The notes under the pieces are model-generated. The model had not been told where the DNA came from, searched no databases, and saw only the letters and a program-made list of their open reading frames with translations. A DNA stretch of 64,000 nt, taken from positions 23,299,385 to 23,363,384 of the forward strand of contig NC_088295.1 of NCBI RefSeq assembly GCF_032854445.1, in the 5' to 3' direction. The stretch is from Liolophura sinensis. Its lineage: Eukaryota; Mollusca; Polyplacophora; Chitonida; Chitonidae. This document shows positions 1-64,000 of the stretch, in pieces. Made by a program: the position numbers and the translations under genes. Each line of letters begins with the position of its first letter. Within the stretch, counting starts at the first letter, position 1.

Positions 1-261
1 CTAATTATCCTTACATTTTATTATTTAATGCCAAATTTTTATAAATATGTTTCAGCAACATATGACACTTCTTAAATATGATCTTGACCTGCATCAGCGT
101 ACAACATTCTTATGGTAACAGAAAAGGACATGGATCATTAACTCTCCATAGTCAAAACTATCATGGTAGAAGACAGGTTTATTGGGACATTGAAGAACAT
201 GTACATGTGTAAGGTTACTGTTAAAGCATTCTGAGCTAAGCTCACTGTCTATTCTTCCCAG

Positions 262-405
262 TGCTGCCTGTTGGGAGTGAGGGGTGTGGGGGCAGAGATG
301 ACTCCTGCCAGAACATCTCTATCTGTGTGGCAGATCGCTGTGTCTGTCCTCCAGGCACTTATCAGAATGGCCAAGACCAACATTATGGGACCACTTGTGA
401 GCTGA
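262..405 (+). CDS. Exon: EB-like cysteine-rich module of the polycystin-1-like gene
   Basis: Acceptor cag ends at 261 and the donor gtaag follows 405; phase 1 on both sides. The reading starts L-P-V-G-S-E-G-C-G-G and continues with a dense cysteine pattern (C-x6-C-x5-C-x5-C-x-C-P-P-G) ending in T-T-C-E-L, resembling EB or EGF-like modules. It joins in phase to the CTLD exon at 708. Bases 1-261 are upstream intron with nothing recognisable. Confidence 0.6.
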   Translation, partial: CCLLGVRGVGAEMTPARTSLSVWQIAVSVLQALIRMAKTNIMGPLVS

Positions 406-3400
406 GTAAGTAACAATCAAATCAATCCTTGGTTTTGCACTTTGTTGAAGTCCATTTATAATTTTAAACTGTCACTATCACCCAGGAAAATATTTGTAAA
501 ATTGGCCACTTATTTCAAATAATCATGCTTGGTTAAGTGAAGTTTTTTTTTCTTTGGGCATATCTACTTTAAATTATATAGGTGACTTGTATGTCAAGTG
601 AATTGTGGTATATGATTTATGTTGTACATAGGTAAAGTTCTAGCTTCCATAAAGTTTCATTTGCATAAATCATAATTGGAAAAACAAGTGAAGGCTTTAA
701 TTTACAGATGAACCACAGTGTCCACCTGGATGGAAGACTTACCTAGAATCGTGTTACCGGCTGGCCACTTCTCATTGGACAATGGAAGAGGCAGAAGCTA
801 ACTGTGTCAGTAAGGGAGGTTACTTGGCTAAGGCAGAGACAGTTGAGCAAAATGACTTCCTCATATTGATGGGGTGGGTAATGCTGTGCATGTATAATGA
901 AGCATAGAAGCATTTTGACCTAAGCAACCTGGCATATCTTATTACTATCTGAGTAAACCTTAGTGATCTAATGTAAAATTAGATGTGGTCGATTTTTGTA
1001 TAATGTTAAAAGGATATAAAACATACATTTAATAATACACTGCTAAATATGCATCATTTTTCTTATTAAAGCTGTAAGCTACCATAAATCTTCTTTGAAT
1101 TGCCTGATTCAACAAAGTTGATATCTGTCAATTCTGCTAAATTTGCGGCAGTGGTGAAAACATGGAAGGTTATTTTGTTGGTTTTATCAGAGAGCGAGAG
1201 ACTGTGTGGAGTGGAGCTCACACCCGATATGGGGCCACGATGGGACTGGTGTGGGGTGATGAGACCCCTGTGACCTTCACTAACTGGCAGATTGATGTAG
1301 GCATACCAGAGGATAACCTGTGTGTATCGGTTAACCTCCTGGGGGTGTGGGGCATCCAGGCCTGTGACTCTAAGCTACCGTCCATCTGCCAGATTCCTCA
1401 TGGTAACCACAAGAGGCCTAAGAGAAGATGTTTGAAATACCTTTGATATCTTATTCTTAAACAAATGCAAGCTGCTTTGGACATACACTGTGATCGCACT
1501 ACAGATTGTTAGAATTTAATTCATTTCAGTTCTAAAGTGTGACAAGATAACACTTCACATTTTATCGATGTATTCATATTGCAATTTTGAATGTGTTACA
1601 TAAAATACATTTTTTTGATGGCAAGCAGATAAAACACCATTGTATGCCTAGCATGAAGACAACTGCAGGTTTTATTATTATTTTAAGTTTGTTTTATAAT
1701 GAATTCCTAGTTCTATAATTTCTAGACATGTAATCTGTTGCATTGATACATTTTTACTTGAAGATGCATTTGGTTGTTATCATTTTTTTTTGTCATCTTT
1801 GTAACATATGTTTCTTTCTGTAATAATCAGGTTTTGCCATCCTCTGGTTTGCGATGGCAAACCAGAGGATATAGTATGAGTTATCCCCCTTGAAACTTGG
1901 ATTATTTCCCTTTATAATATTACATTCCACTTAGGAAGTATGATTTTATTTATTTGTTTCATTGGTGTTTTACGCCGTACTGAAGAATATTTCACTTATA
2001 TGAAGGCGGCCAACATTATGGAGGGTGGGAACCGGCAGAGTCCAGGGGAAACCCATGGCCATCCGCAGGTTGCTGGCAGACCTCCCCACCTACAGCCGGA
2101 GAGGAAGCTAGTATGAGCTGGACTTGAACTCACAGTGACCGCATTGGTGAGAGGCTTCTGGGTCATTAGCACACTAACCAACTGAGCCACAGAGGCCCGT
2201 AGGAATTATGAATATGAAAATTTATTTGTTTCATGTTTAATCATGCAGTCAAGAATTTGACACTTATATAATGGCAGTCAAGTTTATGAGCAAAATGAGA
2301 GAAAATGTCATTTTTATTGTTGGCCAGAGTACTCTACCAGCCTGCACAAAATTCACGACAAACTTATGAACGATACTATACTACTATGTTATGCAAATGC
2401 CCTAAAACATTTTTTATTCTCTTTTTCTTAATTATGACCGGTTTTTGTTTCAGTGTGTCCACCTGTTTTTGTGAACAACTCAGGGAATCTGGCTTCAGGG
2501 TTGGAGGACGCAGGGTCCAGATCTGTAGGGAAGTCTCACCTGGTTACTTGCCAGACTGGATACATTCTTGGTGGTCTTCACACAGGATACATAGAGTGTA
2601 TATACCATAATGGAGTGTCGTCCTGGGGAGATATACCCGAATGTATCAGTGAGTTGTAATATTATTTGTAATTGTCAGAAGTGGAAAGAAATAATACTGT
2701 TGAATCAGGTCATTTGTTTAGTAGGCGTTTTGACAAACCTAGAACCACTTGTAGTGATCGTGAGGCATGTATAGTTTACTAATTGTAATGACACATACTC
2801 TGACAAATATGCTACAACAGTTAGATATTCAGAATTTAAGAAAAAAAACCAGAACAAAGTAACAGAGTAAGATACAAAAGAACAAAGTAACAGAGTAAGA
2901 TATAAAAGAACAAAGTAACAGAGTAAGATATAAAAGAACAAAGATTTAATATTATTACTGGAATAAAGGAATTACATTTGCCTTATGTCACCTTGATCAG
3001 CTATCTTGGAGGGAAGTTTTACAAACTTAACCACAGCTGACCAGTTTGCCAGGCTATTGAAGGTGAGTAGTGCCCTGAACCTGGAGGACTGTGCTGTGGA
3101 GTGCTATCAGGAAGCTGGCTGTGGGACTATAGCACTCAAGACTGGAGATTATATCTGCTGGCTGCTTACCTCCCCTGGACAGCTGTCGTCTCCTGGCACA
3201 ACAGACCTGACCACTCTCTTGGGATTTGAGTTAAGGAAGAGGGAATCAAGTAAGTGGATTTTGTTCACAAGTTTCTCATACTTGTTATAGATGGTTTGTT
3301 ACATTTTCTTAATGTCATGTCAGTTCAATTTCAAATCTGGGAAAGTTTACCGATTTGTTGCTGTGCTATGCTATATTTATTGTTTTGACCTGCTTGTTCT

Positions 3401-6400
3401 CGACCTGATGAGAACTGTTGGTCAGGATTTTATAAGTGAATTATTACGATTTAATGTAACATTCTCAGTTTGAGTAACAATAGGTGGCCAGCCACAATCA
3501 TTTCAAACTTGAAAACTAGTTTATTGATGTAAATGCTTAAACCGGTTCTCTATTTTGTAGCTTGCCCACCTGTACCATACGTTAGCAATGCATATGCTCA
3601 TGCCACTGGACGAGACATAGGCAGTGAAGTTACGTACAAGTGCTGGCCAAACTACAGACTGCAGGACCTGGGGAAGGGACGAATAAAGTGTTTGGATAAC
3701 TTGACTTGGGAGGAACCCTCATCCTGCATTAGTAAGACTTTTGATTGTATAATTGTTTATTTTTGTCTCAATTTATTTCTGGGCAACACTAGCCAGGTAT
3801 TAAAATTTAATGGCATTGAGTCCTTTGCATTTTTACAGAGTAGAATAGATTTTTTGTCACATATGAAATCACTAGAGGTACAGCTACATAAAATTGTGAT
3901 ATGTGTATTTATAAAACATGCTTACAGATCGCTTTAGTTCAGAGACAGAAACAACGTTTTCAAAGCTATACACCAAGTTTAGCAAGTTTTATTCGGTCCA
4001 GTCGATGAGAGAATGCCAAGAAAGATGTGTGAACTATACAGTAGCTAGATGTAAGATGCTGGACTACTCAGATGGGATTTGCCGACTCTCCAGCCTCGGG
4101 AGGGAAGAAGTGGATCTTGGTGTTGTTCTGTCAGGGGAGGCAACCTTGTCTGTGTTTTTAGGTAAATCTAATTTGTGTATTGATGTGATGAAATTCTTTG
4201 TTGTATAGAATAGCAGTTTGAATGCAGTTTATGAACTCAGGAATTTAAATTTGGCTAAATTGGCAGGTTTGGTCAAATGAGGTTATAATGGGACTAATCT
4301 AAGCGCCTTGAAGAAGATTTGTAAGGACATTCAAATATAAAGGGTGTTAATAGATACCATATTTCTGCAACCTTTTCGCAAGCAGGGGGCAGTAAAACTT
4401 ATGAAGAAGTCATGGTTGAATCCATGGCAGGCAAATGGGGAGATTGGGGGTAATCCTGTTTCCGTATTAAAGACACACATGCAGGAGGTCTGACGTGTAA
4501 ACTCCCATGTGTTCTGACACCTGGTATAACAACAACACCTGTCAGTCAGCCAGGATATAGCCATGTAGGAGTGACTATGTCTGAAAGGAGATGACAAATA
4601 CTGCTCACTCTTTATGATATTTACCAGAAATATCAAGTCCAAAACTATTACGGACAACAGGTGGTTGCCGTGTTCATTTCTCGCTGCCTGCATATGTGTA
4701 CGGGAGTATAAGATGGCTGTCGAGTGCTGGCCAGCTGGACATTTTTGTGATGATCGCTCTAAACTTTGCAACAGCATATATCTCAAGCTCTAGGCATTTA
4801 TTACTTGTTTCACACAATGTGTATATACAATTAACTTTGGCATATGACAGTCAGCCAGTTGAATAAATACATGAAAAGGATATGATTCACCTAATGAAAA
4901 TAGCAACTCAGAAGTATAGAGGTATAGACAATAGATTAAATCTAAACTCGAGTCTTGCTTGCGGTGTTATTCATTTCCGATTTATAAATAAATAATATGA
5001 CACTAACACTGTATCAGCTACAGATGTTACACCATGTTGTACCGTCTGTAGCTATGTTGTCACATTACTTGTTATGCTGAGCTGTATGTGTTAACTCAGG
5101 TTAAGAATTTGAATGAAACTTGTCTGCCCTGTAGGCCTAAATTCAAGGATGTTGAGCAGCCAATCCTTGTAATCATGTAATCCTCAACAACAGAGTGATG
5201 TGGTGATGGGTGATCTTTTATAAACTTGTTAATCAAAGGCAGGATTAAACACTCACCCTTAATCCATTAATCTCTATATCTACTGACGCATGCACTCACA
5301 TCTGAAAAGCACAATCTTTATGAGTGGACTTGTTTTTCTTTTCTTCTGAAAATGGTTACAAGATGTATGTAGAACGAAAAATTTCTAAACTGATAATCAG
5401 AGTAACAATGTCTACTTCTTTCTACTTACTTTTTATGTTTCCGTAGGTTAGACAAAGCATTTTAAGCACAAGCCGAAATTTGACTCAGTTTCACATGTTT
5501 GTTCTTGTAAGAAAATTCATTTTTGCCCAGTTTGCATTAGATTAGAACATACATGTACACATCTTCACACCTTACCAATGTATGCTCTGATGACCTTACA
5601 ATAGGCTAGCATTCTTTGTGTGAAACTTTGGAAGCGGTGTCAATCTACAACAGACTGAGTGTATTCAAATTTAAACAGCAGAGTGGTATTGGTATGCAGA
5701 TCGCACCTTTGCTCAGCTCCAGCATACACGAACCAGTACAGGACTTTATGATGGTTTTACTGAAATGGTTCAGTGTCGAGGCCAAACTCAGAGTCGTAAA
5801 TAAAAGTCCTAATTGTCATGAGATATGTGACAAAAAGTAAAATTTTGAACTCCTGTCATCTTGTCTAGATTTGGCAGGAGATTTCACAATCAGTCTTTTT
5901 TCCAAGGGGCGAGTCAATGAAAATAAGTTCATCTGATTGATCATTGTTGAATTCTGCAAACTGTCAATTTGGCACACGTGACTGAGTTCCCAGAAAATCA
6001 GATGAGAATGGCAATAGTCTCTCAGGAATACGATGTTTAAAATTGTTGAAATATGAAGCTGTTAATGGGCACCCAACTTCACACATGCCAACACGATGTT
6101 CTACCCGTGCACACTGAGTTTATGACTGCCATTTTATGAAAATGTCCCACCATAATGCAGGTCGCTGTCGTATGAGTGAAATATTCTTGAATACTGCGTA
6201 AAATACCACCAAGATGTTCGAAATGTCTGTACTACGCCATTTTAATTACACTTGTCAGAGAAAGATATAATGTGCATTACTAGGAAAAAAATATGCTCTT
6301 CACTTTCGGTGCACACATGAGCAAATAACCAGTTGAGGCCTGCCACACCATTGGACAGTCACAGCAAATGAAAACATAGATTTTAAGTATGACTGTTGAT

Positions 6401-9400
6401 TCCACACATTCAGTTCAGCAGTGATAGGAAGCTTCTGTTGTTGCAATGAGCCTCAAGCAAGAAATAAAATTCATCAGTGGATTTCATGGAGGGGTTATCA
6501 AGTTTACCGCTGTTAGTCAGGTGTTGGCATTGAAAGTTTGACCTCGATTTCACTGATTTGGAATCCCTGTGGCAGTCAAAATCGTACGTTATCATACTCG
6601 ACTACCACTTGATTTATGGCACATCACGGTGAGAATTTTCTGGAATTTCATGAAATTGTGTATTTAAGTGGATAGCTGTGCAGTTTTTAAGTTTAGTCAT
6701 ACCACTTTGCATGACATCATTTAGAATTTGAGGCCTACGTTGCAAGTTTGTAGCTCTGCGAGCATAGTCTGTACCCACACCACCTGTCGTGTGATCCACT
6801 GGTGAGTGATCAGTGGTAGGATAACAAGTTAGTCCCCCTACTCGTGGCATGGGCTTTTAGCTTTTATGTTTGTACAGGTCGGAGCAATGTTGTAGAGTTG
6901 TGACGTTATGCAGCAAGCTGAGCTGATTTCAGCTCCTTGAGAAAAGGTTGTGGAAATTCGGTGAAAGTTGCAAAAGTCATGATTGCAAGTCATCACTGAT
7001 TAATTGTTTTTGATTAAGCTTGATTAATAACAAGAATTTGGAAAATGAATGTTATGGATATGTGAACATGTATCATAGTAACAGTAATTGTTCATCATTC
7101 GGTGTTACGTTATTTCACCTGTAGATCCTGACCTTGAGGAATATCAGGTGTATGATGGCAGAACTTTACCAGTGGTTACAAACATGTCACTGTCAGATGT
7201 TTCCTTGGAGATCTGTGCCCAGGCGTGTCTGTCAGAAACGACCTTTCGCTGTCAGAGTTTTGATTACACTCACACTAAGGTCTGTCATCTCTTCTCCCAG
7301 GCAGACCCTGCCTCTCTGGTACCGGTCATCAGTGTCCAGCATTTCCTGAGAATTGATGGTAATTTACTGTTATCTGCTTGTCATCAGGGTCTTATGGCAA
7401 TGATTAATCGAGTTAGGGCGAATCGGTTTTAGGTCTGAATAATGCCTTTGAGTGGGTCATAACAACAAATTTAGTAAGCAGTTTTATGAATAACCAAATT
7501 TCTTACATTTCATTTAGGTGTCCTTACTATAGCCTTTCTTTAGTTAATATCTGAAATAATTGCTGTCTTCAAAATATAAGAAGCTTTTATTCAAAATTTG
7601 GAAATATATAATGTTGTTATTCAAAAGGTTGAAGTGTGAGATACTGTTATTCAAAGTGATGGTTGTGTTGAAGGTCTGTTTGAAAAATTTATATTGAATG
7701 TGACAAAGATTTTATGACTCTAGAACCTAGTATTATTACACAGAATTTAGACATGTGCCATTTTATTGTTACTTGAAGGCTGTGGCGAGCCCATACTCCC
7801 CGATTATGTGGCCTGTGCCGTGCTATCCTCTCACAATCTGTCCATGGGATATGAGCCGGGAGATCTGCTGAAATGTCATTGTACCAGGTTTGGAGAGGAA
7901 ATTGTGGACAACCATTCTCAGGTTATTAGGTGCAATCCTGGAGGACAGTGGGACAAGTTGCCTGTCTGCAGAAGTAAGTATCAACCTCTAAGGCCCTTGA
8001 CAAACAAGCTGTTGCTAATTGACAAGATAACTAGCTCTTGAACTGTGGGATAGAGGGAAGACTCCAGCTCTTTCTAATCACTCGTGTACATAAGCTTGTG
8101 TTTCTGCACTGGTTCCTATAACTAAAACATTTTAGTTACTGTTTATTACCAACATAACATATTTTAATAAATGCCAGTGACTGACTTGTCATGAAGATTT
8201 TACTAAATTCTGATAGTTTATCATATTATCTTCTCTTTCAGACCTCTGCCCAGCAGGCTGGTATATGAACAATGCTGAATGCTATTCTGTAATAAGTGGC
8301 CCATTCACCTTTTGGGAAGCAGTTGACACCTGTCAATCTATGAAGGCAGCACCTGTCAGTTTCTTAGACTCCTCCCTATTTAATTTCCTAAACACTGTAA
8401 GGTAAGATTGGATTAAGAGGACCAAAATACTTTAAGATTAAAATCGAACAATTTATGTTAAAAAAAGAGATGATCTGATGATACTCAGGTTTTTGTTCTG
8501 ATAGGATTCACCTATGTATAATTTAGTCATCTGTGAATGATGTACATTCCTATAAAGCTAAAAAACATAAAAAAGTTAAAAAATCTATAATTTATCACCT
8601 CTGCAGTATTCACCCAAGAGCAGATTGTGTAACATCATTTGCCTGGTTGTTTGTAATTTTGAGGTGATTGTTCCCAGATTGAACCTTAGTGTGGCTGATG
8701 GAGACTACTGGACAGGGCTGTACAGAGAACTGGGCACCTGGCATTGGACTGATGGTACTCTGGTAAGCTTGACAACTGATCTCTTGAACCAGTTAAACCC
8801 GACTTCCAACACGGCCATGCTGATTCGTCTGCCAGGAGAAAGTATTACCACTGCAGGGCTTGAGTCTCAAGAGGCAGGAGTTATCTGCAAAAGAGCTGTA
8901 CCACGTGAGTATTTTAATGAACACAGATTTTTGAGGAAAATATCCTACATATATATCCATATTTTCACATTCAATTCTCTGCACAGTTCGCCAAAGACTG
9001 ATGATAACTGATCTAGTCAAATTGGAATATTGGTCAAAAATTACATGTTAATCATATGTATTCTTGATTTTATCTTACAATGTTATTTTCCCTGCAATAT
9101 TATATTACAATAATGATATGTAAGTGATACGTGGCGCAATGACTTAAAAGGTTCTCACCTGTGTGGTTGCTGTGAGTTCAAGTCAGGCTCGTTCTCTCAC
9201 TGTCCTTGGAAAGGTCGGGCAGCAACCAGCAGGTGGTCATGGGTTTCCCTTGGGTCTTGTTGATTTCCTCCAACCATAATGCTGGTTGTGGTCGTATAAC
9301 CACCAATCAAATTAAAAAATGAATAAATGAATGAATTTTATATATCATGAAATCATCCAGCTTTCATAGATCACCTGCATTATATTGTGCATCACATTGT

Positions 9401-12400
9401 ATTTTGCTTACAGACTTACAGTGCCCATCTGGATGGACATATTTCAACTCTTCCTGCTATATACTTAGCCAGACACCTGACATGGTAGACAACATGGCCA
9501 CTTCTTGCTCTCTGATGGGTGGATTCCCGGCCAGCATTCACTCTCAGCACCAACTGAACACTTTGATTTATATGAGGTATATGCATTAAGTTTAAGTTCT
9601 GATAAACTTCAACAAAAAAGAACAAATCACATGAATATACATGTATTTCAGTTTTCAAACAGTGTGTATTTTGTAGTAGGATTTGTTATCTGTAAAAAAC
9701 ATAACATTTTTCACCAATGCACTGTGTATAAACATATCACAAGAGAAAAATGATGCATGTACGGTTCATCTGTGTGGCAGAGTAAGTTCTTCTAATGCTG
9801 TATGATGTATGTATGACAGGAATGCCGTTCAGCCATCTGGGGTGGCCAGGGTGGGCCTTGATAAAGACCCAGTGACACTGTGGAGATGGCTTGATGGGTC
9901 TCCCCTGGATTTCCTCTACTGGCAGGACCCAGAGTCGACTGTCATCGGGGTGAGACAGTGTGCTACTCTGGGTACCTACGCTTTGATCATGGAGGACTGT
10001 GCCAGCCCTAGCATGTTCTTCTGTCAGGCAGATTTAGGTAAAAGTAACTACACTTTAAGCAAAATACAGCTGTGACAAGCTTTTTAGTTTATTAGACCTA
10101 AAACACCAGATTGGCTAGTTAACTCTTGCTTTACATTTGCTGAAGTTTTGTAATCACTTTGACAAACATTTTTGTATATTTATGGTTATATATATGAATC
10201 TTTACCATTTTTTAGCCTTTTCAAAAAACCCATGTTCATATTTGTTTCTCAAAGGCAGAGTTCACTTGAAAACAAGTGCACACTATGTTAAAGTATATAA
10301 GCTAATACATGTGGGTCCATATCAACAAGGTTGTTGAATTATTTACTAGCTACTATAGGTGAGGTGTCAGGTTATGCTGACGTACCCTGCACTAGCGATG
10401 TGTTCTGTGATGATGCAGACCTTCAGTGTACATATGGGGAGAATTCTGCACCCAGCTGTAGGCACACAGGTTAGTCAAGTCAATTTAGTCTACTGGAAAT
10501 AAGCACACTGAATTCAAAAGTATTGTTTGGAAACAGCATTTGGGAAATATTTTGGACTGTTGGAGAAATTAAACTGCCATACAGTGAGAGTGTTAGTGTT
10601 AGTACATTTATTCATTCCACAGTCTTTCCAGACTGATGTTTAACACTAGACACATGTATAACTTAGGCTATATTACAGATGTCTTTTAATTATACATGAG
10701 GAAATTGGCTTTGTTTATGGAATATGCACAAAACAGTTTTGTCATATGTGAAATAATTTATGTAAAACTAGACTTCCTGATTATGAAGAATAAATACTGC
10801 CAATCTTAAATGTATGAGACTTTGAAAAACAGAAAAACAGTTTATGTATGAAAGTACTATGCGTTTAACTACAACCTTCACAAAGGAATATTAGGGTAAC
10901 GAGAATGCATACCTGTGCACGTATCAAAATTCTACTAATTAGATCATCATACCTGTCCTCAGACTGTCCTGCCCCCTGGGTGTACAGGGAGGGGAAGTGT
11001 TACTACTTCAGTTCGGACCCAGCCACCTATATAGATGCTGAGGGGAATTGTGTGTCCCTGGGGGGTCACCTGACCCAGATAGAGAGCCTGGAGACTGAGA
11101 ATTATATAACAGAGACCGTTCAGAGGTAAGGGGGACAGAAATCAGAATGCCATGGGGGAACCAGATTATACAGGTTAACCAATTATGTATTGATGACTTT
11201 TCATCAGCCATTTACTCATTGCTACTCAGTGTGATGGATGTGTGCCATTTCTGTATGCCATTGAGGTGATGTTTGGCGTAAAGTTTTACACTGTACACAT
11301 CATAAAGTTTGGAAGTGGAAGTATCTATCTATTTAGACTTGAATTGTATGCGGAACTCAAATATATTTCACTTTTGAGATGGCCGTTGAGACATATACTG
11401 ACAAAACTTTGTAAATCAAATTTCCCGTAACTTTTTAAAATGACATTGTCTGGGTTTATAGTGCCAAAATTTAATTAAGAAATTTTGGGAAAGTATTGTA
11501 GTTTTTTAAGTTTACAAAAACTACGTGAACAAGGATCTTTTTTTGTTTGCAAAGGTATTATATAGTATTCAACTGAACCAGGCAGTTCTCACAAGTGAGC
11601 ATATTTGGAAGGAGATTCATTGGACTTTTTTTCTTCTTCCTTTTTGAAACTTGTTCCTTTCAAAATTTAATGTAATGATCAAGATTTTTAACTGTGTCTA
11701 TTCATTGGATGTGACTTTTTTTCTTCTTTCTTTTTGAAAGCTATTCCTGTGTGATTCCTATCCATGCTCTGCTAATTCACCAGATTGTATGACACTGTGT
11801 TACAGACAGGGCTGGGTGCCTCAGCAGGTATGGATAGGCCTGGACAAGCTGGGTTCTCGGGACGAATACCTGTGGGTGGAGGGTGGGGTGAGCCCGTCCT
11901 ATCACCACTGGGCTGTGGGCCAGCCAGACACCATTTCCACAGAGCACTGTGCCACAATCTCCTCCAGCCACATGACAGGGGCATGGTATGATAAACCCTG
12001 CTCCAGCAAGCTGCCATTTGTATGCCAGAGGTCTCCTCATCAGCCTCAAACAGGTGAGGCATCACACTGAAATGAGATTAACACTTTTCCTTGTACTCTG
12101 GGTCCTTGTGTGACTGTATAGCCAGGATGATTTGTATGAGTGTATGAATTACTTTCGTATGTATGACACTGTGTGTAAATACATTTACACATGTATATGG
12201 AGTTGAAAAAATATTTCAACCAAACAAGAGTGACTTTCTTTTGCTGTTGCTTACTGGTTTTGTTAATAATCTGCTGTGAACTGTAAATGATGCAGGTGCT
12301 CATTTGTGTTGTTTTTAGAGTTATTTAGAGGAGAAGTTTTAACCTAAATGGCAAATGTATTTACTCAAAAAGTTTCAATGCTTGTTTTGGACTTGTGTTA

Positions 12401-15400
12401 TGTATGTGATTATATTTACTATCTGCAGTGGACATGTTAAGGAATGAGGGCTGTTTCAAGGAGGAGAACAACAAATCTGCCTGGGACATGCTGGATACTT
12501 ACTACAGTGCCACTGGGCTGACCATAGATACATGTTCCTCATATTGTAGTTCCCAGGGCTACAAATATGCAGCAGCCATGGTCAGTGTATACACTTTTTA
12601 TAGATGAGGAGGATAAGTTTTAGTTTGAAAAGTTGCTATAGCTATTTTCACACAGTGTAATTGGTTATGGCCCATACACTTTTACTGCTTCCCCTATGAG
12701 ATGGCATGAATAATTAGTTTAGTGTTCCATTGACAAAGGACCACTTCATTGGCCCAGTAGTTAGAGCATCATACTCGAAGTCGGGAGACCCTGGGATAAA
12801 CCTTGTGTCTGGTCATACAAAAGACTTTAAAATGGTACTTGCTGCTGCCTTGCTTGGTGTACAGCACTGAGAGGTTAGAGCAAGGAAACAAGACTGGTTG
12901 GCCCGGTGTCAGTATAATGTGGCTGAGTGGGTGTTGTGTCTGGTGTCGGCATGATACTTCAGTGGTTGCACCATTTTGGCAGCATGGACTCACTCTGCCA
13001 CAAGGGACACAATATATGTACTCACACTTAATGACTCTTCGTCATCATATGACTGAAATATTGTTAAGTATGATGTAAAACCCTAAGCATTCATTCATTC
13101 ATTCCATTGACAAATATTACGGTAAATAAGCTCAGTTTTGTTTGTTTTAATTCTATTTTGATTTGTACCATTATTTGATATGAATTTATTGTGGGATTTG
13201 AAATGCACAATAACTTTACTTTCTCAGGAAGGAGACTTGTGCAAATGTGGTGACATGCGTGGTAGATATGGACGTTTGCCAGCATCAGCATGTAGCACAC
13301 CCTGCAAGGGAGATAACTCTAAAATATGTGGTCACACAGATGCCATGTCAGTATATGGAGTCACAGGTATGTAAAATCATGGGAATGTTGTTAAAATTAA
13401 TACCCATGCTCTGTACTAAAGACTTGACAAGATGTATTCACTTGCTGTGACAAATAACGGCAGAAATGGTTGTTCGAGGAGTTAGGCCATATTGATTCAT
13501 GCAAGTATTGAGACATTATGTTGTGCAGTTTCACATTTCATTTTGTGTAAAATGAACAAAGCTAATGCTTTACTGTTGACAGAGGGAAGATGCAGTAAGA
13601 ATATGGTGGCAGACCCTGATACTCCAGGTACCTGCTATGTCATGTCCCAACATGAGGACACCTGGCTGAACAGTCGACATCAGTGTCAGGAGATGGGAGG
13701 AGATCTGGTCACATTGTCTGGCCCAGAACACAACACGTTTGTAGTGGAGAGTGTGCTGTCCAAGCTCAGAGCAGATGGGTCAGTGCCCTGTAATCTGTTA
13801 AGCTTTTTGTGTCATAAAGCTAAAGTAATTGATACCTGACAAAGGGCTGGGGTTTATTTCATGCACTCCAGTTTCATCTACTGGTAAATTTGGCCACCTT
13901 CATACAAGAGGAAATTCTTGAGAAAGTTGCTGTTGATGCGTAACAGAAAGAGAGTTAGCACCCAGCTCTTGAAATGTGAGTTGCTTGGAGTTGTATGTTA
14001 GCCAGTTATTTCTAAAATTCATGACCTTCCAGTCTTGTTAAGCATATATATCATTCATTCCTTTGATCAAAATTATATTTTTGACTGACAGAGAGGTTTG
14101 GATTGGTTTATATCAACCAAGAGGAGTGAGCTTATACCCCGAGTTGCCTTATACTTGGATAAATGGTAGTGTCTCCAGCTGGATGTACTGGGACAGTCTG
14201 CAACCCAGCGATTCTCACACCAACAAATATAATAAAGTAAGATACAGCTTTTATATTTAAACTGATTAACATACTATCACACCTTATATGTTTGCACCTT
14301 TATTGTTGGAAACTTTCTGGTGAAATTTACTTCTCCCATCAAATTAATTAAGAATGGATCTGAACACACACGATCTTATTATTCTGTTTAAACATATTTT
14401 TATCAGTGTTGTGAGTGACTTCCTTAAAGTATAGCAAGCACTGACCTGTTTACATTGCAGGATTGTGTTGCTGTGTTACCAGGTGGCAGATGGGTAGATC
14501 GTGCTTGCACTGAGAAACATTTCTTCATGTGTCAGTTTACAGACACTAATGTACTGCTGTCAGGTGAGAGGTTACTTGTTTTCCAGAAGGAAAACATTAT
14601 TAGTAGATCTTTTAAGCTTTCAGGAATTGATCTGTAATTTTATACTAAAAATATCATTAATTAGAATCCTACAGTGGCTGAGTTTAGGAGGCTAAAATCT
14701 TAGCATCTTCATATTATAGTTTATTGTTACCAGTCATGTATTAATTAGCATTATATTTTCATGTTGTGTTTTCCACAGGTGAACCCACAGTGACAGAGTT
14801 TCTTGATTTTGAGTATCTTTCTCCAGAAAACATAACAGAAGTTGTAGTTGAGGGGGTATCTGGCCATGGAAGGAGGGTATCAGTGGCTCACCCTCTATCC
14901 ATTACATCTGTATACATTTCCTGTCTACACCACCAAGACCTCTGCCACACTGATTTTACCTTCATGTTCTGGTATAACATCCCAAGAGTATCAGGGGATA
15001 TGGTGGTGTTCTCAACAGGTGACTGTCACTCCCTAACTATTGGCAGTGGGGGCCTGTGTATGGTGTACTCCAGTGCTGATAGTACAATCAGGCTGATAGA
15101 TGCCCGTGTGAACTCTACCCTAGTCCTCAGCACCCCCATACCTACAGACACCTGGAACCACTTAGCTATTATAAGAAAGCCATCCTCCGCAGAATTAGAG
15201 ATTTACCTGAATGGCCAGGTGTTTGGCCCATGGTCTGTGGTTCCTGACCGCAGGCTGACACCTCATTTGTTACAGAACAGGTTACAGTTTGGGGGGTCCC
15301 CAGGAATGATAACTGGCATTGGAGAGGTTCACCTGGATGATGTCCTGTACTTCAACAGACATCTCCTGGACACAGAACTCTCACTCATTCTAGGTAAGTT

Positions 15401-18400
15401 TGAGGTGCAATCATGCACATTATTTTTACCTTTTCTTGTACTTTCATCTTTAGTTCTCACTTCTTGTTAACTGCTGTCTCTAATCCACATCAGATTTATT
15501 ATTGTGTATAAGCAATATTAACATTTCATCAATATCTGTTTGTGATTTGAGATAATAATACTTTCATGTTGGTAAATTATGTACCATCATATTATTGTGT
15601 ATGCTACATTTTAAATATTAAACTAAGTATAGTTAGAAATCTATTCACAGAAAGCTATTTTAATGTTGGTGTATATGTAGGTGAGAAGTATGGTGCCACA
15701 TCCGACCCTTCAGTGTTCTGGTGGAGTTTTGACCTTCCTTTGCACTACCAAGGTCACAGTCTGTTATCAGGGATAGGAGTGAAGGACATTGGGATACATC
15801 TTCCATCCCTTGGATCAAAGGTCATCCTGGATCATTTGACCTTGTCTTGTATCAATGATTTTGACACATGTATAAATGGTTTCTCTGTGTCATTCTGGGT
15901 AAAAGTCATAGGAAGCTGGCCCAGGATTGTTCTTACAACTGGTGCATCTGGTACTTCTCAGCTGACAGTGTTTTCCAGTGGGTACAGATTATATATCTTA
16001 CACACAGCCAGCTCTACAACCCGAAGAATTGATATGCCGATCACCCCAGCCTCATGGTACCATTTGACCCTCACCTGGGATGCTGTGTCAGATATTCTTG
16101 TTTACCTGGATGGGGAGTTGATGGGATCTGTGAGTGAACACCTGTCAGGTGTGAGCGGTGTGAGACTGAGGTCTTCGCAGTTGTCATTAGGGGAAGGTAT
16201 GATCTTCTCTTTTTATGCTCAGTGATGGATTATACTGTTTTTGCATTTATGATGTTAAATTGTACATCATTTTATTAAATATTGTTATAGGTGTTTAAGT
16301 TAGGAGTATCCATGAATTGTCTAATCAGCTATTGCAGTATCATGCACCTGTTTGCTTGTGCTGTATCCAGAAATAGAAATTCCAAACATCAGTAATGATT
16401 TTCTGCTAATTTAAATGTAAGAAATCATATGACAGGTATGTGTTACTCGGTGATTGTTTCCATGAAACAACAATACTTTTGCTTTATATATTTATGTTAT
16501 TTGAATGGTGTTTAATGTCATACTCAAGAATTTTTCATTGGTACAGCGGTTAACCCACAGAGTGCGCACAGTAAACCCACAGAGTGCGCACAGTAAACCT
16601 GGCTGCATTATCAAGGTTACATAATGTAAAGGTTGAATGAAAATTAAATGATGCTAGAAAAAAAATATTAAGTTGTAACACTTCAGTGATAATCATGTTA
16701 CTGGCTGATGATGTCAATTTTTTGGGCAGGACTATGTCCCCTTGGCTGGGTGTCCCGAGGTCAGTCATGTTACAGTCTGTTCTCCAGTGTGAAGTCTTAC
16801 ACAGAAGCTGTCAGCTCCTGCTCAGAGCACAACTCACACCTTATGGTGGGGGAGGAAGAAGCTGAATGGGGAGTGTTAGCAGTGCTCCTCCAGGCAGAGT
16901 AAGACACTGTTACTCTGTATGATTCTGGTCAGATACATTAATTATGGTGTTCTCAAGAATATTGCACTTGTGCAACGACAACTAGCATTATGGTCGGAGG
17001 AACCCAGGAGAAAGACACGACCTTCTGCAGGTTGCTGCTCAAATATCACATGGTGTGAAGTGTACAACATTTTGACTGATGATGTGCTTTTGTAAATTAT
17101 TCGAATCATATTATTCAGTGGAGTTTTCTTTTTGTTTTGAAATACATGTAGTATGATCACCATGGCATGCTTTTGTTGACACCGTGCAATGAGAATGTTG
17201 TTTCTTTATCAAGGAATTTATAGATACACATTCTTTATGTATAGAGCCTTTATAGTTACCCAATGCCTTTATATTTATCAAGTGCCTTAATATTTATTCA
17301 GTGCCTCAGTGTATATTCGATGCTCATGTATCCTTGCTGATCTGATTTTCCCTTTCAGATCAGCATTTATTGGCCTGCATGATGCTGACCCTGGCTTGCA
17401 GCAAGAGTGGCGGGGTGTGAGGGGGTTCCCCCGGGAGGGCGAGAGTGTGGCGGGCAGCACAGGGGACAGGTGTGTGGTGGCTGAGTATAACCATACCTCA
17501 CAGGTCAGCTCTCTAAGGGCAGAGCCATGCTCCACACCTAACACATACATATGTGAGCTGGAGATGCTGGGGAGGTCAGGTAAATCTTAGGCCATGGTTC
17601 CTGTGGCAGACATGTGTATAGTATGTGAGCAGTATAATGCTTTCTGAGTCATGCTGGCAATGAACTGTGGCAGATTGCCAAATTTCCTTTCTGATTTATT
17701 TTTTAAAAGTTCAGTTTCTTGTGACTTTCTGTGGAATGAATGATTATGGCTTAAGCCACATCAGCAATTTTTCAGCGATAAGTTAAGAAATATAATGAGC
17801 AAATCTATTTGTCTGTGGACTATACCTTTTTATTGCTGGTAGCAACTGAAATTTAAAAGATGTTGTGCAGGCTCTTGGCAAATATGTGTTAATAATAAAA
17901 CAAATAAAATCTTACTTTTAATAATTATTACAAGCAATAATCAAATAATAATTCTTAAATGAACATTTGGGTGTATATAAACTACCGGGCAAAAGAAACA
18001 TATAACTTTTAAATGCAGCTTTTTCTATGGAAAAATAAGTTGAATAAGTTTGAACGTTGTGCGAATACGTTTGCACATAAGCACCCTGTGTACACGTCAC
18101 TTTTTAACGAGATTCATTGAAATTGGTGTAAGACATCATGAAAAATCGGAAAAACAGAGTTTCGGACCCTGTTGAAAAATCTCGATAATGACCGCCGTAT
18201 AAATACCGATGTAGCACATGGTAAGGGTGCAATACCATAAAAAACATCTAAGAGATGCCGAGACTCACACAAGCAGAACATGATAGAGCCACTGGTATGG
18301 CCGACATGGGGGCCAGCCAACACCACATTGCCAGAACATTCAATTGCAGTCAAGCCACCATCAGCAGACTGTTGGGTCGTTACCGCCTAACAGGCAGGAC

Positions 18401-21400
18401 ACAAGATCGTCCAAGATCAGGCAGGCCAAGTGTTACAACGCCTGGCGAAGACCGGTACATCAGCACAATCCACCTGCGTCACCCCATCAGCAGACACACA
18501 GTCTTACGATGACTCCGCGTGAGTGGCATCAGAGCCTATCGCCCCTTCCGTGGAATGGCATTGACTCCTCTACACCGTCAAAACAGGCTGCGTTGGGCAA
18601 GAGTTGTACGTCGATGGCAGTGACGAGACTGGGAAAGGGTGCTGTTCACTGATGAAAGCCGATATAACCTCTTCAGAAATGATGGTTGAATTCGTGTGTA
18701 TCGACGTAGGGGAGAGCGATTGGCACAAAACTGCATTCAGAATGTCCACCCTTTTGGTGCTGGTGGGGTGCTTGTATGGGGTGGAATTTGTGGACAGGTG
18801 AGAACGAGATTGGTCATCATCCAGGGACATCTGACTGGCCAAAGATACCGAGATGAAATATTGGAACCTGTTGTGGTGCCATTCGTGCATCAACAGCAAA
18901 GGGGTATCCTTTTGCAACAGGACAATGCACGACCTCATACCGCCAGAGTTGTACTAAATTATCTGGACACCGTTGATGTCAACATACTGCCTTGGCCAGC
19001 ACGATCGCCAGACATGAATCCCTTAGAGCATCTGTGGGATCATCTTGATCGATGTCTGAGACAACGCGTCCCTCCCCCACAAAACAGGCAACAGCTCAAA
19101 CAGGCTTTATTTGAGGAGTGGGACAGAATTCCTGATGACGTCATCTGGCGGCTGACGACTTCCATGAGGAGACGTATTTTGGCTTTAATTGATGCAATGG
19201 GTGCTCACACACGCTACTAACGATCTGTCTTATGACATGATAGGACATTAGGTACACCTTTTTAAGGGATTCCCTTCACTTGCATTTATGTAATTTTTCA
19301 GATTTACCCCATGCCTTCTTTACTCGGCCTGACAGCAAGTGTAATATCCATATGGCTTTGAATTTTTGAACAGAACTTGGAAAATGGTTTATTGCAATAT
19401 AATGCTTATCATGTTGATACTGTCTGTCTTTCTTTCTCTTTCTTGTGGTGCTGAACAAGGTTATATGTTTCTTTTTGCCCGGTAGTTTATAATATTGTAC
19501 TACTCAATGTTGGATTCACAAAGTGCATTATGAATAATGATCTTTTCCCAGATGCAGCCTTGGAAAAATTCAGATGTCCTCTGGGTTGGTTGCTTAGGGA
19601 TAAATCTTGTTACCATGTCACCAATGTCACTCAAACCCATGACCAATCACAGCTGGACTGTGCATCAATGGGAGGAGAGTTGGTTCAGATTGAAACAGCA
19701 GAAGAACAACAAGCTGTTTCAGATATTGTCTATGGGTGAGTATATTGTCTCCATTTATAGGAAATATAAGTGTTATTAATATGTAATTTGGAGACAGTTA
19801 TGTTTGAATATTAAAATTCTTTATCAATTACTATTACATGTGCATGTCTTTTTCAGTTTTAGGGTGTATACTTTTGCTCAAAGTCTATTTACTGTTTACA
19901 ATTTATTCATATAACATTTTCACTAATGATTTTTTACTTTGTAGCGGCGGGTCTTCTCCAGCATTTTATCACTTTGGCCTAAGAAAGATTTCCCACAATG
20001 GTCAGACTATGTGGGTGTATTGGAACAGACACAGGGTGGATTACACTAACTGGAACAGCCAGGAAGCTGAGCCAGGCAGCTCTAACAGCTGTGCAGCACT
20101 GAATTGTGACTTTGGTCTGTGCAGGTGGCACAGTGTTCCTTGTGACAAAAAGCTGGCCGCTGTCTGTGAAATGCTGGCAGGTAATCAAATTTTGACTATT
20201 CAAACTTTTGTTTAGTCTTAATGAAAACTCATGTTTTTCAACAAGATTTTCCTTTTGACATGAACAGCTTATTGTTACATCTTGAGAAATTAACATGTGT
20301 GCTCCTGATATATCTGTTCTGGATATAAAAAATATCTGACATAATGACCCCGATATGAATGTTCCTGATATGTCTGTTCCTTATCTGAATTCTTTTTGAT
20401 GTGGAGATTCCTGATGTTCATCATGATAAGAATGTTCCTGATTTTATATTCATTATATGAATACTCTTGATTGGCATGTTCCTGATTTTATATTCATTAT
20501 ATGAATACCCTTGATTGGTATGTTCCTGATTTTATATTCGTTATATGAATACCCTTGATTGGTATGTTCCTGATTTTATATTCGTTATATGAATACCCTT
20601 GATTGGTATGTTCCTGATTTTTTATTCGTTATATGAATACTCTTGATTGGTATGTTCCTGATTTTATATTTGTTATATGAATACCCTTGACTGGAATGTT
20701 CCTGATTGGAATGTTTTTGGTGCTCATGAACTCTCAGCTGTTTGTCATCACTCATAGTTTCTGCCTGTTCACCACAGAGAGTTTGTGTGGTCCAGGGTGG
20801 GTGAGACACGGCGACATGTGCCTGGGGGTTTACTATGCCCCATCTGTGAACTCTGATGTATGTGTGGATGTGCAAACCAGACCTGCACAGATCACCAGTG
20901 AGGCTCAGGCCAAGCAGATTGCTCTACAACTTAACCTAGGTAATGTTCTAAACTTTCTAAACACTGTGCTGAGGAAAGAAGACTGTGACAAGCAACTTAC
21001 TGTAGGCTGACATCTTAGTTTGAGGGGTGGGAGTAGCATCATAATTTGTTGGTATGCAATACGCACTATTTACTCAGGCCTGGAGATCTAGTAGCCTAAT
21101 AACATATCCCAATAGAGGAGTTTCGAGTTCAAAATCTTCTTATTGCTAAAGGTAAAAAAACCCTACTGTATTGTGTGACCTGTCAAAATTGTGGGCACTA
21201 TTTGAGATCACATTTATTATGGCATGAGAACCAGAAAAATGTTTCACAAACAGTAATTTTGAAAAGATGAACGATGGAGACAATTGAGGTGCTGAATGTT
21301 TGTGAACTTGAGAAGTCTCAGTTGTGCTGCTGGAACACGGTGAGACTGGTGATCAGTAATTTAATGTCAGTAAAGTTTGCCTAACATTTTTCATTCTCTG

Positions 21401-24400
21401 ATTTTTATAGAATAGGAGAAATATTTGTTTGATTATTCACATGAGGTTAAAACATAGAATAAGGTCATATACATTTACCTGGGTTATTTTTTTGCAGACT
21501 CCACTCCCTGCATAACAGATGGGGTTCTGTCAGGGGACACAACTCTGACCTGGAACACCACCCAGGCAGCAGCTCCTTCTCCCCTGTTTGCTTTTCCACT
21601 TGAGGGTGTGGGTCAGTGCCTTGGGGTGAGCAGCACAGGGAGCAAAAGGATGGACTGTGCAACTCCAACCTGTATCCTGTGTGAATATGGTAAGACAATG
21701 AAATGTCATAGATTTCAACTGCAATTTTCATTAACTCAACCAGAATGTTCATTGCTGTATGTTTGAAGGAGTATTTATATCTGTCAGTATTTTGTGATAT
21801 ATTTTGTTTTTCCTTCACAGGGCGAGATTCCTCACTGTTTGTTGATAATCTGCAGTTTACTGAAAGACCTATGAATCTCTCTGAGGTTCACGAGCTGGCT
21901 ATCAATGAAGGTAAGAAGAAGATTATCTCTTTACAAAACTGTAAAAAGGACAAAATGTTAATGTTTATCCGTGCTTGAAGGAACTTTTGATTATATTGCA
22001 TTTGTATCAGTTACTGTATACTTCTATTGTTCCAGCCCCATCAACCATCTCATACTACTTCTCTTTTGACATGGGCATTGATGCTGGTCACCTATATGGT
22101 ACACGTAATGAGACAGGAAACACCTCATCTGTCAGCCTGTCTCTGTCTGGTGGGGTCAGGGTTCAGGCTTCTGTCCTCCACACCAGTTACCTGTCTGTAA
22201 TCAGTGATGGGACACCTTCGCCTGCTGCCGTCCTCACCCTCACTCCACAAGACTCTTGTCTACGGCGCATCCAGGACTGTAGAAATGGCTTGACTGTATC
22301 CACATGGATATACATGAACAACTCGGCAGACCTGACACTGATAGATAATAGAAATGGAAGGAATGGATTTAGAGTTTTGCTGACTAAAACGTGAGGCAAA
22401 CTTTTTATATGCCCTTATTATCAGTCATATTATAGTTTGGTGTTTTCTGCCCATAAACTATGTTGAAATTACCACTATATCTACAGAACTGCACATACAA
22501 TGAAAGCTGTCAAATTTGTTTATTGTTGTCGCTACCACACTAACAGAAGCTTGTTTCCCATTTAAAGTTAGGCCTCATTGTTTAATACATTGCTCTTTCA
22601 TGTCAACAGCATATTGCAGAATTGGTTCACTTTAATAATAGCTTGAAATATGATGATCCTGTGTATTTTGATCATCATCTTTGTTTGTTATTCACTATGT
22701 CGTGATGGGCAAATCTCAAGGGTCTAGCAGTCTTTATGATCATGTGACATTTGGAAGCATACATGAAGCTCTGAGAGAAGAAGATGTTATTGTACAAAAC
22801 TCTCTTCCTATTGAGTTAAATGTGACTAGATTCATTATCCCAAGTATTGTTTAAATACTGATAACGCTGCTTTGTTTTACATACGCAGGTCTTCAGAAGA
22901 TCTTGTGATAGAGTTTGAAGTTTATGAGACCTCGTACATGTGGAGAGTTACCTCCCCGTTTCCTCTCAAACAGTGGATGCATGTGGCATGTGTCTGGCAT
23001 AGGTTCCTTGGAATGAATCTGTATGTCAATACAGTCTTGATGGCAGAGCTTTCCAGTCCCCAGTATCAGACACCTACAGAGCTGTCTATGTCTGAAGCGA
23101 ATTCTCATATTGCTCTCGTCAACTCAACAGATGCAGTGACCATATACCTTGATGAGCTATATATTGAGACAAGGGCCTGGGGTCGCAACCGTCCTCTACA
23201 AGAGTATGGTGTGTTGTCAGTGTTTTAATACATGTAAACCCAAAACATATCTTCTTGTCATTTTGAAGTTCACTTTTTAGACAGTCAGCTTTTTGACTGC
23301 AATTGCAGTATAGAAGAATTTGATTATTATCATGATTAATTAGTATTTTTTCAAACACCCAAGCATTTAATGTGTTTTTTTCTTTTTTTAATTTTATATC
23401 AATTCACAATTCTGTGTGGCCTGATGGTTAAACCAAAAGCTTGTTTTCTAAACATTATCTCCTGCAGATGTAATTCCCAAACAGCAGTTCATAGACTTTG
23501 ATGCTGAAGAGATTTGGGTGGACAATACCCTGGGGATCAGCATAAATACTGATGTGTCCAATGTGAGGTTGTGGAACAGTTTCTTCAGAAACTACCTGTC
23601 TATCACCAACACAAGGGGTGCTGCAGCAGCTGTCTCCGTTGATCAGACCCTCAACTGTTTTTACAAAATTGGTAAATGATAATATAAAAGAATTGGAAAG
23701 TTTTTGCTTAGAATTTCACGAACATTTCAGTGCAGTTGAGTGTAATTAATGACCAAAGATGTGTTTGTAATAGACTTTATTATTTTTACTATAATCTTAA
23801 GAGTAAAGAATGATGTATGTCAATTGTATACCAGCAGGTGTGTGTTTCGTGAGACCCTGAGGTAAAAAAATGAAATCCCATTGAAGTGAAGTGTTTGCAA
23901 CCGGGTTTTGTGTTTATGTTTCTTTGAACAGAGTTGTGTCGAGGACCATTATCTGTATCCTTGTGGTTACGGCCTGAAGATCTGGAGAGTGACCAGAGCT
24001 TTGTGCGGACATTCACCCTGACCTCTGATCAGCCTGTGGAGGGCTTCAGGCTGAGCTACTCCACCATAGACGACCTCTACCACTTTGACGTATACAGAGA
24101 GAAGTCGCAGTACCGTTGTGGCTTTGACCTTCAGGCTCATCTCTGGTCCCATGTAGTGGCAGTGTTTGACCCCTCTGCGCCCTCCATCAGTGTCCATGTG
24201 AATGGTCATGCGAATGGCTGTATTACCACCCTGACCACCTACCTCCCCCAGAGGCTGCCTGGTCAGTCACTGACCAGTCAGCTTGAGATAGGAGGTGCTG
24301 GGCAATTTGATATTGATGATGTGAAAATGTTTGACCACATTGTGGATCCAGCCACTTTATATAGTAAGTGGATCTAACTGAAGCCAATCTTTGATGACTC

Positions 24401-27400
24401 TTCAGCAAGGAGTACAGTGATACCATCGCCAAAAGTTAAATAGTAAAAAAAAGTTTTAAGAAAGCTTCAGTTAGACAGGTAATTAGTTTGACTTCTTAAA
24501 TGACTTAAATTTTTAAGCCGCTTGTTAATAGGAATAGCTGAGCTTTTAGGAATGTATTTTGTGTCAGTTATAAGTATTGATGCACATGTACTACCGTATT
24601 TCACCTAAAGTTTGGTATGGTAAAAATCCACTCTCAGGAGCATATAACAGCCTCAAAGTGAATCTTTTGATGCCAACACTTACAATAGATTTTCTGATAA
24701 GAAATTAATCAAACTTCAGAAAGATGCCTTAAATGACCTTATAAGGTGGATGAATGCATCAGAATCAAGCAAAGTGTGTCACTCCAAAAATACTAAACTT
24801 TAGGTAAACTACAGTAATTTACAGTGACATATCCCATCAGTGAAATTGTTTTTGTTAAGTTAAGTGTACAGTAGATGATTAAGTTAGTATTGGAATGCTG
24901 ATGTGGTATGAAAATCAATCATTTTGTAATGTTGCTTTCAGCCATGGCCTCATGTCACCAGTACGGAGTGGCAGGTTTTAGGGGACTACGGCCGCTGTCT
25001 GTAGACCCTGATATGGAGGGGGACAGGCACACCTCACACATTGTCACCTGTGATCTGGACACACACCCTAATGGTAAGTTTCGGCAAACTTTTCATGCAA
25101 ACTGTGTACATTTACGTCTCCTTGATTTAATTCTCTTATGTTCAAATTTAGAATCATTTGGTGTAGTCATGTAAACCTAGAGAAAGCTAACATTTAGAGT
25201 TGCAGGGTACTAAATGATACCTGTAGTGTGTCCTGTTATTGAACTTTATGCTTGTCTTCACCCTTCAGCTGTACTGACCATTATGGAACATAACCACCCA
25301 GACCCTCAGGAAATGGTAGGCACTGAACAGCCTGGCCAGTATAACATCAGCCTCAGCTATGGTGACCTGACAGAGGGAGACATTAGCCAGATTAAACTGA
25401 CCTCTGACCTCTGCTATCAACAGGCCAGGTACAGGTGCAAGGGAGCAGGTAAATGCAGGACATTTGGGATCCCCGACTGCTACAACAACAGAGATACATG
25501 TACAGCATGGAGTGTCTGTGTTCTTCACATATTTGCAAATGCGGTAACCCGTCCTTTCTGGACACACTAAATCTCTATGATGTTTGGCTTTGAGAAAAAC
25601 AAGAACACTTAAGCTGTTGAAACTTATGTCTTGTGAGGTTTGGATTCAGAGGAGCTTTCTGTCGTGATAATTCAAGCCTTACCAATTATAAAATACTTCA
25701 AAATACATTTGTATATAAACTGATTATGTGGCAGTATTTCATTCTTTACAGCTTTATTCAATAGAGGTGTGAATCAGTTTGCTTGGTGGGCGGACATCCA
25801 TGGATATCGTCATGACTACTGGGCAGGAGCGAATGATAGTTCACCATACTATTGTGGGTGTGGAATGACTGACAGCTGTGATCTCCCTGGCTACTTGTGC
25901 AAGTATGTAAAACTTGGAACACTTGTGGGTAGTAAATTGACAAAGATGTTTGAGCTACAAAATAATGTCAATTTAATATTTGTCATGTATAATTTTGAGA
26001 ATATAGAATCAGTTGGTACATTTATATAATGATTTGCTCAGTAGAAGTAGTATGATCAACATACTAGTTAGTGTCAGGTATTATGGACAAAGTTTCATAA
26101 ATTTACCTGCTTTTTTATGTTGTAGCTGTGACATAGATGACCCTTGGATGTGGAGGATGGATGAGGGCAGGTTTACAGACAAAACCTCCCTCCCTGTCAC
26201 TCAGCTCTACTTCGGGGATACAGGAGATACTGCAGAGCGGGCTGAGTGGTGGCTGGGTCCTTTGGTTTGTGCTACACCAGGTCAGGGGATCACAGTAGGC
26301 TGACATAACTGATGACTCTAGATACTGACTAAATGGTGATAAATTGAAATGATCAGTACAGCTTTAAACCCTGAAAAAATGATGTTTAGACAACCTTGAT
26401 ACTTTAGGTACATAGGCGTACAGGTAGTTTCAATTTGGGTAGTGAACTGTAAACTAAAGTAACCAAAATGAAACAATCAGCTATTGTTCCTTATTGGTCA
26501 CAGTAAGTTTGAATTGCTTTAATCTGATTGAAAATAAATAACTATTTCTTGTGTATTTGTGTGTTTCAGGTAATAATGGTTACCACTTTGGCTTTGAGAG
26601 TGTGGAGTTATCTGCCCCTGCCACACCCGACCTGTCAGTGGTGTACACAGGGAGTGGGGTATATCAGCTTGTGAAGGGTGTCTCAAGCTTTGGTCTGGAG
26701 TTGAACAATACTGTGGCAGAGATCTCGGGAATGACCACACCATGTTACACACTTCTTAAACATTGTGACTTTGGTTTTTCTGTCACCGCCTGGCTGAAGA
26801 TGCTGAAAGTAGCTCCCCAGTTTGTACAAGTGCTTAGAACTGTAAACTCTGATCAAGGGGAGCTCTATGGGCTAGGTATCAACTGTGTGCATTCAGGGGA
26901 GATAACTGTGAGCTGTGAGGCTCAGGCCTGGTACAACCTTACTCAGTGGACCACCACATTCAACATGTACCTCGGTCACTGGACACACGTCAGTTTAAGC
27001 TGGAGGTCTGACCTCACTCTGACAGTTTACATCAATGGTCTGGACATTGCTACACTGGGGAATGTGTCGGTGTTAGAGGACATTGACTACAGCCAGGTAA
27101 ACAGTACAGGTGGTGTGCTACATGTGGGGACGACGTGGGCTTCTCACCTGGTCATTGATGACCTACGCCTTCTGGATAAACACATCACAGAGGAGGATGC
27201 CAGAAGGTTCTTTGGTGAGTGATACCAAGACTATTGAAAATTAGGAACTTGCAAAATAATATCAAAATCATAGTGAAAAAGATGTGCACCTTTTGCAATT
27301 ATCAAAGTATCATTCATTAAAAGCTTGTTGGTCAAGGTTGATCATCAGAGATGTGAATTTACACTCTTGAGGTTCAGGTATACATGGATGTGAGAGGAGG

Positions 27401-30400
27401 AGTGGTCTACTATGCCGTAGTGAAGCAACATCTGATCTGAGTGACTATCAGCAACATCTAGTGCTCATCCCCATGGACTGGAACGTAAAATGACTTATAT
27501 TTAAGTGTATGGATTACTTCACAATTGATTTATAGCTTTTATACCTTCAGGTTCCCAACAGCTGTGTGATGTAGACTGGTATCTGGAGGAGTCATCTGGC
27601 CAGTGTTATGGTCTGAGTCAGTCCAGCCAAGCCTTCTCTGATGCCGACTCAGACTGTAAAGCCAAAGGGGGACACCTGGCTAAGGCAGAGGGGAATGTAA
27701 CCATGGAGTGGATTAAGCAAAGTTTGAATGGTCATTTTTTTTGTTGTTGTTGTTGTTGGTAAAAAAATGTGACTAAAAGAAAAAGAAGCATTCAACCTCA
27801 TTTTTGGACGGGGAATATTCAGAATTTCCTGCTTCCAAGAAATTCAAGCCAATCCAGTCAGGAAAACCTGGATTCAAACCTGCAAATTGTCTTCAGAGAG
27901 CACAAGCCTTTTACAGAATCAGCCAGTCAGACATGAGCATTACTTGTGTACAACATATTGGATTGCTTTGGTGGCCTAATGGTTAGTGCATCCTCCTCAG
28001 AGTTGGGAGACCACGGGATCAAACCCGGGTCTAGTCATACCAAAGACATAAATAATAGTACTTGCTGCTGCTTCTCTTGACACTCAGCACTTAGAGGTTA
28101 GAGCAAGGCAACATGACTGGTTGGCCTGGTATCAGTATAATGTGACTGGGCGAGGTATCCTGTGTCTTCAGCATGATACTTCAGTGGCAGCAGAACTTAT
28201 GGACTCACCCTGGCACAAGAAGACTCACTACATCTACACACACCTAATAGCTTGTTGTCATCATATGATTGAAAAATGCTTAAGTACAGCGTTAAACACC
28301 CAGGCATACATACATACATATATACATGTATCTGTATATTTTCTATTTGACCCTCCTGTAGATTACCCAAGCGTGAACAGTGTATACCTGAGCCTGCGTC
28401 AGTACCCTCAGCTGGGTCATCGTTACAGGTGGTATGATGACAGTGTCACGCAAACAGTGACTTTGTCCAGTGCCACATACAGGTGTGCTGTGCTGGCCAG
28501 AGAAGGCACAGACTGGGCATGGAACACTGCTAATTGTGCTGATCAACATCACTATCTGTGTCAGAGAGAACCCTACGGTAAGTCAGGTTATTGCTGTCTC
28601 AAGTGTCACAACCAGAAATCAACTTGCAGTATGAGTTTGGAAGATTAAGTTATCTGCATAACCAAATTTGTTTCAGAAGTGCTTTTGTGTAGCACATGTA
28701 CTGATGTGTATGAGGAGAAAAAATGGAGTTGATTTATTTTTGTATACTTCATTTCCAGTCTAGCCTGTAGAAATGCCCTTTCAGTATTACCTGGTAAAGA
28801 TTTTGAAACAACTTTTTCTGATAAGAATTAATTAAACTTTAAATGAAAAAACTATTAAGTCGTGGTGGTGTTAAATAAGAAAATTTTAAAGGGAAATTCA
28901 TCGCTGTTCTAATGTGTGGGCCAGATGAAATAACAAGCAACTGAGGCAGCACAAAGATTCCCATAATGCATCTGTCTCTTGTGGATCGCACATGCAAACA
29001 GCATGATACATTGAAAGCGAATTATAAGTCTAGTGAATGAAATACAACCTTCCTATCTCTTGATGTTTTATGAAGTGTTCATATTTCCGAACGATCTTTA
29101 TGGCAGAACTGAAGTTACATGGTAGACCACATAATTACAACACAATACCATGCTTGACATTTCAAGTTCGCTGAAGATATCTGGTCATCTAGACAAGGGG
29201 AGGTAATTGAATCAAACAAATCAGACTTTCTAAACACAGTGAGTTGATGGTCAAAGGGAAACCCTGGATAAAACTGAACATTTGGTTCTTCACTTAAAGC
29301 CAGATATGTGTCAGTAGACGTGTGGAAGTCTCGGCTTTATGTGGATGATGTCTAAAATAACATCAAAATTGTTTTGACATCCACTGTATGTTCCTTAAAA
29401 GGAAAACTTAAAAATAAAAAAACTCTGGGTGCCATACATTTCATCCGTTAACCGTTACTCTAGCATCAGTATCTCTACAATTTTCTCTCCATTTTTGTCT
29501 CATTTATAATTTTTGATCAGACATCTCCCCACGAAGACTGGTTGTGGATGGCCTGAATGACACTGCCCCTGCCATGCCCTCACAGGGTGTTGTTAACCTG
29601 ACCACAGGTATCCTAAACACAGCGGTCAGCTTGTCGGGAGCAGAAGTAAGCTGGTCACTAATGGATGAGTGTGCTGTGAATCCCATATTCTGTCACAGTG
29701 GGTTTGGAGTAAGGTTCTGGTTATACCTCATCCCTCAGCCTGGTGTGACTGGCTGTGCCCTGCTAGAGAAGAGGTCCAGTACAAAAGCTGGTTTCAGCCT
29801 CTCCCTGCAGTCGGGTGCAGAGGGAGAGTTGATGACGTTCACAGAACGGACTATCTAATGAGGTCCACACAACAAGCTTCTACATCACTACCACAAGCTG
29901 GACATATGTGTCTGTCTCAAGGTACCCTGATCAATCTGTGGCCGTGTACCTGAATGGCCTGTTAGCTCAGACAAACACTTCCTCAGTGACAGTGGGTTTT
30001 GAGTTTCCCACCCCTCCCCTGGGGACTGTGGCTGAGGTGAGGGTAGGAGCCTGTCTTGAAGATAGTGTTACTCTACCTGTGTGGGTGGAGGATCTGATGA
30101 TTGTAGACCATATCCTAAACGAAGCTCATGTTCGACAAACAGGTGAGAACATTCAAGTACATGATGTATATAAAGTACAACACTGTAGTTTGTTCAGTTT
30201 TACTAGTCTCTTCGTAATTCTTAGGTTATAATTAAGCTGATACAATGATGTATGAGAAATTTTGTTGGACTAATGAATTACTTTTAGTAAAAATCCCTTA
30301 TAACTGAACATGATTTTTCACCAACTAATTACCCTTTAGTACTAGGGTTTGTACATTTAGTAGAGCAATTACTAAGCAATTACTAAGTAAATTACTAAGT

Positions 30401-33400
30401 GAAAAAGTACATGGACTTACTGTATTGCAGCTTTATAATATGAAACAGTATTTCCTTCTAAATTTATTTTCTGCTACAGTTTATCAGTCACAAGATTAAT
30501 ATCTCTGTAGAGCACATCTATGTTATTTTCTTATTTACTATATTTCAACAGTGTTGTTGGTTTTACCGGACAAATTGGTGCCTGGAGAAACCACAAGTAC
30601 CTTGCTGTTATCTGGAGGTGTGGAGTTAGATGATGGCAAGTTTGGATATGGCCTGTCATTTCTCAGCTCACCTGAACAGTGTGCCTCTGATGGGCAGTTT
30701 GTACAGGACTGTCTTGGTACAAGTTCATCATGTGAAAAAGGTTTCACTTTCAGTTTCTGGCTGTATCCAGAGCTTCCCACAGCTGATCACATTGTACTGT
30801 CAGCTCTCAACAGAGACAATGGATTTGCAGTTTACTATATTGCTGCCTCAAACCATTACAGTGTGATTCATCGTTATGGAGGAATGGAGCACAGCTATGG
30901 CATTTCTCTCCCGACTACAGTATGGTCACATGTTCTGGTCACATGGTCAGAGCCAACAGGTGCCCTCTTATGTGTGAATGGTAAACATAAGGAACCTGTG
31001 AGATCTTCGAGCCCTATCACCTCCCCGAAACAGTTTATCTTTCCTAACAAGCTTCAGTTTGGTTGTCGTGGTGATAGTCAACTATCTGGTGATTTTAAGG
31101 GAAAGCTGGATGAGTTCAGTTTTAAAAGACAAAATATGATCAGAAGTGAGGTGGCTCAGGAATATGGTAAGCTGGTTTTCAGAATTTTCCTCTGCTCAAA
31201 ATATTGCTGCTTGTCTTAACTTTTATATATTTTATCCCCATCTTAAATAGCACGTTTTATCTTAACCCATGGTCTGGTGAACTTTTCTTTTTCTACCTTT
31301 TTCTCATTGATATCTGTACGTTTTAACCTTAACATATGATATGTTGTAAACTGACAACAATACTGACATCAGTTAAAGACTGCTGTTTTGGTAAAGCTAA
31401 AGCATGGTTGTGGCATTTTGTTCCCTCACAGTGAAAATGATGTATGCTGAGACAGCTATTGAGCTCAGTTTTGATGAACCCCTGGGCAGTGATGTCACAC
31501 CAAGTCTTAAGCAGACAGAGGGTGTTTATGAGTCAGCTCTTGAGTTTGATGGACTTGGGGCGTGGTTAAACTTGACTGATAACCTAACAAGCATCAGCTG
31601 CATTCTCGGAGCTCCAGTCTGTACTAGTGGATTGACACTGACCTTTCTTTTCAACTTCAAGGGAGATCACCTAGAGCATGACCAGTACTTCATTACCTCC
31701 CCTGGCGAGCAGGGCGATGGACTTGGGCTATACTTCAGGTATACTGCCCAGAACAAAAGTCTTCCCTTTAGGAGATACTTTGAGCTGGGTTATCGTATTG
31801 AGAGTAAGGAATATAGTGCATGGTTTAACCTGGTACAGGATCAGTGGTTACAGCTATTTGCCACATGGTCAGATTTGTTTGGCCTCTCAGTCTATATAGA
31901 TGGAAAACTGATAGCTACAGATGTGACAGGGTCTCCGCGAGGTGTTCAGCCATTCAGCCAAGTACCACAACTCATCCTGGGCAGAAGAATAACTGATCCA
32001 AGGGATACCTATGGGAAGTTCCTGATTGATCATCTGGAGTTGTTGGATTATGGGCACCCAGTAGGCCAGAGTTTTCTCCCCTTAGTTAATGGTAAGTTTT
32101 GAAGGGCAGAACCTCTCCAGAAATCTAGGTTCTAGCTTTGAAATACATTGCTTTTTCCCTGGGATATTGAGACTTTATGTCATTAAATTCCCTAAGTTAT
32201 AGGGTCTTACAAATCTATGCTTGTGAAGAAAAATATTCTCCTTCCATATTCTTTAGCTCAGACTTGAAACATGACCACAAGCAAAAAACACAGAGGTAAA
32301 TTTGTACTATGCAATCAGGAGCAGAAATAAGTGATAAGTTTACAGGGCTAAAAGCTCCACATTTTCAGTGATTAATTCTGGACCTCTTGATTTTAGATTT
32401 TATTTTATTTTATTGTATTTTTTTCTTATTTATTGACAGTGCATGGTTGGAAACACCAGGTCCACAGAGAGAGTGTAGGATATCCATACCTGGCAGTCCA
32501 GGAGGAGGTAACTCTTGATGAATGTCGCGGGCTGTGTGAATCAGATGGAGTGGCTAACTGTGACATGTTTGAGTTCTGTCCCATCTCTGATGTTGGAGTG
32601 TGCAGGAGAATGGCTCGCAAAACTACAGCTCCACCCAACTCGGTCATTTCTGTGTCCTGTGATCTGTTTACCTCAGAACTCATATCAGGAACAGGTGAGT
32701 ATTGGAAGGATGTTATTTTTCTAAAAGACACAGCATATGCTTTAGTCAGCAGAAATGGTATGTAAAATAATTATTTGATTGGGATCATGGGAATGCCATT
32801 AATTAAATGATTCAGAGTTATAATTTTTATAAGGCATAAAGGATAGTGCTAACAAAGACTGTGTTGTATTTTGTTATGACACTTGCAGTAGTGCCGTTAA
32901 CCATACTGTGAATTTCTTTGTCTGATTTCAGATTTGTTTATTGGCTGCTTTGAGAGTTACCCAGGTAACTACAGCCTGTCGGTGCTGAATTCCAGCACAG
33001 CAGTGTGTCGTGAGGTATGTGCTCGCCAGGACTACAATTATGCTGGTCTGGAAGGCAGGGTGTGTACATGCTCTGAGGAAATCCCGGGGGAATCCCCTGT
33101 GTCTGTGTTACTCTGCTCTGTGCCATGTGAGGACCTGTCTAATCAGACATGTGGAGGGGAGGGGAAGATGTCTCTGTACTCGGTGACAGCTGCTCGTCAC
33201 TTTCTGAATGTGACCACTCCCATTACTGACCTGTTTATTACCTACTTCCCGGGCACCTCCATGATGGAGAATGAGACTCTGTCACTGATGATAAATGTGA
33301 CGGAGTCAGGTGAGGCAGGCTTTAAGGTGGATTTCGGGGATGGCTCTGACATCTTTTACTCCCAGAGGACTGTCTGGTCACACAACTACTCTCAGCCTGG

Positions 33401-36400
33401 CTCCTATCAGGTACAAATCACAGCCCTGAATGAGATCAGCTCACTGACAGCCCAGCAGGTCATTGTGGTACAAGAAATCACAACCACATTCCCTCCCCCT
33501 ACCACAACTGTATTACCCCTGACGGACCTGTCTCTCAGCTACACCTCCCCCGGGCTGCTCAGCATGCCAGTAGACTTCATCCTCACCTTCTCTAACCCTA
33601 GTAGCATGGCCTGTTTCTTGTGGGACTTCGGTGATAACACGACCTGGATGTTTGGGCCCAGTACCTGCCAGTCACCGGCCACAGTGAATGGCAGCTCTGT
33701 GGTGTCACTCAGTAAGAATGTGTTATCTGTGAACCATTTGTACAGCACGACTGGTCAGTATGATGTATCTGTGATGGGAAAGGACAGCTGGTATGAAGCT
33801 GTGGCTGAGATCAGAGTAGAGGTTATCAATAGCACATGTGTGCCTCCATCAGTGTCAATCCTGGCTCTGTCACAAGACACTGACTCCCCTGTCTGGTGGC
33901 CCCAGTCCCACAGACTGGAAATCCTGGTGTCCACCCAGGCCAGGTGTGTGCCTGCTCAAACCCTTCTCTACCACTGGAATCTGTACAACGTCAGATCGCA
34001 GGGAACACCCTTACAAGCGTTAACTTTATCAGGGGCAGATAAATCTGTCTTGGTTATCTCCCCTGATTCTCTCGCACATGGATTTTACTATACTAACGTA
34101 ACAGTGTCTTATCAAAATGACGGCACAATGTCAGACAGCAGTTCTGGGTATTTTGAGATCACAGAGGATGATTTGTTTGTTCGGCCACATGGAGGCCAGC
34201 AGAGAACTGTGTGTGACAGCAGTGACCTAGAGTTAGGCGTAGAGGTGTACTACGGTCGAAGTGTCACACCCATGTCTGACCCTAGCCTAACTTATGCATG
34301 GTCTTGTCTTCCCGTGTCCACCTTCTGTACCGAACTCTCTTCGTTGACCACAGCTGGTAATGTCCAGCAAGTAGTGGTCGCCTCAGACAAGCTGATTACA
34401 GGTGTGGTGTATAGCCTGACTATACAGGTGACAAGAAATGCAATCACCTCTCAGGTACGACAGACACTGACAGTAAAGGGCTGCTCTGATCCATCCATAC
34501 ATCTCAGGTAAGTGCTTGTGCAGATGTACTGAAATGTGAGACTGGCATTTTGTGTAGTTAAAACAAAGTTTAAGCTGTAAATCTGAGGTGTCCAGCGTGG
34601 CTTTTATCAGATATGTGCTGTAGAGAGTAACTGAAGTTGCTTTTAAAACATTAGTGTTCATGAAAAAGATTTATCACTAAGACTTATGTAATGAAAAAGC
34701 TTTATCATCTTAAATTGGTATTAAACATGATGTTTAGGGCTTGAATGCCTGTGAATTTCCAGGCAACCACCACTTGATGTTTTTTCTTTCAGAGTTGCTG
34801 GGAATGGACTGGGGACTGTCAGTACTGAGCTGCCATTTAAGATGGAGGCTTGTCCAGCTTGTAGTTCTAACAAAACAGGAAAGTCATACAACTGGACAAT
34901 ATATGAGGTCACCCCAGGAGGCGTAAAGATGGTTCCCATAGACAGTCTGCAACTTACAGCAGGTAAAGAGAGCTGATTATCTATGAGACTCAGTTTGTGT
35001 GGAGAAAGTGTTTGCAGCTGTTCACAATATTAGTAATAAAAGTTAAGAAAAAAGTGCTTTTTTTCTTCCCTGGAGTTAACCAGATTTCTGATTATTTTAT
35101 GTATTGTATTGTTTTCCTTATAGATACATCAGGGTTTATATTACCTGGAAACTCTCTAGAACCAGGTAAGATGTATCAGCTAGAGGTGAGTTCTGGGGGA
35201 ACCTCATCCATGGTGGCGTTAACAACTGGTGCTCCACCTTACAATGGCATCTGTTATAGCAACCTGTTTGATGGTAAGACTTTTTCTGATATTTATGCTT
35301 ATCCTTTTTGGAAGACATGTAACTTTGTGCATTAGGATTGTTTCTGAGCAAACTGAAGGATTCATTGAACGTGGTAAGTACATTTAAGTACAGCTGTGGA
35401 TTGATTATTCTTCCATATTTGGAACTTTTATGAAGCAATATATAGTAAATTATTGAAAAATAATGTTTTTACCATTAATGACATGACAAAACCACTTCTA
35501 AGCATAAAATCAGGTTGAAAATTTGACTGTCATTTTGTCTTGCTTCACTTCTGTGGTGATCATCCACAGGTTTTACTCACACAGTACTGCAAGCTTCAGT
35601 TAGAATCCCTTTGCTAATACTATAACATCAGGTATTGTTGTGTTGTACCATGACTAAAGGCCTTTAGTTCAGTGTGTTGTTTTTATATAGGGGTACATAG
35701 AATTATATGTGAATGGTCTGGCTTTTTGGATTAGAGTAATGTCTCTCTCTCTTTCAGGAGTGGCTTTTGCAGCAGAGTTCACCTTTACCTGTGTGGACTG
35801 GTTATCTCACTCAGACAACCGACCCTCTGTCCCCAGACAAACCCTGACTTACCGCTTTGCCTACAAGGTCAGGGGGTCATCTGTGGAGCCTAAGACCTTC
35901 CTGGAGATATCTGGCTTTGATGTGACCACTCCCGGCAACCGTCTGCGCCATGGCTTACCAGAGTTTGATTGGTTTGTGGACATCACTGTGACAGTTGTGG
36001 ACTATAATTCTGTCAGTACCACGGTCACTATACCCGTGCAGGTGAGATACTGAATGTGTATATCTGTCTTCTCTATATGTCTGTAAATTTGTGTCTTAAA
36101 AGGACACATGAAACACTTTGGTTTTATTTCTTAATATGCAGATTATCAGGTGTAAAAAACATACAAACAAAATTTTCAACTTTCACCTTGTAGGGTAAAA
36201 ATGGCTTCAAACTACAGTTTTTGTAACTCTCCGGTCAATACGGAAATTAAGTAGCTTGCATCGGTGACGTCAACAATGACCCCTGTGTATGAAGTACTCT
36301 GTGGGAACAAATCAAACGTGTCTGGCTGAATGGGGGCAGGGGCATTGGGAACAGACTGAATGGGGGCGGGTGTAGGGACGTGGATAGGGCGCTACGCTGG

Positions 36401-39400
36401 CCCGAAGAAGCCATGCAGTATCTGTGTACATGTCACCTTGCCCACTCTGTAGTGACACGGTTCACCGGGCTCAGGGCACTTCGGGGGTGTTCAAGTTTCG
36501 TGAAAGATCAGCGATGAAGTAATTTCTGAATAAAACTGACCGATGACAGAAAATATGCATAATACAGAGGGATAATGAACAGGTATGAAACTACCCCCAA
36601 AAATAAATTTTTTTAACAAAAATCCGAGGCATAATATTCTTCATTTGGCATAGAAACATAATCTTTATTTTATAATTCCTTTTGATGTATCCTTTAATGC
36701 AGTTTTCATAAAAATATATTACATGTACAGTATTTGTATCCTTACATCACCTAGGGTTCTCGATTGCCATTGGCTTACTAGACAAATTGAAATATCGACA
36801 TACACTTGCCAGAGCTGCAGGCCACGCGAACACAGGGTATATACATCAAGTTGAGGGTTTAAATAAGTGATATCCTGTGCAGCTGAATTTGATTTGCAGG
36901 AACAAGTATGATGAGTTTGGTGATGTCCTTATGTGACACTGCATTCCATGACGCATCATTCCGACGTCACACCATATCAGTCACCAAAGCCTGCATGATG
37001 TGTCTTAATCCAGCTTCATGCATAATCAAGAATGGCTTTCTATTTGACAAACATTACGGGGACAAAATCGTTATCCATGTGTTGAGAAAAGTATATGTGA
37101 ATTTAACCCTGGGTGTGAAACTTTGCTTGGATCACAGGGTTAGAATTTTAAATCCCCATATACCCTTCTTAACATGTCAATAACTTATGGCATACCTGCA
37201 CATATTTATAAGGCCTTTAGCCGTAGTAATGTTAAAATAGAAATAGAAGCATAATTTTATTTTGATTACCCTTCTGTTTTTCGAATGTAGATACATGTTG
37301 TTACTCTCTGTTTTTATTGTTATCAGATCTATGAGAATCCTGCTGGTTTGGAGGAGCTGGTACAAACCTACTTGGTTTCAGATTGTATTCCTGATCAGAA
37401 CACAGGCTGTACTCTGCTGGTCAGTAATGGGCTGCTGGACATCCTCAATGACAAGGTAATACTTAACCGCTTCTATGCAAAAATCAGAATTTTCCTCTTA
37501 ATCCAGGGATAAAAAGATTGCAGATGTAATGTTTTATTATTGACAGGATATTTTCATCTCATTAACAGGTTACAAAGAATGGATTTTCAGACACTGATGG
37601 TTCTTCCTGACCCAGTTCTTTCAGTTTTTCCATTTAATCCAAGGATAAAAAGATTGCAGCTATATTCTTTTATTACTGAAGCGATCTTTTCATCTCATCA
37701 ACAGGTTACAAAGGAGGGATTTTCAGCCACTGATGGTTCTTCTGGTTCCAGTGCTGAGACAGGGGGCACCACAGGTTCTGAAGGTTCCACTGGCTCTGGA
37801 GGTTCCACAGGTGCCACAGGTTCTGGAGGTTCCACAGGTTCTGGAGGTTCCACCAGTTCTGGAGGTTCCAACAACTCTGGAGGTTCCACTGGCTCAGGGG
37901 GTTCCACTGGCTCTGGAGGTTCCACCAGTTCTGGAGGTTCCATTGGCTCAGGAAGTTCCACAGGCTCTGGAGGTTCTGGTGGATCTACCTCAGGAGGAAG
38001 CAGTTTGGTACAGGTAAGATTATCAGGTGTGAATCACACAAATTGGAAATACGTGGAATGCAATATTACAGAGGTGTTTTTGCACAATACAATGTCAGTT
38101 CATTGCCTTTAATCTCTCTGCAGTCGCAATGGTTGTGTAGCTCTGTTCTTTCCTAAAGCTTTGATATTTGCATTTAGTTTGAAGCCATAATTTGTGAGAA
38201 TTTGTTGGTTTATGAAAAGATCATGTTCAGTATCTACCTGTATGCACCTGTATCATGAATGTGCTTGTGTATTGTAGGTCCTGGATGATGTGGTGAGAAT
38301 CCTGTCAGAGAACACCAACATTGTGAACACTGTGTCTCAGCTGGAGATGGCAGTGGAGGCTGTCACAGCCATCCAGAAGACACTCAAGTACCCAGGCCTG
38401 CTCTCTCAGGTTTGTCTCTTCTAATCACCATACATGTTATTCTACGGCCATCTGTCAGAATGAATTAGGAGTTGTGATGTCTGTCATTGTTGCAGTTTAG
38501 CAGCAGAAAAAAATAAATAGACAAGCTCTCATTGCTTGTTGTTTGCCTTGGTGACAATAAGCAATATTCAATGCTCATGTGGCCATTTGTGCAGTCTCAC
38601 ATTATCTGTAAGTCACGTGTGGGAAAGTTCATCAGTAACTTGTCAAAGGTTGATGGTTTACTCCGGCGTCCTCCACTCATAATGCTGAGTGCCATCATAT
38701 CAGTGAAATATGGTGTCAAATAAATAAAAAAAAATAAAAAGAACTTCTCTGTAAGTAGGGTCTGAAAGTCTTGTAGATTGTTAAAGCTTTTACTTTAATT
38801 ATTGGAAATACTTTGAAGAAAAATGCACTTTTGCTGATGAAACTGAGAATTGTGTATTTTGTTTTCATCAAATTTAGTCAGCTCAGCAGAGCACAACAGA
38901 AATCCTCAGAAGCCTGGTTACTCGAGCCCCATCCTTGTTAGCCTCTGCAGATGTATCATTGTCTTCTGAGATTGGAAAAGGTTGGTCTAAGCAGTGTATT
39001 ATATAGAGACATTTCATACAGTGTGATTTGTATTTCTAATTTGTCATATTAAATTTCTGAATAGCCATTTTAATTTCAATTAAATGGGGGAAACTGTATG
39101 AGATAGAACTTTATACCTTTCATTAGACTGATTGCATGTGATCAGTTGATACAAGTTTGATTTGATCATAGCTTTTGGAACACAGTATTGTAAATACATG
39201 TTTTTTTCACTCTATAAGGTGTGGAAAAAAGTATTTCAGCTCTGCAAGAGCAAGATCCAGGAGCTTTTGGGATGTTCATCAATGAAAATGGTCATCAAAA
39301 AGATATTTCTAACTAAACTAAGAGCAAAACACAAGTGAGTGATGATCCAGTGTAATTCCTCACAGAATGGACAGTTTAATTTCCCTGTGTTACAGCCCTG

Positions 39401-42400
39401 CTCACTCAGTCCTTCCAGCAGGTGCTGACATCACGCCATGATCCTAAGTGTGACAGCACAGAGATTGTGGTGGACAACATTCCAGCCTGGGAGGTGGCTG
39501 CTGAGAAGGACAAGCAACGTTCAGAGCTACAGCAGCACTGTGAGCTTCTCAGACAACAGGTACAGGCTACAGGTCATCTAACTACCATACTGATCACTAG
39601 GTTGCTAGGTGTCAGTTCCAAGACTATTGTCAGTTTTCTTTGATATATATGCATATTGCATAGATATACATTACATAAAGCTTTTCAAAGGGGAGTATAG
39701 CTTTTCCTGGCAGAGCAGTGGAACTTGAACTCTCAAGTTTATAGAAGTCACAGTACATACATCTCTGTTTGACAGGCTGAGGTTGTAAACCAGCTGTTGA
39801 CTTACCGTGGTGACCTGGTCAGACTCATCATGTCTGGTACTGTGGCAGGAGAGAACGCCCAGTTTCTTGCCATTCGGCCTCCACCAGGGGGCCATGGAAT
39901 CTCGTACCAGCTGGAAAGATTTAAGGTGTGGAGTCTGAGTAACAGTGTGTTGTCCCTGAATGGAAGGGTGGCCCTGTACTTACCTGACCTCTCTAACCAG
40001 ATCAACCAGGCTATCATTGAGAATGTCGACATAGAGGTCAGTGTTGATCAGATGGGCTGATATATTGTTGTACAAAAACCTGGCCATTTTCATATAAGTG
40101 AAATATTCTTGAGTAAGGCATAAATCACTAATTAAATAAATACATGTCATTCATATATATGGCCATATAGAAGTGGCTCACCAAACACATGTGTAAACAT
40201 TGGACATAAATCAATGTCTTTATTTCTTTAGGGTTTTTTCACAAAATTGTTTGGCTTGTTTAGTCAATTTTGACATGAAAAAGCCAGTAATTTTTGTTTT
40301 CTCACAGTGGATTTCTTGCTCATTGCCTGAATTAAATAGGTGATCTATCATCGTTATGATTTCCTGAGTGTCTATTTCATAAGTTTTTGTCTTATTTTTA
40401 GCTGTTTGAAGGTGCCAATGTGTTCACCACCCACGAGTCTGAAGGGTTTGTGAAGACAAACATAACCTCAGCTAGTCTGTTCCACCAGGCTGACACTGTC
40501 ATTGTTAAAAACCTGGAGGAGCCTGTCAGTGTCTTCCTGGATACATCCAAACTCAACACAGCCCTGGAGACTCATCGTGTAACCAGTGAGACGATCGGCA
40601 GGTTTGGGTACTTCTACCATCGTGTTGTACTCAATGAAACTGGTACAACCATAACCCTACTGATCAACACTTCTGACCCAACCTGTCAGTATGAGCTGTA
40701 CTTGAGCGAGAGTTATCTCCCCTCAAATGACACTTACAATATTTCCCTGAGGCTGCCTGACTCCTACCCTCTAACCCCTGTGGATGCTGTGTTACCTGCA
40801 GACATGGTCAGAGACTGGAGGACACAGATCACCAGAACCTTTTTGTCAGATAACATTACATTTATAACCTCAGAGAACAGCACCTGGCATCTGGGCATCC
40901 CTCTGGACAAAGGTACATGTTGTCCCAATAAAGCCAAAATCATTTATTCATTTGTTCTGTATAATGGTTTTTGATCATGGTTTCATATAGAAACACAACA
41001 CACACACACACACAAAGATATTATCTTTGAAAATGCATGGTAATTCTATGTCCTATGTATGTTCATATTACTTTTTGTCCTGAAAAACTTTTCACATGGG
41101 GTATTTACTTTCCAGACAAACCTCATCTTTCTGGGATGACTAGAACTTTTACAAAAGTGACTAACATACAATCTTAACAATCTTACAGTGGTTGTGAAAA
41201 CTTCTCCATTTTGACAATGTCAGCAAGAAGTTCAGCCCAGAGAAAATAGTCATACTGTACGAGCCTGTCCATGGTTTCTGACTTTGATTGTGCAGGTTTT
41301 ACCAGTTTTGAGATCAGTATGCTGTCTGGTGGCTGTGCATTCTGGGATGAGAGGTTGTTGGAATGGTCTCTTGAAGGCTGCAAGGTAAAATTTTGTTTTA
41401 TTAATTTATTTAATTATTTAATTATTTGATTGGGGTTTTTGCCATGCTCAAGAATATCTCACTTACACAATGGCGTCCAGCATTATGGTGGGTCTGAATT
41501 AGGCAAAGCCCATGGGAAACCCACAACCATCCGCAGGTTGCTTATGGCTACTGGAATATATAAACATATATGATTATAAGTTCCACGGTAAATAAATAAT
41601 TAACTTCCACAAAACAGATTAACCATTAATAAACATTTTATTCATCATCTAAAATAAAAGGGATATAAGACTATTAGGTGAGTGAGTGAGTGAGTGCTTG
41701 GGGTTTAACGTTGTACTCAACAATTTTTCAGTCATATGACGACGAAAAAACTATTAGGAATGGATATACATAACATTCGGATGTTGTTCACAGCAAGAGA
41801 GGCAAAAGTGTCCTTTGTCCTTTAAAGCAGTGAATAGTTGCGTGGGGTGGGAAAAATTGATTATTTTTAAACCTTTCTGATACTGTTCAGTTGCTCATCC
41901 ACAGTATTGTGCTTATTGCTGTGTTCGTGTGAGACACTATAATGGACAATATGCCTGTCCTTTCAGGTTGGCCCCAGAAGCTGGACCACTGTGCTGGAGT
42001 GTCAATGTACTCACCTCACCACATTTGGTGGGAACTACTTTGTGCCCCCGAACTCCATCGACTTCAGCACGGTCTTCTTAAAGTTCCAGGATTTGGGCAA
42101 TAATGCTGCAGTGTTCTCAGTTGTCATAGTAACTTCCCTTCTCTATATCATTCTCTTGTTCATACTGAGAAGACTGGATAAGAAAGACATGGCAAAGGTA
42201 TTAAGAAAATATTCCTTTTCATTAAGATAATGTAAAATTAGATTGCAGATCTGAAACATGTATTATGTTGTCCTCATATAACTTAACTTAAAGAAATAAA
42301 AGTTTAGCAAATATAGACATTTAAAAGTCTTCATAGTCTGTAATGCTCTAAGCTTCAAAAGCGATATATAATTATGCTTAATAGAGAAAACAAATGTCTT

Positions 42401-45400
42401 AGATTTGCTCAAATAGCTTTTATGGATGTTTGCACATATAGTGTACTTGTACATGTATTCATGTGTCTGACAGTGTAACTGTACATGTATTCATGTCTCT
42501 GACAGTGTACCTGTACATGTATTCATGTGTCTGACAGTGTACCTGTACATGTATTCATGTGTCTGACAGTGTACCTTTACATGCATTCATGTGTCTAATA
42601 GTGTACCTTTACATGTATTCATGTGTCCGATAGTGCACCTGTATATGTATTCATGTGTCTGATAGTGCACCTGTACATGTATTCATGTGTCTGATAGTGT
42701 ACCTGTACATGTATTCATATGTCTGATAGTGTACCTGTACATGTACTCATGTGTCTGATACTGAACAGGCACTCCAGTTTCCTGCACCCATCAACATGCC
42801 TGCTGTAAGTATGGCATTAAACACCAATGAACTAAACACTGAACGGTTTTTTCTGTCATAGTGGACAGCAGTTCCCCTGAAAGACAACATGGTGTGGGAG
42901 AATTACAGTTATCTTCTCACAGTCTATACAGGAATGAGGAGTGGAGCGGGCACTAAGTCTAAGGTCTACTTTGTCCTGGCAGGGGAGTCTGGAGATACTG
43001 AGATACGAGCCTTGGAAGGTGTGGAGCCGAAGGTAAACAAGGATAAAACATACATGTACTGTAAAAATTTAAAATGTTGGACATATACCGATAAAACTTG
43101 TCTCACTGATAACAGAACATCTGTACCAAGTGAGTTTTGGGGGAACGTTAAAAATAATGAAGAATCTGTTGGTAAAGCTTACACAGGTCTTGATATGACT
43201 GCAAGAAACAGGCTCAAGTTGATCCAGGAGCCTGATTGGCCTGAAAGTAAAGAATGAGTATACATTATCACTTACAAGCAAAAAAATTTCTGATAATGTC
43301 ATTTATGATTATCAAAACTTCAGTTTGAACGTGAATCGCATGCTGCAGGTTACTGTGCTGGTTTTGGTCAAGCTCTCATCCTTGTTCAAGGATACTTCAT
43401 TAGTGTAGCTCAGATCCCGTATATTTATTTAATATGGTATATGATGTTGTAGGTGCTGAGTCGTGGCAGTGTGACTAGCTTTATCATGGACGTCAGTGAA
43501 AGTCTAGGGGATATATCTTACCTTCGCATCTGGCATGATAACTCTGGTGAAGCTGAAAATGCTGATTGGTTCTTCAAGATGATGGTGGTCAAAGACATGC
43601 AGACTGGCAAAAGGTCAGTACTCAGTTCAGGTCACATACTAAACCATACCAGACTTGAGTAAAAGTATTCAGGACTATAAATGTTTTCTAAAGATAATGA
43701 TTGCAATAATCAATGTTCTGTCAACTGACATGACTAAGTACATGTTTAGTTCTGGTATAGTCTACATGTAGACAGGTGGTGACAAGCCTGGATGTGTATG
43801 CTCATAATACTGTGTCTGTAAAACAAGAGTAGCTGTGGCTTTCAGGAAAATTGTTTTTGACCGTGTTCATTACAACACCCTGCCATGCATTTAATATGTC
43901 AGTAGGTTTTTCACAAACTTACCTGTTCATCTGCTGCAGTTTTTACCTGCTGTGTGACCACTGGCTGGCTGTGAACAGAGAAGATGGTCAGATAGAACGT
44001 CTGATTCCTGTGGCCTCCAAAGAGGAGCTGACTGCCTTCCGTCATCTGTTTTACTCTACGGCTCGCCACGATCTACCCGATGACCATATATGGGTGTCGC
44101 TGTTTACTAGGCCTACAAAAAGTTCATTCACACGTGTCCAGCGACTCTCCTGCTGTATGACTCTGCTGTTCTCCACGATGATTGCCAATGCCATGTGGTA
44201 CCAGCAGGGAGAGCAGGTGAACTCAGCCCAGGCAGTTCATATTGGACCTCTGGTGTTTACCATGCAAGAGCTGATCACAAGCTTCCTGGCTAATCTGGTC
44301 ATCTTACCCGTCAACATACTCATTGTGACAATATTCCGTAAAGCCAGGCCTAAACCTGTCAAAATCTCCAGTAAGAAAGGGAAGAATGTGAATAAGATGA
44401 GCCAAAGCGTCTTCACATTAAATTCACTGTCCTCTCTGTCGTCGGGCACAGATAAGATACCCGTGATGCACCTGAGTGAAGAGACTAGATCGGTGACCAG
44501 TCCTTCACCTGTGGAGAAGCAGGGGGCTAAGAAGGGCTGTTGGTTACCACACTGGTGTAATTACATTGGCTGGGGGATAGTGTTTGTGACCATCATAGTC
44601 TCTGGCTTTTTCACCATTCTCTACAGCCTGGAGTGGGGAGCAAAGAAAGCTGGAAAATGGCTCACTGCATTTCTTCTGTCTTTCGTGGAATCTATTCTAC
44701 TGATTCAGCCACTGAAGGTTAGCTGTAGTGTTCACTTTCTATGCATCTACATGTAGTCAGGTGTTTCTGTATTATAAATACATGTAGGTATATAAATCAG
44801 CCATTAATAGCTCAGTTGCAGTTAACAATAATCCTGTGCTAAGTTTAATAAAAAAGATATATCTGTATGCGGGCACAAGCGTTTGAATGAATTATTACAT
44901 GAGCAATAAACGGAATGTTTATGGTTTGGCAGATTGTGGGAGTGGCAATCATCTTATCCTTGTTGTTCAAAAAGCCACCTGAAGAGGATTCCGCTCTCGT
45001 TGATGAGGATAATGTGGAAGCAAGTAACAGATATGGTACCAAAAAGCCAGGTGATTGTAATCATCAGACTTATTCAAGATCTGAGATACTCTAGTATATT
45101 ATGTTAGCAGGAGGAAGTTTGTACATTTAGTACCTTAATTTTTAGAATGAATGTTTATAACTTCCCAGCATCAGTCAGTCCATCAGTATTATTTCTTGAT
45201 CATTATATCTGGAGATTTTGTCAGATGTTTTTTGTCTCAGATCATCGCAGAAAATATGTTGAAAAACCTCCAAATTTCCCTGACCTTGAGAAATCGAGAG
45301 AAGAGCGCAGAAAAAGAGCACGCATGTTCTCCATCTTCAAGGAGAGTTCTACGTATGTGGTCTACCTGATAGTTCTGTGCATCCTGGCTTATGACACCCG

Positions 45401-48400
45401 TGACCCTAACACATACCTGATCACTGAGAGTGTCAGGACAAGGCTTGTGGAGGGCAAATATGGCTTCAACAAGGCAAGTAACTATTTGTCTGCTGCTAGT
45501 TTAGTGTACATCAAATTGAAGTTTATTGATGGCAATAATTTTCCACTTTGTCATGTAATCATGTTTACCAGATTTTAAAAAAACATGCATAAATTTACAA
45601 TAGCTGTGACATTCTGTCGATGTTGTCTTGCACATGGGACCCTTGTTTTTATAAGTATATAGCCTATATTAAAGAGGTAAGGTGCTGGTTCTAGCATGCT
45701 GCTAAAACAGGTGTCACCCATAATAATGATGAAGATGGAGTATTTGGTGCTGAACAAACATGTAATGTGCAAATGTATTTGCCATTCAGATTCAGGATTT
45801 GAGAATGTTCTGGAACTGGTCAGAGAGTGTGCTGGTGCCTACTCTGTTCTCCCCACACTGGTATAACGGGGAGGGCAAGGATGAAGAGAACCAGCTGCTG
45901 ATGGGGGACGGGGTGCACTTTCGTCTCGGTCCTCCACGTCTCAGGCAGGTCAGAGTCACACAAGGTGAGCTCAATAACACACAGAGGACATAAATATACA
46001 TGTATATATGCCTTATCTGGAAAGTTTCTGTTAAATATTTGTATTAAAGACAGAAAGGCTCGAGCAAATTTTGCTTGGACCAAGTCAAGGTGTGACAAAC
46101 TCCCATAAAGCTTGACCTAAAATCCAGAAACCTACTACATTTTCATTTATTTATTTGATTGGTGTTGTACGCTGTCCTCAGGAATATTCCACTTATATGA
46201 CGGCTGCCAGCACTTCGGGGGAAGGATATTTGGCAGAACCCAGGAGAAACCCACGACCTTACTGCGTATAGCCATGGAGGAAGCCAGCATGAGCTGGACT
46301 TGAACTCACAGCTATGCATGTTAATGATAAAGGCTTCTAGAGTGTGCTTAATTCTAATTGTCCCTTGTCTGAAAGGAAGGGGTACTTTCAGAATGATGGT
46401 AATCTTTCCGTATGTAAGTACATCTGTAGATCCATCCCACTGCACATTTTTTGTTTAATTGACTCCTACAGTGGCTTATGAAAGTAAACGTCCTTACCTT
46501 CAGTTTGTACCCCAAATCATTTCTCCAGCAATAACAATTCTTTTCATCATCTTGCTTGTCTTTCTTATTGCAGAAGAGTGTAAAGGTTTTGCCACTCGCC
46601 TCACTAATATGTGTTATGGCCCATACGGCCTGACTAACTATGATGATACAAACTACTCAGAGAGCTGGGGGCCTGTAGGGAATCTGACAGACACTGGACC
46701 TATTAAATCCCCATGGACGTATCAAGACATGCTGTCATTGGGTGGCACTCCCGTGGCAGGTGACATTTCCACATACAGCGGGGGTGGGTACCTGGCGGAT
46801 CTTGGTACAACAGGAGGCATGGCATCAGCAGCTGTGGCTTACCTTCAACAGAAGAACTGGCTTGACCGACACAGTAGAGCTGTGTTTGTGGAGGTCAACC
46901 TGTACAACCCAAACGCGAACCTCTTCTGTCTTATCTCCCTTATCCTGGAGCTGCCACATTCATCAGGAACTCATCCTTTCAAGCTCATCAAAACCCTACG
47001 CCTCTACAACTACATTGGACCTAAAGCAATCATACGAGTCATCATGGAAGTGACATTTGCTGTCTTCACGCTGTTTTACCTAGTGCAGCTCATCCAACAC
47101 ATCCGTAAAGAGGGGAGACAGTACTTCAAAAGCTTCTGGAACACTGTGAATGCCATCAATGTAGTGGGAGCTTTAGTGGCCATTGGAGCCTATGGAGCGC
47201 ACACTGTCTTCGCCAAATGGAAACTCAGCGAGTTTCATGAAAATAGAGGTGAGATATCTTACATCTACTTCAACAATGTCAGATCTGAATCATAGCATAA
47301 CAAAACACAATGCACAAATCTTCAATCTTGTGACTACATTTAATTTATGCCCGGCTTGCTATGACTAGATGTAATAACTATGCCTGGGTTGGAATGGCTT
47401 GATGTAGTCATTTTGCCAACTCCATGCAGGTTGAAATGCCTTGATTGATACATCTAATGAATGTTAAAAAATACACATGCTAACATTTATTATTGGATCT
47501 GTTTGCATGTACATGTAGATATGACCTGCAAGCATGGAATTTTGTCCCCTTCTTGGAGGAATTTCTCTTTTTATACAAAAATGTTTCAGGTAAATTTTTT
47601 GTAGTAAACTTAGAAGTGCTGAAGACAACAAAAATCAGCTGAGTGAGGGGGTTTTCTCCTTTTTATCCTAGTGTAGGTCTTGCCTGTAGTACTTGATGTT
47701 TGTTGTGTTACAGAGAAGTTTGTCAACCTGCAGCAGGTGGCGCTGTGGGACGAGGTACTGACCTGCTTGGTGGGAATACTCCTCTTCTTCTCCATGATTC
47801 GCCTCATCCAGATGTTACGCTTCAACAACAAAGTCAACATGTTCTCCGGCACTCTCAAACAGACAGTCAAGCCTCTGCTCGCCTTCCTTATCGTTTTCAT
47901 CATAGTTTTCGTGTCATTCGCTCAGTTTGCCTACGTGGTGTTTGGGCGGGTGGTGTGGAGCTACGCTACCTTCTTGTCATGCCTTGAGAACCAGTTCACC
48001 ATGGTCATGATGAAGTTTGACTTCCACGAGGTGGCCCAGGTCAGCATGGCCATGGCTGTTCTGTATTTCTTCTGCTTCGTCCTCGTCGTGGCGTTCACCC
48101 TCGTCAACATGTTGCTTAGCATTCTCAACGACACCTTCTCGTTTGTGAGGCAGGACACAACCTGTCTTGCTGATGACCCTATGATGGTGGATTACATTAT
48201 CAACCAGCTGCTCAGCTACATCCACAGCAACAAGAAAAACACAGGTTAGCCCCCTGGGTCTAGCAAATTGATCAGTGTGAACACTAGTTGTTATTATCGA
48301 TAACTCAGGCAGTACTTCAAGTTTAAACCTATAACTGTCTGATCTTCCACAAGTTACATGTGCTGGGGATGTCTTTTGATTGGGTACATAAAAAGAAACC

Positions 48401-48869
48401 TTATCAAATACTTTATTATGAACATACATGCAATTACACTACTGTGGTCCAGAATAGATTCTCCACCTTTAGCATTTCTGTGATAATATTTGTACATCCT
48501 TGTGTAGAATAGAAATTAAAATAAACACAGGTCTGGTAGTCCTTAAATGATGGAAGCCCATAGGAATTGTGAAATCTTAAAATTAGGTGGGGATAGTCAC
48601 TTTACTTGACTCAAATTCACTGGAGATAAATAATTGTCTGGATGCAATTCTCATCATTTCACCAGGATATCATTATCAATATCAGATCTTATCTTGGAAC
48701 CACTAAGCCAGGTACATTGTACAGCTTTTCTTTCCTAGTAACAAAAAATACCATGCTTTCTGTTCAAGAACATCCAGGGAAACAGAAACTGAAGACTGAA
48801 GATGTTACCAAAGAGAAGCCTGAACTGACGCCCATTGAGAAAGTTGGATATTTACCTGAAAAATTCTGA
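262..48869 (+). CDS. Polycystin-1-like multidomain receptor/channel gene (about 68 exons; 5' end outside window)
   Basis: Whole-gene entry; exon groups are listed separately. Consecutive exons join in phase from a cysteine-rich EB-like module to a stop codon at 48867-48869. The C-terminal half has the diagnostic PKD1-family order: WSC, two PKD repeats, REJ, GAIN/GPS, TM1, PLAT, then a six-helix polycystin channel domain. The N-terminal half is unusually rich in CTLD (nine), LamG-like (eight), PAN (four) and Sushi (three) modules plus one CNTNAP-type fibrinogen-like domain. Added exon lengths give about 18.5 kb, or about 6,100 residues. Family knowledge: polycystin-1 proteins are cleaved at the GPS and pair with TRPP channels; PKD1L2/L3 relatives carry lectin domains. 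Vertebrate relatives have far fewer N-terminal modules. The start codon, signal peptide and promoter lie upstream of the window. One exon (29521-30142) carries a one-base frameshift, so either the assembly has an error or this allele is damaged. Confidence 0.9.
708..1402 (+). CDS. Exons 708-873 and 1152-1402: C-type lectin-like domain 1
   Basis: First half reads C-P-P-G-W-K-T-Y-L-E-S-C-Y-R and later A-E-A-N-C, the classic CTLD N-terminal cysteines. Second half contains Y-F-V-G-F, V-W-G-D, N-W-Q, then C-V-S-V and A-C-D-S-K-L-P-S-I-C-Q, the C-terminal disulphide signature. The halves join at a phase-2 intron (donor gtgggt after 873); outer introns are phase 1. The EPN/QPD sugar-binding motif is absent (I-P-E-D-N sits there), so canonical calcium-dependent sugar binding is doubtful. 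Confidence 0.85.
1839..1870. repeat. Perfect 14-bp inverted repeat (hairpin)
   Basis: atcctctggtttgc at 1839-1852 is the exact reverse complement of 1857-1870, with a 4-base gatg loop. It lies in the intron between CTLD 1 and Sushi 1. No stem-loop RNA family is recognised; it may be a small palindromic insertion. Confidence 0.8.
1944..2200 (-). mobile_element. tRNA-derived SINE, family A, full-length copy
   Basis: Read on the minus strand from 2200, the head carries a good polymerase III A box (tggctcagttgg) and a B box (gttcaagtcc), i.e. a tRNA-like promoter. A conserved body follows, ending in an AAAT-rich tail. Near-identical 11-bp flanks (aggaagtatga at 1933-1943, aggaattatga at 2201-2211) look like a target-site duplication. 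Truncated copies occur elsewhere in the window. The short minus-strand ORF inside is not a gene. Confidence 0.85.
2454..2648 (+). CDS. Exon: Sushi/CCP domain 1
   Basis: Phase 1-1 exon after a strong pyrimidine tract and cag. Reads C-P-P-V-F-V-N-N, then L-V-T-C-Q-T-G-Y, I-E-C, and ends W-G-D-I-P-E-C-I: the four-cysteine CCP pattern with the terminal tryptophan. Likely a protein-interaction module. Confidence 0.85.
2851..2943. repeat. 28-bp tandem repeat, about 3.3 copies
   Basis: Units starting agaacaaagtaacagagtaa begin at 2851, 2879, 2907 and (partial) 2935. Intronic, just upstream of the first PAN exon. Confidence 0.85.
3001..3249 (+). CDS. Exon: PAN/apple domain 1
   Basis: Phase 1-1 exon (cag ends at 3000, donor gtaagt from 3250). 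Contains L-E-D-C-A-V-E-C-Y-Q-E-A-G-C and Y-I-C-W-L-L, the helix-cysteine signature of PAN/apple domains. Likely a protein- or carbohydrate-binding module. Confidence 0.75.
3561..3731 (+). CDS. Exon: Sushi/CCP domain 2
   Basis: Phase 1-1. Reads C-P-P-V-P-Y-V, V-T-Y-K-C-W, I-K-C and W-E-E-P-S-S-C-I, a complete CCP. It alternates with the PAN exons on either side. Confidence 0.85.
3928..4161 (+). CDS. Exon: PAN/apple domain 2
   Basis: Phase 1-1. Contains S-M-R-E-C-Q-E-R-C-V, A-R-C-K-M-L-D-Y and G-I-C-R-L, the PAN core. N-terminal and C-terminal ends match the other PAN exons in layout. Confidence 0.75.
4162..7124 (+). other. Large intron (about 3 kb) with no supported gene
   Basis: Longest intron of the 5' half. 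A minus-strand open frame of 151 codons (4331-4786) shows no recognisable motif and lacks splice or composition support. A short fragment resembling the 3' end of SINE family A (plus orientation) lies near 6160-6215. Otherwise nothing recognisable. Confidence 0.6.
7125..7358 (+). CDS. Exon: PAN/apple domain 3
   Basis: Phase 1-1. Contains L-E-I-C-A-Q-A-C-L, F-R-C-Q-S-F-D-Y and K-V-C-H-L-F, a well-preserved PAN core, ending V-Q-H-F-L-R-I-D before the donor at 7359. Confidence 0.85.
7779..7973 (+). CDS. Exon: Sushi/CCP domain 3
   Basis: Phase 1-1. Starts C-G-E-P, has L-K-C-H-C, V-I-R-C-N-P-G-G-Q-W and ends P-V-C-R. It carries extra cysteines compared with a standard four-cysteine CCP. Confidence 0.75.
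8242..8904 (+). CDS. Exons 8242-8401 and 8678-8904: C-type lectin-like domain 2 (degenerate)
   Basis: First half reads L-C-P-A-G-W-Y, A-E-C-Y-S-V and V-D-T-C-Q. Second half has D-Y-W-T-G-L-Y, T-W-H-W-T-D-G and ends V-I-C-K. Internal cysteines expected before the last strand are missing, as are the sugar-binding motifs. Halves join at the phase-2 intron position shared by the gene's CTLDs. The second acceptor (cccag at 8677) was chosen because it restores phase. Confidence 0.75.
9123..9335 (+). mobile_element. SINE family A, diverged copy
   Basis: Same family as the 1944-2200 element but in plus orientation: a B-box-like gtgagttcaagtca near 9171, then the body (tcatgggtttccctt, ccataatgctgg), ending in an A-rich GAAT tail near 9335. 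The A box is degraded. Confidence 0.75.
9414..10037 (+). CDS. Exons 9414-9576 and 9820-10037: C-type lectin-like domain 3
   Basis: First half: L-Q-C-P-S-G-W-T-Y-F, S-S-C-Y, A-T-S-C-S-L-M-G-G. Second half: A-R-V-G-L-D, W-R-W-L-D-G-S, Y-W-Q-D, Q-C-A-T-L, D-C-A-S, F-F-C-Q. A complete CTLD by cysteines; the EPN-type loop is lost. Phase-2 internal intron, phase-1 outer introns. Confidence 0.85.
10359..10469 (+). CDS. Exon: small cysteine-rich module
   Basis: A 111-nt phase 1-1 exon with five cysteines (V-P-C-T, V-F-C-D-D, L-Q-C-T-Y, P-S-C-R). It sits between CTLD 3 and CTLD 4, like the EB-like exon before CTLD 1. The family is not recognised with confidence; it may be a shortened EB/EGF-type spacer. 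Confidence 0.6.
10963..12053 (+). CDS. Exons 10963-11125 and 11806-12053: C-type lectin-like domain 4 with QPD motif
   Basis: First half: D-C-P-A-P-W-V-Y, K-C-Y-Y-F, N-C-V-S-L-G-G-H-L. Second half: V-W-I-G-L-D-K, W-V-E-G-G, Q-P-D-T-I-S-T-E-H-C, W-Y-D-K-P-C, L-P-F-V-C-Q. This is the only CTLD here with a clear QPD motif plus the downstream W-x-D, so it is the best candidate for calcium-dependent, galactose-type sugar binding (family knowledge). A short P/Q linker ends the exon. Confidence 0.9.
12429..13366 (+). CDS. Exons 12429-12580 and 13228-13366: WSC domain 1
   Basis: Starts E-G-C-F, then C-S-S-Y-C-S-S-Q-G-Y-K-Y-A, C-K-C-G-D, C-S-T-P-C-K-G-D and K-I-C-G-H-T-D-A-M-S-V-Y: the cysteine spacing of a WSC domain, a putative carbohydrate-binding module also found in polycystin-1. 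The internal intron is phase 0 and contains SINE family B. Confidence 0.9.
12748..13107 (+). mobile_element. SINE-like element, family B
   Basis: About 360 bp, strongly similar over its length to 27969-28318. It has a tRNA-like head (ggcccagtagttagagc, an A-box-like motif), a body including tgatacttcagtgg, and a tail of CATT repeats. Inserted in the WSC 1 intron. Overlapping short ORFs are not genes. Confidence 0.8.
13583..14563 (+). CDS. Exons 13583-13778, 14092-14235, 14461-14563: C-type lectin-like domain 5
   Basis: Three exons joined in phase (2, then 0). Contains G-T-C-Y-V, H-Q-C-Q-E-M-G-G-D-L, then V-W-I-G-L-Y, W-I-N-G-S, Y-W-D-S-L-Q-P-S-D, then D-C-V-A-V, G-R-W-V-D-R-A-C and F-F-M-C-Q. 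It has an extra intron late in the domain, unlike the other CTLDs. A Q-P-S-D sequence resembles a disrupted QPD. Confidence 0.85.
14779..15393 (+). CDS. Exon: LamG/concanavalin-like domain 1
   Basis: Single 615-nt phase 1-1 exon. The reading has F-T-F-M-F-W-Y near the start of the fold, a T-W-N-H-L-A-I strand followed by E-I-Y-L-N-G, then L-Q-F-G-G and H-L-D-D-V-L-Y-F-N-R-H-L-L at the end. These are the hallmarks of LamG/pentraxin-like jelly-roll domains. It serves as the reference for the other seven LamG exons in this gene. Confidence 0.85.
15681..16196 (+). CDS. Exon: LamG domain 2, N-terminal part (final strand missing)
   Basis: Contains V-F-W-W-S-F-D, C-I-N-G-F-S-V-S-F-W-V, S-W-Y-H-L-T-L-T-W, D-I-L-V-Y-L-D-G-E-L and ends S-Q-L-S-L-G-E-G at a phase-1 donor. 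The closing strand seen in its neighbours (D-D-V/D-D-L plus a short helix) is absent from this exon and the next intron. The missing piece matches the small exon at 21821-21910, about 5 kb downstream, which fits in phase. Confidence 0.8.
16556..16602. repeat. 23-bp direct duplication
   Basis: The unit cccacagagtgcgcacagtaaa occurs twice back to back in the intron upstream of CTLD 6. Confidence 0.8.
16730..17579 (+). CDS. Exons 16730-16898 and 17359-17579: C-type lectin-like domain 6
   Basis: First half: L-C-P-L-G-W-V, Q-S-C-Y-S-L, S-S-C-S-E-H. Second half: A-F-I-G-L-H-D, E-W-R-G-V, R-C-V-V-A-E-Y, P-C-S-T-P-N-T-Y-I-C-E. First of three consecutive CTLDs that interrupt LamG 2. Sugar-binding motifs are lost. 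Confidence 0.85.
16938..17045 (-). mobile_element. SINE family A, truncated copy
   Basis: Matches the 3' half of family A on the minus strand (tgttctcaagaatatt, gcattatggtcggagg, cttctgcaggttgctg). The tRNA-like head is missing. Lies in the intron splitting CTLD 6. Confidence 0.65.
17977..19492 (+). mobile_element. Tc1-type DNA transposon
   Basis: Ends are inverted repeats of about 30 bp: aaactaccgggcaaaagaaa at the left (from about 17979), and its near-exact complement at about 19462-19490 with one extra base in an A-run. TA-rich ends fit a TA target site. Inside is a decayed transposase on the plus strand. Length of about 1.5 kb is typical for Tc1. It sits in the intron between CTLD 6 and CTLD 7. 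Confidence 0.92.
18255..19220 (+). pseudogene. Tc1 transposase pseudogene (DD34E, three in-frame stops)
   Basis: Starts M-P-R-L-T-Q-A-E-H-D with a helix-turn-helix (C-S-Q-A-T-I-S-R-L-L) and a basic G-R-P-S hinge. The catalytic core is recognisable: F-T-D-E-S, Q-Q-D-N-A-R-P-H-T-A and S-P-D-M-N-P-L-E-H-L-W-D, with 34 residues between the second Asp and the Glu, i.e. DD34E. The frame is continuous from 18255 to 19220 without frameshifts but is cut by TGA stops at 18510, near 18628 and near 18687. All three sit where arginine CGA is plausible. It cannot make a full transposase. Confidence 0.9.
19552..20180 (+). CDS. Exons 19552-19735 and 19945-20180: C-type lectin-like domain 7
   Basis: First half: R-C-P-L-G-W-L, K-S-C-Y-H-V, L-D-C-A-S-M-G-G-E-L-V. 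Second half: W-V-Y-W-N-R, Y-T-N-W-N-S-Q-E-A-E-P-G, S-C-A-A-L-N-C, V-P-C-D-K-K-L-A-A-V-C-E. An E-P-G replaces EPN and W-H-S replaces WND, so sugar binding is uncertain. Middle CTLD of the inserted triplet. Confidence 0.85.
20423..20710. repeat. 44-bp minisatellite, about 6.5 copies
   Basis: The motif ttgattggtatgttcctgat recurs at 20467, 20511, 20555, 20599, 20643 and 20687, always 44 bp apart. Degenerate monomers (gttcctgat) extend back to about 20300. It ends about 70 bp before the acceptor of the CTLD 8 exon. Confidence 0.92.
20778..21689 (+). CDS. Exons 20778-20939 and 21498-21689: C-type lectin-like domain 8 (degenerate)
   Basis: First half: L-C-G-P-G-W-V-R, D-M-C-L-G-V, S-D-V-C-V-D. Second half: C-I-T-D-G, L-T-W-N-T-T, G-Q-C-L-G-V, D-C-A-T, C-I-L-C-E. 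Shorter than its neighbours and joined at a phase-1 rather than phase-2 intron; the central W-I-G-L region is missing. Identified mainly by cysteine layout and position. Last of the triplet inside LamG 2. Confidence 0.65.
21821..21910 (+). CDS. Exon: orphan C-terminal strand of LamG domain 2
   Basis: A 90-nt phase 1-1 exon reading S-S-L-F-V-D-N-L-Q-F-T-E-R-P-M, then L-S-E-V-H-E-L. This matches the closing strand and helix of LamG domains and nothing else. Alone it is not a domain. Joined after the exon ending at 16196 it would complete LamG 2, with the three CTLDs between as an insert. Confidence 0.75.
22036..23208 (+). CDS. Exons 22036-22390 and 22889-23208: LamG domain 3
   Basis: First half: I-S-Y-Y-F-S-F-D, D-C-R-N-G-L-T-V-S-T-W-I-Y. 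Second half: Q-W-M-H-V-A-C-V-W, L-Y-V-N-T-V, I-Y-L-D-E-L-Y-I. Split by one phase-2 intron, unlike LamG 1. The intron between (22391-22888) holds nothing recognisable. Confidence 0.8.
23468..24363 (+). CDS. Exons 23468-23671 and 23932-24363: LamG domain 4
   Basis: First exon: Q-Q-F-I-D-F-D-A-E-E-I and a divergent N-terminal sheet. Second: L-C-R-G-P-L-S-V-S-L-W-L, L-W-S-H-V-V-A-V-F, S-V-H-V-N-G and F-D-I-D-D-V-K-M-F-D. The whole second exon is in frame, phase 1-1. Confidence 0.8.
24364..24941 (+). other. Intron with nothing recognisable
   Basis: AT-rich intron between LamG 4 and the fibrinogen-like domain. No open frame, element or repeat could be supported. Confidence 0.5.
24942..26280 (+). 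CDS. Exons 24942-25073, 25269-25448, 25752-25902, 26126-26280: CNTNAP-type fibrinogen-like domain
   Basis: Four in-phase exons, about 205 residues. Opens with A-S-C-H-Q-Y-G, then S-V-D-P-D-M-E-G-D and H-I-V-T-C-D-L-D. Next come Y-Q-Q-A-R-Y-R-C-K-G, W-W-A-D-I-H-G, Y-Y-C-G-C-G-M-T-D-S-C, L-C-N-C-D, D-E-G-R-F-T-D-K, L-P-V-T-Q-L-Y-F-G-D and L-G-P-L-V-C. This is the cysteine and motif order of the fibrinogen C-like domain of contactin-associated proteins (CNTNAP/neurexin IV), which also sits among LamG domains there. Introns phase 1, 1, 2, 1. Assignment is from motif memory, not a search. Confidence 0.8.
26570..27214 (+). CDS. Exon: LamG domain 5
   Basis: Single 645-nt phase 1-1 exon: Y-H-F-G-F-E-S, H-C-D-F-G-F-S-V-T-A-W-L, H-W-T-H-V-S-L-S-W, V-Y-I-N-G-L, H-L-V-I-D-D-L-R-L-L-D. 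Complete domain directly after the fibrinogen-like domain, the order also seen in CNTNAP proteins. Confidence 0.87.
27551..28577 (+). CDS. Exons 27551-27730 and 28362-28577: C-type lectin-like domain 9
   Basis: First half: L-C-D-V-D-W-Y, Q-C-Y-G-L, S-D-C-K-A-K-G-G-H-L. Second half: R-Y-R-W-Y-D, Y-R-C-A-V-L, N-C-A-D-Q-H-H-Y-L-C-Q. Joined at a phase-1 intron. No sugar-binding motif. A run of GTT triplets and a family B SINE fill the intron. Confidence 0.8.
27969..28318 (+). mobile_element. SINE-like element, family B, with tRNA-like head
   Basis: The head reads ggtggcctaatggttagtgc (A-box-like) and atcaaacccggg (B-box-like), spaced as in a tRNA. The body matches 12748-13107 and the tail is CATA repeats. 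This copy has the clearer promoter boxes of the two. Confidence 0.85.
28578..29520 (+). other. Intron, nothing recognisable
   Basis: About 940 bp between CTLD 9 and LamG 6. Its central part has ordinary composition but no open frame, repeat or element that I could support. Confidence 0.5.
29521..30142 (+). CDS. Exon: LamG domain 6, with a one-base frameshift
   Basis: Starts in phase 1 and reads L-V-V-D-G-L-N-D, C-H-S-G-F-G-V-R-F-W-L-Y, F-S-L-S-L-Q-S-G before a taa at 29856. From about 29842 the +1 frame continues the fold: T-S-W-T-Y-V-S-V-S, A-V-Y-L-N-G-L-L, V-W-V-E-D-L-M-I-V-D, and it leaves in the phase the next exon needs. Total length is one base too long for a 1-1 exon. No plausible micro-intron is visible. 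It is either a sequencing/assembly indel or a genuine lesion truncating the protein before its membrane domain. Confidence 0.8.
30552..31166 (+). CDS. Exon: LamG domain 7
   Basis: Phase 1-1, 615 nt: F-G-Y-G-L-S-F, C-E-K-G-F-T-F-S-F-W-L, V-W-S-H-V-L-V-T-W, L-L-C-V-N-G-K, L-Q-F-G-C-R and K-L-D-E-F-S-F. Same length as LamG 1. The 30143-30551 intron holds nothing recognisable. Confidence 0.87.
31432..32091 (+). CDS. Exon: LamG domain 8
   Basis: Phase 1-1, 660 nt: I-E-L-S-F-D-E-P, A-L-E-F-D-G-L-G-A-W, C-T-S-G-L-T-L-T-F-L-F, Q-W-L-Q-L-F-A-T-W, S-V-Y-I-D-G-K, L-I-D-H-L-E-L-L-D. Last LamG before the polycystin core. Confidence 0.87.
32440..32694 (+). CDS. Exon: PAN/apple domain 4
   Basis: Phase 1-1: L-D-E-C-R-G-L-C-E, N-C-D-M-F-E-F-C, G-V-C-R-R-M. 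Same fold signature as the three PAN exons at 3-7 kb, here directly ahead of the WSC/PKD block. Confidence 0.75.
32932..34507 (+). CDS. Large exon: WSC domain 2, PKD repeats 1 and 2, start of REJ
   Basis: 1,576-nt open exon. WSC: F-I-G-C-F-E-S-Y at the start, A-V-C-R-E-V-C-A, R-V-C-T-C-S, C-S-V-P-C and Q-T-C-G-G-E-G. PKD 1 carries V-D-F-G-D-G-S and W-S-H-N-Y-S-Q-P-G-S-Y; PKD 2 carries L-W-D-F-G-D-N and L-Y-S-T-T-G-Q-Y. From about 33830 the REJ region begins (C-V-P-P-S-V-S-I-L, H-W-N-L-Y). A Thr/Pro-rich linker separates the PKD repeats. In polycystin-1 this block is the mechanically stable stalk. Ends at a phase-2 donor. Confidence 0.93.
34793..36041 (+). CDS. Exons 34793-34962, 35124-35273, 35758-36041: REJ region, continued
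   Basis: Joined in phase (2, 1, 1, 0). Contains A-C-P-A-C-S-S-N, S-Y-N-W-T-I-Y, L-E-P-G-K-M-Y-Q-L-E-V, then F-T-F-T-C-V-D-W and Y-R-F-A-Y-K, with I-T-V-T-V-V-D-Y near the end. These fit the REJ (receptor for egg jelly) region that precedes the GAIN domain in polycystin-1 proteins. Confidence 0.85.
36096..36697. mobile_element. Candidate TTAA-flanked MITE (about 600 bp)
   Basis: Left end ttaaaaggacacatgaaaca; the right end read in reverse is ttaaaggatacatcaaaagg, an imperfect terminal inverted repeat of about 18 bp bounded by TTAA. The interior is more GC-rich than the surrounding intron and has no transposase frame. TTAA targets are typical of piggyBac-like elements; the family assignment is a guess. 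Confidence 0.5.
37327..37455 (+). CDS. Exon: REJ-GAIN connector
   Basis: Phase 0-0 exon reading I-Y-E-N-P-A-G-L-E-E-L-V, C-I-P-D, C-T-L-L-V-S-N-G-L-L. From this point the gene switches to phase-0 introns. An alternative start frame from 36908 is intronic readthrough. Confidence 0.8.
37499..37745. repeat. 135-bp tandem duplication covering an acceptor and exon start
   Basis: 37499-37611 is repeated at 37634-37745 with scattered changes. Each copy spans the intron end, an acceptor (caacag or taacag) and the first codons V-T-K. The upstream copy runs in frame for 13 codons and then hits tga; the downstream copy is the real exon start at 37705. Confidence 0.9.
37705..38013 (+). CDS. Exon: Gly/Ser/Thr-rich linker encoded by a minisatellite
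   Basis: Phase 0-0, 103 codons. After V-T-K-E-G-F-S-A-T-D come about 80 residues of repeated G-S-T-G-S-G-G-S-T-type units, encoded by near-identical 18-bp blocks (ggttccactggctctgga). It should be a flexible, unstructured, possibly O-glycosylated spacer between REJ and GAIN. The antisense Pro/Glu frame across it is a shadow of the repeat. Confidence 0.88.
38278..40912 (+). CDS. Exons 38278-38409, 38878-38980, (39219-39290), 39396-39559, 39776-40036, 40402-40912: GAIN domain
   Basis: Helical first part: L-D-D-V-V-R-I-L-S, S-Q-L-E-M-A-V-E-A-V, S-T-T-E-I-L-R-S-L-V, then L-T-Q-S-F-Q-Q-V-L and L-L-T-Y-R-G-D-L-V. The beta part follows: V-W-S-L-S-N-S-V, D-T-V-I-V-K-N-L, V-F-L-D-T-S. This matches the GAIN subdomain A helices and subdomain B sheet of polycystin and adhesion receptors. 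The 72-nt exon at 39219 is phase-neutral and may be skipped or not real. Other introns are phase 0 or 1 and consistent. Confidence 0.85.
38570..38735 (+). mobile_element. SINE family A, degraded copy
   Basis: Recognisable body and tail (ctcataatgctgag, gccatcatatcagtgaaata, tcaaataaataaaa) in plus orientation, inside a GAIN intron. Another 3' fragment of the family lies at 40084-40142. Confidence 0.55.
41296..42197 (+). CDS. Exons 41296-41384 and 41967-42197: GPS motif and first transmembrane helix
   Basis: First exon: C-A-F-W-D-E and E-W-S-L-E-G-C. Second: L-E-C-Q-C-T-H-L-T-T-F-G-G. The paired Trp and four cysteines ending in H-L-T are the GPCR proteolysis site; family knowledge places cleavage between Leu and Thr. 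A hydrophobic helix (V-V-I-V-T-S-L-L-Y-I-I-L-L-F-I-L) and basic R-R-L-D-K-K then mark TM1 and the cytosolic side. Phase 0 junction. Confidence 0.95.
41410..41552 (-). mobile_element. SINE family A, truncated copy; family B tail nearby
   Basis: Matches the family A body on the minus strand (ctcaagaatatctcac, gcattatggtggg, ccatccgcaggttgct). At 41687-41755 a separate minus-strand fragment (gtactcaacaatttttcagtc) matches the family B tail. Both are in the GPS intron. Confidence 0.7.
42441..42765. repeat. 32-bp minisatellite, about 10 copies
   Basis: Unit gtgtacctgtacatgtattc with tail atgtgtctgaca repeats every 32 bp with point changes. It lies in the intron between TM1 and the PLAT domain. 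Confidence 0.92.
42862..43613 (+). CDS. Exons 42862-43032 and 43453-43613: PLAT domain
   Basis: First exon: Y-S-Y-L-L-T-V-Y-T-G-M-R-S-G-A-G-T, K-V-Y-F-V-L-A-G-E-S-G-D-T-E. Second: V-L-S-R-G-S-V-T-S-F-I-M, Y-L-R-I-W-H-D-N-S-G, A-D-W-F-F-K-M-M-V-V-K-D. This is the intracellular PLAT (LH2) domain between TM1 and TM2 of polycystin-1 proteins, a lipid- and protein-binding beta sandwich. The open frame past 43032 is intron. Confidence 0.95.
43940..45050 (+). CDS. Exons 43940-44717 and 44933-45050: PLAT end and TM2-TM5 region
   Basis: Begins Y-L-L-C-D-H-W-L-A-V (end of PLAT), followed by S-F-T-R-V-Q-R-L-S-C-C, the typical polycystin lead into TM2, and M-T-L-L-F-S-T-M-I-A-N-A-M. Further helices: F-L-A-N-L-V-I-L-P-V-N-I-L-I, then after a basic/Ser-rich loop I-G-W-G-I-V-F-V-T-I-I-V-S-G-F, and F-L-L-S-F-V-E-S-I-L. 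The second exon ends the TM5 helix (V-G-V-A-I-I-L-S-L-L-F) with an acidic loop. The 45050 donor is chosen; 45037 also preserves phase. Confidence 0.9.
45241..47248 (+). CDS. Exons 45241-45473, 45790-45964, 46574-47248: TM6, TOP/polycystin domain and following helices
   Basis: First exon: basic segment then Y-V-V-Y-L-I-V-L-C-I-L-A (TM6); its donor is gcaagt, a GC-AG intron required by phase. Then M-F-W-N-W-S-E-S-V-L-V-P and R-L-R-Q-V-R-V-T-Q, the extracellular TOP domain. Third exon starts at 46574: E-C-K, M-C-Y-G-P-Y-G, L-D-R-H-S-R-A-V-F-V-E-V-N-L-Y-N-P-N, then A-I-I-R-V-I-M-E-V-T-F-A-V-F and F-K-S-F-W-N-T-V-N. The upstream open frame from 46459 is the pyrimidine-rich intron end, not coding. 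Confidence 0.93.
46147..46345 (-). mobile_element. SINE family A copy
   Basis: Minus-strand family A body (gattggtgttgtacgctg, ggaatattccacttat, gagctggacttgaactcaca with the B box). The A-box end is degraded near 46345. Intronic. Confidence 0.8.
47714..48869 (+). CDS. Exons 47714-48244 and 48739-48869: channel helices, pore region and C-terminus
   Basis: Helices L-T-C-L-V-G-I-L-L-F-F-S-M-I and A-F-L-I-V-F-I-I-V-F-V-S-F; a pore-loop-like W-S-Y-A-T-F-L-S-C; then Y-F-F-C-F-V-L-V-V-A-F-T-L-V-N-M-L-L (last helix). The donor at 48245 (phase 1) joins the acceptor at 48738 in frame, giving a short Lys/Glu-rich tail ending P-E-K-F and tga. The frame would stop at 48249 without splicing. No coiled coil is visible in the tail, unlike vertebrate polycystin-1. 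Confidence 0.9.
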
Positions 48870-49147
48870 GGAAAATCAAGAGTGTTAAAATTGATATAAC
48901 CACCTGTAGAACCCAAGTGTTTGTACTCCAAATTACATGACAATGAATTAGCTTGGGAAAATTTCCTTATTTATCTTCAGAAACATTAACATTAGCTGAA
49001 CTGTACCCTGTCTGAGGCACCTTTAGCATTTCTGTGATAATATTTGTACATCCTTGTCCAGTTCTGTGATATGGAAGAAATAACTTTTTCTTTTTTCTTG
49101 TTTTGACAAGATTGTCTTTCTTCAGAGACATGCATTGGAAACAGTTC

Positions 49148-49153
49148 AATAAA
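49148..49153 (+). promoter_or_regulatory. Likely polyadenylation signal of the polycystin-1-like gene
   Basis: First good aataaa after the stop codon, about 280 bases downstream. Transcript end is inferred at about 49170. Confidence 0.5.
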
Positions 49154-49169
49154 TTCTACCCAAGTGTTA

Positions 49170-52100
49170 TAATTTGTGTTGTTATCGATGTGAATATAAA
49201 TGTAGTTACTTGAATTTGTATTTATTCTTTTGGTTATTCTGGTAATGGCAAACAGATGATAATGTGTCAAAGCTAAAACAGACTGGTTGATAGAATCTGT
49301 TGTATAGAGATTAAATAATACTTAAGCTAACTTTTAAGCTAATGCATGTATTTTGACTAGATGTATTTTAACATTTACTGAAATTCCACAATCTTGAGTT
49401 CAGCTAGATGCAGTCTTCAGAATGAATTACTGGATATGAAAGTAATCCTGGCCAAAGCTTGTCAACAGTGATCTTTCACAAGTATCATCAGTTCACCGTG
49501 GTCTAATGATTTAATTAATATTGTACTCTCCTTTAACTTCAATCTGTGATGGAACCTGTTTCACAACTTCTGTCAGAATTAAATGGTAAAAATTGCTGAA
49601 AATAAGCAACAGATTCCCCATTTGCTGCGACATCCTACAAACAGTGTCATCTTACAATTAAGTGTCTGCTTTAGCAAGTGTCAAAATTTGATCCACCGAC
49701 TAACATACGTGACAAGCAATGCACTATAAGTGTTGTAACTAAAATCACGACCATTACTGTTATAGCTAAAATCATGGCCTTACTTGAAGGAAGTTTGATT
49801 TTAATGCATTGGTACATGTATAAAAGGCTGCTGGAAAGCATTGCAGTATTCGACCTGTTATGTTGAGTACATTGTTCCGTTTGCAACTAGGTTTGACATT
49901 AAAAAAGCTCCATAAGGGATGAATGACTGGGGTATAACTCCACAGTGGCAGTGTTTCAGCCAAATCCCTGGGAGAAAACTCCATGTGGACAAACTTACAG
50001 AACACCTGTACTTGTCAATGAGCACTGCCCATTGGCAGAAATTATGTTGTAAACATCAGCAGAAGGATTAAATGGGATGTGTTAAAACAATGAGAATGTC
50101 AAATGTAGAAGTGATTTACCTGGGCATGTACACAGTGACATCACAGAAAATGACTACACAAACAACAAGCTAACCATGTACAACTATTCAACAGTTTATT
50201 TTTGTACCTGAATCACGGTGTAAAACTATATATACATAAACCTACTTCAAATATTCATTTGTCATAAAGCTCACCCTCTTATGCCCTCATACACATAACA
50301 ATGGCGCATAAATTTTTGAAAACATTGGACACATCATGACTAAACTGTAGCACTTCACTGTATATAGGGAATCTCATTAGCACCATGTTGCCTGGTTCAT
50401 CCAGTAGCAGTAGTTCTGTGATAAATGGATATACACACATGTATGTTTAAACTTTCAACAATCTCATACATCTAGCATTATCATTTAGCTTTGGAAAAAC
50501 TCTCCAGAATTATCCTGACCTGTGCAGTAATACTGGTACAATACACATCATTAATAGGCATGTGGTCCTCCAGCCATCAGAGTGGCTTATATCTACAGTG
50601 AACTATACTGCAGTAAGGCAGTCCCTGATTATTAAATCACAGTGTTCAAATTACATGTGTTGTTGTGCAGGGCACTACATACATATACCACCTAAACAGT
50701 ACAGAAAATACAGCCAAATATTGGCTGACATAATCTATAGAAACACTAACAACACATGCAGTTGTACAACTTACACAAGATAAACAGTCACAACCTGGGA
50801 ATTCTGTGAAAGTTGTCAAAAATTTCATATAATAAATTTCCAAACAAACTGGTCAGCATTTCCAAAGTACAAAGGGAAATAACTGTTCAACCCGAAGTGG
50901 AAAGAATGTGTGTTACAACTATAAGATGCTGATATTGGTCACATCAGAAAGATATTGTCGTGGATTAGTCTGGAATATTAGATTTAGCCACACCTTGAAC
51001 AATATTCACACAACACAAAATCTCTGGTAAAACTTCACATAAATGTGAGACGCTCAATATGTTACATGTATGTCACTCCTAATTTCTTTTCAAGAAAAAA
51101 AAACCTATGCGGCAGGGTAAATATAGCTGACCGCAGGGATAAAAATCATTTTTAAGCAATTACCCTCAGAGGCTGACACATTCTGATTTCAGTTGAGATC
51201 TGTGAAATCCTGATACACTCTGCAATCATGTCTACAAAAATCACAGTGATAAACAATATATACATCCCGGGAGCAATACCTCACTCCTACTGCAGCTTTA
51301 GCTCCCCCCCATATTATTTCAATATTTGTACAATATTAATGCAACTGTTTAGACATATGGTCGCTTTCATTCAAAGCATTATACAAATTCATCTCTACTT
51401 CATTATACATCTGTTTACGAATGTATGTACAACACCAATGTAGAACACTATAACAAACATTTCAAGGAGACATCAGTACCTGGTAAAACTTCTCCACATT
51501 TTAGAAAGATCACTCAAAGTACTCAAAATATTATATTTACACAGTGAGTCAGGTATTTATGTGGAGAAAACCAAAGTAAACTACCTTAGCCAGGTAGGCC
51601 TACATGTAAATATCAAACCTCATGATTTTAAGCTGGTGCCCAGCCATTAACAGTTGGATTTGAAACCTCACTGGTCACTGATGCAATTAGCCTTCTGACT
51701 GATCCCTGCATTTAAAGTACAGGTGTACTCTAAAACTCATGAAGTGACCATGCGGTTGTGACAAAGTTGAGCAACAGTTACTCGCAATTCAACATTCTGC
51801 GATGAGACATAGTTCTAGCCTACAAAGTAGCAAACAACAAACAATTATATATGTGGAAGGCCAGAATAATATTTTTAACTGTTATTAATAATGAAATGTT
51901 TAAACAGAAAAAAAATTCAGTACTCTTGGTAAACAGCACAGGTACATTATTGATGACGTCCAAAATATATAGCAGCAGGCAGTGCCCTTTTAAGCTAAGC
52001 TGGACAAACAAATCTCTTAACATCTGCCCAAACAGACTCGACAAAACAAAAATGGAATCTTACACTTTGGATTCCTTCTTAGAACATGTGGGCGAAAAAA

Positions 52101-52440
52101 AAAAACAGAAAATAAAAGCTAGGGTCAAAAAAGGCTATAAACATTCAAGCTGCACATAAACTTGCATCTGATTTTGCTAGTAGAGAATCAGCTTTTCGTC
52201 AAATCTGAACACCACATCTGGCACAAGAGCCTGTCTGTTTTGTCCTGGACAATATAATACCATGTCATGAAACAGTGTAGTTGAAGAAAGGGGTAAAACA
52301 TACGTTGTCCATCTTGTTCACATACTATGACAACAGTATATTCTTTGAGTTGTACAGTACTCCATGGGATCACCACTGGACTTGCATAGTAACAGCTATG
52401 ATATGTCATGGTGGGTTTGAGTTCTCTACAATATGTCAGC
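49170..52440. other. Intergenic/3' region between convergent genes
   Basis: No coding exon recognised on either strand. Short open frames have no motif or splice support. It probably includes the UCP4 3' UTR: a minus-strand aataaa (plus-strand tttatt at 50195-50200) is one possible UCP4 poly(A) signal. Confidence 0.45.
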
Positions 52441-53187
52441 CACAAGGTTGGAATGAGGAAGCTCTAGTCATCTTCCTCACTTACTCGCACATCAGCCAGA
52501 AGGTCACACATCAATCACAAGGTCACATGTCAGCCACAATGTCATACGTCTACCACAATGTCGTCTGTCTACCACAAGGTAAGAACTTGGTCACATGTGC
52601 GAGCCAAAAGGTCTTATGTCAGTCACAATTCAAATGTCAGCCACAAGGTCAGAATGAGGAATCACCTATCATCTTCCCCACCTGCTCATATGTCAGCCTG
52701 AAAGTAACATGTCAGCAAGAAGGTCATTTGTCAGCAAGAATGTCAGAATGAGGAAGCACCAGTCATCTTCCCCACTTGCTCAATTGTCGGTCCGAAAGTC
52801 ACGTCAGCCAGAAAGTCATTTGTCAGCAAGAATGTCAGAATGAGGAAGCACCAGTCATCTTGTCAGCCAGAAAGTCACATGTCAGCCAGAAAGTCACGTC
52901 AGCCACAAGGTCATACGTCAGCACCAGTCATCTTTCCCACTTGCTCATAAGTCAGCCAGAAGGTCACATGTCAGCCACAAAGCCACATGTCAGTCACAAG
53001 GTTATATGTCAGTGAGAAGGTCAGAATGAGGAAGCACCAGTCATCTTTCCCACTTGCTGGTATGTCAGCCAAAAGGTCACATGTCAGCCACAAGGTTAGA
53101 ATGAGGAAGCATCAGTCATCTCTTTCACTTGCCCATGTCAGGCACAAGATTACATGCCATCCACAAGGTCATATGTCAACAAGGAGG
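52441..53187 (-). repeat. Minisatellite derived from the UCP4 terminal exon
   Basis: At least six diverged copies of the last UCP4 coding exon are recognisable by gaatgaggaagcaccagtca-type blocks starting at 52451, 52652, 52746, 52838, 53024 and 53099, plus a partial at 52921; the parent is at 53188. On the minus strand several still read K-M-T-G-A-S-S-F-stop. Between them a shorter unit (catatgtcagccacaaggtc) is further multiplied. Plus-strand frames through it are artefacts. It lies just 3' of the UCP4 stop, probably in its 3' UTR. Confidence 0.88.
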
Positions 53188-56100
53188 TCAGAATGAAGAA
53201 GCACCGGTCATCTTTCTCACTTGCTCATATGTCAGCCAGAAAGTCAGTGACCAGGGAGCCTGAAACACACCAAGACATTAAACATGTCACATGTATTTGT
53301 TGCTTGTTAAAAACTTTGCTCTCATCATTATTTTGGTTTTATCATTACGATGTATCCTATTGGCAGGATGGTCTCAATACAGACTTTGTTTATGCAGGAT
53401 GAAAGAATATTTCATGTATATGACATGGAAATGTCCACATTTTATTGAAATGCTAAGTAAGTTTGATGACGTCAGAGGGCAGCAAACAGGTAGTGAATAG
53501 TTCTATTTTATTTATTTATTTGATTGTTGTTTAATGTTCTACTCAAGCATTTTCACTGCTGATTGATGGTAGTGACATTTATTTGGGTGGAGGAAATAGA
53601 ATAAAACACTGATCTTTTGCAAGTTTAAGATGAACTTTCAGTGACTTACAGATATGACCACCATACTTGTGAGAAACAAGAGGTTTCTACAAACATTAGG
53701 CTGCGCAAAAGACCACATGAGCATTGTTGACTGCTTACTGTCACTCAGACCCCACAAGCAGTAAAAGTGGGTGAAACTAGAAATTCCCTGTCTAAGGCAG
53801 ATAGTTTCAAGAAAACAGACATGTACATGTAGGTATAAAATGTCAACAATGCCTGAGTGCCTAGGAATTCTGATGGATTATACAAGTACTCCTCTTTTCT
53901 ACCTTTCCCCCCAATGTCAAGCATTCATCATGACCAACAAGACTGTGACTGACTGACTGACTGACTGACTTCAGAATAACAAAACAAAATGATTCCTTCT
54001 ATTACTTCAGCAATCTGTGCTCATGGTTTCACAGAAAGTCAAGCACGGAAGAGTACTGAGTTTGGGACCACCCTGCTAAAGCTGGAAAGTAGGAGTTCCC
54101 CCTTCACTCATTCAGAAAGTATGTTCAGATTAAAATGACAACAGATTGATGTCATAGATGACAATCCAGTGACATCAAGCAGAGATATGTGCAAGTTTCC
54201 TTTGAACTACTCTTGTACTGAATTCAGAAAGACCATGCACATGGCATGCATAATTTCTGTCAACTGATAAAACTATCAGTTAAAGCTATCAGCACATTAA
54301 ACATTCAGGTTCTGAACAACTCAGCAGTACTAGATACACTCACCATCCTTGCCCAGATAGGCAAGAATCCTTTATATAATGCCCAGAATCCCTCTTGGTT
54401 GACTGTTTTCATGAGGCAATCCAGAGAGGACTTGTAAACCACACCTCTGTCAAAACACAAACACAGGTCATTTAAAGTAGAACACCAATGCTGGGCCTTC
54501 TAAACTGCATGTATATAACTTTATGTCCCCTGAATCCACTTTGATCATTTAAAAGACTGAACAGAGAAGAAAAATGGTAGAATTTGATGATCAAACATCA
54601 GCAAATCTACCTCACTATGATGGAGCCACCCTTGACCTTGTAACCTCACAGCGGTACATTCGCTGTCAGGCATGCAGGCTTCTCTGTGTACAACACAGAT
54701 AACAGGAGACAATCGCTACACCTTTACAACTAATTTCGATATTATTCCACACCCAAATGTGGCACAATACCGTAAAGTTAAATACCTGGCCTAAAACTGC
54801 TAGGGATTGAGGAAATATGGACCAGATATGTCATTGTAAAAGCCCTTTGATTGCGGAGGACTCGAGCAATTGTAGTTGTACATGTATGAGACTTGCTTAT
54901 TCTACAATGTCTATAATCAAAGAAAAGGCTCAAGGATGAGGCTTATATCCCTTCTAAAATGCCAAATGAAAAAGAAAAGACGTCAGGATTTTCACTCCCA
55001 AAATGCAGAAGTTGTTTAGCTATTTGCTTGTTTGAAACAGTGGGTCGTGACACAAACTGTAGGGAGCTGCTAGCCTTTGCCCTACAATGTCCACGATGTT
55101 AGAGGATAGCCCTCCTGTTCACACCGCACTCAGAGGGTGCGTGATACCTCACAGCATGCCATACCTTGATGCCGTAACTGGACAAAGTTTAAATTGGCAT
55201 TTAGATGTCTTACCAATCACTGTTTCCATTCAATATAATTCAAGCCTTATTTATTTTTGCTGGTGACACTTTTTAGAAATTAAGCATAAAAAAATAGCTT
55301 GACTGTTACTTTCCCAAGTGTTGAGCGACAGAGTGCTCTGGCTTGTCACTACACCTCACAATCCACTGGCCTGACAGCATGGCCATCGACTTGACTATAA
55401 AAATTTACACCGTGCCAAATTTTCCATGGGTACAACCATGCTCAATTCCTGGCAGACAAACCAGATAGGAGCGCGTCTGCTTCATTTGCAGAGACTGGTA
55501 AGTGAGCAAAAATCCGTCATTGTATTGGCCAGTCGCTATGCTGTACATGATTTTCAAGGATCTAAAACAACTCCGGTATTTTGCAAAATGTTTGTTGCAA
55601 AACTGTCTTACTGATATGATTTTCAGGTTGCTAATTAACAGGTGTACACGTAGGGGTAACTATAGATTAAGTCATGCCATGGCTAATTCTGGAAAAGCAC
55701 ACCTCAGGTAGGCCTAATGCACGGATTTGGCCATGCTTTGCAGGGCTTTTCAATCCAATATCCAGGCACATGTTACTGGCATGATTCAATTTTTTAAACA
55801 GAACTAAGATAATGTTTTTTTAAATGCAGTTTACAGATTAACATCGCATAAACATTTAGTGTGAAAATAAAGTCAGTAAAATCTAGTTAAAAAAATATAC
55901 ATATAACTGTAAATCTACTACATGTCCTTCACAAATACAGCATATTTTCAGGCATGGTTAAGACGTAAGGACAAAGTGACTACATGCTGGCCACAACTGT
56001 ACCTTGTTTAAACCCAGACCAATACATACATGTACATGCAGCAGGCCAACATGACACTGACACCAAAGCCCATGTCATACATGTGCTCCATGGAAAGTCA

Positions 56101-59100
56101 CATTTCTGTTTCCAATCAATGACTTACTTGCCGTGTTTCCTTTTCTGATTCATGATTCTTGTCTTGACAACATCAGCAGGGGTACCTAAGACAGCAGCCA
56201 CGACACCTGAGCAAGCACTGCAGCACAGAGAACAGCTGGATTGTCACCAATACATTCTAACATGCTCACATGCAAATGACTACACATATTCATTTGTATG
56301 TTCGTGTCCTGAAGAAGGCACTTGGCCCGCCAACCAGTTACTAGAGTCCTCTCTCAGACAGGGATAGCAAGTATACTTATTTATCTGTTTTCACATGACA
56401 ACTTCAATCATATGACAGATTATGTGAGAAACTAGAATTCATAATGTCCAGAAAAAGGTACTTTGCCCCAAAATACCTAATTACCAGAGTACTTTCAAAC
56501 CTAGGATATGAGCCACATTATCTTGTTTAATTATAAAGGAAGAAGTCTCTATGTATGCTTGTGCACCACTGTTCATCTGATTTACTTTACACTTGCCAGA
56601 TGTATTACTGAGGACACAAGGACGTGCAATGTTGAGTATTAAAACAAGATTTCAGAAACTCTAATCCATTTTCAATAGGCTTCCAAGCAAATTACATGTA
56701 TAAAATAAAGACTCTAAGTTAACCCTACATCACAAAAACAGAAGTTGAACTGCAGAAATTCTCAGCCCTGAATAATTATAATACCCCAGTTAGCGGATTT
56801 TTTTTTTTGATTGGTGTTTTACGCCGTACTCAAGAATATTTCACTTATACGACGGCAGCCAGCATTATGGTGGGTGGAAACCGGGCAGAGCCCGGGGGAA
56901 ACCCACGACCATCCGCAGTGTCATTCCTCCTCAGCATTAATGTTATTATATCATTTAGAAACAATCTCTGATGAACAGCATGCTCCTCTGTATAACATAA
57001 GTCTACACCTGAGCATATTGGCCTACACTTATGTACCTGTAGGCCTAGGTGAATATAAGCGAGTCTTATTATTATTTCAATCTAATTTTAAAATATCACA
57101 TTTCAATTTAAAGGATATTACTTAAGATACTTTAACGATTTATTTTTTCAATCTTTTTTTAAATTATTATACTCAATACACACTGACAATACACTGATTT
57201 GGTTCATGAAACTTCAAAGGTGCATTTAATGACTTACTCATTTCACATTGTATTTATTTACCCAGGGCTGTTCACAGCCTAAGGGCCACAATTTATAAAG
57301 TTGTTTTTTTTTTTTTTTTGCCTCTGAGTCGCCTGTTACACATATAATTACATGTATAAAATAAAGACTCTAAGTTAACCCTACATCACAAAAACAGAAG
57401 TTGAACTGCAGAAGTTCTCAGCCCTGAACAATTATACTACACCACTTAGTGGAACCATTGTGGAGCAATCTGCTTCTATTCAAACTGGTAGAGTATAGCA
57501 AGGAAACACATCTCTCAACAAAAGGTACAAGACAGGACAAAATCTCAAAAAATTTTCTATAAATCTCACTTCGCACCATTTTTCACTCTGGAATGGTGAT
57601 GTAGTTTATTTTGATAAAAATAATCAGTATAGTTTTAGGGACACTATGTATACAATTTAAGGCCTAACAAACCAATTAAGATGAAAATAGCAGATAAAAC
57701 ATAGTGCTGTTGTAATATATGTCTGATTATTTTGACATCAGGCCATGTGGTGTAGCCTATTTCTTCATCTCCTAGTTCCTCCAGGAAACAAGTTTTTAAT
57801 TTGGTATGAACACCTTTCCATGCATCATTTCTTCACGTTTACCTTGCTGAAGCTTAATTTATATCAAGGGATCAATTAACAATTGAACGGCACCCATAGA
57901 GTATATTCTCATCACACCGCTCACCAGTACCATGATCAATCATCCTTTGAAAGTAAAAGTAAATTTCTTCTTTGATCCATTTTTAAAGTGGTAATAAATC
58001 TTATGCCTGATTTTGGTTATCCAGGGACAAGATTTAATTTCTGTACTTTATATGTCATGACCATTTTTGTCGGTTTTTCAGCGGTGGTACAACTTTATAA
58101 AATGCAAATAAAATTACACTGAAAATTATTTATTACTTACCTGGACATTGTATGTGTGACGTAATTATCTGTCAAATTAGTATGTAACAATAACTGATGT
58201 TTCACTGTGTCGTAAGTAGCCATATCTGAAGTAGAATAAACACAGTACCCACATATGTAACCATAAAGTAATGTTACTGGCAAATAATACCAACAGATCT
58301 CTGCAAATGGAAATTAGTTTTCAAATTTCAGAGAAAAAAAGACAATCTTAAACACCCCTCCACTACTTTCTCAAAAAAACAAACAAACAAAAAACATGAT
58401 ACAAAAAAAATGACCTTTATTAAAATGAGGATGTAGATTTAAACTGCCTCATAAAGTATGTCACTGTGTATAACTACAAGTGTGGACTATGAAAGGTCAT
58501 ATATATGCAGATTGTGTATTTATCTCCCTTACCTCCCATATTAACTAAAGCTGCTCTCTGTACATTTGGCACCACGCCACTCCATAAACCCCGGATACCG
58601 CCATGATGAACAATTTTTCTAAATGCATGAGCTGTGTTTTCAAATCTGAAAACAAAAAAAATGACAATTACATTTAGTTTAAAATAATCAACACAGCTTA
58701 AACCAGTTTTTGCTGGTTTTTATGGAATGAAGAGCTAGGACTTAGTAAGCCAAGACACTTTCCCACACCTACATTATGCCGTGCATATGTGTAATAAGCT
58801 ACATTATGTCGTGCATATGTGTAATAAGCTATTGAACTTACCAAGAATGACAAAAAATTTTCCATAATATCATAGAAGTTAACAGAACATCACAATGCTA
58901 TTTTTCGCATTTAAACATTTGTCTCATCATACAGTCTAGTACTACTTGACAACAACTTGACAAATTATCTGCCAAAGGCTGGGTTTGAACATGCACATTT
59001 TGTGTCCTCAGCAACTCTACTATTAAAGGTGCTAAAAGCCTCTATATCAAAATCACTTTTCGTAATTTGTGTATTTGTGATTATCTTAACATTTTTCTCT

Positions 59101-60375
59101 GAATTTTACGAGCTCTGTTGAACTTCACTGACCTGCCATGTATCAGACTAGTAAATACATGTAAATAAAGTGAAATAATAATTTTACACTGACATAATAA
59201 TACAGTATTCCCTGAGGAAGTCCTGGAAAATTCTGCCTACGATATCTGTAGACACACTGTGAAGATCCAGTAGCACCCCTACAGGCAACTTATTTACACT
59301 GATTTCTTAATAATGAGTGACTGTCATAATAAAATTAACTTCTGACAGACGACATATATCCGTGCACATGAGCCACTTCAAATTGGAGGGGAAAACTAAG
59401 GTTACAAGTTATAAATTAGTTTCTTCATGCTTGAGTAGCTCAGGCCACGTAGCTTCCAAGTACTATAACATGATATGATAATCAGCATAAACTCCCTGGG
59501 GATTGCATGTCTTCTAAATTTAGGACACTGCCTGAACACATTATATGAACTACAAGTACAAGTGACTGCACAGGATGTATACAGCTTAACTTTAACATCA
59601 ATTACTCATACTTAACAAATCCTTCCTTATTTAACATAACCCATGACGTCTTTCAATAAACTCATACATGTACCATTTTAGGATTCTGAACATTTTGCCC
59701 TGAATACTAGAAGAATTAGCTGGTGATATGGGACAAGCCAGAATTACACAGCCATAGAAAAGAGATGTCTTTTCACACATGGCATACATTTCCACCCATA
59801 CCATGAAGAAATACATGTACATGTTATCCACAGTGTCATGCCTCTTCAGCATTAGTGTTATTATATCATTTAGAAGCAATCTCTGATGAACAACATACTC
59901 CACTATATAACATAACATAAGTCCACACCTGAGCATATTGGCCTACACTTATGTACCTGTAGGCCTACATGAATATAGGAAAGTCTATTATTTCATTCTA
60001 ATTTTAAAATATCACATTTCAATTTAAAGCATATTACTTAAGATACTTCAACAATTTATTATTTCAATCTTTTTTTAAATTATTATACTCAATACACACT
60101 GAAAATACACTGATTTAGTTCATGAAACTTTAATGACTTACTCATTTCATATTGTATTTATTTACCCAGGATTGTACACAGCCTGAGGGCCACAATTTAT
60201 AAAGTTGTTAAAGACTATAAAAACACTGCCCACTACTAGACTGGTAGATTACCTGGGTTTTTTGCCTCTGAGTCGCCTGACCCCATCCATCTGCATCTGG
60301 ACTTTGACCAAGTCTGTGGGACTAGCAATGAGCTGACCTATTGCCCCAGCACATATCCCTCCTACAACTGCCTTC
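53188..60375 (-). CDS. UCP4: Mitochondrial uncoupling protein 4 (SLC25A27-like), C-terminal six exons
   Basis: Exons in transcript order: 60375-60253, 58645-58533, 58225-58141, 56217-56128, 54446-54344, 53259-53188, all joining in phase with GT-AG borders. The reading contains [23 protein letters not shown] (second carrier signature), [38 protein letters not shown] (third signature), [16 protein letters not shown], and ends T-G-A-S-S-F. These features are specific to UCP4 among SLC25 carriers. An inner-mitochondrial-membrane transporter linked to mild uncoupling in family members. About 195 of about 320 residues are present; the first third of the protein is not found before 64000. Confidence 0.95.
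53512..53590 (-). mobile_element. SINE family A fragment
   Basis: Tail-end fragment (atttatttgattgttgttta, ctactcaagcattttcac) in the last UCP4 intron. Confidence 0.5.
53944..53971. repeat. TGAC tetranucleotide microsatellite
   Basis: Six to seven uninterrupted gact units within the last UCP4 intron. Confidence 0.85.
54447..56127 (-). other. UCP4 intron, nothing recognisable
   Basis: 1.7-kb intron between the exons at 56217-56128 and 54446-54344. Short open frames at 55426-55711 have no support. Confidence 0.5.
56690..57455. repeat. Inserted duplicate of UCP4 intron/exon-edge sequence between direct repeats
   Basis: 56694-56795 and 57348-57455 are near-identical direct repeats. Between them lie a SINE family A fragment (56797-56922) and, at about 56925-57335, a diverged copy of 59832-60276. 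That copy ends inside UCP4 coding sequence (gcctctgagtcgcctg, matching the exon at 60253-60375), so a 16-bp exon relic is embedded in this intron. Confidence 0.85.
57456..58140 (-). other. UCP4 intron remainder, nothing recognisable
   Basis: AT-rich sequence between the inserted duplicate and the exon at 58225-58141. No element or frame supported. Confidence 0.5.
58771..58830. repeat. 30-bp direct duplication
   Basis: acattatgccgtgcatatgt plus gtaataagct is repeated once with a single change, within a UCP4 intron. Confidence 0.9.
59832..60276. repeat. Source copy of the segment duplicated at 56925-57335
   Basis: Intron sequence next to, and including the 3' edge of, the UCP4 exon 60253-60375. 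It keeps about 50 bp before the splice donor that the other copy has replaced with a T-run, so it is taken as the original. Confidence 0.75.
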
Positions 60376-61198
60376 CTACAATGCATAAAATACAAAACTG
60401 ACATGCGGGTTTTTGTCTGTCTGTATTGTGTCTAACCCTCATGGAACTTAAATGTGAGCAGTTCAAAAGTATGCAAGTAAGCTACTAATTCTGGAATTCA
60501 GGTTACAAAGACAAAATCATCAATTCTATCAAGGGCAAAAATCCTAGGCAATTATGTAAATGCATCACCTTGTTTCCATCCATTTCTCCATCTCATTTAT
60601 TAGTAGTATAACATGACTACATGTATACAGAGTTCAAAATATAGACATTTAAATGTGCAATGCGGGTTTAATAAGAGAACATGACATATTCATATGCACT
60701 GGGTCAACAGTTAACTCTCAGGGGCCATTTTTATCCCTGTCACAAGTGACATAATAATGGGAGTGTAACACTGCAGTTTATGAAGTGTAAATCCCCTAAG
60801 CTTAAAGGTTTCTAAAATTAAAGCAGCTATAAATGTATGTCAAATGCTTAGAATCATGTGCAACAGGTTGCAGACAGGCAAACAATGGACTTACACGAAG
60901 AAAACACATACATCATAAACACGCAGGCACATACTGAATGGGGTGTGACCTGTTCATGCTTGCGTAACAATCATACCAGGAAGTAATGTGATGTACTGTG
61001 GCATTTAACATCTTAGGATGAGCAATTATTTGACTACACAATATCATAATTATAAATTACAAAAAAGTTTTGTTCTCCTCTTGTCGTTCATACATATTCA
61101 TATGTTGTTCACATTATGATTGCTTTGTGGAACAACTAATACTTCTGATTTCTCTAATCCTTGATGAACATCAAAATGGCTCAGTTATCTAAGGCTTC
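60376..61198 (-). other. UCP4 intron, nothing recognisable
   Basis: Sequence upstream (minus-strand sense) of the first visible UCP4 exon. I looked for the missing N-terminal carrier exons here and did not find them. Confidence 0.5.
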
Positions 61199-61239
61199 TT
61201 GCTCACTGCAGACAAAAGGCTCTTTACCAGTCAGACCGA

Positions 61240-62170
61240 GTTATGTCGTTATATCTGTCAAGTTTTTTGGCCAACGGAAGAGAGAGTTATGTCATTATGT
61301 CTGTCAAGTGTTTGGTCAGGAGAAGAGAGAGTTATGTCATTATATCTGTCAAGTGTTTGGTCAAGGGCAGGCAGGGTTATGTCAGGATATCAATCAAGTG
61401 TTTGGTCAAGGGCAGACAGGGTTGTGTAAGGATATCAATCAAGTGTTTGGTCAAGGGCAGACATGGTTATGTCAGGATATCAATCAAGTATTTGGCTGAG
61501 GGCAGACAGGGTTATGTCAGGATATCAATCAAGTGTTTGGTCAAGGGCAGGCAGGGTTATGTCAGGATATCAATCAAGTGTTTGGTCAAGGGCAGACATG
61601 GTTATGTCAGAATATCAATCAAGTGTTTGGTCAAGGGAAGACAGGGTTATGTCAGGATATCAGTCAAGTGTTTGGTCAAGGGCAGACAGGGTTATGTCAG
61701 GATATCAATCAAGTGTTTGGTCAAGGGCAGACATGGTTATGTCAGGATACCAGTCAAGTGTTTGGTCAAGGGCAGACAGGGTTGTGTAAGGATATCAATC
61801 AAGTGTTTGGTCAAGGGCAGACATGGTTATGTCAGGATATCAATCAAGTGTTTGGTCAAGGGCAGACAGGGTTATGTCAGGATATCAGTCAAGTATTTGG
61901 TCAAGGGCAGACATGGTTATGTCAGGATATCAATCAAGTGTCTGGTCAAGGGCAGACAGGGTTGTGTAAGGATATCAATCAAGTGTTTGGTCAAGGGCAG
62001 ACAGGGTTATGTCAGGATATCAATCAAGTGTTTGGTCAAGGGCAGACAGGGTTATGTCAGGATATCAGTCAAATGTTTGGTCAAGGGCAGACAGGGTTAT
62101 GTCAGGATATCAATCAAGAGTTTGGCTGAGGGCAGACAGGGTTATGTCAGGATATCAATCAAGACAGGGT
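61240..62170. repeat. 45-bp minisatellite, about 20 copies
   Basis: Unit ttatgtcaggatatcaatca with agtgtttggtcaagggcaga and caggg, repeated every 45 bp. The first three or four copies (61240-61370) are more diverged, with agaagagaga in place of gcagacaggg. Because 45 is a multiple of three and the unit has no plus-strand stops, long open frames (up to 326 codons) appear in all three plus frames. No start context, splice site or known domain supports translation. It probably lies in an intron of UCP4. Confidence 0.93.
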
Positions 62171-62209
62171 CAAGAGTTTTCTTATCTTACTCAAATCAAA
62201 CTTTTATGA

Positions 62210-63720
62210 AAATCATGCCCTGATTTCTTCATGTCTGTATTGTATACAGTATGACATTTTAGTTACCATGAGATTAAAAGATGTGTGACTATCTACTGTA
62301 GGTTGAAACAGGGTCTCTGTTATAGCCCATGTTATCATAGGACTTCAAACTGTTGGTGACATTGAAGAATGACTCTTATCTTAGCATTTGTGCTCCTGTT
62401 TATTTCAACTGAACATTTTACTCTGCAGGGAGTTTATATAATGACCAGTTCATATATGGGTTTATTAATAGGGTTACCGTAAATAATCCCAACATGGACT
62501 GAACATGTTTGAGCAAGATGAATAACTGGTAGTATATGTAGGTAACAATATAACAAGGAAAGGATTCAAGACACTGATTAAATGATTAGCATTTCAAGTT
62601 GCATGCAGGTAGTAACAAAGTTTCATTAAATATACATGTATGCACTGGCTGATTATTCATATAACGAATACATGTAGGTAAACTTTGTAAATGGTGGCCA
62701 TCGCAGGTCACCAGGTAATAATACCATGAAATGTATCCCCTGTAGGATGAAACAGGATATCTGTGAATGGTGGATATGCAGACAACATATGGTACACCCT
62801 TTAGTTCCAGATTAAATGCCTATGTGTGCAATGCAAAGTTTTCAAGTTTAACATAATTCAGAAATCTGTATGTTGTTCCGGAGAAACACTCTTTTCACCT
62901 GGCTTTCAGACAGTGTTACTATGCTGTAGACTAGCAGTTATCTACTGCACTCAATCTCGTTGACCAATGGCCTACTGACCCTCACCTGGGCAGGGTTAGA
63001 GTACTATACCTGTAGGATCTCTTAATTACAGGTGTGTTCTCTGATTAAGTGTTCAGGTTGACTTAGAAAATGACCTGCCACATACACATAAATAAATGTG
63101 TATTTAAATGCATCCTGTAATTACCAGCTGAAACCCAATCTACAATGTACTATATGTATATAAAACTGATTATGTCTTGTTTTGTTTTAACTTGCTATTC
63201 ACGTTAATACCTCTGAATGTGAACATGATATTGTAAAGTTTGCACTTCAAATTACAATCATTTGAGGAACTCTTATCTATTAGCTGTGTTGGACCAACTG
63301 TACAAGGATATGCAATTGCTTTATTTTTCCCACTTAAAGCTAATCTACTGACTTCATAATTAACTTGCCTACATATTTATTTGTATGACATTTCACACAG
63401 TACTCAACCCTGACAAGACTACTCAGTATTTAGGGTCAGATTTGTATACAGGTTTACCAGAACAGCCCATTATATATCTATGCCACAAATATGCCATCAT
63501 TCCTTTGTCACCATGTAATAAAATCATGACACATGCCATATCATATTTACTATGGAGATAGGTGACCGTCGATTCATAACATTAATGAATTGTATAAATG
63601 AAGTTGATCTATTTGATTCATTCTTTGTATGTATCTCAAGAGAACTTATTTCTAAAATGGAAGACAAGTGAGCAGGGAATATTTCCACAACTCTTACTAA
63701 ACAATTACATAACTACCCAA
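62210..63720. other. Unassigned sequence
   Basis: AT-rich, with no exon, element or repeat recognised. Probably UCP4 intron if its 5' exons lie further upstream. Confidence 0.4.
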
Positions 63721-63726
63721 AGTGGC

Positions 63727-63837
63727 AGCTAGTCTTAACACACCAACGTTGGTGTCCCTGCATTCCAGTGCAGAGTTCCACACGTAAATTCCATTCTTCA
63801 TTTCTTCCTGGTCTACAACTTCATAGTCTTTAAACTG
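63727..63837 (-). other. Possible short exon of unknown identity
   Basis: On the minus strand a cag acceptor at about 63838 precedes a frame reading F-K-D-Y-E-V-V-D-Q-E-E-M-K-N-G and V-W-N-S-A-L-E-C-R-D, open for about 42 codons. Codon use looks coding. It does not match the UCP4 segment expected here, and its phase does not join the 60375 exon. It could belong to another gene or be chance. Confidence 0.3.
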
Positions 63838-64000
63838 TCAAATACATGTGACTGCACGTTCATCAACAATAACATGAACACAGTACTTTTACAATAACCT
63901 GGGTGATATGAATTTAGAAGCATGATCTGACATCAGTTAACATATGTCTGGAAGATACATTTGACTGTATAGCTTGAAAAGCTGAAGGTCTAACAATACA

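Follow-up and report, generated by a model that had tools for sequence, protein, structure and literature searches.

The window, by which we mean the whole 64,000-nucleotide stretch of DNA analyzed here, contains the greater part of one large plus-strand gene. Along this gene, CTLD, sushi, PAN and WSC domains are followed by eight LamG domains, then by WSC, PKD and REJ domains, and finally by a polycystin domain and channel. Pfam recovered PKD (56.3 bits), REJ (46.6 bits), Polycystin_dom (104.7 bits) and PKD_channel (102.6 bits), and with PKD, REJ and a polycystin channel in the same gene, its predicted product is a PKD1/polycystin-1-type receptor-channel. No match for GPS or PLAT was returned by Pfam for single-ORF pieces of the gene; reading by eye revealed a CxCTHLTTFGG segment and further stretches, which we take to be GPS-like and PLAT-like, respectively. 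Searches of the genome covered 609 Mb, and the counts drawn from them are lower bounds.

The features considered here, from LamG1 to LamG3, are the following.

14779-15393, plus strand: LamG1, complete in a single phase 1-1 exon, used as comparison domain (Laminin_G_3 positions 9-150 of 151, 43.8 bits)
15681-16196, plus strand: first part of LamG2, strands up to the penultimate; phase 1-1 exon of 516 nt (Laminin_G_3 positions 6-107 of 151, 47.8 bits; AF2 model of this part alone, mean pLDDT 51.8)
16730-16898, plus strand: CTLD A, exon 1 (A joined, Lectin_C 43.4 bits)
17359-17579, plus strand: CTLD A, exon 2
17976-19491, no strand assigned: Tc1/mariner-like element in the intron between CTLDs A and B, outside the nest (35-nt inverted ends, 94%; DDE_3 38.5 bits, broken frames)
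19552-19735, plus strand: CTLD B, exon 1 (B joined, Lectin_C 59.2 bits)
19945-20180, plus strand: CTLD B, exon 2
20778-20939, plus strand: divergent CTLD C, exon 1 (no Pfam match; 9.1 bits in our own CTLD model)
21498-21689, plus strand: divergent CTLD C, exon 2 (our own CTLD model)
21821-21910, plus strand: proposed last part of LamG2, a phase 1-1 exon of 90 nt, hereafter the orphan exon (predicted to encode the closing strand, SLFVDNLQFTER, and a short helix, NLSEVHELA)
22036-23208 (exons 22036-22390 and 22889-23208), plus strand: LamG3, complete without the orphan exon

The LamG2 exon ends at the penultimate strand

The LamG2 exon passes the Laminin_G_3 cut-off (27.6 bits) with 47.8 bits, with a match that covers only positions 6-107 of the 151-position profile. 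The corresponding spans are 9-150 in LamG1, 16-149 in LamG5, 14-150 in LamG7 and 13-141 in LamG8. At its 3' end the exon reads ...SQLSLGE+G at a GT, in phase 1. In each of the window's seven other LamGs, the penultimate and last strands share one exon, and 22-35 residues, counted by eye, come after the former; the LamG2 exon has none there. The LamG2 exon is truncated at the penultimate strand and lacks the last third of Laminin_G_3. The original prediction that LamG2 ends without its closing strand was confirmed, as the match halts at 107 where intact LamGs reach 141-150, and the coordinates, phases and peptides it gave for the LamG2 and orphan exons were all correct. Past the exon end, the LamG2 frame is open only to 16225, where it meets a stop, so that simple extension of the exon gives no closing strand. 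The closest other LamG2-like exons in the genome share 24-26% identity with it.

A second tandem run of LamGs was observed in the same genome (locus L007, G000 C4:2366001-2376000), with closing strands VDEF, VDEM and FDEM, each encoded together with the remainder of its domain in one exon. Within the window, the LamG6 exon (29521-30142) carries a frame break near 29.83-29.86 kb, upstream of the last strands of that domain: one open frame ends at 29858 and the homologous continuation runs in another frame from 29836. This break reflects either a defective allele or a mistake in the assembly.

The CTLD triplet

Six exons lie between the two presumed parts of LamG2. They form three modules, A, B and C, of 390, 420 and 354 nt, each phase 1-1, for a total of 1164 nt or 388 codons; with its phase 1-1 ends and this length, the whole has the symmetric phases expected of an insert that splits a parent domain. 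Modules A (43.4 bits) and B (59.2 bits) exceed the Lectin_C cut-off of 22.6 bits and are CTLDs. CTLD C matched no Pfam family at an E value of 0.01. Against a model built from six other CTLDs it scored 9.1 bits over positions 2-127, that is, at full length, a score equalled by 1 of 962 scored shuffles. We consider C a divergent, CTLD-like module rather than a filed Lectin_C member. The count of three phase 1-1 CTLDs originally predicted thus holds for the six exons and their phases and is clear for A and B, but C falls below Pfam detection.

The calcium-sugar motifs of C-type lectins are EPN or QPD together with WND. Read by eye for these motifs, A and C contain neither, and B has EPG but no WND; from their sequences, none of the three CTLDs is evidently a calcium-dependent lectin. 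Identity among A, B and C is 15-23%, and 13-30% with five other CTLDs of the gene. Given this mutual identity, there is no sign of a recent tandem duplication of the CTLDs. A comparison of the two introns that flank the insert found nothing in common beyond chance. The intron preceding CTLD C contains a tandem array of a 44-bp unit (20432-20707, 6.3 copies).

The orphan exon and the closing strand of LamG2

The orphan exon translates as RDSSLFVDNLQFTERPMNLSEVHELAINE. Both its acceptor and its donor outrank all those scored in 26 other exons, and by the strength of its splice sites it is a real exon. Codon usage did not single it out (511 of 1,338 decoys were equally good) and is uninformative here as a coding test. 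A genome search with the orphan exon found no match beyond itself, a count that is a lower bound. It is not required as the start of LamG3, the first exon of which has its own usual opening strand.

In length, the orphan exon fits what LamG2 lacks. LamG2 has 171 residues alone and 201 when joined to the orphan exon, which contributes 29 residues and one split glycine codon (29-30); the range in the gene's six complete LamGs is 204-224. In the model of intact LamG7, the closing strand spans residues 181-191 and a helix residues 197-203, with block pLDDT of about 71-81. We compared the folds through the eight PDB chains common to the best 50 matches of the LamG2-exon model and of the LamG7 model. 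The gap between the end of the former and the end of the latter was 29 residues in five chains, 31 in one and 34 in two; as these chains are mutually related and confidence in the LamG2-exon model is low (mean pLDDT 51.8, 31 in the last block), the modeled shortfall of 29-34 residues is a consistent measure rather than an independent proof. The first-listed fold neighbors of the LamG7 model were receptor-binding jelly rolls of clostridial proteins, with which it shares the fold only.

The register was also as expected. In a model of 111 bacterial and 10 animal LamGs, LamG2 joined to the orphan exon aligned through the tail (positions 31-172 of 194), and the orphan exon by itself landed on tail positions 155-173. 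In Pfam Laminin_G_3, the match of the same joined protein still ended at position 110 of 151, with a gain of about 1 bit. As a control, addition of the LamG1 tail extended the match to 149 for just 1.5 bits more, indicating that Pfam has little power for a test of the tail.

The bacterial LamGs were gathered with a DNA pattern that yielded at least 117 loci, with 111 usable segments, 109 tails of which entered the motif; bacterial genomes searched with a LamG alignment gave no usable stretch, and a search with one bacterial domain as query gave no relative. With the bacteria-trained motif of strand and helix, the score of the orphan exon was matched by 165 of 20,000 of its own shuffles, a value to be read as the best of three column choices, and by 2 of 1,737 decoy exons; the orphan exon outscored 6 of 12 real animal tails. 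With 24 columns, 525 of 20,000 shuffles matched it, a result short of significance. For a motif from 11 tails of the same genome, 448 of 20,000 shuffles matched the orphan exon. Among decoys, 4 of 1,940 on the plus strand and 12 of 1,329 on the minus strand did as well, as did 10 of 1,203 stretches of thirty residues; the orphan exon itself beat 5 of the 11 real tails. Whole-model tests were weak. In our first HMM the orphan exon ranked 566 of 2,931 candidates with 2.5 bits, a gain that 970 of 2,000 shuffles also reached; in larger HMMs its gain was equalled by 133 and 83 of 2,000 shuffles, near significance but short of it. Altogether, the sequence match of the orphan exon appears to give moderate support, and the anatomy is the stronger part.

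These weak whole-model results would suit an alternative in which LamG2 is truncated and decayed and the orphan exon is an unrelated linker whose likeness to a closing strand is accidental, as would the strand-only motif of 12 columns, which 2,256 of 20,000 shuffles equalled and which is not significant. However, LamG2 scores as high (47.8 bits) as intact LamGs (43.8 and 43.9 bits), which argues that it is not decayed, and the linker would have to fit in length, phase and register and to reach by chance the score seen with the strand-and-helix motif. We consider this alternative unlikely.

The original prediction had named a closing strand in the vicinity of 16200-16700 as evidence against it; we sought one in 16197-16729 and found no convincing one. 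Eight phase 1-1 open AG..GT stretches begin there, and none gains more than 2.5 bits, which is the level of shuffles and also the gain of the orphan exon itself in the same HMM. A chance frame at 16687-16809 (IIMLLADDVNFLGRT...) reached a motif score of 5.35 compared to 5.90 for the orphan exon. It was rejected as a closing exon because it crosses the acceptor and opening codons of CTLD A in a different frame, and its use would destroy that exon.

Proposed architecture and origin of LamG2

Because the phases match, the missing length matches, the alignment is in register and no rival closing exon is convincing, the best reading of the locus is that LamG2 is one constitutively spliced, discontinuous jelly roll bearing a lateral branch of three CTLDs in a PKD1-type ectodomain, to which we assign a probability of about three in four. 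The orphan exon would then likely close LamG2. The discontinuous domain with a lectin insert that had been predicted originally is favored on phase, length and register, although the sequence match of the orphan exon alone remains moderate.

In this arrangement, 15681-16196 would supply the first 171 residues of LamG2 and 21821-21910 its closing strand and short helix, while the three CTLDs (388 codons) would occupy the turn that leads from the penultimate strand to the last. The two halves of LamG2 are expected to pair like those of other LamGs. Since the two ends of an insert placed before the closing strand lie at a single turn, the parent chain LamG1-LamG2-LamG3 would stay in line and the CTLDs would exit and re-enter there as a sideways branch off the stalk. 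Such a branch would probably serve to contact ligands laterally, while force pulling on the stalk would be carried by LamG2 and bypass the CTLDs. A more speculative and less probable reading is a branched ectodomain in which a LamG of the load-bearing stalk holds a three-CTLD arm, so that ligand capture is kept mechanically apart from stalk tension, and in which binding by the arm could either stabilize the LamG or put it under strain through the two points of attachment.

The original prediction also proposed a switchable cassette whose skipping restores LamG, some transcripts joining 16196 to 21821 for an uninterrupted LamG2 without CTLDs and others keeping the CTLDs. Skipping would indeed be frame-neutral, as the whole insert (1164 nt), like each of its modules, has a length divisible by three and phase 1-1 ends, but we found no positive evidence for it. 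Six exons would have to be skipped together, exons A1, A2, B1 and B2 taken singly are not multiples of three, and there is no signature of weak sites, the LamG2 donor and the first CTLD acceptor being ordinary (10 and 15 of 26 sites are better, respectively). Such a switch seems very improbable. We likewise give little credence to a remnant of rearrangement, in which a deletion brought the tail of another, now lost LamG to this place as the orphan exon, with secondary or no pairing to LamG2: LamGs and CTLDs do alternate along the gene, and the halves cannot be traced to one ancestor, since nothing closely related to LamG2 was found elsewhere in the genome, but two separate losses, complementary at the same turn, would be required.

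For the discontinuous LamG2, the most likely origin, and the simplest in light of what is established on exon shuffling, is that a symmetric phase 1-1 CTLD unit entered a phase 1 intron at the LamG2 turn. The predicted insertion of the CTLD triplet by exon shuffling into a LamG intron is compatible with the phase symmetry, with the direction of change being our inference. The event looks old, because A, B and C are no closer to one another than to other CTLDs of the gene and LamG2 lacks a close relative in the genome.

Insertion of a whole domain into another is known in nature. In integrins, the alpha I domain, a ligand-binding domain, sits within a loop of the beta-propeller, and the parent fold is kept. 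The proposed LamG2 is similar in placing domains in a loop of an extracellular parent of which the fold is kept; there, one Rossmann-like domain is held in a propeller, whereas here three tandem CTLDs would be held in a LamG jelly roll. Neurexin LNS domains, chains of which were among the listed fold matches, carry short, alternatively spliced peptide inserts in surface loops of a LamG-type fold. In contrast, the proposed insert in LamG2 consists of 388 codons of folded domains, and its splicing is probably constitutive.

Among the papers listed in a literature search, none was seen to describe CTLDs placed inside a LamG, though one may exist. Members of the PKD1 family such as polycystin-1 and the sea urchin receptors for egg jelly resemble the gene described here, which has PKD, REJ and WSC domains, a polycystin domain and a channel; the sea urchin members are described as having CTLDs, PKD, REJ, GPS and PLAT (PMC1934368). 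The searched passages of that paper contain no mention of LamG or laminin, whereas eight LamGs and the proposed nesting are present here. If our reading is correct, three tandem folded extracellular domains within one jelly roll are an unusual case, and exon shuffling can yield a branched rather than a linear receptor stalk. It would also bear on how adhesive modules are placed relative to the path of force in a polycystin-type protein. Such a nest would escape standard annotation, as the parent LamG is reported as truncated.

Elsewhere in the window, we observed, downstream of the REJ region, a Ser/Gly-rich open frame of tandem repeats (37769-37976), which is a candidate coding segment only, and a 45-bp tandem repeat (61232-62163, 20.7 copies) with more than one frame open. 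Three minus-strand frames (54305-54499, 58474-58719 and 60249-60431) resemble exons of a mitochondrial carrier gene.
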